DNA of 64,000 nucleotides from Fusobacteriaceae bacterium. GTDB taxonomy: Bacteria > Fusobacteriota > Fusobacteriia > Fusobacteriales > Fusobacteriaceae. A model generated the notes under the pieces. The model saw only the letters and a list, made by a program, of their open reading frames with translations, had not been told where the DNA came from and ran no database searches. Positions within the stretch are counted from its first letter, which is position 1. Every line of letters begins with the position of its first letter. The position numbers were made by a program, and so were the translations under genes. Below are positions 1-64,000 of this stretch, piece after piece. The DNA lies in the NCBI GenBank assembly GCA_017984315.1, contig JAGNZR010000002.1:28650-92649 (forward strand). Direction: 5' to 3'.

Positions 1-2051
1 GGTCTTCTTATATTTAATTTCTCCATCATTACTTCAAATCTCTCTCTATCCTCTGCTTCATCTATTTTATCAGCTGAAGTACCTAAAATTTTTACCCCTC
101 TTTTTTGTAAATCTTTAGCCAGTTTTATAGCTGTTTGTCCACCAAACTGAAGTATTACCCCTTCAGGCCCCTCTTTCTCTATAATATTCATAATATCCTC
201 TGTTACAAGGGGTTCAAAATATAACTTGTCCCCTGTAGAATAGTCTGTTGAAACAGTTTCTGGATTATTGTTGATTATTATACTTTCTATTCCAGCTTTT
301 TTTAAATATTTTATTGCGTGAACAGTGCAATAATCAAACTCTATCCCTTGACCTATTCTTATTGGACCTGATCCTATTACAATGATTTTTCTCTTATTAT
401 TTACCATTACTTCATCAAATTTATCATAAGTTGAGTAAAAATATGAAGTTTTTGCTGCAAACTCTCCTGCACATGTATCAACCATTTTATATACAGGTTT
501 TATTCCATACTCCACTCTTTTTGCATAAATGTCCTCTTCTCCTATCTCCATTAACTCCGCTATCCCTTTGTCTGAGAACCCTTTCTTTTTTAAGTTACGC
601 AGTTTTTTCTCTGTTAACTCTTCAAATGTAGTTCTTTTTAACTCCTCTTGCTGTTCAACTATCCATTGAATTTTTTCCATAAAAAACTTATCTATCCCTG
701 TTATCTTTTGCAATTTTTCTTTTATATAACCTCTTTTTAGCATCTCAGCTACTATAAAGATTCTTTCATCATCAGGTTTTACAACCTGCTCTTTTAGCTC
801 CTCTATTGTAAGCAGTGCCACAGCAGGGTGTTCTAAATTGTATCTACCTATCTCTAATGATCTAATCCCTTTTAAGAAAGCCGCTTCAAAACTGTTTCCT
901 ATTGCCATAATCTCACCAGTTGCCATCATCTTAGTTCCAAGGTGTCTATTAGCTTTTTTAAACTTGTCAAAAGGCCATTTTGGTATTTTTACCACTACAT
1001 AGTCCAATGCTGGTTCAAAACATGCATAACTATTCCCTGTAACTTCATTTATTATTTCATCCAGCTGATACCCTAAAGCTATTTTTGATGCTACTCTTGC
1101 TATTGGATATCCAGTTGCTTTAGAAGCTAATGCTGAAGATCTTGATACTCTTGGATTGATTTCTATAATTGCATATTCAAAAGATTTAGGGTTAAGTGCG
1201 AACTGTACATTACACCCTCCTACTATTCCTATCTCATTAATTATTTTTATTGAAGAGGTTCTTAGCATTTGATACTCTTTATCTGATAAAGTCTGTGATG
1301 GTGCTACTACTATTGAATCTCCTGTATGTACTCCAACTGGATCTATATTTTCCATATTACATATTGTTATACAGTTTCCATTTGAATCCCTAACCACTTC
1401 ATACTCTATCTCTTTCCATCCATAAATTGATTTTTCAACTAAAACTTGTCCAACTCTTGAAAGTGCTAACCCTTTTAGTAAAATCTCTTCCAACTCTTTA
1501 GGGTTATGTGCTATTCCACCACCAGTTCCCCCCAGTGTATATGCAGGTCTTATTACTACAGGATATCCCATTTTGCTTGCAACAGTATAACCATCTTCAA
1601 GTTTATCTACTATATAACTCTCAATTGTAGGCTCACCTATTTTATTCATTGCATCTCTAAAAAGCTCTCTGTCTTCCCCTCTTTTTATTGATTCAATAGA
1701 AGTTCCTATAACCCTTACATTGTATTTTTCTAAAACCCCTTTATCATGAAGCTCTACTGCTAAGTTAAGAGCTGTTTGTCCACCCATCCCTGCAAGTATT
1801 GAATCAGGTCTCTCTTTCTCTATTATTTTTTCAATATACTCCAGTGTAATTGGCTCTAAATAAATTCTATCTGCAACAGCTGTATCTGTCATTATTGATG
1901 CAGGGTTTGAGTTTACTAAAACAACCTCTATCCCCTCTTTTTTTAAAGTCTCACAAGCCTGGGTTCCTGAATAGTCAAACTCTGCTGCCTGCCCTATTAT
2001 TATCGGTCCTGATCCTATTATTAAGCATTTCTTTATATTTTTATCTAACAT
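1..2051 (-). CDS. carB: Carbamoyl-phosphate synthase large subunit (partial, C-terminus missing)
   Basis: The gene makes carbamoyl phosphate from bicarbonate, ATP and ammonia delivered by CarA, for pyrimidine and arginine synthesis. About 683 codons are visible of a protein normally near 1,070. Translation of the minus strand gives an N-terminus with [20 protein letters not shown], the ATP-grasp stretch [12 protein letters not shown], and [20 protein letters not shown]. The second synthetase half then begins with [15 protein letters not shown]. The window edge cuts inside this second half. The ATG overlaps the carA stop by one base (TAATG), so the two are translationally coupled. Family assignment is certain; the missing end is beyond the window. 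Confidence 0.97.
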
Positions 2052-3118
2052 TATTTTCTTCCCCCTTTAATAGTCTCTAAAAAATCATCAAAAAGATAGT
2101 TTGAATCTTGAGGTCCTGGCCAAGCTTCAGGGTGATATTGCACACACATTATGTTTAGCTCTTTACTTCTCATCCCCTCTATTGAATTATCGTTTATATT
2201 TATGTGGGTAACTTCCATCTTTTCAGGCATTTTATCTACAACATACCCGTGATTCTGTGAAGTTATATATATTTTATTACGAGTAAGATCCTTCACTGGG
2301 TGATTTCCCCCTCTATGACCATACTTTAATTTTTTTGTGCTTCCATCTAACGCCCAAGCCAGTAGCTGATGTCCTAAACAGATTGCTATTATCGGTTTTA
2401 CTCCTAAAAGTTTCTTTATCTCGTTTATTACTCCTGTAAGCTCTGCAGGATCTCCAGGTCCGTTAGATAAAAATACTGCATCTACATTATGTTTTAAAAT
2501 CTCTTCAGCTGTTACATCCCATGGAAAAACTACCATAGAACAGTTTCTCGCTTTAAAATTTCTTAAAATATTTCTTTTTATTCCAAAATCCACTATACCT
2601 ATTTTAAATTGTGGGTTTTCTACATTTATTTCATAAATTTTTTTTGTACTTACTATAGAAACAGCATCAGTATTGCTAAATTTATCAAATCTCTCTTTTA
2701 TCTCTTTTTGTGTTAAATCTTTATCTGTTATAATAGACTTCATAGATCCATTTTCTCTTATTATTTTTGTTAACTCTCTTGTATCTAACCCTTTTATTCC
2801 AACAACACCATGTTGTTTCAAGAACCCTTCTACTGTCATTTCACATCTGAAATTATTAGGCAACTTTGCTAACTCCTTCACTATTAAAGCTTTCACTTTT
2901 ACACCATCTGATTCCATGTCATCTAAATTTATTCCGTAATTCCCAATTTGTGGATATGTCAAAACAACTGATTGACCATAATAAGATGGATCTGTTAGAA
3001 GCTCTTGATAACCAGTCATCCCTGTATTAAACACCAGCTCCCCAACACTCTCTTTTAAACTTCCAAAAAGTTTTCCTTCAAAAACCATCCCATTCTCCAA
3101 AATAAGTTTACCTTTCAT
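2051..3118 (-). CDS. carA: Carbamoyl-phosphate synthase small subunit (glutamine amidotransferase)
   Basis: CarA hydrolyses glutamine and channels ammonia to CarB. The N-terminal CPSase small-subunit domain ([10 protein letters not shown], near residues 30-40) is followed by a class I glutamine amidotransferase domain. That domain has the nucleophile Cys in AICLGHQ (about residue 247) and the His/Glu pair in [10 protein letters not shown] (about 329/331). Its length of 355 is normal. Two ATGs are adjacent; the second (3118) sits four bases after AGGAGG, while the first (3121) is almost on top of it, so 3118 is preferred. It is preceded by a terminator-like hairpin and a leader ORF that may regulate carAB by pyrimidine supply. 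Confidence 0.96.
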
Positions 3119-3139
3119 CATTCCTCCTCGATTTTATCT

Positions 3140-3170
3140 AAAAAAAAAGGTATAGTCAAATGACTATACC
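3140..3170 (-). terminator. Intrinsic terminator/attenuator in the carA leader
   Basis: A perfect 10-bp inverted repeat (GGTATAGTCA at 3149-3158 and its complement at 3161-3170, two-base loop) is followed on the minus strand by nine U residues. It lies between the leader ORF and carA, about 20 bases before the carA ribosome binding site. The last base of the leader ORF stop codon (UAG, 3172-3170) is the first base of the 5' arm, so a ribosome at the stop would cover that arm. This geometry suggests a conditional attenuator and not a simple end-of-gene terminator; that role is an inference. Confidence 0.8.
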
Positions 3171-3385
3171 TAAAATAAATAATTATAAAATTTAAATGAA
3201 TTAATTGATAAGACACTTCTTCCATTATCGGATTTAATATCTTTAATAAATAAATTAAATCTAAAACCTAATAATTTATATATAAAATTCACTTTTGATG
3301 ATATTTTAATTTTAAAAATAGAAAATGTAGATAGTGCAGACAAATTTTTAATTTTTAATTTTAGCTTTCTTAATTTATCTAGCAT
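3170..3385 (-). CDS. Leader ORF upstream of carAB, 71 aa, possible attenuation leader peptide
   Basis: This short ORF has an excellent ribosome binding site (AGGAGG, five to six bases before ATG) and a good upstream promoter. It ends with the residues NYLF and a UAG that overlaps the carA attenuator hairpin. The product is basic, rich in K, L, F, N, S and I, and I recognise no domain. The last 25 or so transcribed bases before the hairpin are dominated by U and A, as needed for UTP-sensitive RNA polymerase pausing. By analogy with E. coli pyrL-pyrBI, it is probably a leader peptide whose translation prevents termination when UTP is low. It could instead be an ordinary small protein of unknown function. 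Confidence 0.6.
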   Translation of the reverse strand: MLDKLRKLKLKIKNLSALSTFSIFKIKISSKVNFIYKLLGFRFNLFIKDIKSDNGRSVLSINSFKFYNYLF

Positions 3386-3417
3386 TTTATTCCTCCTATT
3401 TTTTTCATCCTTTAGTT

Positions 3418-3445
3418 ATTATACACTTTTTATTAAAAATAGCAA
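3418..3445 (-). promoter_or_regulatory. Sigma-70-type promoter for the carA leader and carAB
   Basis: On the minus strand TTGCTA (3445-3440) and TATAAT (3423-3418) are separated by 16 bases, and the -10 box is preceded by GTG, giving a partly extended -10. Transcription would start near 3410, giving a leader RNA of roughly 290 bases before carA. That RNA would contain the 71-codon ORF and the attenuator hairpin. Confidence 0.6.
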
Positions 3446-3579
3446 TATTTTTTTATTATATTTTTAAGTTTTTTCAATTATTTATTTCTGAATATTTTTG
3501 AATACAACATTTTATTAACATTCTAATTTTTTTATTATATAATACCTTAAATATACAATATATATAAATAGGAGATCTT

Positions 3580-4605
3580 ATGAAAAATGAATTAAAAAGA
3601 CTTTTGTTTACAGTTTCTGCAATCATTCTACTTATTTCTACTGGAACTTTTGGTTATATTTATATTGAAAATTTAACTTTTTTAAACGCTTTATATATGA
3701 CTGTTATAACTCTTTCTAGTGTTGGATTTTCAGAAGTCACTCCACTTTCAACTGAAGGTAAAATTTTCACTATTTTTGTTATTTTAAGCGGAATCACTAT
3801 TTTTTTATACCTACTTGGAGTTATAACTTCTATTATTTTAGAAGGATTTTTTATCGATTATATTAAAGGAGTTAAAATGAAAAAATTAATTAACAATTTA
3901 GAAAAACATACAATTATTGTAGGATATGGTAGAACTGGAGAAAATTTAGTTGATAATTTTATAAAAAATAATACCCCTTTTGTACTGATAGAAAATAGTT
4001 TAGATGCTATTGATAGATTTAAAATTAAATATCCATTGAAAAATTTTTTATATATCTGTGGAGATGCTACAGATGACCAAACTTTAATAGATGCAGGAAT
4101 TAAAAAAGCTGCAACATTCATCCCTGTTCTTTCTAATGATGCTGACAATCTTTTTACAACTATGAGTGCAAAATTTTTAAATCCTAACCTCAATATAATT
4201 GCTAGAGTAAATGATAATCACAACTCAGCTAAACTTAAAAAAGCTGGTGCCAATGTTGTTTTATCCCCACATGAAGTAACTGCTAGAAGAATTTATAATT
4301 TAGCCACTGAAAATAATATTTTAACTTTTACTGACTTTATGGAAAATTATCAAAATACTAAAGATATAACTCTATCAAAGGTAAAAATATGTCATTCATC
4401 TCCAGTTATCGGTAAAAATTTAATTGAACTTGAAATTCCTAAAAAAACAGGTTTAATTATTATCGGTATTGGACATGATAATTATGTGAATTTTAACCCT
4501 GATCCACATACAGTTATTGATGAAGGAAATACACTTCTCACAATGGGAACATTTAATCAAATAAAAAAGTTAGAGCACCTGTGTAAGTGTGAGTCTGAAT
4601 TTTAA
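3580..4605 (+). CDS. Two-TM potassium channel with RCK (TrkA-N/TrkA-C) domains
   Basis: This is an MthK-like ligand-gated K+ channel subunit of 341 residues. TM1 spans about residues 8-28. A pore helix and filter lie at about 36-52 (TLSSVGFSE), and TM2 at about 62-92. The RCK/TrkA-N Rossmann domain begins near 112 with IIVGYGRTGENLVD and binds a nucleotide or Ca2+ ligand. A TrkA-C domain follows from about residue 262. The filter reads SVGFS where most channels have TVGYG or TVGFG, so selectivity or conductance could differ. AGGAG precedes the ATG by five bases. It stands alone between the divergent carAB leader and a bidirectional terminator. Confidence 0.88.
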   Translation: MKNELKRLLFTVSAIILLISTGTFGYIYIENLTFLNALYMTVITLSSVGFSEVTPLSTEGKIFTIFVILSGITIFLYLLGVITSIILEGFFIDYIKGVKMKKLINNLEKHTIIVGYGRTGENLVDNFIKNNTPFVLIENSLDAIDRFKIKYPLKNFLYICGDATDDQTLIDAGIKKAATFIPVLSNDADNLFTTMSAKFLNPNLNIIARVNDNHNSAKLKKAGANVVLSPHEVTARRIYNLATENNILTFTDFMENYQNTKDITLSKVKICHSSPVIGKNLIELEIPKKTGLIIIGIGHDNYVNFNPDPHTVIDEGNTLLTMGTFNQIKKLEHLCKCESEF

Positions 4606-4610
4606 AGAAA

Positions 4611-4674
4611 AAGAGGCCATCCCAAAAAGAAATCAAAGTAACTGTTTCCTTTTTGGGTAAAGCCTCTTTTTTAA
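4611..4674. terminator. Bidirectional terminator between the K+ channel and citF
   Basis: A long stem is formed by AAGAGGC (4611-4617) with GCCTCTT (4662-4668), enclosing a second stem CCCAAAAAG (4621-4629) with CTTTTTGGG (4649-4657). A T-run follows on the plus strand, and CTCTTTTTCTTT follows on the minus strand. It can therefore end both the converging channel and citF transcripts. Confidence 0.85.
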
Positions 4675-4702
4675 TAACCAAGTTACAATTTATTTTTTGT
4701 AA

Positions 4703-6244
4703 CTATTTTTTTATTTTCTTTAATACGTCAACTACTGAACCATCTCTGTATTGTACTACTGCTACAATTTTATCTTCAAATTCGATATCTTTTGCTTTTC
4801 CTGTCATTTTATCTGCAATAGCTTTTAACTCTTCCATTGTTTTTATAGGTAAATTTGAATCTTTAAATCTCTCTAATAGATCTTTTCTTAATGGATTAAT
4901 TGCTATCCCTCTTTCAGTTACTAAAATATCTACTGTCTCTCCTGGAGTAGTTACTGTTGTAACTCTGTCTTTAATAACAGAGATTCTTGCATTAACTAAT
5001 TGAGAAACTATAACGCAGCATTTTGAACCAGCAGCAGTGTCAGCATGTCCTCCTGATCCTCCCATAATTACTCCGTCAGAACCAGTTGTAACATTTACAT
5101 TGAAGTCTGTATCAATCTCTGTTGCTCCTAGGATAACAACATCTAAATTATTAACTACTGCTCCTTTATTGTTTGCATTAGCATACATAGATGCTGACAT
5201 AGTTATATGCCCTTTATTTTCTTTTGCAGATTTTATAGCATCTAAATCAAAACACTGTACATCAAAAAGTTTTCTGAATAACCCCTCTTTATACATATCA
5301 ACTATATAACCAGTTATTCCTCCTGAAGCAAAAGAACCTACTATCTCTTTCTCTTTCATCAGTGATTTAAGTTCTGATGCAACTGCTAAGGAGATTCCCC
5401 CTGCACCTGTTTGAAAACTCATTTCATTTTTTAAATACCCTGATTGTTCAATAAATTTAGTTGTAAGTCCTGCTATTTTTAAACCAATTGGATCTTTTGT
5501 AATCTGTGTAGTTCCTGATACAATCCCTTTCGGATCTCCTATTGCATCTACAACTAAAACATAATCTATATTTGTCTGATCAATCTCTATTGTTTCATTT
5601 GGGTAAGCTACTAAATTATCTGTTATGGCAATAACAACATTAGCCCATTGTGCATCTGAGTGTGCATAACCCATTGCTCCACAAGCTGACTTTCCTTCAA
5701 TTCCATTTGTATTTCCATATTCATCTGAAGTTGGAGCAGCTAAGAAAGCAAAATCAATAGTTACTTCTCCAGTTTCTAATATTCTTGCTCTTCCACCATG
5801 TGTGTGCATAACTACTGGCTTTGCCATTTTACCCTCTGATATAGTTTTTGCCACTGGTCCAGAGATATATGCTGAATATATTTGAGTTACTGTTCCATCT
5901 TCTATTAATGGCACTAACATTTTATGACATGGAAATATTGAAGAAGCAAATATTCTGATATCTTTATACCCTCTTTTTGCTATCTCTCCCATAACCATAG
6001 GTAAAATAAAATCTCCATTTCTTAAATGATGGTGAAAAGATATTGTCATTCCATTTTTTAATTCTAATTTATCTAATAAAGAGTTCAAATCTTTATGTAA
6101 TTTACTTTCACCTGGTAAAACTGCTTTAAATGTTGAATTTTTTTTATGAATTCCAACTTTATTATTTAAAAATCCATTGTAATGAATAACTTCTCCATAC
6201 CCATCTATATAATCAGGAACTTCTCTTCCTAAAATATTTTTCAT
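4703..6244 (-). CDS. citF: Citrate/citramalate lyase alpha subunit (acyl-ACP transferase)
   Basis: The alpha subunit exchanges acetyl for the incoming hydroxy-acid on the acyl-carrier subunit, giving the citryl- or citramalyl-ACP thioester. The protein is a full-length CitF of 513 residues from MKNILGREVPDY, with the family sequences FHHHLRNGD near the N-terminus and GSGGHADTAAGSKC toward the C-terminus. I place the start at 6244, behind AGAGGTG, because the longer frame needs a TTG without a site. It is the last gene of glmS-L-E-mal-citD-E-F. No citC, citX or citG is present in the window. The operon context suggests that the substrate is citramalate. Confidence 0.9.
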   Translation of the reverse strand: MKNILGREVPDYIDGYGEVIHYNGFLNNKVGIHKKNSTFKAVLPGESKLHKDLNSLLDKLELKNGMTISFHHHLRNGDFILPMVMGEIAKRGYKDIRIFASSIFPCHKMLVPLIEDGTVTQIYSAYISGPVAKTISEGKMAKPVVMHTHGGRARILETGEVTIDFAFLAAPTSDEYGNTNGIEGKSACGAMGYAHSDAQWANVVIAITDNLVAYPNETIEIDQTNIDYVLVVDAIGDPKGIVSGTTQITKDPIGLKIAGLTTKFIEQSGYLKNEMSFQTGAGGISLAVASELKSLMKEKEIVGSFASGGITGYIVDMYKEGLFRKLFDVQCFDLDAIKSAKENKGHITMSASMYANANNKGAVVNNLDVVILGATEIDTDFNVNVTTGSDGVIMGGSGGHADTAAGSKCCVIVSQLVNARISVIKDRVTTVTTPGETVDILVTERGIAINPLRKDLLERFKDSNLPIKTMEELKAIADKMTGKAKDIEFEDKIVAVVQYRDGSVVDVLKKIKK

Positions 6245-6269
6245 TATTATAAGCACCTCTCTTTTTTTA

Positions 6270-7142
6270 TTAATCAATAAGACCAGTTAATCTTGCTATA
6301 TTTAAAGTGTGTATTGCACGGTTGATTATTGGTAAATCTACCATTTTTCCATCTAGTGAAAATACACCAAGACCATTCTTTTCAGCTTCTTCTTTAGCTT
6401 CCATAACTCTTGTGGCATGTCTAATTTCTTGAGCTGTTGGGGCAAATGAAGTATGAATAGTGTCAATCTGTCTAGGGTTAATTGCTAACTTACCTGTAAA
6501 CCCTAACATTTTAGCCTTAGCTGTATCCATTGCAAGTCCTACATAATCATTAGTATCAGTAAATGGAGTATCTATTGCATCTATTTTTAAAGCTTTACAT
6601 GCATTTACAACTCTTCCTCTTGCATAAGAAAGTTCTTCTGAATCATAAGTTCTTTTAACACCTAAATCTGCCGCTAAGTCCTCTCCACCTAATAATACAG
6701 ATATGCATCTTGGTGACATCTGGATTGTCTCAAATACTTTTTCAACACCCATTGTTGTTTCAACTAGTGCATGGATTTTAATTGAACCTTGTTCAAATCC
6801 TTCCTCTTTTTCTATTTTAGTTAAAGCTTCATCTAAAAATTTCATATCCTCAGGTACTGCTTTAGGTAAAAGGATAGCATCAGGCTTTAATCTTCCCATC
6901 ATATCTATATCAGCTAATGCATAAGGTGTAGATAATGGATTTATTCTAATAACTACTTCTGTATCTCCATAATCTCTAGTTTTCATAGCCTGTCTTATTA
7001 AATATCTAGCTGAATCTTTTTCAGATAATGCAACAGCATCTTCTAAATCAAATATTACCGAATCTGCACCAAAAATATCCGCTGTTTGAAGCATCCCTGG
7101 GTTATTTCCAGGCATAAATAACATAGTTCTTCTTAATTCCAT
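6270..7142 (-). CDS. citE: Citrate/citramalate lyase beta subunit (citryl/citramalyl-ACP lyase)
   Basis: The beta subunit cleaves the acyl-ACP: oxaloacetate would leave from citryl-ACP, or pyruvate from citramalyl-ACP. The 290-residue HpcH/HpaI-type TIM barrel shows RRTMLFMPGNNPGM at the N-terminus, the metal-site region FDLEDAV, RINP, LLPKAV, and an ALVET acidic motif near residue 155. It is typical in length. The ATG overlaps the citD stop by one base. Sequence alone does not tell citrate from citramalate specificity; position directly after methylaspartate ammonia-lyase and citD favours citramalate. Confidence 0.93.
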   Translation of the reverse strand: MELRRTMLFMPGNNPGMLQTADIFGADSVIFDLEDAVALSEKDSARYLIRQAMKTRDYGDTEVVIRINPLSTPYALADIDMMGRLKPDAILLPKAVPEDMKFLDEALTKIEKEEGFEQGSIKIHALVETTMGVEKVFETIQMSPRCISVLLGGEDLAADLGVKRTYDSEELSYARGRVVNACKALKIDAIDTPFTDTNDYVGLAMDTAKAKMLGFTGKLAINPRQIDTIHTSFAPTAQEIRHATRVMEAKEEAEKNGLGVFSLDGKMVDLPIINRAIHTLNIARLTGLID

Positions 7143-7408
7143 TAATTTATACCCCCTCTTCTTACTGCTCCTTCAACTCTTGCTTTTATTGTGTAATTTA
7201 ATGCACCTTTATCTTGAGCATTTACTTTTACAGAGGTTACACCTAACTCTTTAAGAGTTTCTTCTATTACTGCTCTTATTTCATCACCAAACTGCTTAGT
7301 AACACTACTTTCTAATTCAATCTCTATTCCGTCATTTGATGGAGTCAAAACTATATATATATCATTAGATTCTAAAGTTCCACATTTAGAACTATTTTTT
7401 ATTGTCAT
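7142..7408 (-). CDS. citD: Citrate/citramalate lyase gamma subunit (acyl carrier protein)
   Basis: This 88-residue acyl carrier bears the 2'-(5''-phosphoribosyl)-3'-dephospho-CoA prosthetic group. The attachment serine is visible as Ser14 in CGTLESND, matching the known Ser14 of the family. It begins the citDEF gene set and overlaps citE by one base. The start is supported by GAGGGG about 7 bases upstream. The prosthetic-group enzymes CitX and CitG and the ligase CitC are not encoded nearby and must lie elsewhere if the lyase is active. Confidence 0.93.
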   Translation of the reverse strand: MTIKNSSKCGTLESNDIYIVLTPSNDGIEIELESSVTKQFGDEIRAVIEETLKELGVTSVKVNAQDKGALNYTIKARVEGAVRRGGIN

Positions 7409-7448
7409 ATACTACACCCCTCTTTACATTAATATATACTCAAAAGTA

Positions 7449-7476
7449 AGAGGTTGACCTTAAAAAGTCAACCTCT
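7449..7476 (-). other. Intercistronic hairpin between mal and citD
   Basis: A 10-bp perfect inverted repeat (AGAGGTTGAC, 7449-7458, with GTCAACCTCT, 7467-7476) has an eight-base loop. On the minus strand it is followed by UUACUUUUGAG, only a weak U-tract, so it may act as a leaky terminator or a 3'-end stabiliser for the upstream message. The plus-strand side has TTTT, but no plus-strand gene ends here. Confidence 0.6.
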
Positions 7477-7524
7477 TTTTAAGCTTTATAAAGTTTTAGC
7501 AAACTTACTTAGCCGTTATAATTT

Positions 7525-8769
7525 TTATTTTTTCTTTCTGTTAACTAATGCCATTACTCTGCTCATTTCGTTTCCAACGATCATGATACCCTCGTCAACA
7601 CCCATTCCTGGTTTAGCTAATACTTGTAAAGCTCCACAAGCCATTGCTATGTTTGTTGTAACTTCTGCAGATCTGTTAGTTTCGTTACAAGTTCCACCTG
7701 AATATGAACCGATTCCTACTTTGTTACAGTAGATGATAGCGTCAGCTATGTTGTTAACTCCTCCTAAATCTGGAGTTTTAATTTGAACTACGTGTCCAGC
7801 TTTTGCATCAGCAAAGGCTTTGATATCCTCTAAAGTATTGCACCATTCGTCAGCAACTAACTCAACAGCCATACCTCTTCTATCTACTTCTGCAGTTAAA
7901 GCTGATAAAGCATCGATTTGCCCTTGTAAACTTCCAACATCCATTGGTCCTTCTATTCTTAATTTGTATGGTTTAGCTGCTTCAACTAAAGTTCCGATAT
8001 AGTCAGCCATTACCATTGTATCACAGTTGAAAGCTTGTCCAATTGTTCCATATACATCAATATGCATAATTGGGTTATAGTTAGAATCTGATCTTAATGA
8101 AGTGATTCTATCTCTTAACCAGATTACATAATCTCTTAAGATTGATCCATCTTTACCTAATTTAGTTTCAACATGGTTTATTAATGCGTGTGGTAAAACG
8201 TCAGCTTGCTTGATGATCATTTTATCAGCGTTTAATTTTCTGTCATCTCCAGATTGAGTGAATATTGGTCTTCTAGAAATTTCTACTCCTGGAGCATACT
8301 CTTTATTGATAACCTCAGCCATTGTACATTTGTTAACTTTTGAAGCTGCATCTAATATAGCTTGAGTTATTCCGTATCTGATAGCTGTATGTAATCTTTT
8401 ACCGTTTATAGTCATTTTATCAAACTCTTCAGCTAATGCTTTGAAAGATGAAACATCTCTTCCAATTAATTTTGGAGCGATATCTTTTTCGATAACTGGG
8501 ATAAAATCAGCAGCTAAGAATAATGGATCTCTTCCTCCCGCACCTGAGTATTGAACTGCAGCACAGTCTCCGTAAGCTACTTGTCCATCTTCTAATATGA
8601 TCATAACAGAGATTGATTCTCCTGTTTGTCTGATAGATGTAAATCCTTCAGTTAAAGGTTTCCCGATATAAGCCATTCCATCATGCCCTGCTCCAGCTTT
8701 TATAGCAGCCTGGTCATCAAAATAAAATCCTGTTCTTCCTGCTGAACAAACGATATCAACTATTTTCAT
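7525..8769 (-). CDS. mal: Methylaspartate ammonia-lyase
   Basis: The enzyme eliminates ammonia from (2S,3S)-3-methylaspartate to give mesaconate, the second step of the methylaspartate route of glutamate fermentation. The 414-residue protein belongs to the enolase superfamily. Every known catalytic residue can be placed at its usual number: His194 (VLPHALIN), Asp238, Glu273 and Asp307 as metal ligands, and Lys331 as the base in QIKTPDLGG. It lies between glmE and citD, and hairpins flank it on both sides. It starts at ATG 8769 behind GGGAG. Confidence 0.97.
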   Translation of the reverse strand: MKIVDIVCSAGRTGFYFDDQAAIKAGAGHDGMAYIGKPLTEGFTSIRQTGESISVMIILEDGQVAYGDCAAVQYSGAGGRDPLFLAADFIPVIEKDIAPKLIGRDVSSFKALAEEFDKMTINGKRLHTAIRYGITQAILDAASKVNKCTMAEVINKEYAPGVEISRRPIFTQSGDDRKLNADKMIIKQADVLPHALINHVETKLGKDGSILRDYVIWLRDRITSLRSDSNYNPIMHIDVYGTIGQAFNCDTMVMADYIGTLVEAAKPYKLRIEGPMDVGSLQGQIDALSALTAEVDRRGMAVELVADEWCNTLEDIKAFADAKAGHVVQIKTPDLGGVNNIADAIIYCNKVGIGSYSGGTCNETNRSAEVTTNIAMACGALQVLAKPGMGVDEGIMIVGNEMSRVMALVNRKKK

Positions 8770-8816
8770 TTTTTACTCTCCCTTTAAATTAAAATTTTTA
8801 TTTTTTAAACTTAGTG

Positions 8817-8844
8817 CATAGCATGAGAACACTTTCATGCTATG
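8817..8844 (-). other. Intercistronic hairpin between glmE and mal
   Basis: A perfect 10-bp inverted repeat (CATAGCATGA, 8817-8826, with TCATGCTATG, 8835-8844) has an eight-base loop and no following U-run on the minus strand. It is probably an RNA-stability or processing element within the operon, not a terminator. The function is inferred. Confidence 0.55.
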
Positions 8845-8876
8845 ACTACAGTTTTACTTACCTATCTTAATATTAA

Positions 8877-10334
8877 TTATTTTCCTGCAGGTCTTCCGAT
8901 TAAGTTTCCTTTTCCTACTGCAAATATATCATCAACAGTCATTTGGAATCCTAACTCTCTCTCTTCATATTTTGCTCTTACTTCTAATTTAGAAGTGTTG
9001 AACGCTTTTACGTCATCAGAGAATGGAACGTTTCCGAACTCTAAGAATCTGATTTTTCCTTCATTATCTCTAGCTGGTAACATTTTTCCAGCGTTAAATC
9101 TTGATGGTGCAAATGGAATATCCATTACTCCTTGTTCAAAAGCTTTAACGATTCCTACTGCCCAGTCTCCATTTCCTAATTCAAGAACTTTATCTAAGAT
9201 TTGCTTAGTTTCTTTTTTGATTTGTGCCATTTCATCTATAACTTCTACAGAGTGTGGTAATCTTTGACCTTTTAATAAGTTTAATACCATTTTAGTTGCT
9301 CTAATACCCATAGCATTAGCTTCTTTTGTTGGTACACCTATTGCTTCATGAGGAGTTTTAACTATAACTTTTGTTGCTCCTGCTAAAGCTGCAGCTGATG
9401 CTCCGTTAGAAATTACTCCGAAAGCTTTAGCTTCATCTTCAGGGAATCCTCCCATCCATTGGTGGAATACAGTTGTGATTATCATATTTTTGTATCCATA
9501 TTGTGCACAGTACTCTTCAGCTTGCTCAAGCATAGCTCTTACTGCAGCAACGTCTTGTACTAAGTTACCACATTGTCCGTATCCTAAAGTTATATTTTTA
9601 ACTCCTTGCTCAGCAGCTAATAAACACTCTAAAATTTGAACTGCGTTTGACATTGATGGTGGAACTAAAGTTCCTGTTAATGGTCCAAATGGTTCTCTAT
9701 TGATAGTTACTCCGTGCTCTTCATACCATCCAACTAGTCTATCGTTATATTGCCAGTCTCTGATTGTTTGCTCAAGAGAAACTGATTTAGCGTAAGGGAT
9801 ATTATAAGAGATTCCTCCCCCTTCATTTGAAGTAAATCCTGCAGCTAACATGATTTCTGATAATAATCTAGCATCTGGAGTTCCGTGTCTTAATTGTAAA
9901 GGTAAGTTAACTGATTCTACTACCTCTCTACATCCAGCTACCCCATGGTTAACACCTGGGAATCCGTTTAATAAAGATCTTCCTGCTTTTTTAGATTCTT
10001 GAATTCCTAATTCACAATTTTCATATTTGTTTTGTCTTGTATATGAATCTATTGTAGATGGTAATAAATCTGCTCCACCTTGCTCATCTAAGAAGTTTAA
10101 TAACTCTATATGTTGTTCAACTAAAGCAACTCCTGCTCTTGGTTGTGCTAAAGTTATCCCTTTGTTTTTAGCATCTACTAATTTTTTTGCAAAGTTTTTG
10201 TGATCTGGTAAAGCTTTATGATATGCAACTGCCTCTTCTAGATTAACATCTTTTCCTGTAGGCCACTGTTTTAGAACCTCTTCTCTAACTTTAAAAAACT
10301 CTTCTTCAGTCCATTTTGTGAATTTAAGTTTCAT
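8877..10334 (-). CDS. glmE: Glutamate mutase epsilon (catalytic) subunit
   Basis: GlmE, with GlmS and adenosylcobalamin, rearranges L-glutamate to (2S,3S)-3-methylaspartate. The protein has the expected 485 residues and shows [13 protein letters not shown] in the barrel, [15 protein letters not shown] and [17 protein letters not shown], all characteristic of MutE/GlmE. It is preceded by AAGGAGG and follows glmL after about 90 bases. Codon use is like its neighbours. The family call is firm. Confidence 0.97.
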
Positions 10335-10424
10335 ATTTTTATTTCCTCCTTAAAAATGAATATAATTCTATTGACTATATTTCAATTAACCCTTAATTTA
10401 ATTAATAAATCTCTTTCAAAATAT

Positions 10425-11828
10425 TTAAACTAAATATTTTTTCATCACTCTTACAGCTAAATCTGGATAATCCTGTGCTAAAAGTCCCATTGCTGATAAA
10501 ATATATGTTTTATCAACTAAAAACTTAGGATTTACCGGTTTTAGATGAACTGGATTTTCCTGATTAAAATTTCCAGCTTTTAAAATATTATTTGGATTTT
10601 CACTATGAACGATTACACCACCAGTTCCTATAACACATGGTGTATCTAGCAAATCCTTTCCTACTTGGTGAAACATAGTCCCCATAGGAGTATATAAACA
10701 TTCTAATATTCCACAATGACGTTCCATTGCTAACTCTGTAGCTACCATAGCCATAGCTTCATCAAAAGCCTTATCTTCAGCCGTTTCAGGAACCATTTTT
10801 ATATTATCGTGTCTCTTTTCACAATGTTTTCTTATATCTAAACCTTTATACTCATCTCTTAAATAAGTTTTTACTTTTTTTGTACTAGAAGCTTCTAATA
10901 GTGCTATTGCCGAGTATCTCATTCCAAGATCCCCTTCTACAGTTCTTTTTGAAACTGGTTCTTCTAACCCTTTTAGTATCACTCCAGGTTTTGTAGGTTC
11001 ACCTTTTGCTATAGAATGAACATCTGTTGTTGCTCCCCCTATATCTATTATGATTAAATCCCCTATACCATCCTCTAAATCTGTTCCTTTAGATAAAACT
11101 TCTGCTGCTTTTAAAACTGCTGCAGGAGTGGGCATAAGTATCCCTGTTGTAAACTCTTCAGCTTTCTTCATACCTTTAGCCTCAACAATTTTTTCCATAA
11201 AAACTTGTCTTATAGCTTCTCTTGCAGGCTCTACATTTAACTTATTCAATACTGGCATAACGTTTTCTGTTACTTTATAATAAATATTTTTTGCTTTAAA
11301 TAATTCTTCAACTTCATCTACTGCTGATTTGTTTCCTGCCATTATAACCGGAACTTTCAGTTCATACTCAGCTATCAATTTTGCATTATGAATTATGCAC
11401 TCTTTATTTCCACCATCTGTTCCACCAGCTAAAAGGATTATATCTACATTAGATTTTTTAATCTCTTCTAACTCGTGATGATTTAATTCATATGCATAAG
11501 TTTTTATAACTCTTGCTCCTGCACCTAATGCTGCTTTTTTTGCTGCATCAGCTGTCAGTTCTGGAACAAGTCCTAATGCCATCATTTTTAGTCCACCTGC
11601 AGCTGAAGAACAAGCTGTTTTTCTAACAAATTTTACGTTACTTAAATCTATTTTCTCACTTATATCTTGTTTTAACTTATTAAAGGCTTCTTCAAAACCT
11701 ATCATAACATCACTTTCAACAGTTGTAATAGCTTTTGCAGTAGCTAAAATCGTTTCCTCTTTTAAATCAATTGCAGTTAGTTTTGTATAAGTACTTCCAA
11801 AATCAATAGTTAGATAAACTTCTTTCAT
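10425..11828 (-). CDS. glmL: Glutamate mutase-associated MutL protein (reactivating ATPase-like)
   Basis: This ASKHA-fold protein of 467 residues carries phosphate-binding motifs DFGSTYTKLTA at the N-terminus and DIGGATTDVHS near residue 265. GlmL/MutL lies between the two mutase subunits in glutamate-fermenting clostridia and fusobacteria. It is thought to act as a chaperone or reactivating factor for the B12 enzyme; this role is inferred in the literature and not shown here. It begins six bases after glmS, indicating tight coupling. Confidence 0.93.
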   Translation of the reverse strand: MKEVYLTIDFGSTYTKLTAIDLKEETILATAKAITTVESDVMIGFEEAFNKLKQDISEKIDLSNVKFVRKTACSSAAGGLKMMALGLVPELTADAAKKAALGAGARVIKTYAYELNHHELEEIKKSNVDIILLAGGTDGGNKECIIHNAKLIAEYELKVPVIMAGNKSAVDEVEELFKAKNIYYKVTENVMPVLNKLNVEPAREAIRQVFMEKIVEAKGMKKAEEFTTGILMPTPAAVLKAAEVLSKGTDLEDGIGDLIIIDIGGATTDVHSIAKGEPTKPGVILKGLEEPVSKRTVEGDLGMRYSAIALLEASSTKKVKTYLRDEYKGLDIRKHCEKRHDNIKMVPETAEDKAFDEAMAMVATELAMERHCGILECLYTPMGTMFHQVGKDLLDTPCVIGTGGVIVHSENPNNILKAGNFNQENPVHLKPVNPKFLVDKTYILSAMGLLAQDYPDLAVRVMKKYLV

Positions 11829-11834
11829 AATCCA

Positions 11835-12248
11835 TTACATTCCTAAATCTTTTTTTAGATCTTCTGTTGTTAACTCAATAGGAGTTCCTGGTCTGTATAC
11901 TCTATCGAATCCCATAGCTTTAAATCTAGCTTCTACATGATCCCAATCTTGTTTTCCAACAACTATATTTCCACCAACATAAAGTACGATATCCTTTAAA
12001 CCAGCTTCGTTACATTTTTCTCTCATTCCTGCACAGTCTAATTCTCCGTGTCCGTAAAGAGATGATACTATTATAGCATCTGCATTTGTCTCTTTAGCTG
12101 CAGCTATAAATTCAGCTTGCGGCGATAAAACTCCTACATTTACTACTTCAAATCCATTTGACTCCAAAACATGGTTGATAATTTTGTTTCCAACAGCATG
12201 ACAGTCTGAACCGATAACTCCGATTACAACTTTTTTACCATTTTTCAT
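11835..12248 (-). CDS. glmS: Glutamate mutase sigma (B12-binding) subunit
   Basis: GlmS is the small subunit that binds adenosylcobalamin base-off/His-on. The 137-residue protein has the D-x-H-x-x-G cobalamin motif at Asp15, His17 and Gly20 (GSDCHAVG), then [11 protein letters not shown] and YVGGNI, as in other GlmS/MutS proteins. It is the first gene of the operon and has AGGAGG eight to nine bases before the ATG. The upstream 400-base intergenic region should hold its promoter; no cobalamin riboswitch was seen there. It should not be confused with glucosamine-6-phosphate synthase, which shares the symbol. Confidence 0.97.
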
Positions 12249-12532
12249 TATGTACTCCTCCTAATAATTAAAAGACTTTTTAATTTTTTTTTTAACTATA
12301 ATGTCTTGATATTCAACATACTACCCCTTTTATTTTTTTTTTACAACAAATATATAAAAAATATATCATAACTATTATATGTATATTTACAGTACATATT
12401 CTACTATTAATAGTCTGTTTTATATTAATTACTTCCACTAAGTTTAAATAAGTTTTCTATTCTATTTTACTAACATATGTCATTTTTTCCTTTTTTTCAT
12501 TGATAATTCCTATGGTTTTTATAGAATAACAT

Positions 12533-12561
12533 TTGATTTTTATACTATAATATGATAGAAT
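12533..12561 (+). promoter_or_regulatory. Candidate promoter of the rimP-nusA-infB operon
   Basis: TTGATT (12533-12538) and TAGAAT (12556-12561) are separated by 17 bases, ahead of a leader of about 90 bases. The base composition is so A/T-rich that other matches exist nearby, so confidence is moderate. Confidence 0.45.
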
Positions 12562-12587
12562 ATTGTTAAATATATGTTAACTGTGCT

Positions 12588-12612
12588 AAAGAGTGGGTTT
12601 ATTCCACTCTTT
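12588..12612 (+). promoter_or_regulatory. Leader hairpin upstream of rimP
   Basis: A perfect 9-bp stem (AAAGAGTGG, 12588-12596, with CCACTCTTT, 12604-12612) with a seven-base loop is followed by CTTTAATA. It lies inside the expected rimP leader. It resembles a weak terminator, so an attenuator for the nusA operon is possible; this is unproven. Confidence 0.5.
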
Positions 12613-12657
12613 CTTTAATATCAGTTACACTTAATTTTATGTGAGGTGATCGATTTA

Positions 12658-13140
12658 GTGGAAAAAGATTATAGTTATGTTATTTCAAAGGTAGAAGAAA
12701 TAGTATTGCCACATCTTAAAAATATGGGCCTAGAGCTTGTTGATGTTGAATTTATGCAAGATGGTGGTTATTGGTATTTAAGAGTTTTTATTGAAAATTT
12801 AAATGGAGAAGTTACTGTAGAAAATTGTGCAGAACTGAGCCATAAAATAGATGTAGATGTCGATAATTTAATTGAACAAAAATTCTTTTTAGAGGTTTCT
12901 TCCCCTGGTGTTGAAAGACCTTTGAAAAAAATTGAAGATTTTATTAGATTTGTGGGCGATGATATTTTTGTTGCACTGAAACATAAAATAGGTAATAACA
13001 AAAATTATACTGGAACTCTTTTAGAAGTGAAAAATAATGATACAATACTATTGGCATTAGATACTGATGAGACTATGTCTATCCCTTACAAAGAGATTAA
13101 AAAGGCTAATATTGTATATATTTTCGAAGATTTAGATTAA
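12658..13140 (+). CDS. rimP: Ribosome maturation factor RimP
   Basis: RimP helps assemble the 30S subunit and usually precedes nusA, as here. The protein has 160 residues with the family's LELVDVEF in the N-terminal domain, then ENCAELSHKID and LEVSSPGVERPL, followed by a small SH3-like C-terminal domain. I chose GTG at 12658, eight bases after AGGTGA. An in-frame GTG at 12646 would overlap that site and is less likely. Confidence 0.93.
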   Translation: MEKDYSYVISKVEEIVLPHLKNMGLELVDVEFMQDGGYWYLRVFIENLNGEVTVENCAELSHKIDVDVDNLIEQKFFLEVSSPGVERPLKKIEDFIRFVGDDIFVALKHKIGNNKNYTGTLLEVKNNDTILLALDTDETMSIPYKEIKKANIVYIFEDLD

Positions 13141-13193
13141 TTAAGTCAAATAACGTTTAAAATATAAATCCATATTTAAGGAGGATGAGTTTT

Positions 13194-14288
13194 GTGAAAA
13201 GTAAAGATGCTAAGATTTTTTTAGAAGCATTGGCTGAATTAGAAAAAGATAAAGGAATAAGCAAAGAAAGTTTGTTGACTGCTGTAGAACAAGCATTATT
13301 ATCTGCTTATAAGAAGAATTTCGGTGAGGAAGAGAATGTTGAAGTTGAAATTAACAGAGAAACTGGTGATGTAAAAGTTTTTGAGGTTAAAACTGTTGTT
13401 CCTGATGCTGAATTATATGACGCTGCACTTGAAATATCTTTAACAGATGCATATGAATACAAAAAAAGATCTAAAATTGGTGATATTATAAGGATAGAGG
13501 TAAATTGCGAAGATTTCAAAAGAAATGCTATTCAAAATGGTAAACAGATAGTTATTCAAAAAGTTCGTGAAGCTGAAAGAGACAATATTTATGAAAAGTT
13601 TAAAAGTAAAGAACACGATATTATGAATGGTACTATTAGAAGAATAGACGAGAAAAGAAATATCCATATAGAGTTTGATGGACTTGAGGCTTCTCTACCT
13701 ACTTCTGAGCAGTCACCTGGAGATATTTATAGAGTTGGAGACAGAATTAAAGTTTATGTAGCTGAAGTTGAAAAAACTAGTAAATTCCCTAAAGTTGTTA
13801 TTTCAAGAAAACATGAGGGATTATTAAGAAAACTATTTGAAATAGAGATTCCTGAAATAGAAGAAGGGACTATTGTTATTAAAGCAGTTGCTAGAGAAGC
13901 GGGTTCTAGAGCTAAAGTTGCAGTTTATTCTGCAAATCCTAACATTGACACTGTTGGTGCTTGTATCGGGCAAAAAGGTCTTAGAATCAGAAATATTGTT
14001 AATGAATTAAGTGGTGAAAAAATTGATATAGTTATTTGGAAAGAGAGTATTGAAGAGTTTGTTTCAGCAGTATTATCACCTGCGAAAGTAGATTCAGTAG
14101 AAATTCTTGATAATGGAATGACTGCTAGAGTTATCGTTCCATCATCTCAATTCTCATTAGCAATAGGTAAAAATGGTCAAAATGCTAGACTTGCTGCAAA
14201 ATTGACTGGTATGAGAGTTGACATTAAAGTATCTGAAAATGAACCACAAATGGTTGATTCAGATTTAGAGGGTAATAAAGGTGAATAG
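13194..14288 (+). CDS. nusA: Transcription termination/antitermination factor NusA
   Basis: NusA binds RNA polymerase and nascent RNA and controls pausing, termination and antitermination. The 364-residue protein has the N-terminal polymerase-binding domain (about 1-125), an S1 domain (about 130-195) and two KH domains. The KH motifs are GACIGQKGLRIRNIVNEL and AIGKNGQNARLAAKLTG. It lacks the C-terminal acidic repeats of E. coli NusA, as is common outside Proteobacteria. GTG at 13194 is placed nine bases after AAGGAGG; the ATG at 13185 falls directly against that site. It overlaps the next gene by eight bases. Confidence 0.94.
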   Translation: MKSKDAKIFLEALAELEKDKGISKESLLTAVEQALLSAYKKNFGEEENVEVEINRETGDVKVFEVKTVVPDAELYDAALEISLTDAYEYKKRSKIGDIIRIEVNCEDFKRNAIQNGKQIVIQKVREAERDNIYEKFKSKEHDIMNGTIRRIDEKRNIHIEFDGLEASLPTSEQSPGDIYRVGDRIKVYVAEVEKTSKFPKVVISRKHEGLLRKLFEIEIPEIEEGTIVIKAVAREAGSRAKVAVYSANPNIDTVGACIGQKGLRIRNIVNELSGEKIDIVIWKESIEEFVSAVLSPAKVDSVEILDNGMTARVIVPSSQFSLAIGKNGQNARLAAKLTGMRVDIKVSENEPQMVDSDLEGNKGE

Positions 14289-14808
14289 CATTCATTCACC
14301 AGAGAGAACATGCGCTGTTTGCAAAGTGAAAATGGACAAATCTGAACTTTTCAGAATTGTTGAACAAGAGGATGGTAGCTATCTATTTGACAAGGAACAG
14401 AAAGAACAAAAAAGAGGTACTTATGTTTGTAAATCAAAAGAGTGTCTACAAAAGTTATCTAAACATAAAAAGATAAAGATCTCTATGGAAGAACTTTGTA
14501 AAATGGCCAATTCTTTAAAAAAGGACAATAAGGACTATTTAAATATATTAAAAACTATGAGAAATTCCCAGGCGTTAGCCTTTGGCATGAATATGGTATT
14601 CGATGAAATTGAACAGATTCATTTTATTATCATGGCCGAAGATATCAGCGAAAAAAATGGCGCAAAGTTAATTGCTAAAGCTAAAGAGTACAATATTCCA
14701 TATATCTATTATGGAAACAAGAATCTTTTAGGCGATATTTTCTCCAAAGAGGAAGTAACTGTCATTGCTGTTAAAAACAAAAAAATAGCCCGAGGACTCG
14801 TAAACTAA
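14281..14808 (+). CDS. YlxR (DUF448) - YlxQ (L7Ae-like) fusion RNA-binding protein
   Basis: Residues 1 to about 75 match the YlxR/DUF448 fold (RTCAVCKVKMDKSELFRIV, and KRGTYVC in place of the common GRGAYVC). This family is reported to bind RNA and to affect RNase P. Residues from about 85 to 175 resemble YlxQ, an L7Ae/L30e-type kink-turn RNA-binding protein (QALAFGMNMV, then a lysine-rich middle and AVKNKKIARGL). In Bacillus these are two adjacent genes between nusA and infB; here they form one polypeptide. The GTG start overlaps the end of nusA. The roles are inferred from family and position. Confidence 0.85.
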   Translation: MNSIHSPERTCAVCKVKMDKSELFRIVEQEDGSYLFDKEQKEQKRGTYVCKSKECLQKLSKHKKIKISMEELCKMANSLKKDNKDYLNILKTMRNSQALAFGMNMVFDEIEQIHFIIMAEDISEKNGAKLIAKAKEYNIPYIYYGNKNLLGDIFSKEEVTVIAVKNKKIARGLVN

Positions 14809-14826
14809 GTTTATGGAGGTATATTA

Positions 14827-17001
14827 ATGAAAATCAGGGTACATGAATTAGCAAAAAAACATAAAAAAGGTAATAAAGAATTTATAGCTATTCTTCACGA
14901 AATAGGACTGGAGAATATTACATCTCACCTTGCAGGAGTTTCTGATGAAGATGTTAAAACTATTGATGATTATTTTTCAAATCATGAAAATATAACTCAT
15001 TTAGAATCTCACGACGACGAAGTGGATTCTGTTGAAGATTCAATCACTGAAGAGGTAGTTATTAAAGAAAAATCTAAAAAAAATGATCCTAAGAAAAAAG
15101 TTGAAGAATCTGATGATAGTGATAACGATGTAGATTCTGCTAATAAAAAAGGAAATAAAAAGAAAAAAGGAAGAAGAGCTGACTTTACTGTAAAAAAAGT
15201 TGAGCAACCTACTGATACTGTAGTAATTGAAGATGGTATGAAAATTTTAAAAATAAGTGGTGATATCACTTTAGGTACATTTGCCAGCTTATTAAAACTA
15301 AACAGTGCTGAACTTATAAAAAAACTTTTCTTGAAAGGACAGATGCTTACAATCAACAGTACAATCCCATTCCAATTAGCTGAAGAGCTTGCTATGGAAT
15401 ATGATATATTGGTTGAAAAAGAAGAGGAAGTTACTATTAATTTTGGAGATAAATTCTCTCTAGAGATAGAAGATAAAGCTTCTGAACTTGAAGAAAGAGC
15501 TCCAGTTATTACAATTATGGGACACGTTGACCATGGTAAAACATCTTTACTTGATGCTATTAGAGAAGCTAATGTTGCTGCTGGTGAGCATGGTGGAATC
15601 ACACAAAAGATTGGAGCATACCAGATTGAAAAAGATGGTAAAAAAATCACTTTCATAGATACACCTGGACATGAGGCCTTTACTGATATGAGAGCAAGAG
15701 GAGCTCAGGTTACAGATATAGCTATCCTTGTTGTTGCTGCAGATGATGGAGTAATGCCTCAAACTGTAGAAGCTATATCTCACGCAAAAGCAGCTAATGT
15801 TCCTATTATCATTGCAGTGAACAAAATTGATAAAGAAGGAGCAGATCCTGCAAAAATTAAAAATGAACTTATGGAGCACGGATTAGTTCCTGTTGAATGG
15901 GGAGGAGATGTTGAATTTGTTGAAGTTTCTGCTAAACAAAGACTTAACATCGATACTCTTTTAGAAACTATCCTTCTTACTGCCGAAATACTAGAGCTTA
16001 AAGCTAACTATAAGAAAAGAGCAAAAGGAGTTATCCTTGAGTCTAAACTTGATCCTAAAGTTGGACCAATTGCTGACTTATTAATCCAAGAGGGTAAATT
16101 AAGAGTTGGGGATGTTGTTGTTGCTGGAGAAGCTTTAGGTAAAGTTAGAGCTCTTATCAATGACCGTGGTACAAGAGTTGATCAAGTTACTGTTTCTCAA
16201 CCGGCTGAAATTATTGGATTTACATCTGTTCCAAACGCTGGAGACGTATTATACGTTATTCAAAATGAGCAACACGCTAGAAGAATTGTTGATGAAGTTG
16301 CAAAAGAGAGAAGACTTTCTGAAATTTCTAGAAAGACTTTAACACTTGAATCTTTATCTCAACAATTTGAGAATCAAAAAATTAAAGAACTTCAGCTTAT
16401 ATTAAGAGCTGATTCTCGTGGTTCTGTTGAAGCTTTAAAAGATTCTCTTATGAAACTTAATACTGATGAAGTTGCAGTTAATATTATCCAAGCAACATCT
16501 GGAGCTATAACTGAAAGTGACGTTAAACTTGCTGAAGTTTCTAAAGCTATCATAATAGGGTTCCATGTAAGACCTACAATTAAAGCTATAAAAGAAGCTG
16601 ACAATTGTGGTGTTGAGATCAGAACATCTAATATTATTTACCATATTGTTGAAGATATTGAAAAAGCTTTAACTGGTATGCTTGATCCTGAATTTAAAGA
16701 AACTTACTTAGGTAGAATAGAGATTAAAAAAGTATTTAAAGTTTCTAATGTTGGAAATGTTGCCGGTTGTGTTGTTGTTGATGGAAAAGTTAAAAATGAT
16801 TCTAATATAAGAATACTTAGAGATTCTGTTATAATCTATGAAGGTAAGCTTTCTACTTTAAAAAGATTTAAAGATGATGTTAAAGAAGTTGTTGCTGGAC
16901 AAGAGTGCGGACTTAATGTTGATGAATTCAATGACATTAAAGATGGAGACGTTGTTGAAGCATTTGATATAATTGAAATAAAAAGAAAATTAAAAAACTA
17001 G
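14827..17001 (+). CDS. infB: Translation initiation factor IF-2
   Basis: IF-2 is the GTPase that brings initiator fMet-tRNA to the 30S subunit. The 724-residue protein has an IF2-N start (MKIRVHELAKKHKKGNKEF), a charged linker to about residue 130, a second IF2-N-like domain, and the G domain. G-domain motifs are GHVDHGKTS, DTPGHEAF and NKIDKEGADP. Domains II to IV follow and end near FDIIEIKRKLKN. An AGGAGG-like site (TGGAGG) lies upstream of ATG 14827. Confidence 0.98.
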   Translation: MKIRVHELAKKHKKGNKEFIAILHEIGLENITSHLAGVSDEDVKTIDDYFSNHENITHLESHDDEVDSVEDSITEEVVIKEKSKKNDPKKKVEESDDSDNDVDSANKKGNKKKKGRRADFTVKKVEQPTDTVVIEDGMKILKISGDITLGTFASLLKLNSAELIKKLFLKGQMLTINSTIPFQLAEELAMEYDILVEKEEEVTINFGDKFSLEIEDKASELEERAPVITIMGHVDHGKTSLLDAIREANVAAGEHGGITQKIGAYQIEKDGKKITFIDTPGHEAFTDMRARGAQVTDIAILVVAADDGVMPQTVEAISHAKAANVPIIIAVNKIDKEGADPAKIKNELMEHGLVPVEWGGDVEFVEVSAKQRLNIDTLLETILLTAEILELKANYKKRAKGVILESKLDPKVGPIADLLIQEGKLRVGDVVVAGEALGKVRALINDRGTRVDQVTVSQPAEIIGFTSVPNAGDVLYVIQNEQHARRIVDEVAKERRLSEISRKTLTLESLSQQFENQKIKELQLILRADSRGSVEALKDSLMKLNTDEVAVNIIQATSGAITESDVKLAEVSKAIIIGFHVRPTIKAIKEADNCGVEIRTSNIIYHIVEDIEKALTGMLDPEFKETYLGRIEIKKVFKVSNVGNVAGCVVVDGKVKNDSNIRILRDSVIIYEGKLSTLKRFKDDVKEVVAGQECGLNVDEFNDIKDGDVVEAFDIIEIKRKLKN

Positions 17002-17014
17002 GAGGTAATCTATT

Positions 17015-17374
17015 ATGAATAAACAAAGATTAGCTGCTATAGAAAAAGAGATGTCTAAAGTTATCTCAACTTCACTTTTTGAAGAGGTAAAAAACCCTTT
17101 ATTCAAAAAAGTTCTTATCTCTGTAAATAATATCAGAGTAACAGAAGATTTAAAGTTTGCTGATGTATATTTTACAGTTTCTCCCATAAAAGGGGAAACT
17201 GTAAATATTAAAGCTGTTGAAGAAGCTCTTAATCAAATTAAAGGGTTTTTAAGAAAAAGGATTTCAGATACACTTTCACTTAGATTTACACCTGAGATTA
17301 GAGTTAAGATGGATGACAGTATTAACTACGCTATGAAAATTACAAAACTTCTCAACGATATCAAAGGACAGTGA
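17015..17374 (+). CDS. rbfA: 30S ribosome-binding factor RbfA
   Basis: RbfA assists late 16S rRNA maturation. The 119-residue single KH-type protein has the family pattern, including KFADVYFTVSP and the C-terminal RFTPEIRVKMDDSINYAMKITKLL. It starts fourteen bases after infB, behind AGGAGG, and its stop overlaps the candidate GTG of the next gene. Confidence 0.95.
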   Translation: MNKQRLAAIEKEMSKVISTSLFEEVKNPLFKKVLISVNNIRVTEDLKFADVYFTVSPIKGETVNIKAVEEALNQIKGFLRKRISDTLSLRFTPEIRVKMDDSINYAMKITKLLNDIKGQ

Positions 17375-17379
17375 TTGCT

Positions 17380-19098
17380 ATGAAATGGGAGTATTATACA
17401 AATCCAGGTTTTAACTCCCTATCTATTAGTAGTGAGTTACAAATTTCAAATTTTTTAACTACACTGCTTGTTAACAGAGGATTTAATAATATCGAAAAAA
17501 TAAAAGAATTTTTATACCCAGAACTGAATAATTTTAGAGACCCTTTTGACTTTGAAAATATGGAAAAAGTAGTTGAAAAAATCATTGAAGTTAAAAATAG
17601 GAATGGAAAAATCTTTATCTATGGAGATTATGATGTTGATGGTATAACAGCGGCAGTGTTTTTAACACATTCTTTAAAAAATATTGGAGTTTTAGTTGAC
17701 TATTATATTCCAAATAGAAGTGAAGAAGATTACGGTTTAGATAGAAAAAATTTAGATTATATGTATTCTTGCGGAGCTGAACTTGTTATTACTGTTGATA
17801 CTAGTATTAACTCTATTGAAGATATTCGTTATGGGCGTTCACTTGGCATAGATGTCATTATTACAGATCATCATAAAAGTGCTAAGGAAACTGAAGATGA
17901 TGAGATTCTTTATATCAATCCTAAACTTAGCAGTAAATACGGTTTTAAATACCTATCTGGAGCTGGTGTAGCTTTAAAAGTTGCTCAAGCCCTTTATACA
18001 AAACTAAATATTAACCTTAATTCTTTGCATGACTATTTAGATATTGTAATGATTGGAACTGTTGCTGATGTTGTACCTGTTGTAGATGAAAATAGGCTGA
18101 TAATTCGTGAAGGTTTAAAAAAATTAAAAACCACTAACATTAAAGGTCTAACTGCACTTATTAAATACTTGAAGTTGCATCATAGACCTCTCTCAGCCAC
18201 AGATATAAGTTATTTTATAGCTCCTCTTATTAACTCTTTAGGGAGAATTGGAATCTCTCGTGTAGGAGCGGACTTTTTCATTAAAAACGATGATATCAAA
18301 ATATTTAATATCATTGAAGATATGAAAAAATCAAATAAAACAAGGCGTGAATTAGAAAGAAAAATTTATGAAGAAGCTGTTTCAATTATAGAAATGGACC
18401 CTTCTAAATTCAAAAGTGCTATATTTTTAACTTCTAAGAACTGGCATCCTGGAATTATTGGAATTGTTGCATCTAGATTGTGTATGAAATATGAAGTTCC
18501 TACAGTTTTAGTTTCAATAGATAATAATATTGGAAAAGCTTCTTCTCGTAGTTTAAACGGTATTAATATTTTTAATATTTTTAAAAATATGTCACACCTT
18601 TTATCTCGTTTTGGAGGGCATGATTTAGCTGCTGGATTTGTAGCCAAAGACTCTAATTTAGATGAAATAAATAATTTTTTCCAAAAAGAGGTTTCTAACT
18701 CTAACATTGTAGAAGTTGAGCGTTCTTTAAAAATAGATATGGATTTCTCAATTGATCAGATTTCTAACTCTATTTTAGAAGATTTAGATCTGTTGTCACC
18801 TTTTGGTTTTGATAACTCTCAACCTATTTTTGTAGACAGAAATTTAACTTTTGAAAATATAAAAAAATTTGGATTAGATAACAAACATTTTTCTGGTATA
18901 GTAGTGAAAAACAACAAAAAATTTCATATGGTAGGTTTTGATTTAGGAAAATATATTGATGATGATAATTATCCACTTCAAAAATTTGATATTGCTTATT
19001 ATCCAGAAAAAAATTTCTTTAAAAATGAAAATTCTATTCAAATAAAAATAAAAGATTTAAGAATCAAAGATGATTTTTTAGATTTTTTTCATAACTAG
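17380..19098 (+). CDS. recJ: Single-stranded-DNA-specific exonuclease RecJ
   Basis: RecJ is a 5'-3' ssDNA exonuclease acting in recombination and base-excision repair. The 572-residue protein has DHH-family motifs: GDYDVDGITAA near residue 85, VDTSINS, TDHHKS and GTVADVVP. The DHHA1 part includes WHPGIIGIVASRL and the SRFGGHDLAAGF stretch. ATG 17380 is eleven bases after AAGGA. A GTG at 17371 that overlaps the rbfA stop is the alternative start. Confidence 0.94.
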   Translation: MKWEYYTNPGFNSLSISSELQISNFLTTLLVNRGFNNIEKIKEFLYPELNNFRDPFDFENMEKVVEKIIEVKNRNGKIFIYGDYDVDGITAAVFLTHSLKNIGVLVDYYIPNRSEEDYGLDRKNLDYMYSCGAELVITVDTSINSIEDIRYGRSLGIDVIITDHHKSAKETEDDEILYINPKLSSKYGFKYLSGAGVALKVAQALYTKLNINLNSLHDYLDIVMIGTVADVVPVVDENRLIIREGLKKLKTTNIKGLTALIKYLKLHHRPLSATDISYFIAPLINSLGRIGISRVGADFFIKNDDIKIFNIIEDMKKSNKTRRELERKIYEEAVSIIEMDPSKFKSAIFLTSKNWHPGIIGIVASRLCMKYEVPTVLVSIDNNIGKASSRSLNGINIFNIFKNMSHLLSRFGGHDLAAGFVAKDSNLDEINNFFQKEVSNSNIVEVERSLKIDMDFSIDQISNSILEDLDLLSPFGFDNSQPIFVDRNLTFENIKKFGLDNKHFSGIVVKNNKKFHMVGFDLGKYIDDDNYPLQKFDIAYYPEKNFFKNENSIQIKIKDLRIKDDFLDFFHN

Positions 19099-19168
19099 CA
19101 TTACTAAACTTTATTAAAAACTATAAATTAGTTTTCATATAACACAAATGTAAATTATAGGAGGAAAA

Positions 19169-20458
19169 ATGAAACACTTAGTAACAAGAAAAGAGAATTC
19201 TGCTGTTGAAGTAAAATTAACTTTAACAAAAGAGGAAGTATCACCTATTAAGGAAACTATCTTAAAAACTTTAGCAACAAAAGTTGAAGTTCCTGGATTT
19301 AGAAAAGGGCATGCTCCACTTGATAAAGTTGAGGCTAACTTCCCAGATGCAGTTAAAGAAGAGTTAGTTGATTCTATATTAAAAGCTAACTATGAAACTG
19401 TATTATCTGCAGAAAATATTAACCCAGTTAGCTATATTTACAATGTAAAAGCTGAAAAAGTTAACGATGAATTTGAATTAACTTTTATGGTAGATGAGTT
19501 TCCTGCAATTAAATTAGCTGAATACAAAGGGTTAACAGTTGAAAAAAGAGTTATTGAATTTAAAGAAGAGACATTAACTACTGAAATTGACGCTTTATTA
19601 AATAGAAAATCATCTTTAGTTGACGCTGAAGAGGGTTATAAAGCTGTTATGGGTGATACTGTTGATTTAGCTTTTGACGGTTATATCGATGGAGTTGCTT
19701 TTGATGGTGGAAAATCTGATTCTCACCAATTAAAATTAGGAAGCCACATGTTTATAGATAACTTTGAAGAGCAATTAGTTGGATACACTGTTGGACAAGA
19801 AGGAGAGGTTAATGTAACTTTCCCTGCTGAATATGGACATGCTCCACTTGCTGGAAAACCTGCTGTTTTTAAAGTAAAAATAAATGCTATTAAGAAAACT
19901 GTTACTCCTGAGCTTAATGATGAAACAGCTAAAGAATTAGGATTTGAATCTGTTGAAGATTTAAAAGCTAAAAAGAAAGAAGAAATCATTGCTAGAGAGG
20001 AATCTATAGTTAAAAATGAAGCTACTGCTAAATTAATTAACATGATTTCTGATGCTACTGAAATTGCAATCCCTAACTCAATGATTATGAGAGAAGTAGA
20101 AAACAAAGTTAAAGAGATGGAGCAACACTTATCAATGCAAGGTGCAAACATGGAAATGTACTTAAAAATGATAGGAAAGACTTTTGAAGATATGGTTAAA
20201 GAGATGAGACCTATGTGTCAATCTAAAGTTAAAGCTGACCTTATTTTAGAAGAGATTGCTAAAGTTGAAAAATTAACTGTTACAGAAGAGGAAATGGAAG
20301 CTAAAATGGCTGAAATAGCTAAAATGTACGGAATGGACTCTGTTAAATTAGTTGAAGAGTTAAACAAGCACAACAACTTAGAGAGTTTCAAACAAAACTT
20401 AAATGTTGATATCACACTTGAAAAAGCTGTTGACTTTATATTAGCTAACACAAAATAA
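19169..20458 (+). CDS. tig: Trigger factor, ribosome-bound chaperone and prolyl isomerase
   Basis: Trigger factor binds the ribosome exit site and folds nascent chains. The 429-residue protein has the ribosome-binding signature VPGFRKGHAPLDKVE near residues 40-55. A FKBP-type PPIase domain follows (about 150-235, GDTVDLAFDGYIDGVAFDGG), then the helical C-terminal chaperone domain. AGGAGG precedes the ATG. A strong terminator follows it, so it is separated from clpPX here. Confidence 0.98.
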   Translation: MKHLVTRKENSAVEVKLTLTKEEVSPIKETILKTLATKVEVPGFRKGHAPLDKVEANFPDAVKEELVDSILKANYETVLSAENINPVSYIYNVKAEKVNDEFELTFMVDEFPAIKLAEYKGLTVEKRVIEFKEETLTTEIDALLNRKSSLVDAEEGYKAVMGDTVDLAFDGYIDGVAFDGGKSDSHQLKLGSHMFIDNFEEQLVGYTVGQEGEVNVTFPAEYGHAPLAGKPAVFKVKINAIKKTVTPELNDETAKELGFESVEDLKAKKKEEIIAREESIVKNEATAKLINMISDATEIAIPNSMIMREVENKVKEMEQHLSMQGANMEMYLKMIGKTFEDMVKEMRPMCQSKVKADLILEEIAKVEKLTVTEEEMEAKMAEIAKMYGMDSVKLVEELNKHNNLESFKQNLNVDITLEKAVDFILANTK

Positions 20459-20478
20459 TTATAATATCAATTTTATTG

Positions 20479-20508
20479 ACTAGGTAGAATTTTCTACCTA
20501 GTTTTTTT
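20479..20508 (+). terminator. Intrinsic terminator of tig
   Basis: A perfect 10-bp stem (ACTAGGTAGA, 20479-20488, with TCTACCTAGT, 20493-20502) has a four-base loop and runs directly into seven T residues. Confidence 0.92.
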
Positions 20509-20550
20509 ATATTTAATTAGCGCTTTTCTATTTTAATATATGCTTTTTTC

Positions 20551-20559
20551 TGATATAAT
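20551..20559 (+). promoter_or_regulatory. Extended -10 promoter for clpP
   Basis: TGATATAAT is an extended -10 element with a weak T/A-rich -35 region, placed 35 bases before the clpP start. It would drive clpP-clpX-lon-engB after the tig terminator. I saw no CtsR heptamer-repeat operator or CIRCE element here. Confidence 0.6.
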
Positions 20560-20594
20560 ATAAGCTAGTAAAGTTGAAAATTGGAGGTAAAATT

Positions 20595-21179
20595 ATGTAT
20601 AACATATATAGTCCTACTGTTATTGAAAACTCTGGTAGAGGGGAAAGAGCTTATGATGTATACTCTAGGCTTTTAAAAGATAGAATTATTTTTTTAGGTA
20701 CAGAAATTGATGATAATGTGGCTAATGCTGTTGTTGCACAGCTGCTATTTTTAGAGGCGGAAGATCCAGAAAAAGATATCATTATGTATATTAATAGCCC
20801 AGGAGGAGTCGTTACTGCGGGAATGGCTATTTATGATACTATGAATTATATAAAACCTGATGTACAGACTGTATGTATAGGACAAGCTGCAAGTATGGGG
20901 GCTTTTCTTCTTTCTGCAGGTGCTAAAGGTAAAAGGTTTGCCCTTGAAAATTCAAGAATAATGATCCACCAGCCTTTAGGGGGAGCAAGAGGACAAGCTA
21001 CAGATATAGAAATTCAAGCTAAAGAGATTTTACGTTTAAAAGAGGTTTTAAATGGACTTTTAGCTAAACATACTGGTCAAAGTATAAAAAAAATTACTAA
21101 AGATACTGACAGAGATAACTTTATGTCTTCTGCTGAAGCTGTAGAGTATGGTCTTATTGATAAAGTTTTTACTAGATAA
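20595..21179 (+). CDS. clpP: ATP-dependent Clp protease proteolytic subunit ClpP
   Basis: ClpP is the serine protease barrel that degrades proteins unfolded by ClpX. The 194-residue protein has the catalytic triad Ser100 (GQAASMGAF), His125 ([10 protein letters not shown]) and Asp174 (DTDRDNFMS). ATG 20595 follows GGAGG by seven bases; an upstream TTG would include the ribosome binding site and is rejected. It is followed by clpX after twelve bases. Confidence 0.98.
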
Positions 21180-21191
21180 GGTGGTGAAATT

Positions 21192-22475
21192 ATGGTAACA
21201 AAAAATTCAAAAGTTTGCTCTTTTTGTGGAAAAGGAAAAGATGAGGTTGAGCAGATGGTTGCTGGTCCTAATGGTGTTTTTATATGTGATGAGTGTATAG
21301 ATGGTATAGCTGAAATGATGGGTCTTAATGGAAGCTTCTATGATGACGAAGAGGGTCCAGCTGATATCCACCATAGCAGCCACTCTTTAAAAGATTTTAA
21401 ACTTCTATCTCCTAAAGAGATTAAAGAAAAACTTGATGAGTATGTTATAGGGCAAGAGGAACCAAAAAAAGTTTTATCAGTTGCAGTTTATAACCATTAT
21501 AAAAGATTAACGCATAACTTAAAAATAGATAAAGATTCTGCTAATGATATAGAGTTACAAAAAGCTAATGTATTGCTTGTGGGACCTACTGGTTCTGGAA
21601 AAACACTTCTTGCTCAAACTCTTGCAAAAATCCTTCATGTGCCTTTTGCTATAGCGGATGCTACTACTCTTACTGAAGCTGGGTATGTTGGTGATGATGT
21701 TGAAAATGTAATTGTTAGACTGCTTCAATCAGCAAACTATGATGTTGAAGCTACTCAAAGAGGGATTATTTATATAGATGAGATTGATAAGATTGCTAGA
21801 AAATCAGAAAATACTTCTATCACTCGTGATGTTTCAGGAGAAGGGGTTCAACAAGCTCTTCTTAAAATAGTAGAAGGGACTGTAGCAAATGTTCCACCTA
21901 ATGGTGGAAGAAAGCATCCAAATCAAGAGATGATTGCTGTAGACACTTCTAATATCCTTTTTATAGTTGGTGGAGCTTTTGAAGGTTTAGAAAAACTGAT
22001 ACAAGCAAGAACTTCTAAGAAATCATTAGGGTTTGGCGCTGATATAGAGAAGAAAAAATTTGAAGAAGAGACAAAAGTTTTCCAAAATATTTTACCTGAA
22101 GATTTAGTAAAAAATGGGATCATCCCTGAACTAGTTGGAAGACTTCCAATTATAACTACTTTAGAAAAATTGGATGAAAAAGCTCTTATTAAAATTTTAA
22201 CAGAACCTAAAAATGCCATTATTAAGCAATACACTAAATATTTAGAGATGGATGGAGTTAAATTAGAGTTTGAAGAAGATGCTCTGAAAAAAATAGCTGA
22301 AGTTGCTCTAAAAAGAAAGATTGGAGCTAGAGGTTTAAGAGCAATTATAGAGTCTATAATGCTTGATATCATGTATACAGTTCCATCTGATAAAAAAATA
22401 AAATCTGTAACAATCACTGAAGAGACTATTACAGATAATACTAAAATTATAATTAATAATAAGAAGAAAGGATAG
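21192..22475 (+). CDS. clpX: ATP-dependent Clp protease ATP-binding subunit ClpX
   Basis: ClpX is an AAA+ unfoldase that feeds substrates to ClpP. The 427-residue protein has the N-terminal C4 zinc finger (CSFCGKG...CDECI) and Walker A GPTGSGKT. Further motifs are the pore loop GYVGDDVEN, Walker [11 protein letters not shown], and the ClpP-contact loop LGFGAD, which corresponds to the IGF-loop region. AAGGTGG lies upstream of the ATG. Confidence 0.98.
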
Positions 22476-22485
22476 GTTTTTAATT

Positions 22486-24846
22486 ATGAAACAATTACCA
22501 TTTATACCTACTAGAGATATGATTATATTTCCTGGAGTTGTAACTCCGTTATATGTAGGAAGAACTTTAAGTATCGCAACAATAGAAAAATCTGTTGCCA
22601 ACAAAAGTCAAATTTTATTAGGAATGCAAAAAGACCCATTTGATGAAAACCCAAACCTTGAAACAGGCATTAATTTTACTGGAGTAGTCGCTAACATTAT
22701 TCAAGTTGTAAAAATGCAAAACGACACTATAAAAGTGCTAGTTGAAGGGGATTCAAGAGCTCATATAAGTGATATCCAAATTATAAACGGAGAGTATCTT
22801 GCTAATTATGAAATTTTAAAACCTAATAATTTAGATCCTAACTTAACAGATGCTCTTCTTAGAAAAGTCCTAAAATCTTTTGAACAATTTGCATCATTAG
22901 CTGCTAAAGTTCCTAGCGATTTAATTACAACTATGAGAAGTATCAAAGATTTAGATAACGTTTTTAATGTTGTCTCTTCTCATCTGCCTATAACTAGTGA
23001 ATTAAAGCAAGAGCTCCTGAGTGAGGTTGATTTAGAAACTAGAGGGTATGCACTCCTTGAAATTCTTTCTCAAGAGATTGAAATATCAAAATTAGAAAAA
23101 AAACTTGATGATAAAGTTAAAGATAAACTTAACACAGCACAAAAGAATTTTTATTTAAAAGAAAAAATAAGCGCTATTAAAGAGGAGATTGGTGAATCTG
23201 CCGACGATGACTTAAAAGAATTAGAAAAAGAGATAAAAAAAGCTAAGCTTCCTAAATATGCTCAAAAGAAAGCTGAAGCAGAGCTGAAAAAACTTTCTAA
23301 AATGGCTTCATTCTCAGCTGAAGCTAGTGTTTGCAGAACATATATTGAGACAATAATCTCTCTTCCTTGGTCTAAAGAAAGCAAAGATATTTTAGATATA
23401 AAATTGGCTAGTGAAACTTTAGAAAAAGATCACTATGGACTGCATGATGTTAAAGATAGAATTTTGGATTATTTAGCTGTTAAACAGTTAAACCCCAACA
23501 CAAAAGGTGGAATTCTTTGCCTTGCTGGTCCTCCAGGAGTTGGAAAAACATCTCTTGTTAAATCTATAGCTGAATCTATGGGAAGAAAATTTGTTAGAGT
23601 TTCATTAGGAGGAGTCCGTGATGAAGCTGAAATTCGTGGACATAGAAGAACTTATGTGGGGTCTATGCCTGGTCGTATTATAAAAGCTTTAAAAGAGGCT
23701 GGCACATCAAACCCTGTAATACTTTTAGATGAGATTGATAAAATGGCCTCAGATTTTAAAGGGGATCCATCTTCTGCTATGTTAGAAGTTCTTGATCCTG
23801 AGCAAAACTACCATTTTGAAGATCACTATTTAGATATGCCTTTTGATTTATCAAAAGTATTCTTTGTTGCTACTGCAAACGACTTAAGAGGAGTTTCTGC
23901 ACCTTTAAGGGACAGAATGGAGATTATATCTCTCTCTTCTTATACAGAGTTTGAAAAACTTCATATTGCAAAAAAATATCTGATAAAACAGTCACAAGAT
24001 GACAATGGTCTATCTAAAATAAAATTTGAAATATCAGACAATACTATTTTAAAAATTATTAATGAATACACAAGAGAAGCTGGAGTTAGAAATTTAAAAA
24101 GAGAGTTCAATTCACTTTTCAGAAAACTTGCAAGAGAAGTTATTGAAAAAGATAAGAAAAAAATCTCTATTACACTTACTAATTTAGAGAAATATTTAGG
24201 AAAGCCTAAATTAAAACCTGAAAAATTAAGAGAAAAAACACTGAAGCAAGGGGTTGTAAATGGACTTGCTTGGACTGCTTACGGTGGTACAACACTGGAA
24301 GTTCAAGGTGTTTCAGTAAATGGTAAAGGTGCTCTTTCCCTTACTGGTACTTTAGGTAATGTAATGAAAGAATCAGCAACAGTTGCCTTTACATATATAA
24401 AATCACATTTAGAGGATTTTAATTTAAATGAAACTGATTTCTTTGAAAAAAAAGATATTCACCTTCATTTCCCTGAAGGGGCTACCCCTAAAGATGGACC
24501 ATCTGCTGGTATTGCCATTACAACTGCAATATTATCTGTTGTCTCTGGAAGAAAGATTAGACAGGATGTGGCTATGACTGGAGAGGTTACTATTACTGGA
24601 GAGGTTCTTCCAATTGGTGGAGTAAAAGAAAAAGTAATAGGAGCTCACAGAGTTGGTATAAGAGAGGTTATTCTTCCTGATGAAAATAGAGCTGATGAAC
24701 AGGATATCCCTAAAGAGATAAAAAAAGATATGATTATCCATTTTGTCTCTACATATAAAGAGGTTGAAGAGATTATCTTAGAAAAAATTGATACTCCTAA
24801 AAAGAAAGTGAATAAAAAGGAGAAAGTGAAAAAAGATGCAAATTAA
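22486..24846 (+). CDS. lon: ATP-dependent protease Lon
   Basis: Lon degrades misfolded and short-lived regulatory proteins. The 786-residue protein has the LON substrate-binding domain (about 1-200), a coiled-coil, and an AAA+ domain with GPPGVGKTS and ILLDEIDKM. The C-terminal peptidase has the catalytic Ser in PKDGPSAG and Lys in GEVLPIGGVKEK. The tail is lysine-rich. Its last eleven bases overlap engB, so translation is coupled. Confidence 0.98.
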   Translation: MKQLPFIPTRDMIIFPGVVTPLYVGRTLSIATIEKSVANKSQILLGMQKDPFDENPNLETGINFTGVVANIIQVVKMQNDTIKVLVEGDSRAHISDIQIINGEYLANYEILKPNNLDPNLTDALLRKVLKSFEQFASLAAKVPSDLITTMRSIKDLDNVFNVVSSHLPITSELKQELLSEVDLETRGYALLEILSQEIEISKLEKKLDDKVKDKLNTAQKNFYLKEKISAIKEEIGESADDDLKELEKEIKKAKLPKYAQKKAEAELKKLSKMASFSAEASVCRTYIETIISLPWSKESKDILDIKLASETLEKDHYGLHDVKDRILDYLAVKQLNPNTKGGILCLAGPPGVGKTSLVKSIAESMGRKFVRVSLGGVRDEAEIRGHRRTYVGSMPGRIIKALKEAGTSNPVILLDEIDKMASDFKGDPSSAMLEVLDPEQNYHFEDHYLDMPFDLSKVFFVATANDLRGVSAPLRDRMEIISLSSYTEFEKLHIAKKYLIKQSQDDNGLSKIKFEISDNTILKIINEYTREAGVRNLKREFNSLFRKLAREVIEKDKKKISITLTNLEKYLGKPKLKPEKLREKTLKQGVVNGLAWTAYGGTTLEVQGVSVNGKGALSLTGTLGNVMKESATVAFTYIKSHLEDFNLNETDFFEKKDIHLHFPEGATPKDGPSAGIAITTAILSVVSGRKIRQDVAMTGEVTITGEVLPIGGVKEKVIGAHRVGIREVILPDENRADEQDIPKEIKKDMIIHFVSTYKEVEEIILEKIDTPKKKVNKKEKVKKDAN

Positions 24847-25501
24847 ACAAGCTGAATTTGTAAAATCTGCTGTCTATGAGAAAGACTATCCCGAGCATAA
24901 AGGTAGATTGGAATTTGCCTTTGTAGGTAGATCTAATGTTGGAAAATCTTCTCTTATAAATAGCATTACAAATAGAAAAAAATTAGCTAAAACAAGTAAA
25001 ACACCTGGAAGAACACAACTTATAAATTATTTTCTTATAAACAGTGATTTTTACGTGGTTGACCTTCCTGGGTATGGTTTTGCTAAAGTACCAAAAGAAA
25101 TGAAAAAAGAGTGGGGAGATACTATGAACAGATATCTTGCTTCTCATAGAGGAAAATTTGTTTTCGTTCTTTTAGATATAAGAAGGGTTCCAAGTGAAGA
25201 GGATTTAGAGATGCTACAGTGGTTAGATCATTACAATGTGCCATTTAAAATAATTTTCACTAAAATGGATAAAGTTTCTGGAAATGATAAATTTAAATGT
25301 CTAAAAGATATAAGAAAAAAAATAGATTTTGACAACAATGATGTTCTTTTCCACTCATCCCTTACAAATAATGGAAAAGATGATGTTTTGAATTTTATTG
25401 AAGAGATGTTAAGTGAAGAGTACGTTGAGCCTGAAACTTTAATCCCTTGCATTGAAGCTGATAAAAAAGTTGAAACTGAAGAGGATGACTTGGAAGATTA
25501 A
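24836..25501 (+). CDS. engB: Ribosome biogenesis GTPase EngB (YsxC/YihA)
   Basis: EngB is an essential GTPase for 50S assembly. The 221-residue protein has G1 GRSNVGKSS, G2 region TPGRTQLINYF, G3 DLPGYGFA, G4 TKMDK and G5 SSLTNNG. A short acidic C-terminal tail extends the usual family length of about 195. The ATG lies within the last codons of lon. Confidence 0.97.
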   Translation: MQIKQAEFVKSAVYEKDYPEHKGRLEFAFVGRSNVGKSSLINSITNRKKLAKTSKTPGRTQLINYFLINSDFYVVDLPGYGFAKVPKEMKKEWGDTMNRYLASHRGKFVFVLLDIRRVPSEEDLEMLQWLDHYNVPFKIIFTKMDKVSGNDKFKCLKDIRKKIDFDNNDVLFHSSLTNNGKDDVLNFIEEMLSEEYVEPETLIPCIEADKKVETEEDDLED

Positions 25502-25580
25502 AAAAATAAATAACTTTGAATACATTACATAAAAATATAAAATAATAATAATTTTTTTATTATTAGGAGGTTGATATTAA

Positions 25581-28244
25581 GTGTTAAATGAATTAGAAAA
25601 AACATACTCCCCTAAAGATATAGAGGATAAATGGTATAAAGTTTGGGAGGAGAATAAGTATTTTAAAGCTACTTTAGACGATAATAAGCCGAATTATTCA
25701 ATAGTTATCCCACCACCAAATGTAACTGGAATTTTACATATGGGGCATGTACTTAATAATACTATTCAAGATACTATTATTAGATATAAAAGAATGAGCG
25801 GATACAATACTTTATGGATGCCTGGAACTGACCATGCTGGAATTGCTACTCAAAATATGGTTGAAAGAAAACTTGCTAAAGAGGGTCTAAAAAAAGAGGA
25901 TTTAGGAAGAGAGAAATTTATTGAGCAAGTATGGGATTGGAAAAATCAATATGGTAATATTATTACTGGACAGCTTAGAAAATTAGGTGCTTCACTTGAT
26001 TGGGACAGAGAGAGATTTACAATGGATGAAGGACTTTCTGATGCTGTTAAAGAGATCTTTATAAAATTATATAATGACGGACTTATTTATAGAGGGGAGT
26101 ATATTGTAAACTGGTGTCCTAGATGTGGAACTGCTCTTGCTGACGATGAAGTTGATCATGAAGATAAAGCTGGAAAACTTTGGTTTATCAAATACCCTGT
26201 AAAAGGTAGCAAAGAGTTTTTAACTATTTCAACAACTAGACCTGAAACAATGCTTGCAGACGTTGCTGTTGCTGTTAACCCTAATGATGATAGATTTAAA
26301 CATTTAGTTGGAAAAACTCTTATCCTTCCTTTAGTTGGAAGAGAGATCCCTGTTATTGCTGATGATTATGTTGATATCGAGTTTGGTACAGGAGCTTTAA
26401 AAATTACTCCTGCTCATGATCCTAATGACTTTGCTGTTGGAAAAAGACATAACTTACCTATTATCAATATGATGACAAAAGAGGGAAATGTAGTATCTGA
26501 GTATACTAAATATGCCGGACTTGAAAGATTTGAAGCAAGAAAAGTTATGGTTGCTGATTTAGAGGCAGAAGGTGCTCTTGTTAAAGTTCAAGACCATAAT
26601 AACTCTGTTGGAGGATGTTATAGATGTTCTACTATTATAGAGCCTAGAGTATCTGAACAATGGTTTGTTAAAATGGAGCCTCTTGCTAAAAAAGCCATTG
26701 CAGTTGTTCAAAATGGAGATGTTTCTATAGCTCCAAAAAGATGGGAAAAAGTTTACTATAACTGGTTAGATAATATTAGAGACTGGTGTATCTCAAGACA
26801 GATTTGGTGGGGACACAGAATCCCTGCTTACTATGGTCCAGATAGACATATCTTTGTAGCAAAAAATATGGAGGATGCTAAAGCTCAAGCAGCTATTCAT
26901 TATGGAAAAGAGGTGGAACTTGTTCAAGAGGAAGATGTTCTTGATACTTGGTTCTCATCAGCACTATGGCCTTTCTCAACTTTAGGTTGGCCTGAAAAGA
27001 CTATAGAGCTTGAAAAATTCTATCCAACAGCAACACTTGTTACTGGAGCAGATATCCTTTTCTTCTGGGTTGCTAGAATGATTATGTTTGGACTTGATGT
27101 AATGAAAGAGATTCCATTTAAAGATGTATATTTACATGGAATTGTTAGAGATGAGATTGGTAGAAAGATGTCTAAAACTTTAGGTAACTCACCTGATCCA
27201 CTTAACTTAATAGATGAGTATGGAGCAGATGCAATTAGATTTACTATGCTTTATAACACTTCTCAAGGGCAGGATGTGCACTTCTCTGAAAAACTTATAG
27301 AGATGGGAAGAAACTTTGCTAATAAAATTTGGAATGTTTCAAGATTCGTTATGATGAATTTAGAAGGGTTTGATGCAAAATCTGTAGATACAAGCAAACT
27401 ACAATATGAGCTTGTTGATAAATGGATTATCTCTAGATTCAATGAAACTTCAAAAGATGTTAGAGAGAAACTAGATAAATTCCAACTTGATGAAGCAGCA
27501 AAATCTGTTTATGAATTTTTAAGAGGGGATTTCTGTGATTGGTATGTTGAACTTGCAAAAGTTAGACTTTACAACAACCCTGAAATCTCAACTGAGGCTA
27601 GAACAACGGCGCAATATGTTTTATGGTCTATTTTAGAGGGTGGATTAAGACTTTTACACCCATTTATGCCATTTATGACTGAAGAGATTTGGCAAAAAAT
27701 TAAAATAGATGGGGAGACAATCATGTTACAAGAGTTTCCTACTCCAAATGACGATTTAATCCAATCAGATGTTGTTAAATCTTTTGAATATGTTCAAGGT
27801 TTAGTTTCATCTTTAAGAAATATTAAAGCTGAAGTAGGGATCTCTCCTGCTAAAGAGGTTAAAGTTGTAATAAGAACAACTGATTCAACTGAGCTTAACA
27901 CTATCAAAGATAACTTCCAGTTCATTACTAAACTTGCTAAAATAGAGGAACTTCTATTTGGATCTGATGTTTCAACTCCAGAACAAAGTGGTTTTAGAGT
28001 TAACGGAAAATCTGAAGTATTCATGATTTTAACAGGGCTTTTAGATGTTGAAGCTGAAACAAAAAAAATCAATGAGCAGATTACTAAAATTTTAGCTGAG
28101 AAAGAGAAAGTAGATAGAAAACTTTCTGATGAAAAATTTACTTCTAAAGCTCCTGCTCACATACTAGAAAGAGAGCAAAGAATTCAACAGGAGTATCAAG
28201 ATAAATTAGATAAGTTACAAGATAACTTAAAAAATCTTAAATAA
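25581..28244 (+). CDS. valS: Valine-tRNA ligase
   Basis: ValS charges tRNA-Val and edits Thr. The 887-residue class I synthetase shows PPNVTGILHMGH (HIGH-type), the CP1 editing domain, KMSKTLGNS (KMSKS-type), the anticodon-binding domain and a C-terminal coiled coil from about residue 820. It starts at GTG 25581, ten bases after AGGAGG. The leader is only about 80 bases, too short for a T-box, which valS often carries in Firmicutes. Confidence 0.98.
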   Translation: MLNELEKTYSPKDIEDKWYKVWEENKYFKATLDDNKPNYSIVIPPPNVTGILHMGHVLNNTIQDTIIRYKRMSGYNTLWMPGTDHAGIATQNMVERKLAKEGLKKEDLGREKFIEQVWDWKNQYGNIITGQLRKLGASLDWDRERFTMDEGLSDAVKEIFIKLYNDGLIYRGEYIVNWCPRCGTALADDEVDHEDKAGKLWFIKYPVKGSKEFLTISTTRPETMLADVAVAVNPNDDRFKHLVGKTLILPLVGREIPVIADDYVDIEFGTGALKITPAHDPNDFAVGKRHNLPIINMMTKEGNVVSEYTKYAGLERFEARKVMVADLEAEGALVKVQDHNNSVGGCYRCSTIIEPRVSEQWFVKMEPLAKKAIAVVQNGDVSIAPKRWEKVYYNWLDNIRDWCISRQIWWGHRIPAYYGPDRHIFVAKNMEDAKAQAAIHYGKEVELVQEEDVLDTWFSSALWPFSTLGWPEKTIELEKFYPTATLVTGADILFFWVARMIMFGLDVMKEIPFKDVYLHGIVRDEIGRKMSKTLGNSPDPLNLIDEYGADAIRFTMLYNTSQGQDVHFSEKLIEMGRNFANKIWNVSRFVMMNLEGFDAKSVDTSKLQYELVDKWIISRFNETSKDVREKLDKFQLDEAAKSVYEFLRGDFCDWYVELAKVRLYNNPEISTEARTTAQYVLWSILEGGLRLLHPFMPFMTEEIWQKIKIDGETIMLQEFPTPNDDLIQSDVVKSFEYVQGLVSSLRNIKAEVGISPAKEVKVVIRTTDSTELNTIKDNFQFITKLAKIEELLFGSDVSTPEQSGFRVNGKSEVFMILTGLLDVEAETKKINEQITKILAEKEKVDRKLSDEKFTSKAPAHILEREQRIQQEYQDKLDKLQDNLKNLK

Positions 28245-28267
28245 TTTTTTGAAAAATATTCAAATAA

Positions 28268-28299
28268 AAATAGAGTACTCTTAGAGTACTCTATTTTTT
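28268..28299. terminator. Bidirectional terminator between valS and the RNA methyltransferase gene
   Basis: A perfect 13-bp stem (AAATAGAGTACTC, 28268-28280, with its complement 28284-28296) has a three-base loop and T-runs on both strands. The stop codon of the converging methyltransferase gene lies inside the stem. Confidence 0.9.
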
Positions 28300-29217
28300 A
28301 CACACATATATATACCTTTTAAATTTCCCTTTTGGTAATGTACAGTTGTCATCTATTCTTAACCCAGTTTTTTCTACCATATACGCAAGCTCTTCAAAAC
28401 TTATCAATATTAGCTTGTCTGAAATTTCAGCAGCTTTATTTATTAAACTCTGCTGCTCCTCTTTTGTAATATGGCTAAATATGCCATAAGGGATATCTAA
28501 TATTGAAATATCAAATTTTGTATTAATATTATGCATGTCATCGTTAATAACAATTGGCTTATATCCGTAATGAATTAAATTTTCATTTGCATCCTTTGCT
28601 ATGGATTTATTTATTTCATATGCAGCAATATCTATTCCCATAAATGAAGCTTCTATAACTATAGTCCCAGCTCCACAACATGTGTCGATTACTTTTAAAT
28701 TTTTATCCCCACATGTGGCAATATTTAAAATTGATTTTGCAAGTTTAACTCCTAAAGATTGAGAGTATGAACAAGGTTTATCTATATGATTATTCCATAA
28801 AAAATTATTTTTTTCATATATTCCAAATATCCATTTCCCTTTAAGATATGTCAGTCCAAAAAGAGTGGTTGGCATATACATATTGGGATTACCTATTACT
28901 TTAAGACCTACCTCTTTTACTTTAGATAATCGCTCATCGTATGGAATATTATCTTTATCCAATCTCATATACTCTACTTTGAACCCTTCATATTTTATAG
29001 GTTTTTCACTCAACTCCATTAAAATCTCTTGAAAACTCTCTTTTTCATAAATAATCTCCATTCTAGATTTTATAAAGGCACTATCTGAAGGATCTATTCC
29101 TATTTCACTTTTAAATACTTTTTCCTCTGTATTTAAATTAAAAAGCTGTCTCACTTCTAATAAAGCTAACTCTTTTTCCAAAATTGGATAATTTATTAAA
29201 TATAAATAATTTTTCAA
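28291..29217 (-). CDS. Putative Trm11/UPF0020-like RNA methyltransferase
   Basis: This 308-residue protein probably methylates tRNA or rRNA using S-adenosylmethionine. The C-terminal half has SAM motif I VIDTCCGAGT (about 177-185), the acidic motif II AAYEINKSI, and motif IV DIPYG (241-245), a variant of the DPPYG of N-methyltransferases. PCSYSQSLGVKLAKSI before motif I resembles the Trm11/RlmL type. The N-terminal 110 residues are not recognisable and may be a diverged RNA-binding domain. The start is TTG, seven bases after AGGAG. The exact RNA target cannot be told. Confidence 0.72.
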   Translation of the reverse strand: MKNYLYLINYPILEKELALLEVRQLFNLNTEEKVFKSEIGIDPSDSAFIKSRMEIIYEKESFQEILMELSEKPIKYEGFKVEYMRLDKDNIPYDERLSKVKEVGLKVIGNPNMYMPTTLFGLTYLKGKWIFGIYEKNNFLWNNHIDKPCSYSQSLGVKLAKSILNIATCGDKNLKVIDTCCGAGTIVIEASFMGIDIAAYEINKSIAKDANENLIHYGYKPIVINDDMHNINTKFDISILDIPYGIFSHITKEEQQSLINKAAEISDKLILISFEELAYMVEKTGLRIDDNCTLPKGKFKRYIYVCKK

Positions 29218-29280
29218 CTTTTATCTCCTGTTGTATCAGTTTTGCTATTTATTATACAACTATTATTCTAAAGTTCAAAA

Positions 29281-31350
29281 TTATTGTTTCTCCTCTTTGT
29301 ATTCAAATATTATTTTATCTGCTGCTGCACCGTGAAATTCACTATAATGAGCAAAATCAAAGTGGAAATTACCACGTCCCTGTGTCATAGAGTTTAAATC
29401 CAGTGCGTATTTCAGGATCTCATTATATGGAACTTCTGCTGTAATAATTTGTTTTCCATTCTTTCCTGTATTTATTCCACCTATTTTCCCTCTACGCTTA
29501 TTCAGATCCCCCATAATGTCTCCAACATAGATTTCAAGAACCTCTATCTCCATTTTCATAATTGGCTCTAATAGCACTGGTTTAGCCTCTTCCATAGCTT
29601 TTTTAAATGCTAATATTGCTGCTAATTTAAATGCCATTTCACTTGAGTCTACATTATGGTATGAACCATCAAAAAGTGTTGCTTTAAAATTAATTACAGG
29701 GTATCCTCCTAATGAACCTTTCATTTTAGCCTCTATTAACCCTTTTTCAACTGCTGGAATATACGATTTTGGAACCACTCCCCCATGTATATTGTCAACA
29801 AATTCAAACTCTTCCATACATGGTTCAAATTTAATATATACATCTGCAAATTGCCCTGCTCCACCAGTCTGCTTTTTATGTTTTCCCTGTACTTCAACTC
29901 TCTCTTTAATTGTTTCCCTGTAAGCAATTTTAGGTTCATCTGCTATACAGTGAACACCAAATTTGATTTCTGCTCTGCTTATGGCTATGTTTAAATGTTT
30001 TTCCCCTCTACACCCAAGGAGCATCTCTTTTGTTTCAACATTTCTTTCTACAGTGTATGATGGATCCTCTTCACAGATTTTTTGTAGAGATGTACTGAGT
30101 TTTTCATCATCATTTTTATTTTTTGGTTCTATTGAGTAATAAATACAAGGCTTAGGAAACTCTATTGAATCATATACTATTGGTTTATCCTTGCAGCAGA
30201 TTGTATCCCCTGTTTTAGTAAATTGAAGTTTAGTAGCAGCACCTATATCACCTGCTCTTACTTCATCACCTTGAATTTGAGAGTTACCCCTTAAAAAAAT
30301 CATATGTGATATTTTTTCTTTCTTATGCCTAGTAGAGTTTAAAACTTCCATATCTTTTTTTACCACACCTGAATTTACTTTGAATAAAGATATTTTACCA
30401 ATAAAAGGATCAACTAATGTTTTAAAAACAATTGCTGAAAATGTTTCCTCTTCACTTACTATTCTTTCTATAACCTCACCAGTTTCAGGATATTTACCAT
30501 ATCTTTTTCCCCCTTCCATTTCATTAGGAGTGGGCATATATGTAAACATCATATCAAAAAGTGTTAAAACTCCTACATGGTTAGATGAAGAACCCATAAT
30601 AACCGGTACTATATCACCATTACAAACACCTCTGTGAAGCCCATCATGTATCTCATCTAATGTAAACTCCTCTCCATTAAAATATTTTTCCATATATTTT
30701 TCATCAACTTCTGCCACTGCCTCTAAAAGCATTGACCTTACTGATTCCACATCTATATTTTCTGGGATAGGGGCATCTACACACTCTTTTCCATTATATA
30801 TTCTACCAATTTTATCTACTACATTAACAAATCCTTTGAACTCTTCCCTTTCAATTACAGGGATACAAAATGGTGCAACTTTTTTTCCAAATTTTTCTTT
30901 TAGCTCTTCCAAAAGCTTATTATAATTTTTAATCTCTTTATCCATTTTATTTAAAAAGATGATTCTAGGGGTTTTCTGCTCTTCTAATATCTCCCATACT
31001 TTTTCAGTTCCAACTTCAACTCCTGCAGTAGCATCGACAACTATAACCGCTCCACCAGCTACTCTTGTTGCTGACAATACCTCTCCTACGAAATCAAAAT
31101 ATCCCGGTGTATCTAATATATTATACTTATGCCCTTTATACTCAATTGGGACTATTGATGTATTTATTGAAAATTGATATTTTACCTCTTCTTTATCATA
31201 ATCTGAAACTGTAGTTCCACTTTCTATACTACCCTTTTTCTTAGTATTTCCAGCCATGTATAGAAGAGCCTCTGTAAGTGATGTTTTTCCACTCCCTCTA
31301 TGACCTAAAAATGCAATATTTCTGATTTGACCCATTTCATAATTAATCAT
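29281..31350 (-). CDS. EF-G-like GTPase (elongation factor G paralog)
   Basis: This 689-residue protein has all five EF-G domains but is not the ordinary FusA. G1 is GHRGSGKT (16-23) where EF-G has AHIDAGKT, the switch I sequence lacks RGITI, and G3 is DTPGY (80-84), so the His that positions the hydrolytic water is Tyr84. G4 (NKMDKE) is intact. Such EF-G-like proteins are found in clostridia and fusobacteria, and their function is unsettled. It stands alone, convergent with nothing, upstream of the methyltransferase gene and separated from it by about 60 bases. The start at 31350 follows AGGGGGA. Confidence 0.85.
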   Translation of the reverse strand: MINYEMGQIRNIAFLGHRGSGKTSLTEALLYMAGNTKKKGSIESGTTVSDYDKEEVKYQFSINTSIVPIEYKGHKYNILDTPGYFDFVGEVLSATRVAGGAVIVVDATAGVEVGTEKVWEILEEQKTPRIIFLNKMDKEIKNYNKLLEELKEKFGKKVAPFCIPVIEREEFKGFVNVVDKIGRIYNGKECVDAPIPENIDVESVRSMLLEAVAEVDEKYMEKYFNGEEFTLDEIHDGLHRGVCNGDIVPVIMGSSSNHVGVLTLFDMMFTYMPTPNEMEGGKRYGKYPETGEVIERIVSEEETFSAIVFKTLVDPFIGKISLFKVNSGVVKKDMEVLNSTRHKKEKISHMIFLRGNSQIQGDEVRAGDIGAATKLQFTKTGDTICCKDKPIVYDSIEFPKPCIYYSIEPKNKNDDEKLSTSLQKICEEDPSYTVERNVETKEMLLGCRGEKHLNIAISRAEIKFGVHCIADEPKIAYRETIKERVEVQGKHKKQTGGAGQFADVYIKFEPCMEEFEFVDNIHGGVVPKSYIPAVEKGLIEAKMKGSLGGYPVINFKATLFDGSYHNVDSSEMAFKLAAILAFKKAMEEAKPVLLEPIMKMEIEVLEIYVGDIMGDLNKRRGKIGGINTGKNGKQIITAEVPYNEILKYALDLNSMTQGRGNFHFDFAHYSEFHGAAADKIIFEYKEEKQ

Positions 31351-31486
31351 AAATTCCCCCTATCAACTTTTTCATTTTATATATTTAAAATAAATATTTA
31401 TGCCTTATAGTTCGTTATTTTTATGATTTATCCTTTATTTTTCATGAATTTTTTACTACGCTTTAGACGTATTTACTTTAAATAAT

Positions 31487-31517
31487 AAAAAAAGAGGTTA
31501 GCTATACAACTAACCTC
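31487..31517 (-). terminator. Terminator of the hrcA-grpE-dnaK-dnaJ operon
   Basis: An 8-bp stem (GAGGTTAG, 31494-31501, with CTAACCTC, 31510-31517) is followed on the minus strand by seven U residues, ten bases after the dnaJ stop. An A/T-rich plus-strand counterpart (CTTTTT) makes it partly bidirectional. Confidence 0.9.
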
Positions 31518-31526
31518 CTTTTTAAT

Positions 31527-32690
31527 TTAAGAAAATAGATCTTTCAGTCTATCTAAAAAACCTTTTTTATGTTTATAATTTTTATCTTTTAAACTTTCAT
31601 CAAAGGCTTTTAATAAACCTGCCTGCTCTGGATTTAAGTGAATAGGAATCTCTACAAAAACTTCAACAACCTGTTGACCTTTTTTACCTGTTCTCATATT
31701 TACTATCCCCTCTTCACGCATAGAGAATCTCTTCCCACTTTGAGTTCCTTCAGGGATTTTTATTGTTTTCTTTCCATTTAGAGTAGGTACTTCAATATCT
31801 CCACCTACAGTAGCTGTATAGTAGCTAATAGGTACTTTGCAATATACATCCTGGCCATCTCTTTCAAAGAAATCGTGCTGTTTTACTTTTATAAATATGT
31901 AAAGATCTCCATTTTCTCCACCTTGAGTACTAGCTTCTCCCATATCAGAAAGTTTCAATTTTTGTCCATTATCTATTCCAGCTGGAATTTTTACAGTTTT
32001 TTCTACTGTTTCACGAACTACTCTGCTTCCATGGCATTTTTCACACTTATGCTCTGGAATCTCTCCTGTTCCATGACACTCATCACACATATCCTCTGTT
32101 TGGAAATTACCTAACATAGTTCTTTGAATTTTTCTAATTCTTCCTGAACCACCACATTTTGGACATTTATTTACTTTTGTTCCAGGTTTGGCCCCTGTTC
32201 CACTACATACTCCACACTTTCCATTTCTAGCATATTTTATAGTTTTTTCTATACCTTTAGCTGCTTCTTCTAATGTTATCTCTACTTGATAGCTTAAATC
32301 ATCTCCAGGTTCCGGTCCTCTAGGTCTCCCTCTTCTTCCGCCACCTCCAAATCCTCCACCAAAGAATGAACCAAAAATATCCCCTAAATCATCTGCACCA
32401 AAACCACCAAATCCGCCGAATCCACCAGCTCCAGCTCCGCCATTTTCAAAAGCTGCATGACCATAAGTATCATACTGTTGTTTTTTAGTTGCATCAGATA
32501 AAACTTGATAAGCTTCATTTATCTCTTTAAATTTTGCTTCAGCTTCTGCTTTCTCTTTATCGCTAGCCTGACTAAATTTATCTGGGTGATATTGCATAGC
32601 AAGCTTTCTATATGCTTTTTTTATCTCTGCTTCAGTGGAACTTTTTGTAACCCCTAAAACTTCATAAAAATCTCTTTTTGACTTTGACAT
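31527..32690 (-). CDS. dnaJ: Chaperone protein DnaJ
   Basis: DnaJ stimulates the DnaK ATPase and delivers unfolded clients. The 387-residue type I protein has the J domain with HPD (YHPDKF), then a Gly/Phe-rich region (about 78-125). Four CxxCxGxG zinc motifs (CGVCSGTG, CPKCGGSG, CDECHGTG, CEKCHGS) precede the two C-terminal substrate domains. It is the last gene of the heat-shock operon, and a stem-loop separates it from dnaK. Confidence 0.98.
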   Translation of the reverse strand: MSKSKRDFYEVLGVTKSSTEAEIKKAYRKLAMQYHPDKFSQASDKEKAEAEAKFKEINEAYQVLSDATKKQQYDTYGHAAFENGGAGAGGFGGFGGFGADDLGDIFGSFFGGGFGGGGRRGRPRGPEPGDDLSYQVEITLEEAAKGIEKTIKYARNGKCGVCSGTGAKPGTKVNKCPKCGGSGRIRKIQRTMLGNFQTEDMCDECHGTGEIPEHKCEKCHGSRVVRETVEKTVKIPAGIDNGQKLKLSDMGEASTQGGENGDLYIFIKVKQHDFFERDGQDVYCKVPISYYTATVGGDIEVPTLNGKKTIKIPEGTQSGKRFSMREEGIVNMRTGKKGQQVVEVFVEIPIHLNPEQAGLLKAFDESLKDKNYKHKKGFLDRLKDLFS

Positions 32691-32718
32691 AAAAAATTCT
32701 CCTTATCAACTAATTTAA

Positions 32719-32749
32719 GATAGGGATAGCTTTAAAACTATCCCTTATC
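32719..32749 (-). other. Intercistronic stem-loop between dnaK and dnaJ
   Basis: GGGATAG (32723-32729) pairs with CTATCCC (32738-32744), and flanking GATA/TATC bases extend the stem around a bulge. No U-run follows on the minus strand. It probably modulates RNA stability, so that dnaJ is made at lower levels than dnaK; this is an inference. Confidence 0.5.
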
Positions 32750-32768
32750 TCTTTAATAAAATAAATTA

Positions 32769-34595
<1,827 letters not shown>

Positions 34596-34644
34596 CTAAT
34601 TTTTCATTTAATCTATTCTTAATTTTACTTTTAAACTTTATTTT

Positions 34645-35202
34645 TTACCCTTTTTTGCAAACTTTAACCATTGCAGGTCTAATTATCTTATCTTTCATTT
34701 TATATGCTTTTTGAAAAACTTGAATAATCTGGTCATTCTCATGGTTTGGAGAGTCCTCTACCATAACTGCATGATGAGCATGAGGATCATAAATTTTTCC
34801 TTCAGATTCTATCTCTTCTACCCCTTCTGATGACATTATCCCTTTCATCTGAGACAGTGTCATCTCAACTCCTTTTATTAAAGAGTCAAAATCTTTTGTT
34901 TCTGATGAAGCTAATATTGCTCTTTCTAAATTATCTACATTATCTAAAAGTTTAACCATTATTTTCTCTGAAGCATATTTTCTTAGCTCTTCTAGCTCTC
35001 TCTCTTGTCTTTTTCTGAAATTTTGAAATTCAGCATTTTTTCTAAGATAGTCAGCTTTTAGCTCCTCTGATTCTTTTTTCAGTTTTTCATTTTCTGCTTT
35101 AATCTTATCTGTCTCTGATAACTCTATCTCAGCTTCTTTTATCTCTTCACTGGCTACTCTTTCCTGCTCTTTTTCTAATTTGTTTTCCTTTTCAGACATC
35201 AT
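34645..35202 (-). CDS. grpE: Nucleotide exchange factor GrpE
   Basis: GrpE releases ADP from DnaK. The 185-residue protein has a charged coiled-coil N-terminus (about 1-95), the FQNFRKRQERE pattern, and the compact C-terminal beta domain (YDPHAHHAVM, IRPAMVKVCK). The first ATG overlaps the hrcA stop (ATGA); a second ATG follows immediately, and the true start could be either. Confidence 0.97.
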   Translation of the reverse strand: MMSEKENKLEKEQERVASEEIKEAEIELSETDKIKAENEKLKKESEELKADYLRKNAEFQNFRKRQERELEELRKYASEKIMVKLLDNVDNLERAILASSETKDFDSLIKGVEMTLSQMKGIMSSEGVEEIESEGKIYDPHAHHAVMVEDSPNHENDQIIQVFQKAYKMKDKIIRPAMVKVCKKG

Positions 35203-36233
35203 TTCACTTCCTCTATATCTATTTTTTTTATTACTTTATTTACCTCTTTACTTACATAATCCACTAACCCTATAGTTTTAGAATAAGCCATTCTTTTAGG
35301 ACCGATTACTCCAACTATCCCTTCTGAATCCCCTACTTTATATACTGAATAGACAAAACTGTAATTTTCTAACCCTTTTTGATTAATTTCATCACCAAAA
35401 ATTACATTTACTGCTCCATAATTTTTTTCTTTTTTATTTACAAGCTCTTTGAATAATTTTTTTATATGGTGATCATCACCAAAAATTTTCATAGTTTCTT
35501 GAGCATCTATCCCTTGAGTATCTATAATACTTGAAGCGTTATTAAAAAATAGTTTCCCCTCTATATCTGTGTATAACTCTCTTTCAATAGCTTCCTCTAT
35601 CTCTATGGCTCCACTTGGAAATGCTGTTGTTTCATCTAATATCTTTGTTAATTCTGCTTTAGAAAACTCACCACTAATTATCTTTTCATTTATCTCTTCA
35701 GATAATTCAATGACTTCCTTTCTCGAAAGTTTCTCCTCTAAAGCTATATTTTTAGTTCTTATTGCTTTATTCTCCATAACTATTACAGCCATGACTAAAT
35801 AATCATCTATATGAACAAGTTCTATTTTTTTTATCTTGTTTTTATTATGATTGGGCTCTATTACTATCCCAGCATACGATGTCATTTTAGAAAGTAAATC
35901 AGAAGTCTCTTTTAAGATTGAATCCAGTTGATCTACTCTTTTTTCATAAGCAACCTCAATTCTCTCTTTTTCTAATTTAGTTAATTTTTCTATCTCTAAA
36001 AGTTCGTCTAAATAGTATCTATAACCTGCATCAGTGGGAATTCTTCCTGAAGATACATGAGTTTTTGCTATATACCCCATATCCTCTAAATCAGCCATAA
36101 CATTTCTAATTGTTGCTGATGAAAAATCAATTCCATATTTTTTTACTAAAGCTCTTGAACCTATTGTTTCTCCATAAGTCAGATAATAATTGACTATAGC
36201 ACTTAATACTAATTTTTCTCTGTCTGATACCAT
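35199..36233 (-). CDS. hrcA: Heat-inducible transcription repressor HrcA
   Basis: HrcA represses the operon by binding CIRCE and needs GroEL for folding. The 344-residue protein has an N-terminal winged helix (IGSRALVKKYGIDFSSATIRNVMADLEDMGYI) and a GAF-like middle, and ends with VGVIGPKRMAYSK. I place the start at ATG 36233, behind AGGAGG. Upstream codons in frame would cover that site. As first gene of its own operon it is autoregulated through the CIRCE element 27 bases upstream. Confidence 0.97.
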   Translation of the reverse strand: MVSDREKLVLSAIVNYYLTYGETIGSRALVKKYGIDFSSATIRNVMADLEDMGYIAKTHVSSGRIPTDAGYRYYLDELLEIEKLTKLEKERIEVAYEKRVDQLDSILKETSDLLSKMTSYAGIVIEPNHNKNKIKKIELVHIDDYLVMAVIVMENKAIRTKNIALEEKLSRKEVIELSEEINEKIISGEFSKAELTKILDETTAFPSGAIEIEEAIERELYTDIEGKLFFNNASSIIDTQGIDAQETMKIFGDDHHIKKLFKELVNKKEKNYGAVNVIFGDEINQKGLENYSFVYSVYKVGDSEGIVGVIGPKRMAYSKTIGLVDYVSKEVNKVIKKIDIEEVK

Positions 36234-36259
36234 TATTATCCTCCTAATTTTTGTTTTTG

Positions 36260-36286
36260 TTAGCACTCATTATCAAGGAGTGCTAA
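36260..36286 (-). promoter_or_regulatory. CIRCE operator (HrcA binding site)
   Basis: TTAGCACTC (36260-36268), nine spacer bases, and GAGTGCTAA (36278-36286) make a perfect match to the CIRCE consensus. It lies between the promoter -10 box and the hrcA start, as in other HrcA-controlled operons. Confidence 0.98.
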
Positions 36287-36296
36287 TCATGTTCTT

Positions 36297-36325
36297 AGTA
36301 TACTTTTTTATATAAATTTTGTCAA
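36297..36325 (-). promoter_or_regulatory. Promoter of hrcA-grpE-dnaK-dnaJ
   Basis: A consensus -35 TTGACA (36325-36320), a 17-base spacer and -10 TATACT (36302-36297) lie just upstream of CIRCE. Transcription should start near the edge of the operator. Confidence 0.9.
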
Positions 36326-36341
36326 TAATTTTTTATAAACT

Positions 36342-36393
36342 AAAAAAAATAGCTTACACAGAAGCATTTAACATGAATCTGCATAAGCTATTT
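36342..36393 (-). terminator. Terminator of the rbs operon
   Basis: AAATAGCTTA (36347-36356) pairs with TAAGCTATTT (36384-36393), with an extra CAGA/TCTG pairing inside, and runs into a U-tract on the minus strand. It lies after rbsB; the plus strand also has a T-run. Confidence 0.8.
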
Positions 36394-36431
36394 TTAAATT
36401 AATTATCTATTTTTTAACATTTTTTAAAAAA

Positions 36432-37310
36432 TTATTTTTTAGTTACTAACTCTAATTCAACTGGTACGTATGCTGGAACTGTCTCTTTTTTAGCAATTTT
36501 ATCAGCTATCTCTACCCCTTTAGCACCAATTTCAGATGGTTTTTGTGCAACTGTAGCTGCCATTTTCCCATCCTTAACTGCTTTAACTGCATCATCTGTA
36601 GCATCGAAACCAACTACCATAACATTTTTTCTACCTGATGCTTCTAAAGCTTTTATAGCTCCTAATGCCATCTCATCATTATGAGCAAATATTGCGTTAA
36701 CTTCTGGTTGTGCTTGAAGGATATTTTCTGTTACTGTTAACCCTTTTGTTCTATCAAAATCAGCTGCTTGTTTTGCTACTACTGTTAATTTACCGTTTAT
36801 AGCTTCATTGAACCCTTTTCCTCTATCTCTTGCTGCTGTAGTTCCTGGGATCCCTTCTAATTCAACAACTTTACCCTTTCCATTTAAAGATTTTAATACG
36901 TACTCTCCTGCCATTTTTCCTCCAGCCACATTATCTGAAGCAACGTGTGATACAACTTTACCACCATTCGCTCCTCTGTCTAAAGTAATTACAGGAACTT
37001 TCGATCTATTGGCTTCTTTTACTGCTGCTGTTACAGCATCTGAATCTGTTGGATTAATTAGTAATACATCTATCCCTTTTACCATTAAATCTTCAACATT
37101 TGATAACTCTTTCGAAGGTGTATTTTGTGAATCTAAAACAATAATTTCATGCCCTAACTCTTTAGCTTTTTTTTCAGCACCCTCTTTTAAAGTTACGAAA
37201 AACGGGTTATCTTGTGTTGAAACTACCAGTCCTATTTTGGCTGCATTAGCTACTGAGAACATCCCTAATACCATTGACATTAAAGCAATCTTTCTTAAAT
37301 TTTTCCTCAT
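36432..37310 (-). CDS. rbsB: D-ribose-binding periplasmic protein
   Basis: RbsB captures ribose for the RbsAC transporter. The 292-residue protein has a signal peptide ([23 protein letters not shown]), then the sugar-binding family start [60 protein letters not shown] and [10 protein letters not shown] follow. It is the last gene of the operon, with GGGAG before the ATG. Confidence 0.97.
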
Positions 37311-37399
37311 ACTTAACCACTCCCTTTTTTTATTTATAAAATTTAATTAAAGTTTAATAAACTTATAATTAATTTTATTAACTTTGTTAGTTTTAAATT

Positions 37400-38329
37400 T
37401 TATTCTTTATTTGATTTTTTATCGATTAAAACCGCTATTAATATTACAGCGCCTTTTATCATCATTTGATAATAAGATGAAACATCTAAAAGGTTTAAAG
37501 CATTTCCTAAAACACCTATAATTATTGCTCCTAATGCTGTTCCAGTTATTCTTCCAACCCCTCCAGATAGAGACGTTCCACCTAATACTACCGCTGCTAT
37601 TGCATCAAGCTCATACCCTGCCCCTGCTGTTGGTTGAGCTGAAGATAATCTTGATGTCACTATTATTCCTGCTACTGCTGATAAAGCACCACAAATTCCA
37701 TAAACTAAAGTTTTGTATTTTCTAGTATCAATTCCAGATAATTTAGTAGCCTCCTCATTACCTCCAATAGCATAAATATATCTTCCAAATTTTAAATTTT
37801 TTAAAATATAACCCACTTTCAAGAAAAGGATTACCATTATATAAATAGGTATCGGTATATCAAATAAATATCCTCCACCTATACCATCAAATAGATCTCC
37901 ACCTGAACTTACTGGAATAGGTTTACCATCAGTGTATATGAGTGTTGCTCCTCTTAACATTGTCATAGTTACTAATGTTACAATAAAAGGCTGTAATTTA
38001 GCATATGATACTAAAACTCCATTTAATAATCCGAAAACAAGCCCTATAACTATTGCTATTATAATTGCTGCTATGGGACTAACCCCTTTTGTTATTAATC
38101 CTGCACAAAAAGCCCCTGATAGTGCTAAAATTGATCCAACTGATAAATCTATTCCACCTGTTAATATTACCATAGTCATACCTATGGCTATAACAGAGTT
38201 AATAGATGTTTGTCTCAGTACATTTAAAAGGTTACTTGTTGATAAAAATCTTGGATTTATTGTTGCTACTATTACAGAAAAAACTATAAGTCCTATTAAA
38301 GGTTTATTACTCCATATCTTTTTTAACAT
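37400..38329 (-). CDS. rbsC: Ribose ABC transporter permease
   Basis: RbsC forms the membrane channel for ribose. The 309-residue protein has multiple predicted TM segments (about 8-10) and the family motifs ILTGGIDLSVGSILALSG, LVTMTMLRGATLIYTDGKP and AVVLGGTSLSGGVGRI. The ATG at 38329 is six bases after AGGAG, and the gene overlaps the end of rbsA by 23 bases. Confidence 0.97.
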   Translation of the reverse strand: MLKKIWSNKPLIGLIVFSVIVATINPRFLSTSNLLNVLRQTSINSVIAIGMTMVILTGGIDLSVGSILALSGAFCAGLITKGVSPIAAIIIAIVIGLVFGLLNGVLVSYAKLQPFIVTLVTMTMLRGATLIYTDGKPIPVSSGGDLFDGIGGGYLFDIPIPIYIMVILFLKVGYILKNLKFGRYIYAIGGNEEATKLSGIDTRKYKTLVYGICGALSAVAGIIVTSRLSSAQPTAGAGYELDAIAAVVLGGTSLSGGVGRITGTALGAIIIGVLGNALNLLDVSSYYQMMIKGAVILIAVLIDKKSNKE

Positions 38330-39818
38330 CACTCACTCCTACAGCACATCTCATTATTTTTTCTTGAGTTGCTTCTTCTTTTGTTAAATCACCTGTTATT
38401 TTGTTTTCATTTAGAACTAAAATTCTATCACTAAGCCCCATTATTTCAGGCATTTCTGAAGATATTATGATGATACTCATCCCTCTTTTTTTAAGCTCAT
38501 TAATTACATCATAAATCTCTTTTTTAGCTCCTACATCTACCCCTCTTGTAGGTTCATCTAGAATTAAAATTTTAGGGTTACTTAAAAGAGCTTTAGCTAT
38601 TGCTACTTTTTGTTGATTCCCTCCTGATAAATTTTTAATTATTTGATCCATAGTAGAAGTCTTTATATTGAATTTTTTGATATAATCTGTAACAAGGGAT
38701 TTCTCTTTATTTTTATCAATCCCTGTAATTTTATTTATATTGTTTAAAGATGATAAAACCATATTTTCTTTTACACTTAAAGATAAAACCAGCCCATCAC
38801 CTTTTCTATCTTCTGAAACATATGCTATTCCAGCTTTAACTCCATCTTTAGGGGATTTCAAATCTACTAAAACTCCATCTATATATATATTTCCAGAATC
38901 TTTTTTATAATATCCATATATTGTTTTAGCCAGTTCTGTTCTTCCAGCTCCCATAAGACCAGCAACACCTAATATTTCACCTTTTTTCAAAGAGAAATTA
39001 GCATTTTTTACATATTTAGAGTTTAAATTCTCTACTTTTAATACTTCATCTCCAGGTTCAACTATAACTCTTGGGAACTGCTCTTCTAAAGATCTTCCTA
39101 CCATTTTCTTTATAATATAGTTTTCATCTATATTTTTTACTTCATCTTCACTGATAAACTTCCCATCTCTCATTATAGTTATATCATGGCAAATTTTAGG
39201 TATCTCATTTAATCTATGAGAGATATACACAATACTTTTACCCTCTCTTGCTAACTCTTTTATAACTTTAAATAGTGCCTCACTCTCTTTGTCTGTTAAA
39301 GCATCTGTAGGTTCATCCATTATAATTATTTTTGCATTTTGTGATAAAGCTTTTGCAATCTCTACCATCTGCATCTTCCCTATAGTCAACTCTTTTACAC
39401 TCTTCTTTTCACTCTCTTCCACTCCTAGCAGATCTAGTATCCATCTAGACTCCTTGTACATCAAATCCCAGTCAATCTTTCCAAAAGAGTTAGTGTGTTC
39501 CCTTCCTAAAAATATGTTTTCAGCTATACTAAGATATGGGATTAAATTAAGCTCTTGGTGTATTATTGCTATTCCAGCTTCTTGAGACTCCTTCGTATTA
39601 CTAAAAAATACCTCTTCACCTTTATAACTTATTACTCCTGAATCTTTTTTATACACACCTGTCAAAACTTTCATAAGAGTAGATTTTCCAGCTCCATTCT
39701 CTCCCATAAGAGCCATAACTCTTCCTTTATATAAATTTAAATTAGCTCCATCAAGGGCTTTTACTCCTGGAAATGTCTTAACTATATTTTTCATCTCTAA
39801 TATCAATTCTTTGTTCAT
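38307..39818 (-). CDS. rbsA: Ribose ABC transporter ATP-binding protein
   Basis: RbsA has two fused ABC ATPase domains that power ribose uptake. The 503-residue protein shows Walker A GENGAGKSTLMK in the first domain and a degenerate GLMGAGRTELAK in the second. Signatures are LTIGKMQMVEIAKAL and LSGGNQQKVAIAKAL, and Walker B stretches are IIMDEPT and LILDEPTRG. ATG 39818 shares its A with the rbsD stop (TAATG); AGGAG lies upstream. Confidence 0.97.
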   Translation of the reverse strand: MNKELILEMKNIVKTFPGVKALDGANLNLYKGRVMALMGENGAGKSTLMKVLTGVYKKDSGVISYKGEEVFFSNTKESQEAGIAIIHQELNLIPYLSIAENIFLGREHTNSFGKIDWDLMYKESRWILDLLGVEESEKKSVKELTIGKMQMVEIAKALSQNAKIIIMDEPTDALTDKESEALFKVIKELAREGKSIVYISHRLNEIPKICHDITIMRDGKFISEDEVKNIDENYIIKKMVGRSLEEQFPRVIVEPGDEVLKVENLNSKYVKNANFSLKKGEILGVAGLMGAGRTELAKTIYGYYKKDSGNIYIDGVLVDLKSPKDGVKAGIAYVSEDRKGDGLVLSLSVKENMVLSSLNNINKITGIDKNKEKSLVTDYIKKFNIKTSTMDQIIKNLSGGNQQKVAIAKALLSNPKILILDEPTRGVDVGAKKEIYDVINELKKRGMSIIIISSEMPEIMGLSDRILVLNENKITGDLTKEEATQEKIMRCAVGVSDVKKDME

Positions 39819-40225
39819 TAGAAAACTACTCCTGATTTTAATATAATATTTGCATAAGGAGTACACTCCCCTGTTCTCACTATTGCCTCGCTGTTGGATG
39901 TAATTAATTTAAAATCTTCATGAACTACACACTCTATTTTAGGGTTTATATTATGTGCTTTAAAAAGTTCCAAAATCCCTTCATATACTTTTTTGTTCAT
40001 TGTAAGCATCTCTTCAGCTATTATTATCTCTTCTACCGCCATTTCTGATAAAATAGCGTCTAAAGTTTTTATAAAACTTGGATACCCTGATTCTATGGCT
40101 AAATCTATTCTTTTTACCCCTTTAGGGAATGGTAATCCAGCATCACAAACTGTTATATGAGATGTATGCCCTATTTTAGCAATTTCATAAGAAAGCTCAC
40201 TATTTAATAATCTGCCTTTTTTCAT
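39818..40225 (-). CDS. rbsD: D-ribose pyranase
   Basis: RbsD interconverts the pyranose and furanose forms of ribose so that RbsK can use it. The 135-residue protein has MKKGRLLNSELSYEIAKIGHTSHITVCDAGLP with the catalytic His near residue 20. The C-terminal VRTGECTPYANIILKSGV is typical of the family. It begins two bases after rbsK and overlaps rbsA by one base. Confidence 0.97.
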   Translation of the reverse strand: MKKGRLLNSELSYEIAKIGHTSHITVCDAGLPFPKGVKRIDLAIESGYPSFIKTLDAILSEMAVEEIIIAEEMLTMNKKVYEGILELFKAHNINPKIECVVHEDFKLITSNSEAIVRTGECTPYANIILKSGVVF

Positions 40226-40227
40226 TA

Positions 40228-41139
40228 TTACTCTCCTTTAAAATTTAATACTTCATCTAAGGTAGGGATCGATGTTTGAGCACCAACTCTAGTTACTGAA
40301 ATAGCTGCCGTTGTCATCCCTCTGTTTATAGATTCTTCTAAAGATAACCCTTGAGAAATTCCATTCACAAATCCCCCTATAAAGCTGTCCCCAGCTGCTG
40401 TTGTGTCAATAGCTTTAACTTTATGGGCTTTAAACTCAATTTTTTTATCTTTATCTATATAGATACACCCTTTGCTTCCTAAAGTTACTATAAGACCTTT
40501 TACCCCTTTTTTTAATAGTTCATATGCCGCTTTCTCTACTCCTGACTCTGTATCAGTTTTTATTCCAGTTAATATCTCTAATTCAGTTTCATTAGGAATT
40601 ATATAATCTGAATTTTTTATTATCTCTAAATCTAAATTCATTGCTGGAGCCGGATTTAAAACAGTTATTTTCCCTAGCTCTTTACCTTTTTTTAAAATGT
40701 ACCTAACTGTATCTATTGGAATTTCTAGTTGAGTAACTATTATATCGCTGTTTTCAACCTCTTTTATATGCTTATTTATATAATCTATACTTACCTCTGA
40801 ATTTGCTCCTGATACCACTAAAATCCTATTTTGTCCTGATTCTTCTACAATTATTTTAGCAATTCCCGTAGATTTTTCGCATTTTTCTATATTGCTTACA
40901 TTGACTCCATCTTTTTTCATAGAATCAACTAAGATATCCCCCATCCCTTCCATACCAATTTTTCCTAGCATTGTTATATCAGATTTAAGTTTTCCCATAG
41001 CTACTGCTTGGTTAGCTCCTTTTCCCCCTGGAATTTGTAAAAACTCTTTTCCAAACAATGTTTCTCCAGCTCTGGGTGCTCTTTCACAAAAAGTTACTAA
41101 ATCCATATTTATGCTACCTATTACTAGAATTTTTTTCAT
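40228..41139 (-). CDS. rbsK: Ribokinase
   Basis: Ribokinase makes ribose 5-phosphate. The 303-residue PfkB-family protein has GSINMDLV, GGKGANQAVA, VTLGSKG and the catalytic DTTAAGDSFIGGF. I place the start at ATG 41139, behind GAGG, and not at the in-frame ATA/ATG codons upstream that overlap the end of rbsR. Confidence 0.97.
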   Translation of the reverse strand: MKKILVIGSINMDLVTFCERAPRAGETLFGKEFLQIPGGKGANQAVAMGKLKSDITMLGKIGMEGMGDILVDSMKKDGVNVSNIEKCEKSTGIAKIIVEESGQNRILVVSGANSEVSIDYINKHIKEVENSDIIVTQLEIPIDTVRYILKKGKELGKITVLNPAPAMNLDLEIIKNSDYIIPNETELEILTGIKTDTESGVEKAAYELLKKGVKGLIVTLGSKGCIYIDKDKKIEFKAHKVKAIDTTAAGDSFIGGFVNGISQGLSLEESINRGMTTAAISVTRVGAQTSIPTLDEVLNFKGE

Positions 41140-41150
41140 TTTATACCTCA

Positions 41151-42095
41151 CTATTTTATTAAAATTGGTTTTATATAAGTTTTGCCATCTTTGATCTCTT
41201 CTAGACTTTGTAATAATACTTCACTTATCTCATCCACAGGGATTTTACAAGCTAAAACATCTATTCCTAAAGCTCTAATTACATCATCTTCTTCAAAACA
41301 CGCCAGTCTTAAATGCTTATTTATCTCTAAACTCTTTTTTAAAACACCTAACAGTATCTGATTGTTTACAGAGTAAAGCGCTGTTATATTTCTATTTTTA
41401 AAGTATTCAACTGCCTTTTCCCCTGTCTCAATATTAAATTTACCTTTAAAGATATTATTTTCATCTATATTTAACCCACAATCTTTAAAAGCATCTTTAT
41501 ACCCTTTAAGTCTCTCATTAGAACTTGTTATTGTGCTTTCACCTGTTATTATACCGATATTTTTATGCCCTTCTTCTAATAATCTTTTGGTAATTTCATA
41601 TGAACCTGAATAGTTATCTAAAAATACTCCATTAAAAGTATAGTTTTCAACATCTCTATCTAGAAGTATACAGTTCACCCCTAAAGATTGAAGCCTTTTT
41701 AAAGGGTTATTTGTATAATTACTTTTAACTAAAATCGCTATGACAAAATTTACCCTTTGTGCTGCTATATTTCTTATAGCCTCTCTCTCTAAATCTCTAC
41801 TCTCACTTGTATTATATAACATCACATTATATTTTTTTTTATTAAAAGTTTTACATATCTCATTAACTAAATTTGAAAAAAAGCTATTTGTTATATTAGG
41901 AACTAATATAGCTATATTTCTAGTCTTTTGTTTAGAAAGATTTATTGCTATAGCATTTGGAGTATATCCAACTTCCTTTACATAATCTAATACTCTTTTT
42001 TTGGTTTCCTCTTTTATCTTTCCTGTACCATTAATTGCCCTTGATATAGTGGCAATTGAAAGGTTCAAATTTTTTGCTACATCAACTATAGTCAT
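41151..42095 (-). CDS. rbsR: LacI-family ribose operon repressor
   Basis: This is the presumed repressor of the rbs operon, as its first gene. The 314-residue protein has a LacI helix-turn-helix (TIVDVAKNLNLSIATISRAINGTGKIKEETKKRV), a hinge (YTPNAIAINLSKQKT) and a periplasmic-binding-protein-like effector domain. The C-terminus (VDEISEVLLQSLEEI) is typical. The perfect palindrome 28 bases upstream is its likely operator. The effector, ribose or a derivative, is inferred from context. Confidence 0.93.
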   Translation of the reverse strand: MTIVDVAKNLNLSIATISRAINGTGKIKEETKKRVLDYVKEVGYTPNAIAINLSKQKTRNIAILVPNITNSFFSNLVNEICKTFNKKKYNVMLYNTSESRDLEREAIRNIAAQRVNFVIAILVKSNYTNNPLKRLQSLGVNCILLDRDVENYTFNGVFLDNYSGSYEITKRLLEEGHKNIGIITGESTITSSNERLKGYKDAFKDCGLNIDENNIFKGKFNIETGEKAVEYFKNRNITALYSVNNQILLGVLKKSLEINKHLRLACFEEDDVIRALGIDVLACKIPVDEISEVLLQSLEEIKDGKTYIKPILIK

Positions 42096-42122
42096 CCATT
42101 CACCTGCTTATAAAACCTACAA

Positions 42123-42150
42123 AGTAAAAAGTAAACGTTTACTTTTTACT
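42123..42150 (-). promoter_or_regulatory. RbsR operator palindrome
   Basis: This is a perfect 28-base palindrome centred on AAACGTTT, with half-sites reading AGTAAAAAGTAAAC toward the centre. It has the CG core and symmetric A/T arms of LacI-family operators. It lies directly downstream of the rbs -10 box, between it and the rbsR start, so a bound repressor would block transcription. Confidence 0.88.
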
Positions 42151-42151
42151 A

Positions 42152-42180
42152 ATTTTAACTATTTTATTACAAAAAGTCAA
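42152..42180 (-). promoter_or_regulatory. Promoter of rbsRKDACB
   Basis: TTGACT (42180-42175), a 17-base spacer, and TAAAAT (42157-42152) lie on the minus strand. They abut the operator palindrome. Confidence 0.75.
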
Positions 42181-42219
42181 ATATTTTATTAAAATTTTAA
42201 AAAATAATACATTTACATA

Positions 42220-42247
42220 TTGACTAACCTTATATAAGGAGTATAAT
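42220..42247 (+). promoter_or_regulatory. Promoter of ilvE with palindromic spacer
   Basis: TTGACT (42220-42225) and TATAAT (42242-42247) are separated by 16 bases. The spacer holds the perfect palindrome CCTTATATAAGG (42228-42239), which may be an operator for an unknown regulator. Confidence 0.7.
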
Positions 42248-42261
42248 AAAAGACAATAAAA

Positions 42262-42308
42262 TTAATGTTTAATTAACATTAAAAATGGAATTTTTTTTTC
42301 ATTTTTAA
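42262..42308 (+). promoter_or_regulatory. Leader of ilvE with two overlapping A/T stem-loops
   Basis: TTAATGTT (42262-42269) pairs with AACATTAA (42275-42282). TTAAAAATG (42279-42287) pairs with CATTTTTAA (42300-42308) around a loop containing nine T residues. The two share bases 42279-42282, so they exclude each other. Both stems are A/T-only or nearly so and thus weak. Confidence 0.35.
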
Positions 42309-42329
42309 TTGAAATAAAGGAGAGGATAT

Positions 42330-43394
42330 ATGAAAATACAATTTATTGAAAGTAATAATTTAAAAGCAAAGCCCGATTTTAATAGTTTAGGTTTTGGAAA
42401 ACACTTTACAGATTATATGTTTGAAATGGATTATAGCACTGATAAAGGGTGGCACTCTCCTAAAATTAAACCTCATACACCTATTTTAATGGATCCTGCA
42501 ATGTGCTGTCTCCATTATGCACAGGAGGCTTTTGAAGGGTTAAAAGCTTATAAGAATAAAGAGGATCATATCCTTTTATTCAGACCTGATATGAATGCAA
42601 AAAGATTACAAACCTCTTGTTCAAGACTTTGTATGCCGGAACTTCCAGAGGAGATTTTTTTAGAAGCTATTAAACAGTTGGTTAAACATGAAGAGAATTG
42701 GATCCCAACTGCAGAAGGAAGCTCTTTATATATTAGACCTTTTATTTTTGGTTCAGAAAATTTTTTAGGAGTACGTCCTGCTAATAATTATAAATTTATA
42801 GTTATCTTGTCTCCAGTAGGTGCTTATTATCCGGAAGGTATAAACCCTGTAAAAATTTATGTTGAGGATACATACAGCAGAGCTTCAAAAGGTGGTACTG
42901 GAGATATCAAATGTGGCGGTAATTACGCTGCTTCTATAATAGCTCAAGAGAAAGCACACAAATTAGGGTACACTCAAGTTTTATGGCTCGATTCTGTTGA
43001 AAAGAAATATGTTGAAGAAGTTGGAACTATGAATGTATTTTTTAATATAGATGACACTATTTATACCCCTATGCTAAATGGAACTATACTTCCAGGAATA
43101 ACTAGAGACTCTTGTATTGAACTTCTTAAAGAGTGGGGTTATAAAGTAAGTGAATCGCTTATAGATATTGAAAGTGTTATGACAGCCGCTAAAGAGGGTA
43201 GATTGAAAGAAGCTTGGGGAACAGGGACTGCTGCTGTTATCTCTCCTATAGGAGAGCTTAATTATAAAGGTGACATTGTAAAAATTAATAATTTTAAAAT
43301 TGGAGATGTTACTAAAAGATTATATGACACTTTAACTGGGATTCAATATGGACACATTGAATCTAAAAAAAATTGGAGTTTCTTAGTTAAATAA
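42330..43394 (+). CDS. ilvE: Branched-chain amino acid aminotransferase
   Basis: IlvE interconverts Leu, Ile and Val with their 2-oxo acids. The 354-residue PLP enzyme is of the long (eukaryotic BCAT-like) type. It shows YAQEAFEGLKAY, SSLYIRPFIFGSE, the PLP lysine in GDIKCGGNYAAS and LNGTILPGITRDS. AAAGGAGAGG precedes the ATG. The gene is single, with its own promoter and terminator. Confidence 0.95.
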   Translation: MKIQFIESNNLKAKPDFNSLGFGKHFTDYMFEMDYSTDKGWHSPKIKPHTPILMDPAMCCLHYAQEAFEGLKAYKNKEDHILLFRPDMNAKRLQTSCSRLCMPELPEEIFLEAIKQLVKHEENWIPTAEGSSLYIRPFIFGSENFLGVRPANNYKFIVILSPVGAYYPEGINPVKIYVEDTYSRASKGGTGDIKCGGNYAASIIAQEKAHKLGYTQVLWLDSVEKKYVEEVGTMNVFFNIDDTIYTPMLNGTILPGITRDSCIELLKEWGYKVSESLIDIESVMTAAKEGRLKEAWGTGTAAVISPIGELNYKGDIVKINNFKIGDVTKRLYDTLTGIQYGHIESKKNWSFLVK

Positions 43395-43424
43395 ATATAC
43401 AAATGAATAAATATATAAAAAAGT

Positions 43425-43457
43425 AAAAAGGTTTCTATAAAAAGAAACCTTTTTTTA
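43425..43457. terminator. Bidirectional terminator between ilvE and the ABC ATPase gene
   Basis: AAAAAGGTTTC (43425-43435) pairs with GAAACCTTTTT (43444-43454), with an eight-base loop and T-runs on both strands. The two flanking genes converge on it. Confidence 0.9.
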
Positions 43458-43502
43458 TTAACAAATAATATTTCACAAAAATTTTATTTTTCAGATTAGT
43501 TG

Positions 43503-44642
43503 TTATAAAGTTATATTTTTTTCAGTCTCAAAATCAAAAATATAAGATTTCTCCATATCTAAAGTGAATTTAGCTGTCACTCCAAATTTCAATATTTCAG
43601 CTTTTTCAACAGAGATTCTTGCTATATATTGATTTTCTCCTAAACAAAAATGAATATACTCTTCATTTCCCATCTGTTCTACAATATTAACTTTCCCATC
43701 TATGACACACTTTGTGCTACTCTCTTTATTTAACTCATCTGCAGTTAAAACCCCTATATTTTCTGGCCTTATTCCAAACCATATTTTTTCTCCAATTTTA
43801 TCTTTTACTTTTTCAGATTTTGACGGAGGTAGTAAAACTATATTTTCAGGGCTTAATTTAACACAAATTTTACTATCAACCATTACAAGCTCAGCTTCAA
43901 TTATATTCATAGCTGGTGAACCTATAAACCCTGCAACAAATTTATTGATAGGAGAGTTATATAAATTTAAAGGGGTATCAACCTGCATTATCTCTCCATA
44001 ATTTAAAACACAAATTCTATCTCCCATTGTCATAGCTTCTACTTGATCATGAGTAACATATATCATTGTAGCTGTCTGCCCCTCTTGCTGCAACTCTTTA
44101 TGCAATTTTGTTATTCTAACTCTCATTGAAACTCTCAATTTTGCATCTAAATTTGAAAGTGGTTCATCAAATAAAAATACACTTGGTTTTCTTACTATTG
44201 CTCTTCCAACTGCAACTCTTTGCTTTTGACCACCAGACATCTCTTTAGGTTTTCTATCTAATAAATCTGTTATTTCCAATTTTTCAGCTGCTTCTTTAAC
44301 TCTTTTATCAATTTCATCTTTAGGTATTTTTGCCATTTTTAGTCCAAAAGCCATATTTTCATATGCTGTCATATGTGGATATAATGCATAATTTTGAAAA
44401 ACCATTGCTATCCCCCTATCTTTAGGAGAAAGATTATTTACAATTTTATTTCCTATTATTATCTCTCCACTTGTTATACTTTCTAACCCTGCTATCATCC
44501 TCAAAGTTGTAGATTTTGCACACCCCGAAGGGCCTACAAAAACCATAAACTCTCCATCGTTAATATGAAGATCTATTCCATGTACTGCTTGAAAACCATT
44601 AGGGTATACTTTTTTTACATTTTTCAATATTACCTCTGCCAT
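43503..44642 (-). CDS. Carbohydrate ABC transporter ATPase, MsmK/UgpC/MalK type
   Basis: This is the energising ATPase of CUT1 sugar transporters. The 379-residue protein has an ABC domain and a C-terminal TOBE regulatory region. The ABC domain carries Walker A GPSGCAKST (37-45, with Ala for the usual Gly before Lys), Q-loop VFQNYALYPH, signature MSGGQKQR, Walker B LFDEPLSNLDA and H-loop VTHDQ. No permease or binding protein gene is adjacent, so it is probably a shared ATPase like MsmX. A candidate -10 TATAAT lies about 70 bases upstream. Confidence 0.92.
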   Translation of the reverse strand: MAEVILKNVKKVYPNGFQAVHGIDLHINDGEFMVFVGPSGCAKSTTLRMIAGLESITSGEIIIGNKIVNNLSPKDRGIAMVFQNYALYPHMTAYENMAFGLKMAKIPKDEIDKRVKEAAEKLEITDLLDRKPKEMSGGQKQRVAVGRAIVRKPSVFLFDEPLSNLDAKLRVSMRVRITKLHKELQQEGQTATMIYVTHDQVEAMTMGDRICVLNYGEIMQVDTPLNLYNSPINKFVAGFIGSPAMNIIEAELVMVDSKICVKLSPENIVLLPPSKSEKVKDKIGEKIWFGIRPENIGVLTADELNKESSTKCVIDGKVNIVEQMGNEEYIHFCLGENQYIARISVEKAEILKFGVTAKFTLDMEKSYIFDFETEKNITL

Positions 44643-44750
44643 AGATATTCATGCTCTCCTTTTTTATCTAAATATTTTCAAATAGATACATACTAGAATT
44701 TTTTTTATTTTATTATATATTTTTTTATCCATCTAGTCTATGTTTTAAAT

Positions 44751-44787
44751 AAAAAAATATCCTTAGTTAAATTATCTAAGGATATTT
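44751..44787 (-). terminator. Terminator of gltS
   Basis: A perfect 12-bp stem (AAATATCCTTAG, 44755-44766, with CTAAGGATATTT, 44776-44787) has a nine-base loop and is followed on the minus strand by seven U residues. Confidence 0.92.
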
Positions 44788-44824
44788 CAATTTTTTTATA
44801 TTTAATTGCAGATTATAAATCTAT

Positions 44825-46018
44825 CTATGAAAACATATTTATAAATGTTGTTATAATTGCTGCATTTGTAAAGTCTATAAACATCGCTCCAACTATTGGT
44901 AGAACGAAGAATGCTTTTACTGATGGTCCATTAACAGCTGTGAAAGCTTCCATGTTTGCCATTGCGTTTGGTGTTGCTCCAAGTCCAAATCCACAGTGCC
45001 CAGCTGCCATTGTAGCTGCATCATAATCTCTTCCCATAATGTTGAATGTTACAAAGTAAGCATATGCTGCCATTACTACTGTTTGAATTAATAAGATTGC
45101 AAGTAATGGTCCAGCAAGAGGTGCTAATTCCCATAATTTTAAAGTCATTAGAGCCATCGCTAGGAATATTGAAAGTGATATATTTCCTATAACGTCTAAT
45201 TCCTCTTTTGGAAGCTCTTTCTTTTTAGCATCTAATATATTTCTGATAACTGCTGCAACAAGCATAGCTCCAATATATGCAGGAAGAACTATTTTAGGAC
45301 TTATCATTTTAAATAAAGGTCCAACATATCCTCCAATACCCATTGAAATAGATACTAATATTATAGCGTGGAACATTGAGTTTTCTGAAATTGGCTCAAC
45401 TTTTACTTCCATAATATCACTTGTTTCAAAATTTTGCTCAGCACATTTTAAATTAAATTTAGCCATTAATTTTTTAGCAACTGGTCCACCAATTGCACAT
45501 CCAGCAACTAGTCCATATGTTGCAGAAGCTATTGCAACTGTAAATGCACCTTTTACTCCTGCTGCTTCTAAAACCGGTCCAAAAGCTCCAGCAGTTCCGT
45601 GTCCACCTGTTAATGGGATTGATCCTGCTGCTACTCCTAATAAAGGATGAAGTCCGAATGCTTTAGCTAAAACTACTCCTAAACCATCTTGAATAATAAC
45701 TAATATTGTTGCTGCAAGTAAGAATGTTGCAACTTGCACTCCACCTTGTTTTAAAGTTTTTAAACTTGCTGAAAATCCAATTGTTGTAAAGAAAGCTATC
45801 ATTAATAAATCTTTTAACTGACCGTCAAATTTAAACTCAAAAGACCCTGTATTAAACCCTACTAGAGTTAATATAGAAAATAAAACTCCTCCGATAACTG
45901 GTGCTGGGATAAAATATTTCTGGAAAAACTCCACCTTATTTTTAATCTCTCTTCCCACTATAAGAACTATTATAGCGATTGCTAATGTTTGTGCCATGCT
46001 GAAAACTATTGGTTCCAT
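44825..46018 (-). CDS. gltS: Sodium/glutamate symporter
   Basis: GltS imports glutamate with Na+. The 397-residue membrane protein has about ten TM segments, the signature GGHGTAGAFGP near residue 135, and AGHCGFGLGATPNAMANM in the second half, both diagnostic of GltS. AGGAGG precedes the ATG. It is monocistronic. In this organism it is a plausible substrate supplier for the glutamate fermentation operon at 4703-12248; the link is inferred. Confidence 0.96.
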   Translation of the reverse strand: MEPIVFSMAQTLAIAIIVLIVGREIKNKVEFFQKYFIPAPVIGGVLFSILTLVGFNTGSFEFKFDGQLKDLLMIAFFTTIGFSASLKTLKQGGVQVATFLLAATILVIIQDGLGVVLAKAFGLHPLLGVAAGSIPLTGGHGTAGAFGPVLEAAGVKGAFTVAIASATYGLVAGCAIGGPVAKKLMAKFNLKCAEQNFETSDIMEVKVEPISENSMFHAIILVSISMGIGGYVGPLFKMISPKIVLPAYIGAMLVAAVIRNILDAKKKELPKEELDVIGNISLSIFLAMALMTLKLWELAPLAGPLLAILLIQTVVMAAYAYFVTFNIMGRDYDAATMAAGHCGFGLGATPNAMANMEAFTAVNGPSVKAFFVLPIVGAMFIDFTNAAIITTFINMFS

Positions 46019-46325
46019 CTTTTCCTCCTGATTTTTTTTATTTTATATTTTAATAATACTCCCCTAAGGATTTGACTATATAATAACATAATATAATAAT
46101 CAATTGATACTAATATATAATTTTTATATATATAATTTTCAAAAAAATCATTTCATATATTATATTGTTTTTTTTTAACACTTTGTGTTTATTTTGAAAG
46201 CGTTAAGTTCTGTTTATTACGTTTATTCTATGTTTTTTTCCTATTGTTTCTTAATATTCTTTACTTTTTTTTTATGAATGCTATACTTTAAAATATATAA
46301 ACTTCAATTAAGAGGTGAATAACTT
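46019..46325. other. Divergent intergenic region gltS / alarmone synthetase (about 307 bases, no gene)
   Basis: A minus-strand promoter for gltS reads TTGATT (46103-46098), 17 bases, TATAGT (46080-46075). A plus-strand promoter for the synthetase reads TTTACT (46260-46265), 16 bases, TATACT (46282-46287). The middle is A/T-rich without an ORF or a clear structured RNA. Confidence 0.6.
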
Positions 46326-47099
46326 ATGCTACTTAACAAGGAAAATTTCTTTAAAGAGTTCAATATCAGTGAAGAGTATTTTGATTCCACAGGGTTAAAC
46401 TGGGATGAATTAAACAAAATATATTCTAACTATACAAAATTAATTCCAACTTTGGAAAAAGAGGCAGAGCATGTTTTTTCTAAGCTTATTGATTTAGAAA
46501 AAGTTCACTCTGTAAGAAGAAGGGTAAAAAAACCAAAACATCTCATTGAAAAAATTATAAGAAAAGGGAAGAAATACTCTCAACTTGATATATCTGTTGC
46601 TAATTATAAAGAGATTGTAACAGATTTAATAGGGATCAGAGTTTTGCACCTTTTTAAAGATGAATGGCGTGATATTCATAAAGAGATAATTAAACTTTGG
46701 GAGCTTATGGAGACTCCTCAAATTAATATTAGAAGAGGGGATTATAACATAGACACTTTAAAAGATAGTGTAGACGATCTAGGTTGTGAAATTGTAGTAA
46801 GGGATCACGGTTATCGTTCTATCCATTATTTAATTTCAATCCCTGTAACTAGAAAGGAAAAAGTTTATATTGAAATTCAAGTAAGAACTGTTTTTGAAGA
46901 AGCATGGAGTGAAATAGATCACGTTATAAGATACCCTTATGACAATGACAATCCTTTTTTAGTAGAGTATCTAGGCATTTTTAATAGAATAGTTGGTAGT
47001 GCAGATGAAATGGGTACTTTCATTAAAAAAATGAAAACTACCATTTTAGAAAAAGAACATATTCCTGAAATAAAAGATTTAGATAATAAGTATAGATAA
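46326..47099 (+). CDS. Small alarmone synthetase, (p)ppGpp synthetase RelA/SpoT domain
   Basis: This 257-residue protein is a synthetase-only RelA/SpoT homologue making (p)ppGpp or pGpp. No HD hydrolase domain precedes the catalytic part, and no TGS or ACT domain follows. It shows VRRRVKKPKHLIEKIIRKGK (ATP/GTP-binding basic motif), VTDLIGIRVL, HGYRSIHYLI and VEIQVRTVFEEAWSEIDH-type sequence (EIQVRTVFEEAWSEIDH). GAGGTGA precedes the ATG. As a gene expressed alone, it may respond to stress by transcription. The exact subfamily is not assigned. Confidence 0.92.
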   Translation: MLLNKENFFKEFNISEEYFDSTGLNWDELNKIYSNYTKLIPTLEKEAEHVFSKLIDLEKVHSVRRRVKKPKHLIEKIIRKGKKYSQLDISVANYKEIVTDLIGIRVLHLFKDEWRDIHKEIIKLWELMETPQINIRRGDYNIDTLKDSVDDLGCEIVVRDHGYRSIHYLISIPVTRKEKVYIEIQVRTVFEEAWSEIDHVIRYPYDNDNPFLVEYLGIFNRIVGSADEMGTFIKKMKTTILEKEHIPEIKDLDNKYR

Positions 47100-47246
47100 G
47101 GCTTAATTCTATCTATATCAATTTTTTAATTTAAACTGTAAAAATATTTTTTCATTTCAAAAAAAATGGTATTTTTTTTAAAAAAATATGTTATAATAAT
47201 CCTAACCTAACAGGTTTAAATTATCATAGGACTAGGAGGAATAATT

Positions 47247-48227
47247 ATGTACGAATCAAAACTTGGCATTATTGAGACAGAAATTGCAATTAAAAAACTA
47301 AAAAATTACTTTGAGGAGTCATTAGCTAATGAGCTTAATTTAATAAGAGTTACAGCTCCATTATTTGTGAAACCGGAAACAGGTCTTAATGATAATTTAA
47401 ATGGTGTCGAGAGAGCAGTTAATTTTGATGTTAAATTTGGTGACAGAGTTGAGATAGTTCATTCTCTTGCAAAATGGAAGAGAATGGCTTTAGAAAAATA
47501 CGGATTCAAAGTAGGAACAGGGATATATACAGATATGAATGCAATCAGAAGGGATGAAGATTTATCTCCAATTCACTCTTTTTATGTAGATCAGTGGGAC
47601 TGGGAAAAAGTTATAAATAAAGAGGATAGAACTGAAGCAAAATTAAAAGATATAGTAAGAAGAATTTTCAAATCTTTTAAATCAAGTGAAGAGTATATAA
47701 CTGGGCTTTATCCAACACTTACAAAAAAACTTCCTGAAGATATATTTTTTATAACAACTCAGGAGTTAGAAGATAAATATCCAAAACTTACTTCAAAAGA
47801 GAGAGAGCATGCTATAGCAAAAGAGTATAAAGCTGTATTTTTAATGCAAGTAGGGCATAAGTTAAACTCTGGTGAAAAACATGATGGAAGGGCTCCAGAT
47901 TACGATGATTGGAATTTAAATGGTGATATTATATTCTGGTATGAACCTTTACAAATTGGTTTAGAACTTTCTTCTATGGGAATTAGAGTATGTGAAAACT
48001 CTCTACAAGAGCAACTTTCTATATCAGGTTTTGAGGATAGAAAAGAGTTAGATTACCACAAAGCACTTTTAGAAGGAAAACTTCCTTACACAATTGGTGG
48101 TGGGATTGGACAATCAAGAATTTGTCTATTCTTCTTAGATAAAATGCACATCGGTGAAGTACAAGCCTCTGTGTGGGATCCACAAACTTTAGAAGATTGT
48201 AAAAAGAAAAATATAAAACTACTTTAA
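47247..48227 (+). CDS. asnA: Aspartate-ammonia ligase (asparagine synthetase A)
   Basis: AsnA makes asparagine from aspartate, ammonia and ATP, using a class II aminoacyl-tRNA-synthetase-like fold. The 326-residue protein has [24 protein letters not shown], the [10 protein letters not shown] stretch, [19 protein letters not shown] and [19 protein letters not shown] lies nine bases before the ATG. The leader contains an imperfect AACCT/AGGTT inverted repeat (around 47203-47216), a possible operator; no T-box fits in it. Confidence 0.97.
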
Positions 48228-48232
48228 AATAT

Positions 48233-48277
48233 AAAAAGGGATTTTGTAGAATCTAATCTACAAAATCCCTTTTTTTT
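48233..48277. terminator. Bidirectional terminator after asnA
   Basis: A perfect 18-bp stem (48233-48250 with 48257-48274) holds GGGATTTTGTAGA and its complement, with a six-base loop and a run of eight T residues. Minus-strand U residues also serve the converging MFS gene. Confidence 0.93.
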
Positions 48278-48282
48278 ATTTT

Positions 48283-49551
48283 TTAACTTAATGTTTCTAC
48301 TCTTAAAGCTTGTTTTTTCTTAATCTCTTTTAAAACTAATGTACTTATAATTACTCCAAACGCAGCTATTACAGCCATTAAAGCAAATATCATTTTATAC
48401 CCTGCAATTCCAGGATGAGAATCAAGAATACTTCCATAGATGATAGTGATAAAAGCACCTGGAAGGTAACCTATAAATGAACCTAAAGACATTGCAGCCC
48501 CTGTAAGTTTCTTTGGAACATCTATTTCATCCATAGGTGCAAAGAATACCGCTCTCATACAAAATACAAATGATGACATAATAAGTGAGATTCCCATGGT
48601 TACATAAACGTTCATAGAACCGTGAGGTAATATAGAGTAAGCCCCTAATGCTATTGCTGTAATAAAAATCATTATTCTTATAAATTTAGTTGCAGAGTGA
48701 GTTACTTTATCAGAAACTATCCCTCCAATAGGTCCTCCAACCATTTTTAGACCATACATATTTATAATACCATAAGCAGAAGCCATTGCAGCTGGCAGAT
48801 TATATGCTTCTTTTAAGAAAGGAACAAGGTATTTAAGTCCTGAATATAAACAGTAAATTGTGAAGACATTAAAAGATACAAGCCAAACTGCTTTATCTTT
48901 AAAGATCTCTTTGATCCCTACATTTGATTTAGAACCTTTCTCTTCAGCAGTTTCAGTTACATCATCATCCTCTATTGCAAAGTAAGAAAGGATACCTGTA
49001 ACTACAGAGATAACACTGAAAAAGATAATTGCATATCTAAACCCTGTGGCATTATTTCCAAATGAAACAGCTATAGCTAAAGCACAAAAGTTTACAATTG
49101 TATCTGTCAATCCACGTCCTGTTTCAAGGAAACCAAACATTCTACCTTGTTGATCTTTATTACCTAAAAGTCTGATTGTTTTTAACATAGTTGGCCAACA
49201 TAACATATCTGTAAATACAGCACAGAAACAGAATAATACAAGTAGTATAGAAAATTGAGGGTATGCAGATATGAAGAATCCGGTAATACCGTTAGCAACA
49301 AGTGCAAAAGCAATCATTTTTCTCTTTGAAAACTTATCACTTACATACGCAGCTGCTAAAAATCCAAATTGAGACACCCATCCAGCCACACTGTAAATAA
49401 GTCCAATTTGAGTATGAGAAAGCCCCATATATTCTTGCATTTGCACATAAAATGCATCAACTAAAAAATAAATTTTATACATAGTTCCACTAACAAGCAT
49501 AAGTAATAACAGAGTAAACCATCTTTGTTTTTTCTCTTTTGAATTTTCCAT
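48283..49551 (-). CDS. MFS transporter, probably for a sugar or sugar acid
   Basis: This 422-residue transporter has about 12 TM segments, the loop 2-3 motif YVSDKFSKRKMIAF and a related GGIVSDKVTHSATKF in the second half. It resembles the organophosphate/sugar-acid group of MFS transporters. It is co-transcribed with the sugar isomerase/epimerase gene 35 bases upstream, so both probably act on one carbohydrate. The substrate cannot be told. Confidence 0.8.
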   Translation of the reverse strand: MENSKEKKQRWFTLLLLMLVSGTMYKIYFLVDAFYVQMQEYMGLSHTQIGLIYSVAGWVSQFGFLAAAYVSDKFSKRKMIAFALVANGITGFFISAYPQFSILLVLFCFCAVFTDMLCWPTMLKTIRLLGNKDQQGRMFGFLETGRGLTDTIVNFCALAIAVSFGNNATGFRYAIIFFSVISVVTGILSYFAIEDDDVTETAEEKGSKSNVGIKEIFKDKAVWLVSFNVFTIYCLYSGLKYLVPFLKEAYNLPAAMASAYGIINMYGLKMVGGPIGGIVSDKVTHSATKFIRIMIFITAIALGAYSILPHGSMNVYVTMGISLIMSSFVFCMRAVFFAPMDEIDVPKKLTGAAMSLGSFIGYLPGAFITIIYGSILDSHPGIAGYKMIFALMAVIAAFGVIISTLVLKEIKKKQALRVETLS

Positions 49552-49586
49552 TTAAATTAACTCTCCTTTTTTTATTATTTTTTCAA

Positions 49587-50564
49587 TTATTTATTGCAAT
49601 ATTTATCTCTTAAAGATTTTAAATATTTACATCCAACTTCAGCAGCTTTTAATTGATCTTCCATCATCTTATTTAAAAACTCTTCATCAACAACTTTATG
49701 TGGGAAATAATAATCAAGAGGTTTTATTATATTTCTATCATATGGTGCTTCTCCAACTTTAAATGCTCCTTCTCCAACTTTATTAACTCCACCTGCTCCA
49801 GGTTCTCTTTTAAAGTTAGTGCAATATGGGTAACACATCTCCATGTTTATTCTTTCTAAAGGAGATTTTTCAACCATAATTTGGAAAGTTTTTTCTAAAT
49901 CAATATTTCCTTCCCCTGCTGGAACACCACAAACAACATATCCATAAGTGGAATCAGGATCTTCAACTATAATATGATCTTTAAAATGAGTTGTATATGT
50001 ATATGGAGCCATAGCTTCTGCAGCAACTACAGGATCTTCCCATGCCATCATAGAGTTTCCAAAATCATAATGAAGCCCAACCCAATAAGAATTAACTTCT
50101 TTAATTATCTCTATTACTTCGATAGAAGTTTCGTATTCATGATTTTCCAGTGCTATTTTTATTCTATATTTTTTTAATTCAGGAACTATATTTTTTAAAT
50201 CCTCAATAGTTTGCTTATATACAGTGCCATCAAATTTATCAAATTTAATATAAGTTCTAATAACATTAGCTCCAATATGGTTAGCGACTCTTAAAGCTTT
50301 TTTCAAATCCGCTTCTGAAGTCCCATTAGTATCAATTTCAGCATATAATCCATACTTTTTTATTTCATCTCTTATAGCGTCTAAATTTTCAGGAGTATCA
50401 TCTCCCATTTGTCCTAAAGATTTCGCAATCCCCCAACCAGGGATCATGTTTAATTCTACACCGTCAAATCCCATTTCAGATGCCTTTCTAATAAAATCCA
50501 GAATATTCATTTTCCCGTACTGAAATAACAGGTGAAAACTTTCTGTTTCTATTCCTATTTTCAT
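49587..50564 (-). CDS. Sugar phosphate isomerase/epimerase family protein (AP endonuclease 2-type TIM barrel)
   Basis: The 325-residue barrel has the family pattern MGFDGVELN (residues about 35-43), IALENHEYET with a metal-ligand Glu, VGLHYDFGNSMM with His/Asp, THFKDH, and GVPAGEGNIDLEKTF. A C-terminal extension of about 60 residues includes FKREPGAGGVNKVGEGAF. It could be an isomerase, epimerase or decarboxylase for a sugar acid; the reaction is not assigned. ATG 50564 follows GGAGG; the first in-frame ATG overlaps that site. It is transcribed with the MFS gene from a consensus promoter. Confidence 0.82.
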   Translation of the reverse strand: MKIGIETESFHLLFQYGKMNILDFIRKASEMGFDGVELNMIPGWGIAKSLGQMGDDTPENLDAIRDEIKKYGLYAEIDTNGTSEADLKKALRVANHIGANVIRTYIKFDKFDGTVYKQTIEDLKNIVPELKKYRIKIALENHEYETSIEVIEIIKEVNSYWVGLHYDFGNSMMAWEDPVVAAEAMAPYTYTTHFKDHIIVEDPDSTYGYVVCGVPAGEGNIDLEKTFQIMVEKSPLERINMEMCYPYCTNFKREPGAGGVNKVGEGAFKVGEAPYDRNIIKPLDYYFPHKVVDEEFLNKMMEDQLKAAEVGCKYLKSLRDKYCNK

Positions 50565-50586
50565 AAATACCTCCATTTTTGTTAAA

Positions 50587-50619
50587 ATTATATAAACATT
50601 ATATAAACATTGTGTAAAT
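50587..50619 (-). repeat. Three tandem 11-bp direct repeats over the epimerase/MFS promoter
   Basis: ATTATATAAAC (50587-50597), ATTATATAAAC (50598-50608) and ATTGTGTAAAT (50609-50619) lie in tandem, about one helical turn apart. They cover the -10 box and spacer of the minus-strand promoter. They are likely regulator-binding repeats, possibly for the DeoR-family protein encoded at 52099-52860. Confidence 0.65.
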
Positions 50620-50626
50620 ATGTCAA
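50598..50626 (-). promoter_or_regulatory. Consensus promoter of the epimerase-MFS operon
   Basis: TTGACA (50626-50621), a 17-base spacer, and TATAAT (50603-50598) form a perfect sigma-70 promoter on the minus strand. Such strength normally calls for tight repression, in line with the repeats overlapping it. Confidence 0.88.
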
Positions 50627-50780
50627 CTTTTTTTCAACATTTTATTTACATAAAGTAATAAAAGTGGTATAAAATATATAAAAACAAAACAATTAGTTGA
50701 ATTTTTATGAGTTTTTTAATTAAATTATATTATATCTAATTTAAATACATAAAAAAAATAGGATTAGGTGATTATGTGAT

Positions 50781-52082
50781 ATGTTAGCGAAAATTGCAAA
50801 TTTTATATGGGGTGACTGGTTAGTATTTCTTATAATAGTTACAGGGCTCCATTATACATATAGACTAAAAGGAATTCAAGTTAGAAAATTTAGTTATATT
50901 TTTAAAAAAACATTTTTTCCTAAAGAGAGTTCTGAAAACAATAATAAAATTACCTCCCTTCAAGCTTTAAAGACCTCTCTTGGAAGCTGCATAGGAAATG
51001 GTAATATTGTAGGAGTTGCAACAGCAGTAATGTTTGGTGGTCCTGGAGCTTTATTTTGGATGTGGGTTGCTGCAATTATAGGGATGGCTGTTAAATATGG
51101 TGAGATTTTTTTTGGAATCTCTTACAGAGAAAAAGGAAGCAACGGGGAGTATAGCGGTGGCCCTATGTACTATATATCAAAAGGACTCAATATAAAATTT
51201 CTTGGGATCCTATATGCCTTTCTTTTATTAATACAGAACTCAGGTGGAACGTTGATACAAGGAAACGTTATAAAAGACGTCTTACAAACTTTTTTGAGTT
51301 TTTCTCCACTCCAAACTTCCATATCACTCTTTTGTTTTATAGGATTTGTAATTATAGGTGGATTTAAAAGACTGGTAAATACAATGGGTAAATTAGTACC
51401 ATTTATGACTATTACATACTTTTTAGTAGGGTTCTTCATCATAGGGATAAATATAGAAAAAATTCCTGGAGTAGTAAAACTGATTTTTACATCTGCATTT
51501 AATTTTACTCCTGTCGCTGCTGGAGCTTTAGGTTTTTCTATTAAACAAAGTATGAGATATGGTGTTTCAAGAGGGATTTATTCCAATGAAGCTGGTGAGG
51601 GTACATCTGCAATTTTTTATTCTAAAGTTACAGAGGGTAAAAATAGCGAATTAGGGCTGTTTGGAATAATGGAAGTCTTTATAGACACAATAGTTGTGTG
51701 CTCATTATCAGGAATAGTTGCTTTATTGCATATTGATTATCTTAATTTGTCAACGCCAACGAATTTGATGATTAGCTCATTTGAAAGTGTACATTATATT
51801 TTTAAATATTTTTTAGGACTTTCAATGGCACTATTTGGAACTACTTCTATCCTTGGACAATGGGTATTAGGAAAAGAATCTCTTAAATATATAACAAACC
51901 AATTCACTGAAGGTAAAGACTTTGGAGTATATTACAATGTTATCTTTTTAGTAATACTGTTTCTAGCTCCTCATTTTTCTTTTAAAACAGTTTGGTATAT
52001 TCAAGACATAGCTCTTGGAATTTTAATTTTACCTAATCTATTAGCACTTAACAAACTTGCAAATAGATTGAAATTCGAATAA
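50781..52082 (+). CDS. Sodium/alanine (glycine) symporter, AGCS family
   Basis: This 433-residue transporter has about ten TM segments and AGCS signatures: ALKTSLGSCIGNGNIVGVATAV, GGPGALFWMWVAAIIGMAVKYGE, GGPMYYISKGL and RGIYSNEAGEGTSA. It probably imports alanine, glycine or a related small amino acid with Na+. It is divergent from the epimerase/MFS pair and followed by a DeoR regulator after 16 bases. The ribosome binding site AGGTG lies ten bases before the ATG. Confidence 0.92.
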   Translation: MLAKIANFIWGDWLVFLIIVTGLHYTYRLKGIQVRKFSYIFKKTFFPKESSENNNKITSLQALKTSLGSCIGNGNIVGVATAVMFGGPGALFWMWVAAIIGMAVKYGEIFFGISYREKGSNGEYSGGPMYYISKGLNIKFLGILYAFLLLIQNSGGTLIQGNVIKDVLQTFLSFSPLQTSISLFCFIGFVIIGGFKRLVNTMGKLVPFMTITYFLVGFFIIGINIEKIPGVVKLIFTSAFNFTPVAAGALGFSIKQSMRYGVSRGIYSNEAGEGTSAIFYSKVTEGKNSELGLFGIMEVFIDTIVVCSLSGIVALLHIDYLNLSTPTNLMISSFESVHYIFKYFLGLSMALFGTTSILGQWVLGKESLKYITNQFTEGKDFGVYYNVIFLVILFLAPHFSFKTVWYIQDIALGILILPNLLALNKLANRLKFE

Positions 52083-52098
52083 TAATTGGGGGTATAAA

Positions 52099-52860
52099 AT
52101 GCTTGCAGAAGAGCGTAGAAAAAAAATATTAGAAGAATTAGAAAAAGTCAGTATAATTAAAGCCCTGACTCTTGCTGAAAAATATGATGTTGGAATAGAG
52201 ACAATAAGAAGGGATTTTGATGCTCTGGAAAAAAAAGGGATATTAAAAAAAATTTATGGGGGAGCAACTTTAGTTGCTAAAGATGAGATAAAAAATTTAG
52301 ATTATAATACACGAGCCGCTTCAGAAATACCTGAAAAAATTGAGATAGCTAAAAAAGCTGTTAATTTTATAAGTGAAAATGACACTATTTTTTTAAATGA
52401 CAGCTCTACAAATGTATACTTAGCAAAAGAGATAAAAAATAAAATTAAAAATATCACTGTTGTTACTAACTCTCTCACTATAGCTCATGAGCTAAGTGAT
52501 ATGCTAAACTATAACATAGTTTTAGCTGGTGGATTCTTAGACACAAGAGAAAAAGCTTTTTTTGGAACAATTTCAGAAAAGATAATATCTCAAGTCAATG
52601 TCAATAAAGCCATATTAAGTGTTAGTAATATTGCTTTAAATGAAGGTGTTACAGATTTTCCACTGAAGGAAGTTGAGATTCAAAAAGCCATGATAAAATA
52701 TTCAAAAGAGGTTATCATACTGGCAAACAGCCAAAAATTCGAAACATCCTCTCTGATTAAAGTTACTGATTTAGAAAATATAAAAGCTATAATAACAGAT
52801 TCTAAAATTAATAAAAAAATTCAGGATGAATACAAAAAAATAGGGATAGTGATATATTAG
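52099..52860 (+). CDS. DeoR/GlpR-family transcriptional regulator
   Basis: The 253-residue protein has the DeoR N-terminal helix-turn-helix (MLAEERRKKILEELEKVSIIKALTLAEKYDVGIETIRRDFDALEKKGILKKIYGGATL). The DeoRC sensor domain follows, with NDSSTNVYLAKEI, VVTNSL and LAGGFLDTREKAFFG. Members usually sense a phosphorylated sugar intermediate and often repress by binding direct repeats. It likely controls the neighbouring epimerase-MFS operon and perhaps its own operon; that target is inferred from position. Confidence 0.93.
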   Translation: MLAEERRKKILEELEKVSIIKALTLAEKYDVGIETIRRDFDALEKKGILKKIYGGATLVAKDEIKNLDYNTRAASEIPEKIEIAKKAVNFISENDTIFLNDSSTNVYLAKEIKNKIKNITVVTNSLTIAHELSDMLNYNIVLAGGFLDTREKAFFGTISEKIISQVNVNKAILSVSNIALNEGVTDFPLKEVEIQKAMIKYSKEVIILANSQKFETSSLIKVTDLENIKAIITDSKINKKIQDEYKKIGIVIY

Positions 52861-52896
52861 TTTTTTATACTACTTTATATTACACAGAATATATTT

Positions 52897-52938
52897 AAGG
52901 GACTATGCAAAACTGCACAGTCCCTTTCTATTTTTTTT
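52897..52938 (+). terminator. Terminator after the DeoR regulator gene
   Basis: AAGGGACT (52897-52904) pairs with AGTCCCTT (52919-52926), and TGC pairs with GCA inside after a one-base mismatch. A T-rich tail with eight consecutive T residues follows on the plus strand. Confidence 0.88.
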
Positions 52939-52939
52939 A

Positions 52940-54748
52940 TTAATTTGACAGCTCTTTTACTAAGAAAGCTTTACACTTCCCATAAGTTTCATTGTTTACA
53001 TTAGCAACTATTTTTGTCCCTTCATTCTCAAAATCTTCACTGTCAATAATTGCATTTCTGTGAAGATATGCTACTGTTGCCCCTTCAGAGTATGGAATTA
53101 AGTATTCACATTTTTTTATAGTTTTTGGTAACATTTCACACAGCATCTCTAGTAGTGACTCTAAATTTATATTTTTAAAAGCACTTATTGCCACTATAGG
53201 GTATTTTTTATACTCGTCTTGAAGTTTTAATATCTCTTCCTCTGGTGTTATATCTACCTTATTCAATGCTAAAATTGTTGGCTTATCTCCAACACCTAAC
53301 TCTTCTAAAACCTCTTCAACTGCTTTTATCTGCTCTCTTACAGTTTCACTAGATGAATCTACCACATGAACTATAACATCTGAAAAAATTACCTCTTCTA
53401 AAGTTGACTTAAAAGCTTCCACTAAGTCATGTGGAAGTTTTCTTACAAACCCTACAGTATCTGTTAATGAGGCTAGTCTCTTATCAGGTAAGATTATAGA
53501 ACGAGTTGTTGTATCTAAAGTAGCAAAAAGTAAATTTTCTGCAAATACATTTTCTTTTTTAGTGGCATTGTCACCTGGGTATAAATCTACAATGGTATTA
53601 CGCAGTGTAGATTTTCCAGCATTAGTATACCCTGCTAAAGATATTTTAGGTATTCCAGACTCCTCTCTTCTCTCTCTTTGAACCCCTCTATTCTTTCTAA
53701 TTTTCTCAAGTTCCTCTTTAAGATCATAAATGTTTTCTCTTATTCTTCTTCTATCTATCTCTAATTTCTTTTCTCCAGGTCCTTTTGTTCCAATTCCACC
53801 ACCTGTTCTAGACATTATAGATCCTAGCCCTATTAATCTTTGACTACGATATTTAAGCTGTGCCAACTCTACTTGAATTTTAGCCTCTCTAGTTTTTGCA
53901 CGTCTAGCAAATATTTCTAAAATAAGAGTTGTTCTATCAATAACTTTGCACCCTGTTACTAGCTCTAAATTTTTAAGTTGTAGCCCTGACAGCTCTTCAT
54001 CAAATATTAAAAGATTTGCACCTTTAACCTGCTGAAGTAGCGACAGAGATTTAGCTTTTCCTGATCCTATAAAAAACATTGAATCTGGTCTGCTTTTTTT
54101 CTGCAATAATTTATCTATAACTGCTATGTTACAAGCTCTAGCAAGTTCAGCAAGTTCATCTAAACTCTCTTTTGTATCTATACCTACAAGGATTGCAATC
54201 TCTTCATCAGACTCTACAACCTCTTTTTTTCTAAGCTCCTGCTCTACAGTTTCAATTCTTTCTAAAAAATTATACTCCTCAGCCTGCTCTACTGATAATG
54301 CCCCTATCTGCTCATACCCAAGGATCCCATTAACTATATTGCAAAACCCTACATGAACTCCGTTTATTCCCTCTTCTGTAATCCCAACAGCAATAACTGC
54401 ATCTAGTTTTAGTTTTATAAGGGCTGATATATCAACACTTGAAAGGTTTGAATAACCACTTGGATGCGTATGAATAATTCTTACTCCTGAAAGTTTTTTC
54501 TCACTTGTGTTTAAAATTGGAAGTTGAACTGTTGAACTATCTCCAATTGAAACTTCAATGACTTTTCCCTTTCTATCCACAGCAACATTTATCTCTCTAT
54601 TTATTTTAAAACTTACTTCAGCAATTTGATTTATTATCTCAGCACTGAAAAGTTTGCTTTTTTCCACTTTTATATCATAAAGTGTTTTAAGCCCTTCTAA
54701 TACATAATCTTTAATCCCTTCTATATTTCCATTTATAATATTGCTCAT
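52940..54748 (-). CDS. hflX: GTPase HflX with N-terminal JAMM/RadC-like domain
   Basis: HflX binds the 50S subunit and rescues stalled ribosomes. The 602-residue protein is the long form. About residues 1-170 precede the classical HflX domain, which carries ARRAKTREAKIQVELAQLKYRSQRL, RTGGGIGTKGPGEKKLE and DRRRIRENIYDLKEEL. The G domain has GYTNAGKSTLRN, DTVGFVRKLPH and NKVD. The extra domain has Glu52, His93-x-His95, Ser103 and Asp106, the pattern E...HxH-x7-S-x2-D of JAMM metalloproteases, and it resembles RadC. It is cotranscribed with the S1 protein gene upstream. Confidence 0.94.
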   Translation of the reverse strand: MSNIINGNIEGIKDYVLEGLKTLYDIKVEKSKLFSAEIINQIAEVSFKINREINVAVDRKGKVIEVSIGDSSTVQLPILNTSEKKLSGVRIIHTHPSGYSNLSSVDISALIKLKLDAVIAVGITEEGINGVHVGFCNIVNGILGYEQIGALSVEQAEEYNFLERIETVEQELRKKEVVESDEEIAILVGIDTKESLDELAELARACNIAVIDKLLQKKSRPDSMFFIGSGKAKSLSLLQQVKGANLLIFDEELSGLQLKNLELVTGCKVIDRTTLILEIFARRAKTREAKIQVELAQLKYRSQRLIGLGSIMSRTGGGIGTKGPGEKKLEIDRRRIRENIYDLKEELEKIRKNRGVQRERREESGIPKISLAGYTNAGKSTLRNTIVDLYPGDNATKKENVFAENLLFATLDTTTRSIILPDKRLASLTDTVGFVRKLPHDLVEAFKSTLEEVIFSDVIVHVVDSSSETVREQIKAVEEVLEELGVGDKPTILALNKVDITPEEEILKLQDEYKKYPIVAISAFKNINLESLLEMLCEMLPKTIKKCEYLIPYSEGATVAYLHRNAIIDSEDFENEGTKIVANVNNETYGKCKAFLVKELSN

Positions 54749-54771
54749 ATCTTATTTACCACATCCTATCT

Positions 54772-55617
54772 TTACTCTTTTACTTTAAACCCTTTTTCAG
54801 TTTTTTCAATCAATCCCTTTTTAAGTAAAGACCCTACTGCTCTCTTAAATGCCTTTTTACTCATATCAAAGAAATCTTTTATCTCTTCAGGAGAAGAAGA
54901 ATCATTAAATCTAAATGAATCTTTTAGAAGTGTCATTTTTTCCAAAATAAACTTAGAATCTTCATCCATCTGCTCACTTATTACTGCTCTTGGAGAAAGA
55001 TCAAGTTTTCCATCCTCTCTTACTCTTATAACTCTACCAGAAAACTCTTCCCCTATCTCATAATCTTTAAAACATTCACTTTTAGGTACCAATCCAAAAT
55101 ATCTGTCATCTACAGCAACAAATACACCTATTTCATCATTTATATTGTAGACAGTTCCTGTCACTAAATCATTTTTTTCATAATCTTTACACGGCAATAA
55201 AAAATTATAGATCTTCATTGTAGCAGATACTCTTCCTTTACTATCTTCATAAAGTCCCACTAAATATTTTTTTCCTATTTCCACTTCACAATTTTGCTGT
55301 CCTATAGGAAGCAGTACATCTTTCATAAGTCCCCAGTTTAAAAAAGCTCCAAGCTTAGAGTTAATATCTACTACTTCTAATTTGGCAATAGTTCCAACTA
55401 ATGCTTCTGTCACTCTAAATGTAGCAGTTGTCCTATCTTCTGAATCTTTATAGATAAGTACCTCTACTTCATCCCCCTCTTTTAAATCTCTTCCTTCTAA
55501 TTCATTATTTGGCAAAAGAATATTATCTTTTGAATCTTCTGTTCCACCATCTAAATATGCACCAACTTTTGTAAAATTAACTATTTTTAATTTTTGCCTT
55601 TTTCCCATTTTAATCAT
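54772..55617 (-). CDS. S1 RNA-binding protein, CvfB family
   Basis: The 281-residue protein has several S1-type OB folds (starts of GAYLDGGTEDSKDNILLP, GAFLNWGLMKDVLLP and GVFVAVDDRYFGLVP) and a C-terminal winged helix (SSPEEIKDFFDMSKKAFKRAVGSLLKKGLIE). This is the layout of CvfB/YitL, an RNA-binding regulator of virulence-gene expression in staphylococci. Its job here is unknown. The ATG at 55617 is six bases after GGAGG. It lies 23 bases upstream of hflX. Confidence 0.9.
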   Translation of the reverse strand: MIKMGKRQKLKIVNFTKVGAYLDGGTEDSKDNILLPNNELEGRDLKEGDEVEVLIYKDSEDRTTATFRVTEALVGTIAKLEVVDINSKLGAFLNWGLMKDVLLPIGQQNCEVEIGKKYLVGLYEDSKGRVSATMKIYNFLLPCKDYEKNDLVTGTVYNINDEIGVFVAVDDRYFGLVPKSECFKDYEIGEEFSGRVIRVREDGKLDLSPRAVISEQMDEDSKFILEKMTLLKDSFRFNDSSSPEEIKDFFDMSKKAFKRAVGSLLKKGLIEKTEKGFKVKE

Positions 55618-55834
55618 TATATTCCTCCAATTTACACATAATTTTTTCTCTTCTTTACAAATTTTTAGTATTATTTTTTTTATAAATTAATGTATTATTT
55701 AATTATTTATATTTAGCATCTTTTAATTATATTATCTACTTTTATTTTAAAACTAATATTTTACTTTATTTTTTAAAGATAAGATAGTATTATTATACCA
55801 TATATTTAATCTTATTTTGAATGGAGTTTGTAAA

Positions 55835-57058
55835 ATGAATCTAAATTTTTTTAAAATGGAAAACTATAGCAAAAATATCCGGATTATATTTCTAATAAAC
55901 TTCATCTCTGTAGTGGCATTCCAAGGGATATTTTGTATATTTACAGGTATACACATTAAAAATTTAGGGTATGGTGAAGGGGCATTTGGAACTCTCTTAT
56001 CTTTTAATAATATCTTCATTGCTATAGGTTCCCTTGTTTCATCATTTTTAATAAAAAGACTGGATTTTAAAAAATCTTTATATTTAGGATTTGCAGCTTT
56101 AGGGTTAGGGAGTTTAGGTTTAGGGATCTCTAACGAGTTTCACTTTTTAATTTTTTACTCTTCACTTATTGGCTTTGGATATTCCATTCCCCTTACATCT
56201 GTCAGCGTTCTTCTCAATGATAACTCACCTCCTGAAAAAAAAATTCAGATATTTAGCACAAATTTTGTTTTACAAAATATCGGTGTTGTTTTAGGAAGTT
56301 ACTCTGCTGGAAGCATCATGAAGTTTTTGACACTCTTTATACAAGAAAAAAATGTAATCCCTACCATTTTTATAGTTACATTTTTAATCATACTTTTTGC
56401 ATTTAAGCCAATTTCTAAACTTCATATAATCAAAGAAAATAATATTAAGCTCACTTCTAACTTTTACATTGATTTTAAAAAAATTTTTAGCGGGAAATCT
56501 TTAGAATTTCTAAAATATAATACTCTTATAGGTTTTGGAGCTGGTCTAGTTGTGCCTTTTTTCAGTATATATTTAAAGTTCGCTTTAAATATAGATACAA
56601 AAGGGGTAGGTAGTATTATGGCTATCTCTCAGCTGGGGTTAGTTATCGGCGGACTATTAGTCCCTTATATCTCTAGGAAATTAGGAAAAGAGTTTGCAGT
56701 GATATTCTGCCAAGTTTTATCTATCCCTTTTTTACTTTCAATTACCTCTTTCACTAATATTACTCTTGTCTCTACCGCTTTTTTTATGAGGTCAACTTTA
56801 ATGAACCTAAATCAACCTCTTATTCAAAATATCTCTATGGAGTGCGTTGAAAAAGATCTTAGACCCCTTTTTAGCAGTTTTATCTCTACTACTGCGTATT
56901 TAACGCGAAGTATTAGTGTTATTATAGCTGGGTATATTATGGAAAATATTTCTTATGAACTCCCTTATTATATTACTGTATTTTTCTATTTACTGGGAAC
57001 TTATGTCTTTTGGAAAGCTTTTGCAATAAAAAAACAAAAAGAGTTAGATCACTCTTAA
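55835..57058 (+). CDS. MFS transporter of unknown substrate
   Basis: This 407-residue transporter has about 12 TM segments; the second half carries VPYISRKLGKEFAVIF, a weak MFS loop motif. The pattern is like multidrug/efflux-type MFS proteins, but I cannot assign the substrate. ATG 55835 is placed behind GGAG; the upstream in-frame codons include that site. It is a single gene ending in its own terminator. Confidence 0.82.
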   Translation: MNLNFFKMENYSKNIRIIFLINFISVVAFQGIFCIFTGIHIKNLGYGEGAFGTLLSFNNIFIAIGSLVSSFLIKRLDFKKSLYLGFAALGLGSLGLGISNEFHFLIFYSSLIGFGYSIPLTSVSVLLNDNSPPEKKIQIFSTNFVLQNIGVVLGSYSAGSIMKFLTLFIQEKNVIPTIFIVTFLIILFAFKPISKLHIIKENNIKLTSNFYIDFKKIFSGKSLEFLKYNTLIGFGAGLVVPFFSIYLKFALNIDTKGVGSIMAISQLGLVIGGLLVPYISRKLGKEFAVIFCQVLSIPFLLSITSFTNITLVSTAFFMRSTLMNLNQPLIQNISMECVEKDLRPLFSSFISTTAYLTRSISVIIAGYIMENISYELPYYITVFFYLLGTYVFWKAFAIKKQKELDHS

Positions 57059-57077
57059 GAGAAACCTAACTCTTTTT
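57036..57077. terminator. Bidirectional terminator between the MFS gene and aroF
   Basis: AAAAAGAGTTAG (57036-57047) pairs with CTAACTCTTTTT (57066-57077), with an 18-base loop. The 5' arm lies within the end of the MFS coding region. Confidence 0.85.
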
Positions 57078-57102
57078 AATATTTTAATATTTTAATATAA
57101 AT

Positions 57103-58116
57103 TTATATTTTAATCCCTAAGGCTGTTCCTAAAACTCTTAATTCCTCCATTAACTCTTGAAATTTTTCAGGTTTTAAAGATTGCGCTCCATCACAAAGTG
57201 CCTTTGTTGGTTCATTATGAACTTCTATTATAAGTCCATCTGCCCCTGCTGCTATAGATGCTTTAGATAAAGGGTTTACTAACCAATATTTCCCTGTTGC
57301 ATGACTTGGGTCTGTTATTATAGGAAGGTGTGTTAATCTTTTCAATACTGGTATTGCACTTATATCCAAAGTATTTCTTGTATATGTTTCATAGGTTCTT
57401 ATCCCTCTTTCACAAAGAATAACTTTATTGTTCCCCCCAGCCATAATATACTCTGCAGACATTAGGAGTTCTTCTATTGTTGCTGATAAACCTCTTTTCA
57501 GTAAAATAGGTTTATCAATTTTCCCTAATTTTTTTAATAAATCATAGTTTTGCATATTTCTTGCACCAACTTGAATTATATCAACATCTTCCACAAATTT
57601 ATCTACTAAATCTGAAGATGTTATTTCACTTACTATTGGCATCCCTGTCTCTTTTCTCGCCTCTTTTAAAAGTTCTAAACCGTCTAATTCTAAACCTTGA
57701 AAAGTATAAGGTGATGTTCTAGGTTTATATGCTCCGCCTCTTAAAATTTTAGCTCCAGATTCTTTAACTGCTTTAGCAATAGATATTATCTGTTCTCTAT
57801 TTTCAACTGAACATGGACCAGCCATTACAACTACATTTCCACCGCCGATTTTTATACCATTTATATCAATAACGGTATCTTCAGGGTGAAAAGATCTACT
57901 AGCTTTTTTATAAGGTTCCTGTAAAAGAATAACTTTTTTTACGCATTCATAAGATTCTATTTCATCTATAGCAGTTTTACTAGTTTCACCTAAAACTCCT
58001 ATTACAGAGTTTTTTTCTCCAACTATATAATTTGCTACTAACCCTTTTTCTTCCAATAGTTTTATTACATTGTTAATCTCATCTTTTGTTGCTTCAGCAT
58101 TCAGTTGAATTATCAT
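57103..58116 (-). CDS. aroF: 3-deoxy-7-phosphoheptulonate synthase (DAHP synthase, type I-beta)
   Basis: The enzyme joins phosphoenolpyruvate and erythrose 4-phosphate, the first step of the shikimate pathway. The 337-residue protein has an N-terminal ferredoxin-like regulatory domain (about 1-70) as in Thermotoga DAHP synthase. The catalytic barrel follows with AGPCSVE, LRGGAYKPRTSPYTFQG, QVGARNMQN, LLKRG, ERGIRTYE and DPSHATGK. The regulatory domain implies feedback by aromatic amino acids in relatives. It lies 21 bases after traT. Confidence 0.96.
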   Translation of the reverse strand: MIIQLNAEATKDEINNVIKLLEEKGLVANYIVGEKNSVIGVLGETSKTAIDEIESYECVKKVILLQEPYKKASRSFHPEDTVIDINGIKIGGGNVVVMAGPCSVENREQIISIAKAVKESGAKILRGGAYKPRTSPYTFQGLELDGLELLKEARKETGMPIVSEITSSDLVDKFVEDVDIIQVGARNMQNYDLLKKLGKIDKPILLKRGLSATIEELLMSAEYIMAGGNNKVILCERGIRTYETYTRNTLDISAIPVLKRLTHLPIITDPSHATGKYWLVNPLSKASIAAGADGLIIEVHNEPTKALCDGAQSLKPEKFQELMEELRVLGTALGIKI

Positions 58117-58137
58117 TCAATTCCTCCAAAAATAATT

Positions 58138-58782
58138 TTAAAATATACTTGAAAGAGCTTTCTCTAATTCAATTTTTAAAGCTGGAACTGCTTCTTCCAA
58201 TTCTAAATTCATTTTATTAGCAATACTTAATACTTGAGTATTGTGCTCTATTTTTTCTTTGTTATTTGCACCCTCTGTTACTAAAACATCTGTTATCATA
58301 ATATATAGAGTGTCATCAGTAAGGGAGTCTATTGCAATTCCTGCTGCACCACCTATTAAAGCCAGTGCTATACCTGTGTTGGCCGATCCTGTATTATACG
58401 CACCTAATCCACCACCAACTGCAGCTCCTAGCAGTCCAGAAGTAGCTTGTGAACTTTCATCTTTTAAATTTAGTATATCCACTTTTAAAATATTTGCTTG
58501 TAGCCAGTAATTTGCTTTCTCTGGGCTTGAAACTACAACATATCCCTTCTTTAAAAGAATATTTTTAATTCCTAACTCCACATCCATACTATATTGTGTT
58601 GCATTTCTAATTTGCAAATAAACATTTTTATTACTTGATGGTTTCAGCCATACAGTTTTTGTCATCTTTGTCTCTGTTGCTAGTTCATCTTTTTTTATCA
58701 TTGTAGATAGGCTGCTACACCCTGAAAAAAATAAAGAGAATATCAATAGTATTAATAAAATTTTCATTATTAATTTCTTCAT
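58138..58782 (-). CDS. traT: TraT-family outer-membrane lipoprotein (complement resistance/surface exclusion)
   Basis: The 214-residue lipoprotein begins MKKLIMKILLILLIFSLFFSGC with the lipid-modified Cys22. The mature part tracks E. coli F-plasmid TraT closely: LSTMIKKDELATETKMTKTVWL, VYLQIRNAT, KKGYVVVSSPEKANYWLQANILK, GAAVGGGLGAYNTGSANTG and TMITDV-like YIMITDV. VLSIANKMNLELEEAVPALK follows near the end. F TraT blocks conjugative entry and gives serum resistance. Here it sits in the chromosome beside aroF with no transfer genes nearby, so its role is uncertain. ATG 58782 is preceded by GAGG. Confidence 0.88.
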   Translation of the reverse strand: MKKLIMKILLILLIFSLFFSGCSSLSTMIKKDELATETKMTKTVWLKPSSNKNVYLQIRNATQYSMDVELGIKNILLKKGYVVVSSPEKANYWLQANILKVDILNLKDESSQATSGLLGAAVGGGLGAYNTGSANTGIALALIGGAAGIAIDSLTDDTLYIMITDVLVTEGANNKEKIEHNTQVLSIANKMNLELEEAVPALKIELEKALSSIF

Positions 58783-58920
58783 TTTAGTCACCTCTAATTT
58801 TATTTTTAAAGTATTATTGTTAAAGTATATCATAATCAATACTATTTTTTAACCATAATTTAGATTTTATGATATAATTATTACTAGATAGATATATAAA
58901 TTATAAATTAGGAGTAAACT

Positions 58921-59583
58921 ATGGATTTTTATAAAATTATCCTTGTTAATGGGTTTTCAAAAAATAATAAAAATTTTAATTTTTTAAAAAATCATTTAGT
59001 CTCATTAGGGTTTAATGTTGAATTTTTGAATGCACCACTTTTTTTTAGAGACCCTGCTATAAATGAAAAAATATTAGAAAATAAATTAGATGAAATTAGT
59101 GAAATAAACCAAATAGAAAGTAGTATCTCAGAATTAGTTCTTATCGGATTTGGGCTTGGAGGATCAATTATAAAAAAAGTCTTACACAATAAAAAAATCT
59201 CAAATATTTTTATTAAAGTTATTCTTATCTCTACCCCTTGCAAAAGATCAAGAATTTCAAGAAAATTATCCCCTTTTATCCGTTTACTAAGTAAAGTTTT
59301 TAAGCCATTAAGACTTTTAAGGGATAATAGATACCTTAGTGTACCCCTTCCTAAAGATATCTCAATAGGTATTATTCGTGGGGTTGAGCCTAATTCTAAA
59401 ATTTTCCAAAAGTTTATTACTGAACCAAATGATGGGTTCTTCCAAAGTAATGAAGTTGTTTTAAAAGGTAAAAATATTGAGATTTTAGATATCCCTTTTG
59501 GTAGATATGAGCTTCTTAACAGGCGTGGTACAGCAGAATACATTGTAGATTTTATTGAAACTGGCAGATTTAAATTTGATTAA
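58921..59583 (+). CDS. Alpha/beta-hydrolase-like protein lacking the nucleophile serine
   Basis: The 220-residue protein begins with a strand typical of the fold (KIILVNGFSKNNKNFNFLKNHLVSLGF) and has a helix-turn LVLIGFGLGGSIIKKVLH. The elbow reads G76-F-G78-L-G80 in place of G-x-S-x-G. The next strand, KVILISTPCKRS, also fits. The expected nucleophile Ser is therefore Gly78, so it may be catalytically inactive. I cannot name a function. AGGAG precedes the ATG. Confidence 0.65.
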   Translation: MDFYKIILVNGFSKNNKNFNFLKNHLVSLGFNVEFLNAPLFFRDPAINEKILENKLDEISEINQIESSISELVLIGFGLGGSIIKKVLHNKKISNIFIKVILISTPCKRSRISRKLSPFIRLLSKVFKPLRLLRDNRYLSVPLPKDISIGIIRGVEPNSKIFQKFITEPNDGFFQSNEVVLKGKNIEILDIPFGRYELLNRRGTAEYIVDFIETGRFKFD

Positions 59584-59598
59584 ATAAAAAATATTTAA

Positions 59599-59634
59599 AA
59601 AGAGCTCTAGAAACTACTTATTCTAGAGCTCTTT
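59599..59634. terminator. Bidirectional terminator
   Basis: A perfect 14-bp stem (AAAGAGCTCTAGAA, 59599-59612, with TTCTAGAGCTCTTT, 59621-59634) has an eight-base loop and T/A-rich flanks. It separates the hydrolase-like gene from the converging aminopeptidase gene. Confidence 0.88.
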
Positions 59635-59653
59635 CTTATATTGTGAACTATGT

Positions 59654-60880
59654 TTATATTGCCCAGTCTCCATTTTTAAATATCTCTATTTTTTCACCAT
59701 TAAAAGTTTCCCCTACTATAGATAAATCAGAAGTTCCTATCATAAAATCTTCATGATTTAGAGATACGTTCATTCCAACACTTTCTTTTTCTTCATCTTT
59801 CATAGTATTTCCATCTTTTATGCAGCTTGAATATGCTTCTCCAAATGCTAAATGACACGACGCATTTTCATCAAAAAGTGTATTATAAAAAAGTATCCCT
59901 GTGTTAGAAATAGGTGAGTTATATGGAACCAAAGCTACCTCTCCTAGATATCTTGATCCTATATCTGTATTTAAGAGATTTTCTAGACTTCCTTTCCCCT
60001 CTTTAGCATCAAATTCCACTACTTTTCCATCTTTAAAAATAAGTGTAAACTCATCTATAACATTTCCATTATATATCAACGGTTTTGAACTCACTACTTT
60101 TCCATTAACCCCTGTCTTCATAGGCATTGAGAAGATCTCCTCTGTTGGCATATTTGCCATAAATGGAACTCCGTTAATGTCTAAATCTCCTCCACCTGCC
60201 CAAATATGTTCTTTTACTAATTCAAGTTCTAAATCTGTTCCTAAAGAGTTTTTATAATATAATTTTTTAAAGTTCATCTTATTCATAAACTCTTTTCTTA
60301 TACTTAGTTTTTCATTATGTTCTCTCCAAGCCTCAACAGGATTTTCTAAATCTACTCTTGTTGCTTTAAAAATTGCATCCCATAATTTTTTAATACTCTC
60401 TTCATCACTGCTGTCAGGAAAAACTTGTTTTGCCCACGAGATTGTTGGTATAGATATTACTGTCCATCTATTTTGATTTGTCATAAATCTATCCATTACA
60501 TGTTTCATCTCTTTTCTTCTTAATTTTGTATATTTTGCAACTCTCTCTTGATTTACATCTTTTAACAGTGTTGGATCCTCTGAATATATAGATAAAAATG
60601 CAGCCCCTTGCTTTGCATAATACTCTAGAGATTCCACCTGCCACTGTGGATATACTTCAAAAATATCATCTGTTCCATATAAAAATTTATCTCTTTTTAC
60701 TATCTCATCACTCCAGTGCACTACTACCTCTTTTGCTCCGGCACTGTATCCACTTTCTACTACAATTCTAGTAAATTCATAAGATTCTACAGGAGAATTT
60801 ATTACTAAAATATCCCCTTTACTTATATTTAATCCTATTTTCACTATTAATTCAGCATACTTTTTAAAATTTATCTCCAT
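59654..60880 (-). CDS. Aminopeptidase, M29 family (PepS/AmpS-like)
   Basis: The 408-residue metallopeptidase has the M29 pattern. MPTEEIFSMPMKTGVNGKV holds the first metal Glu, LGEVALVPYNSPIS the second, HLAFGEAYSSCI a metal His, and the C-terminal NHEDFMIG a His and Asp. It removes N-terminal residues from peptides, useful in an amino-acid-fermenting bacterium. It stands alone, with terminators on either side. Confidence 0.94.
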   Translation of the reverse strand: MEINFKKYAELIVKIGLNISKGDILVINSPVESYEFTRIVVESGYSAGAKEVVVHWSDEIVKRDKFLYGTDDIFEVYPQWQVESLEYYAKQGAAFLSIYSEDPTLLKDVNQERVAKYTKLRRKEMKHVMDRFMTNQNRWTVISIPTISWAKQVFPDSSDEESIKKLWDAIFKATRVDLENPVEAWREHNEKLSIRKEFMNKMNFKKLYYKNSLGTDLELELVKEHIWAGGGDLDINGVPFMANMPTEEIFSMPMKTGVNGKVVSSKPLIYNGNVIDEFTLIFKDGKVVEFDAKEGKGSLENLLNTDIGSRYLGEVALVPYNSPISNTGILFYNTLFDENASCHLAFGEAYSSCIKDGNTMKDEEKESVGMNVSLNHEDFMIGTSDLSIVGETFNGEKIEIFKNGDWAI

Positions 60881-60950
60881 CTATCCACCTCATACTATTT
60901 TTAAAAAATTATAACACAATTATTTTAGAATAGTATTTTATTTTTTATTC

Positions 60951-60980
60951 TTGACTGTATTTATTATAAAGTGGTAAAAT
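60951..60980 (+). promoter_or_regulatory. Promoter of the 81-residue orphan gene
   Basis: TTGACT (60951-60956) and TAAAAT (60975-60980) are separated by 18 bases, about 50 bases before the start codon. Confidence 0.6.
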
Positions 60981-61030
60981 AGAATATATTAAATGATTAT
61001 AAATTTAAAAAATATAGAGGAGTGATTAAT

Positions 61031-61276
61031 ATGGATTTTGCAACATGGGCTGAGCATTTATATGATTCTACTTTTACACCTGCATACAATGCTTTATTAG
61101 CCGAGTTTGAAGATGGTAAAATAACAATAGAAGAGATTGAAAATAACATAGCAGAATTTAATACTATTTTAATGAATGCTTCAACTGAAGGTAACGCAAG
61201 ATTTCAATATTGCGTAGCAATGATTGATTCTCATGAGTATGCTTTAGCAGTTATCAGAAAAAGACACAATTTATAA
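61031..61276 (+). CDS. Small acidic protein of unknown function (81 aa)
   Basis: The product is MDFATWAEHLYDSTFTPAYN and onward, acidic and mainly helical, with Trp and several His residues and only one Cys. I recognise no domain. It has its own promoter, a clear GAGGAG ribosome binding site and an unusually strong 18-bp terminator, which suggests that it is highly expressed. ATG 61031 fits the ribosome binding site better than the upstream GTG. Confidence 0.72.
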   Translation: MDFATWAEHLYDSTFTPAYNALLAEFEDGKITIEEIENNIAEFNTILMNASTEGNARFQYCVAMIDSHEYALAVIRKRHNL

Positions 61277-61281
61277 AAATT

Positions 61282-61327
61282 AATAAGGTCTTAATCCTAC
61301 TTTTTTTAGGATTAAGACCTTATTTTA
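61282..61327. terminator. Bidirectional terminator after the 81-residue gene and batD
   Basis: A perfect 18-bp stem (61282-61299 with 61307-61324) holds AAGGTCTTAATCCTA and its complement, followed by TTA on the plus strand and by A/U bases on the minus strand. Confidence 0.88.
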
Positions 61328-63103
61328 TTATATTTTATCAACTTCTTTCAATTTATTTATAACCTCTTCCATATCAAAAAGTTCCCCTTTAAACCTCCAC
61401 TTTTCCAAAGTTGAATTTACCTCTTTTAAAGTAATATTAGGCAATTTTATCTCTGAGTGAAGTTTAGGGTTAAAATTATACTTTTCTATCATGTATTTTG
61501 AGTATGCTTCATAAAATTCATCATAATTTTTAGATTTTTTTAATTCAGTGTAGATATCTTTGTTTTTAAAAAATATTATTTTTTTATTTTCCAATAAAAT
61601 TTTAGCTAAAATTGACCCTCCAACTAAAACAACTCCACTTAACAAAATCCAAAAATAACTAGTATTTTTATGATTTGTTTTGTCAACTAACTCTATTTTT
61701 TGATCAATTTGTTCTTCTTTTACTTTATCCTCTTGTACTTTATTATCAGTATTTAAACCTTCAGTGTTTTGATTTACTATACTATCTTTAATATTAAATT
61801 TTTTTTCATTTATCCTTTTTATTTCATACTTTTCTGTTTTAGGATTAAAATAGTTTAATTCAAATTGTCCTATTGTAACTTCTCCACTTTTTTTAGGTAT
61901 AAAAGCTATTTCATACTCTTTTTCTGTATAATATTCTCCAGACTTTATCTCTTCTTTAGAGGATTTTAAAGTTTCAAACATATTAAATGCTTCATTAGAT
62001 GGATAGTTAAGCTTATCTAAACTATCTAAATTCACATTCCCTGATACTCTTACAGTCATTAAAATTGTTTTTCCAACTTCTAAATCATTTTCATCCCATT
62101 TATACTCTACTTTTGGATTTCCAACTACACCTTGAAAATTTTCTGGTTTCCCCTCTTCTGGTAATGGTTTGATATTTAAAGTTACTTTCTCAGCTGGAAT
62201 TAAAAAAGTTGAATTTGAGACAACTTCTGCACTACTTGAGTAGAAGCTGTGAGTACCTGATAAATTACCTTGTATTACCCCTCTGTACAACATTATATCT
62301 ATAATTTTTTTCCCATCAGATTCATACTCTTTTACTTGTGGTTTTTTACTTTTAGATATAGGGGTGTAATCAGTTGATGAAAGGTTTTCAAATTTAGGTC
62401 TATCTTTTCCAGTTACACTTCTAAATAATCCAGAAGCTCTAAAATTTTCTTCATAAACTACTTTTTCCCCTAAATATATCTCTTTATCTTTAATTTTTTT
62501 TACTATTTTAAAATCACTTCTATCCCCTAAATAACTTTCAGTTGAAGCTATCTTTTGGATTGGTTTTTGAACTTGTTGATTTTGATCTATTGTTTGCTGC
62601 TGCTGTTGATATTGCTGTTGTTGGTATTGTTGTTGTGATTGCTGATTTTGGGATAGCATAACTCCTTGTAACAGAGCAATTGCTGCATTTTGAAGTTGGT
62701 TATGAGAGGAGTTATATCCACTACTATACCCTGTACTATAGCTATTATTATAACCACTTGAATAGCTAGAGGGCCTTCTAACGTCTATTTGTATTGTATT
62801 GGAATAATCATCTCTAGTCCTAACTCTTAATCTATATCTTCCAATTTGTAGAGGTCTTAATACAATTATCTCACCTCTACCACTTCTCAAAGAGTACCTA
62901 TCTAAGATATCAAAATTTTCAATCCCGTCTATTCGATAACTCGTTCTTGAAGTATCTAAAAACTCTACCGCTATCCTTATCGGTTCATTTACTCTAGCGT
63001 AATTTGTTTCACTTCTTAAAATAACCCTACTAAAAGATAAAAGATATATACTAAAAAATAATAATAATATTAATCCTTTTTTCCCCAATTTTCCACCTAC
63101 CAT
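61328..63103 (-). CDS. batD: BatD-like aerotolerance membrane protein (full-length copy)
   Basis: The 591-residue protein has a signal peptide (LILLLFFSIYLLSFSR), an N-terminal beta domain, a Ser/Tyr/Asn-rich then Gln-rich linker (about 110-185), and BatD/oxygen-tolerance domains up to about residue 450. One TM helix near 495-515 (YFWILLSGVVLVGGSILAKI) and a cytoplasmic tail follow. Bat proteins protect anaerobes from oxygen stress by an uncertain mechanism. The start is doubtful: the good GTG start of its upstream copy has become GGG, so ATG 63103 or TTG 63088 must be used. It ends the operon. Confidence 0.8.
   Translation of the reverse strand: MVGGKLGKKGLILLLFFSIYLLSFSRVILRSETNYARVNEPIRIAVEFLDTSRTSYRIDGIENFDILDRYSLRSGRGEIIVLRPLQIGRYRLRVRTRDDYSNTIQIDVRRPSSYSSGYNNSYSTGYSSGYNSSHNQLQNAAIALLQGVMLSQNQQSQQQYQQQQYQQQQQTIDQNQQVQKPIQKIASTESYLGDRSDFKIVKKIKDKEIYLGEKVVYEENFRASGLFRSVTGKDRPKFENLSSTDYTPISKSKKPQVKEYESDGKKIIDIMLYRGVIQGNLSGTHSFYSSSAEVVSNSTFLIPAEKVTLNIKPLPEEGKPENFQGVVGNPKVEYKWDENDLEVGKTILMTVRVSGNVNLDSLDKLNYPSNEAFNMFETLKSSKEEIKSGEYYTEKEYEIAFIPKKSGEVTIGQFELNYFNPKTEKYEIKRINEKKFNIKDSIVNQNTEGLNTDNKVQEDKVKEEQIDQKIELVDKTNHKNTSYFWILLSGVVLVGGSILAKILLENKKIIFFKNKDIYTELKKSKNYDEFYEAYSKYMIEKYNFNPKLHSEIKLPNITLKEVNSTLEKWRFKGELFDMEEVINKLKEVDKI
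62560..62650 (-). repeat. Polyglutamine-coding repeat within batD
   Basis: CAA/CAG-rich codons encode QSQQQYQQQQYQQQQQ and a flanking IDQNQQ. It forms the linker after the N-terminal domain and is a candidate for length variation by slipped replication. Confidence 0.8.
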
Positions 63104-63113
63104 TCATTCGGAC

Positions 63114-63629
63114 TTAATTTTCAGTTTGCATTACTCCTTGTAATAATCCAATTGCTATATTTTGAAATTGATTACCAGAATTTCCATAATCGTTTTCATC
63201 CCATCTATTATAGCTGTTGTTATAATCTCTTGAATAACCATTGTTGTAACTATTATTATAACTATTGCTATAACTATTGCCATAACTATTGTTGTAACTA
63301 TTTGGATAATGATAACCCCTTTTAACATCTATTCGTAGTGTATTTGAATATTCATTTTTAGTTCTAACTCTTAATTTGCATCTTCCTGTTTCCAAAGGTC
63401 TCAGTACAAGCATCTCCCCTCTACCATTTCTCAAAGAGTATCTGTCTAAGATATCAAAATTTTCAATCCCGTCTATTCTATAATGTTTTCTTGAACTATC
63501 TAAAAACTCTATAGCTATTCTTATAGGTTCGTCTACTCTAGCATAGCTTGATTCACTCCTTAAAATAACCCTACTAAAAGATAAAAAATATATACTAAAA
63601 AATAATACCATTATTAAACTTTTTTTCAC
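63114..63629 (-). CDS. Truncated BatD paralog (N-terminal domain duplication)
   Basis: This 171-residue product (from GTG 63629) repeats the signal peptide, N-terminal beta domain and SYN-rich linker of BatD. It then stops after LLQGVMQTEN, where full BatD continues LLQGVMLSQNQQ. It would be a secreted or periplasmic protein without the TM anchor. GTG at 63629 has a fine AGGAGG site. The ATG-containing upstream frame overlaps that site. It lies between the batC-like gene and batD in one transcript. It could be a functional soluble partner or a decaying copy. Confidence 0.78.
   Translation of the reverse strand: MKKSLIMVLFFSIYFLSFSRVILRSESSYARVDEPIRIAIEFLDSSRKHYRIDGIENFDILDRYSLRNGRGEMLVLRPLETGRCKLRVRTKNEYSNTLRIDVKRGYHYPNSYNNSYGNSYSNSYNNSYNNGYSRDYNNSYNRWDENDYGNSGNQFQNIAIGLLQGVMQTEN
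63249..63300 (-). repeat. 12-bp tandem repeats coding NSY-type tetrapeptides
   Basis: At least four 12-base units beginning AACTATT (63249, 63261, 63273, 63285) and a partial fifth (63297) lie in tandem. They encode a four-residue N/S/Y pattern in the linker of the truncated BatD paralog. Units differ in the last few bases. Confidence 0.85.
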
Positions 63630-63640
63630 AAATTTTCCTC

Positions 63641-64000
63641 CTACCATTCATTTGAACTCTCTTTTTTTTCTTCTAAATTTATTTTTTCATTATTTTTAAA
63701 AGCTTGTTTTTCATTCCCTTCTAATCTTTTTAAAATATAATCAATTTCCTGTTTTTTATTATCTTTCTCTCCTGTAGAACCTTGAGAGCCACTACTTTGC
63801 CCACCTTGATTATTTTGGTTTCCTTGACTACCTTGCCCACCTTGATTTTGATTTTCTTGATTTTCTAACATTTTTTTTACTATTTCATAATTTTTTTTAA
63901 CATTTAAATCATCTTTTATAGATAACTGTTCTTTATATAATTTTAAACTCTCTGTTAAATTTTTATTTTTACTCTCATTATTTATACTTTCAGATATTTT
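63641..64000 (-). CDS. BatC-like TPR protein, C-terminal part (N-terminus beyond the window)
   Basis: The frame is open without a stop from the right edge to TAG at 63641, so this is the end of a larger gene. It first has a helical stretch (LTESLKLYKEQLSIKDDLNVKKNYEIVKKML) that looks like the last TPR units. A Gln/Gly/Asn-rich linker follows, then KQEIDYILKRLEGNEKQAFKNNE, the short C-terminal motif typical of BatC-type proteins. An internal ATG at 63871 is not the likely start. The stop is directly before the AGGAGG of the next gene. Confidence 0.72.
   Translation of the reverse strand, partial: KISESINNESKNKNLTESLKLYKEQLSIKDDLNVKKNYEIVKKMLENQENQNQGGQGSQGNQNNQGGQSSGSQGSTGEKDNKKQEIDYILKRLEGNEKQAFKNNEKINLEEKKESSNEW

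What the first reader, a model, noticed from the sequence alone, without database searches (positions are those of the whole stretch)
3140..3445. carAB leader looks like a UTP-sensing attenuator with a translated 71-codon leader ORF
Seen: a good promoter; a leader ORF with a strong AGGAGG site; a U/A-rich stretch; a UAG stop whose last base is the first base of a perfect 10-bp hairpin; nine U residues; then the carA ribosome binding site. Known: E. coli pyrBI uses this design. Low UTP makes polymerase pause in U-rich RNA, the ribosome catches up and blocks the terminator hairpin. Inference: carAB is controlled the same way here. I know of no description of this in fusobacteria, and E. coli carAB itself is not controlled by this attenuator.
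Basis: partly seen in the sequence, partly recalled or inferred. Interest (0 to 1): 0.66.

Follow-up and report, generated by a model that had tools for sequence, protein, structure and literature searches.

The report
Pyrimidine-sensing translated attenuator before carAB
Upstream of a gene for the first step of pyrimidine synthesis, this fusobacterium and nearly all its relatives carry a short translated leader that runs into a transcription stop signal, very probably a switch that turns the gene up when the RNA building block UTP is scarce.

Summary
On the minus strand: promoter 3445-3418, AGGAGG, a 71-codon ORF (3385-3170), a 10-bp hairpin (3171-3148) with nine U, then carA. Relatives show it is real. 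In 53 non-redundant leaders from 12 Fusobacteriaceae genera and neighbours, upstream of carA and also of pyrB, a Shine-Dalgarno-led ORF of 25-71 codons reaches or enters an intrinsic terminator. Peptides do not match between genera. Shuffles predict 0.03 such leaders among 23 representatives; 21 meet the strict test. U rises from 33% at the ORF start to 56% before the hairpin, in every leader; U-tracts ignore the reading frame; no antiterminator pairing is seen. In 1.6 Mb of one relative the only U-rich hits are carA, pyrB and a glycine riboswitch. Divergent, arginine-type carA genes lack a convincing leader. Three of 61 genomes have PyrR and its RNA site; the two of them whose carA leader was examined lack this device. 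Best reading: pyrBI-type, UTP-sensing, ribosome-dependent attenuation, serving as a pyrimidine regulon in Fusobacteriaceae. UTP response and readthrough are inferred, not shown. No held paper describes it in fusobacteria.

The parts
3418..3445 (-). sigma-70-type promoter, TTGCTA-16-TATAAT
   Evidence: 10 of 12; class of leaders enriched for such promoters
3392..3397 (-). Shine-Dalgarno AGGAGG of the leader ORF
3170..3385 (-). leader ORF, 71 codons, no homologue in Pfam, NCBIfam, PHROGs or relatives
3172..3231 (-). U-rich end of the leader ORF (47% U over 60 nt), proposed UTP-dependent pausing zone
   Evidence: function inferred
3148..3171 (-). terminator hairpin, 10 bp, loop ATTT; overlaps the last two bases of the leader stop codon
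3140..3148 (-). run of nine U after the hairpin (first one is the last stem base)
3123..3128 (-). carA Shine-Dalgarno AGGAGG
2051..3121 (-). carA, carbamoyl-phosphate synthase small subunit (start 3121 or 3118); carB follows outside the window

Best explanation
It is a pyrBI-type transcription attenuator. RNA polymerase starts near 3411 and a ribosome begins the leader ORF at once. When UTP is plentiful, polymerase crosses the U-rich end quickly, outruns the ribosome, the hairpin forms and transcription stops before carA. When UTP is scarce, polymerase pauses in the U-tracts, the ribosome catches up to the stop codon at the hairpin base, its footprint covers the 5' arm, the terminator cannot form and carAB is transcribed. 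The peptide has no function of its own. In Fusobacteriaceae the same device sits before pyrB, so it acts as a pyrimidine regulon switch in a lineage mostly without PyrR. Shown: the anatomy, its conservation, its gene specificity, the U gradient, mild coding constraint. Inferred: UTP-dependent pausing, coupling and readthrough.
For: Leader ORF entering the terminator in 53 distinct carA and pyrB leaders; stop codon -6 to +27 nt from the hairpin start in 47, and beyond the hairpin in 6, as in E. coli pyrL (+47) measured the same way. Expected by dinucleotide shuffles 0.03 of 23, observed 21. U 56% before the hairpin against 33% at the ORF start, higher in all 53. TTT is spread over the three frames (231, 169, 210) and TTTT favours the other two frames (89, 103, 123); synonymous third bases shift to T (187 T: 105 A against 79: 101 at the ORF start, p = 2.5e-5), so U itself rather than Phe seems selected. 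No upstream pairing with the 5' arm beyond shuffles (mean z +0.36), so no trp-like antiterminator. Genome scan of G006: 162 gene-preceding terminators, 14 hits with an ORF, three U-rich: carA, pyrB, a glycine riboswitch. A carA in an arginine operon (carA-carB-argB-argD) has none. PyrR over cut-off only in G009, G021, G029, where the PyrR RNA matches too. dN/dS 0.16-0.81 within genera indicates translation.
Against: No transcript, 3'-end or UTP-response data. The window's own U bias is modest. Every leader also holds 2-9 Phe in its last 20 residues, so Phe sensing is not formally excluded. Genus g11 has carA without leader or hairpin, and one of two G006 carA copies and the Cetobacterium relative G057 were not called by the strict ORF rule. 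pyrB is not found in this 78%-complete assembly, so its regulon in this very genome cannot be checked.
Confidence: 0.85

Rival explanations
1. Amino-acid attenuation (trp or pheA type): the ribosome stalls at Phe (or Leu, Ile, Tyr) codons and an alternative hairpin prevents termination.
For: Leaders are rich in Phe (24% of the last 20 residues) and each has at least two.
Against: No antiterminator pairing; U-tracts ignore the frame and synonymous sites favour U; targets are carA and pyrB, and arginine-type carA genes lack it. Stalling well upstream of the hairpin would leave it free to form.
Confidence: 0.05
2. The ORF is an independent small (membrane) protein gene with its own terminator, and carA is read from its own promoter.
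For: Positive N-terminus and hydrophobic tail in many leaders; weak purifying selection within genera.
Against: No conserved peptide between genera or in any library; 13-45 nt from hairpin to gene in 49 of 53 leaves no room for a promoter after it; the promoter-like match over the hairpin (3159..3131) would start inside the carA Shine-Dalgarno; unrelated peptides before carA and pyrB.
Confidence: 0.05
3. A protein- or ligand-bound RNA switch (PyrR site, unknown riboswitch) with an incidental ORF.
For: Terminator hairpins of pyrB are much alike in several genera.
Against: No Rfam match even at E up to 5; PyrR over its cut-off absent from 58 of 61 genomes including this one; what is kept is the ORF-terminator geometry.
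Confidence: 0.05

Closest known systems
E. coli pyrBI attenuator with leader peptide pyrL (Roland 1988; Turnbough and Switzer 2008, as cited in PMC5021804 and PMC10135430)
   Same: Translated leader ORF that reaches the terminator, U-requiring stretch before a hairpin with a U run, short distance to the first structural gene; pyrB is a target in both.
   Different: Here carAB is also a target; the leaders are not homologous; the stop codon usually lies in or at the hairpin, whereas pyrL runs 47 nt past its start; U-richness is stronger and extends over 60 nt (E. coli 28% in that window); different phylum.
E. coli carAB control (PMC6245113)
   Same: Same enzyme, controlled by pyrimidines.
   Different: E. 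coli uses two promoters, ArgR, PepA, PyrH and UTP-dependent reiterative initiation, not a leader attenuator.
PyrR-dependent attenuation (RF00515)
   Same: Pyrimidine control by premature termination.
   Different: Needs PyrR and its RNA site; not found here and present only in genus g8 of the sampled Fusobacteriaceae.
carA motif of beta-proteobacteria (PMC8632094)
   Same: RNA element just before carA.
   Different: An extended imperfect hairpin in Polynucleobacter, riboswitch candidate; no leader ORF with terminator described.

Membership tests
pyrBI-type (UTP-sensing, ribosome-coupled) attenuator | leader ORF with Shine-Dalgarno, open up to or through the terminator | tested here: met
pyrBI-type (UTP-sensing, ribosome-coupled) attenuator | intrinsic terminator before the structural gene | tested here: met
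pyrBI-type (UTP-sensing, ribosome-coupled) attenuator | U-rich pausing region before the hairpin | tested here: met
   modest in the window's own leader; pausing itself not tested
pyrBI-type (UTP-sensing, ribosome-coupled) attenuator | pyrimidine pathway gene as target | tested here: met
   carA and pyrB
pyrBI-type (UTP-sensing, ribosome-coupled) attenuator | leader peptide sequence not important | tested here: met
   no similarity between genera; mild constraint within genera
pyrBI-type (UTP-sensing, ribosome-coupled) attenuator | readthrough rises at low UTP and needs leader translation | not testable with these tools
   needs expression experiments
trp-type amino-acid attenuator | antiterminator alternative to the terminator | tested here: not met
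trp-type amino-acid attenuator | control codons for the regulated amino acid | tested here: inconclusive
   Phe-rich, but U-tracts are frame-independent
PyrR attenuator (RF00515) | PyrR binding-loop RNA in the leader | tested here: not met
PyrR attenuator (RF00515) | PyrR gene in the genome | tested here: not met
   the window's assembly is 78% complete, but 58 of 61 genomes have none over the cut-off

The most novel reading that the evidence does not exclude
Ribosome-coupled UTP attenuation arose independently of the enterobacterial pyrBI system and is the ancestral pyrimidine regulon of Fusobacteriaceae (carAB plus pyrB), exchanged for PyrR in one genus; it implies tight transcription-translation coupling in this phylum.
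Probability: 0.55. Interest if true: 0.68.

Novelty: new member of a known kind. Interest (0 to 1): 0.58.

Why it matters
It would extend a textbook mechanism, known from E. coli pyrBI, to another phylum and to carAB, give Fusobacteriaceae a pyrimidine regulon without a repressor, and provide dozens of natural variants of a coupling-dependent terminator. Because the mechanism needs the ribosome to follow the polymerase closely, it also makes transcription-translation coupling testable in bacteria where, to my knowledge, it has hardly been studied. carA and pyrB leaders of quite different sequence obey the same rule, which separates what the mechanism requires from what drifts.

Tried and rejected
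Reiterative initiation as at E. coli carAB: the likely start (AACTAAAG after the -10 box) has no U run. Riboswitch or PyrR site: no Rfam hit. Conserved small protein: no hits. Trp-like antiterminator: not found. Promoter between hairpin and carA: no room. Clostridium carA leaders: 22 of 66 non-fusobacterial loci give a Shine-Dalgarno-led ORF running into a strong terminator, but these are less U-rich (27-48% U) and all 14 such genomes tested have PyrR; set aside as a different, unexplained case. The third U-rich hit of the genome scan proved to be a glycine riboswitch before a sodium:alanine symporter. The Turnbough and Switzer review is not held.

Full report
What is there. The window belongs to a Fusobacteriaceae assembly (G000, 1.47 Mb, 78% complete; nearest named relatives are Fusobacteriaceae, Cetobacterium and Fusobacterium). 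On the minus strand the order is promoter 3445-3418, AGGAGG, ATG 3385, 71 codons, TAG 3172-3170, hairpin 3171-3148, nine U, carA Shine-Dalgarno, carA. All points of the observation hold. The stop codon shares two bases, not one, with the stem.

Beyond chance. The hairpin alone is unexpected in the region (1 seen, 0.1 expected). The stronger test is comparative. Upstream regions of carA were collected from the family and from named genome contigs, and of pyrB. With one detector, 53 non-redundant leaders have a Shine-Dalgarno-led ORF of 25-71 codons whose stop lies between 6 nt before and 61 nt after the first base of an intrinsic terminator, which itself ends 13-45 nt before the gene in 49 of them. 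Shuffling the sequence upstream of the hairpin (dinucleotides kept, 400 times each) predicts 0.03 such leaders among 23 genus-level representatives; 21 satisfy the strict rule. Promoters of at least 10/12 precede 40 of 53, against 6% of shuffles.

The peptide is not the point. The window's peptide has no hit in Pfam, NCBIfam or PHROGs and no significant one (best E 0.005 in one genome, not at carA) in 60 relatives; three other leader peptides have none in NCBIfam. Between genera they do not resemble each other, nor do carA and pyrB leaders of one genome (by inspection). Within genera dN/dS is 0.16-0.81, with third positions the most variable in eight of nine groups, so the frames are probably translated under mild constraint.

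U, not an amino acid. In all 53 leaders U is higher before the hairpin (mean 56%) than in the first 45 nt of the ORF (33%), Wilcoxon p = 2e-10, and in 22 of 22 genus means; 1,408 open reading frames of relative G006 average 29% U in their last 60 nt. TTT occurs in the three frames 231, 169 and 210 times, TTTT 89, 103 and 123 times, and synonymous third positions shift towards T. The 5' arm of the terminator pairs upstream no better than with shuffled sequence. This fits sensing by polymerase pausing. Phe is nevertheless common in every leader, so a phenylalanine test belongs in the experiments.

Gene specificity. In 1.6 Mb of G006, 162 intrinsic terminators precede a gene; 14 have an ORF reaching them, several of these looking like true small genes (judged by eye, not tested: ribosomal proteins L34 and L32, rubredoxin). 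Three are U-rich: carA, pyrB, and a glycine riboswitch. In the 64-kb window only the carA leader qualifies. Of six divergent carA genes (47-49% identical over their length; L143-L146, L149, L150), five give no call; the sixth, L146, gives an ORF at a weak hairpin (-7.8 kcal/mol) that reads like ordinary coding sequence; the one whose neighbours were examined lies in carA-carB-argB-argD. Where pyrB follows carAB closely (genus g12: L217, L218) it has no leader of its own. PyrR passes its cut-off only in G009, G021 and G029 (genus g8), where RF00515 also matches (G009 just under the gathering score); the two carA genes of that genus examined, L147 and L148, lack the leader. Two pyrB genes of another family of the order (L178, L180) and carA of genus g21 show the device as well.

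Mechanism. The best-supported reading is the pyrBI mechanism: PMC10135430 describes that with abundant UTP the polymerase transcribes pyrL quickly and terminates, and at low UTP pauses so that a coupled ribosome prevents the hairpin; PMC5021804 describes the need for tight coupling across pyrL. E. coli pyrL measured with the same detector gives hairpin -50..-30, stop 47 nt past the hairpin start, U 28% in 60 nt, so the architecture agrees while the fusobacterial leaders are more U-rich and usually stop inside the hairpin. A ribosome at a stop there would cover the 5' arm (up to 12 nt past the stop; PMC4833913). What is shown here is anatomical and evolutionary; UTP response, pausing and readthrough are inferred.

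Exceptions and limits. Genus g11 has carA without leader or terminator; G057 and one carA copy of G006 were missed by the strict rule; pyrB was not found in the incomplete own assembly. Literature searches found no description in fusobacteria, but subscription papers are not held, so novelty is likely rather than proven. Membership in the pyrBI kind is by mechanism and anatomy, not by descent.

Noticed in passing
L165:9266-12001 (-), just outside the window (carB of the same genome): carB is 911 codons instead of 1068: residues 685-874 of a relative's protein are replaced by 33 unrelated residues, in frame. Assembly error or a real deletion.
   Followed up: partly
Clostridium loci L050, L055-L059, L062, L070, L072, L077, L081, L082, L105, L106: carA there also has a Shine-Dalgarno-led ORF of about 30 codons, mostly ending 25-30 nt inside a strong, conserved terminator (AAGGATAGTA...TATCCTTTT), though the genomes tested have PyrR and the six leaders scanned do not match RF00515. 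Less U-rich; mechanism unknown.
   Followed up: partly
window 4703-12248 (-): Citrate lyase alpha- and beta-type genes together with methylaspartate ammonia-lyase and methylaspartate (glutamate) mutase E, S and GlmL: a methylaspartate route of glutamate fermentation, near carA.
   Followed up: partly
pyrB leaders L187, L190, L193, L195, L169, L211, L215: The pyrB terminator hairpin is nearly the same in several genera (GGAATAGNARTTAC...GTARTTNCTATTCC), more than a terminator should need.
   Followed up: no
G006:C1:1031548-1032609 and 1112066-1113127: Two carA copies of the leader-bearing type in one genome, both preceded by a hairpin and U run.
   Followed up: partly

Follow-up and report, generated by a model that had tools for sequence, protein, structure and literature searches.

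The locus analysed here raises the question of what a partial tandem duplication of batD leaves behind: two genes with start signals of their own or, as the earlier note proposed, a short gene that took the original signals from the full-length one. The window (the whole stretch of 64,000 nucleotides that was analysed) comes from a draft genome of 1.47 Mb (78% complete, 79 contigs) of an uncultured fusobacterium, the one genome in which the tandem was seen; its genus counts three species in the comparison set, the genus-mates being G001 and G002. The minus strand carries, in order, batA (cut by the contig end), batB, batC, the short batD, the full batD and an 18-pair terminator-like repeat (Table 1). 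The labels batA, batB and batC follow gene order and sequence reading, with a Pfam family match for BatD alone. The full-length copy matches PF13584 with 39.4 bits against a cut-off of 24.1 and, lying after batA-, batB- and batC-like genes, it occupies the place of BatD, the fourth gene of the batABCD aerotolerance operon, an order also read in G002. The locus differs from the usual batABCD operon by the truncated N-domain duplicate ahead of the full gene. The terminator-like repeat, scored on both strands, is common to a convergent 84-aa frame. Promoter-like matches in the region equalled the shuffled expectation (24 versus 24.9) and no internal promoter is claimed. As a side observation, the batC-like gene of genus-mate G002 (L034:1482-2306, minus strand) contains a long Asn-Gln-Asp-Lys repeat tract, across which two other frames are also open.

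Table 1. Features of the batD tandem and its surroundings (positions in the window)
Feature	Position	Strand	Remarks
batC-like gene, 3′ part	63641..64000	-	whole gene 218 aa, L032:7291-7947; TAG 63641-63643 overlaps the short-copy Shine-Dalgarno
Short batD copy	63114..63647	-	177 codons counted from the overlapping ATG; Shine-Dalgarno-supported start GTG 63629-63627
AGGAGG Shine-Dalgarno, short copy	63637..63642	-	
batC remnant (last five codons and stop), marking the duplication junction	63097..63114	-	carried along by the duplication
AGGTGG Shine-Dalgarno, full-length batD	63093..63098	-	AGGTG portion matches the anti-Shine-Dalgarno
TTG, most likely start of full-length batD	63086..63088	-	
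Full-length batD	61328..63103	-	591 codons if counted from the overlapping ATG and 586 from TTG; PF13584 at residues 336-428
Terminator-like inverted repeat, 18 pairs	61282..61324	-	L032:4932-4974, just 3′ of batD

The tandem partial duplication of batD described in the earlier note was confirmed. Spaced 544 bp apart, the copies align without gaps over 300 nt (79%), and their protein match (E about 1e-60) is far beyond chance. Over 125 alignable codons (110 from the N-domain and 15 from the tail, with the gapped linker excluded) nucleotide identity reached 84%. The short product is a homologue of the BatD N-terminal domain, being 71% identical to its own BatD and up to 43% identical to those of relatives. 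Both copies share, as the note had stated, a signal-like N-terminus, a beta domain and a Ser/Tyr/Asn linker in this order, to which we add an NQxQNxAIxLLQGVM stretch. The claim that AATGAATGGTAGG stands ahead of both and that the duplicated unit includes the end of batC also held: the 18 nt between the copies read AGT CCG AAT GAA TGG TAG, where the true batC end reads AGT TCA AAT GAA TGG TAG. The duplicated unit thus began inside batC. As the spacing of 544 bp cannot be divided by three, the copies sit in different reading frames and read-through would therefore not fuse them.

The Ser/Tyr/Asn linkers themselves (62516-62773 and 63167-63317, minus strand) differ in make-up: that of the short copy consists of 12-bp spaced repeats and that of the long copy has an added Gln-rich run. 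They look like the outcome of slippage-driven expansion.

We then examined the age of the duplication. The short copy (E ≤ 0.001) matched 39 of 61 family genomes, its source included, and each of the 38 matching genomes among the 60 others did so at one place (in G014, a contig-edge piece); the remaining 22 of the 61 are uninformative since the domain diverges fast. With full BatD as query, 42 of the 98 genomes from the phylum (those of the family among them) gave a match, the other 56 being uninformative for the same reason, and the second rows were further pieces of the same gene save for contig-edge pieces (G002 C124 and G014) and, at another place in G045, a weak match. The scan of other fusobacterial loci revealed no additional BatD-like frame. 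A short gene conserved among distant fusobacteria, which would contradict a duplication within this lineage, was likewise looked for in these genomes and not found. In the loci of all 29 relatives, full batD comes directly after the end of batC. As a single-protein search of genome contigs full BatD retrieved no relative, and a smaller BatD alignment (A3) used as search profile gave 20 loci. In phmmer searches BatD also weakly matched an opposite-strand frame in L072 (1.4e-6) and a hydrolase-like frame in L032 (4.3e-6), both of which were set aside as chance or low complexity.

In a FastTree phylogeny of 22 sequences, the two copies formed one clade with support 1.000. This tree used 22 of the 23 rows of alignment A1, which covers 21 of the 29 relatives' loci; L013 was dropped as too short. 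Identity to the genus-mates was 34-36%. In both copies a hairpin of the N-domain is shortened and the Ser/Tyr/Asn linker is inserted, neither of which is seen in the BatD of the 22 aligned relatives; in the full-length copy this insert spans about 85 residues (111-196) and has Ser/Tyr/Asn, LLQGVM and Gln-rich parts. The duplication thus looks young and lineage-specific, and because the copies form one clade and share a hairpin and linker not seen in the 22 relatives, it probably took place after the split from G001 and G002. The branch of the long copy was the longer one (0.22 versus 0.08 for the short copy) and, at 27 differing columns, the short copy agreed with more relatives at 15 and the long copy at 7, with 5 ties. 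Counted relative by relative, however, unique differences were close (for instance 5 versus 5 and 3 versus 3 for the two genus-mates), and faster evolution of one copy is not claimed.

It had been proposed that duplication placed a short soluble BatD under the original signals and that the real BatD lost its start codon and Shine-Dalgarno, and hence would be poorly made. As letters the contrast is correct: the short copy has AGGAGG followed by GTG, where the long copy reads GGTGG (within AGGTGG) and GGG in the corresponding columns. Nevertheless, one codon ahead of this GGG and behind AGGTG, the long copy carries an in-frame TTG, and the computed anti-Shine-Dalgarno pairing is the same, -10.2 kcal/mol, for AGGAGG-GTG of the short copy and AGGTG-TTG of the long one. 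Compared with AGGAGG, AGGTG pairs at a site three bases further on in the anti-Shine-Dalgarno; by our own count this offsets the one-codon shift of the start and leaves the aligned spacing equal. The overlapping upstream ATG pairs less well (-0.7 in the long copy and -4.6 in the short one); that of the long copy, in frame at 63103, has a counterpart in the short copy and in relative G002. Just ahead of full batD, TGGTAG or TGGTAA (the batC end) is found in 29 of 29 relatives, followed by AGGTG in 10, GGAG in 16 and neither in 3. Both genus-mates belong to the ten, which speaks against reading AGGTG as a damaged AGGAGG; AGGTG may instead be the older form of the signal.

Among the junctions of the 29 relatives none showed TTG as evident start. 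A rough start-picking script applied to the 44 window frames of at least 180 codons gave ATG in 40, GTG in 2 and TTG in 2, long batD being one of the latter, so that TTG starts are rare and perhaps not unique in the window. As a start codon, TTG tends to be weaker than GTG or ATG, and reduced translation of the long copy may thus occur. With equal pairing, AGGTG shared by both genus-mates and an intact frame of the full gene, we regard a loss of its signals as improbable. Of the earlier proposal, the position of a short BatD directly behind batC stands, and the loss of signals by the real BatD does not.

We then asked whether the short copy bears traces of selection. It contains neither a premature stop nor a frameshift. 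Between the copies, dN was 0.12 and dS 0.48 over the 125 codons, giving a dN/dS of 0.24 (bootstrap 0.14-0.44), and 0.27 for the 110-codon N-domain; these values, from one pairwise comparison averaging both branches, point to purifying selection on the short copy. Simulations of a neutral short copy beside a constrained long one produced median values of 0.64-0.73; all 900 runs stayed above 0.27, and about 99% or more of them contained a stop. Because neutral decay did not reproduce the low dN/dS, the short gene has probably been preserved over much of its existence. A functionless by-product of duplication whose decay is yet to come would fit a copy present in one genome only, truncated at a seemingly chance junction and devoid of an annotated domain, but it is unlikely given a dS that is already substantial together with a low dN/dS and an intact frame. 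An assembly artefact, conceivable in a draft genome, is very unlikely because the copies have diverged: they differ at 16% of aligned nucleotides, most often at third codon positions (18, 14 and 28 differences by position), their linkers carry in-frame indels, and a mis-joined repeat is not expected to show divergence shaped by selection.

Judged by its sequence, the short copy is a paralogue of the BatD N-domain and not a BatD, because only this domain is present; it had no Pfam match up to E 0.1, PF13584 included. An AlphaFold2 model from a 23-row alignment (mean pLDDT 70) showed a confident beta sandwich at residues about 27-110 behind an N-terminal helix, and a Ser/Tyr/Asn tail lacking confident structure (pLDDT under 50 from residue 117). 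Foldseek matches were generic Ig-like domains (filamin, PD-1 and others), uninformative on function. The long copy, read by eye, shows a signal-like N-terminus and a single hydrophobic segment (residues 482-504), ahead of which the short copy ends. From this reading and the model, the short gene most likely encodes an Ig-like BatD N-domain that is exported and soluble and bears a disordered Ser/Tyr/Asn tail.

We thus favour, with a probability of roughly 0.7, a lineage-specific partial duplication in which both genes have start signals and are under purifying selection and the short product is an exported N-domain. Probably after the split from the two genus-mates, a unit of about 544 bp comprising the last batC codons and the first part of batD was duplicated in tandem. 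The junction after the LLQGVM stretch of the linker supplied a stop, turning the upstream copy into a free-standing gene. From one operon message both genes would probably be translated, the short one from AGGAGG-GTG and the long one from AGGTG-TTG, and both would have remained under purifying selection. The short product, which we infer to be made, would then act next to full BatD in the Bat complex of the envelope, as an extra or alternative N-domain subunit.

A comparable arrangement exists in Muribaculaceae, where a 314-aa BatD-like frame (L083:2512-3453) lies directly upstream of full batD, so that here too the shorter BatD relative comes first. The pair was present in 2 of the 39 genomes around this record, the seed (G098) and G128. 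In contrast to the fusobacterial copy, the partial gene of G098 is about 27% identical to its BatD and matches residues 177-424, that is the middle part and not the N-domain. This pair is presumably an independent event, and additional partial BatD genes seem to have originated on more than one occasion. In titles and abstract openings of the literature on BatD, aerotolerance and Fusobacterium we found no batD duplication. According to its abstract, a 2012 paper on Leptospira biflexa describes the specific function of Bat proteins as lacking experimental demonstration (PMC3557215).

A more tentative idea, to which we give limited credence, is that the short gene encodes a soluble BatD N-domain, kept by selection, which competes with full BatD or supplements it in the Bat complex of the envelope, the GTG and TTG starts setting their ratio, and that a small regulatory subunit was thus born by partial duplication. 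Otherwise, the locus would represent an ordinary partial tandem gene duplication; if true, a BatD N-domain that is separated in nature and kept by selection would point to an ability of this domain to work independently of the membrane-anchored remainder of the protein.
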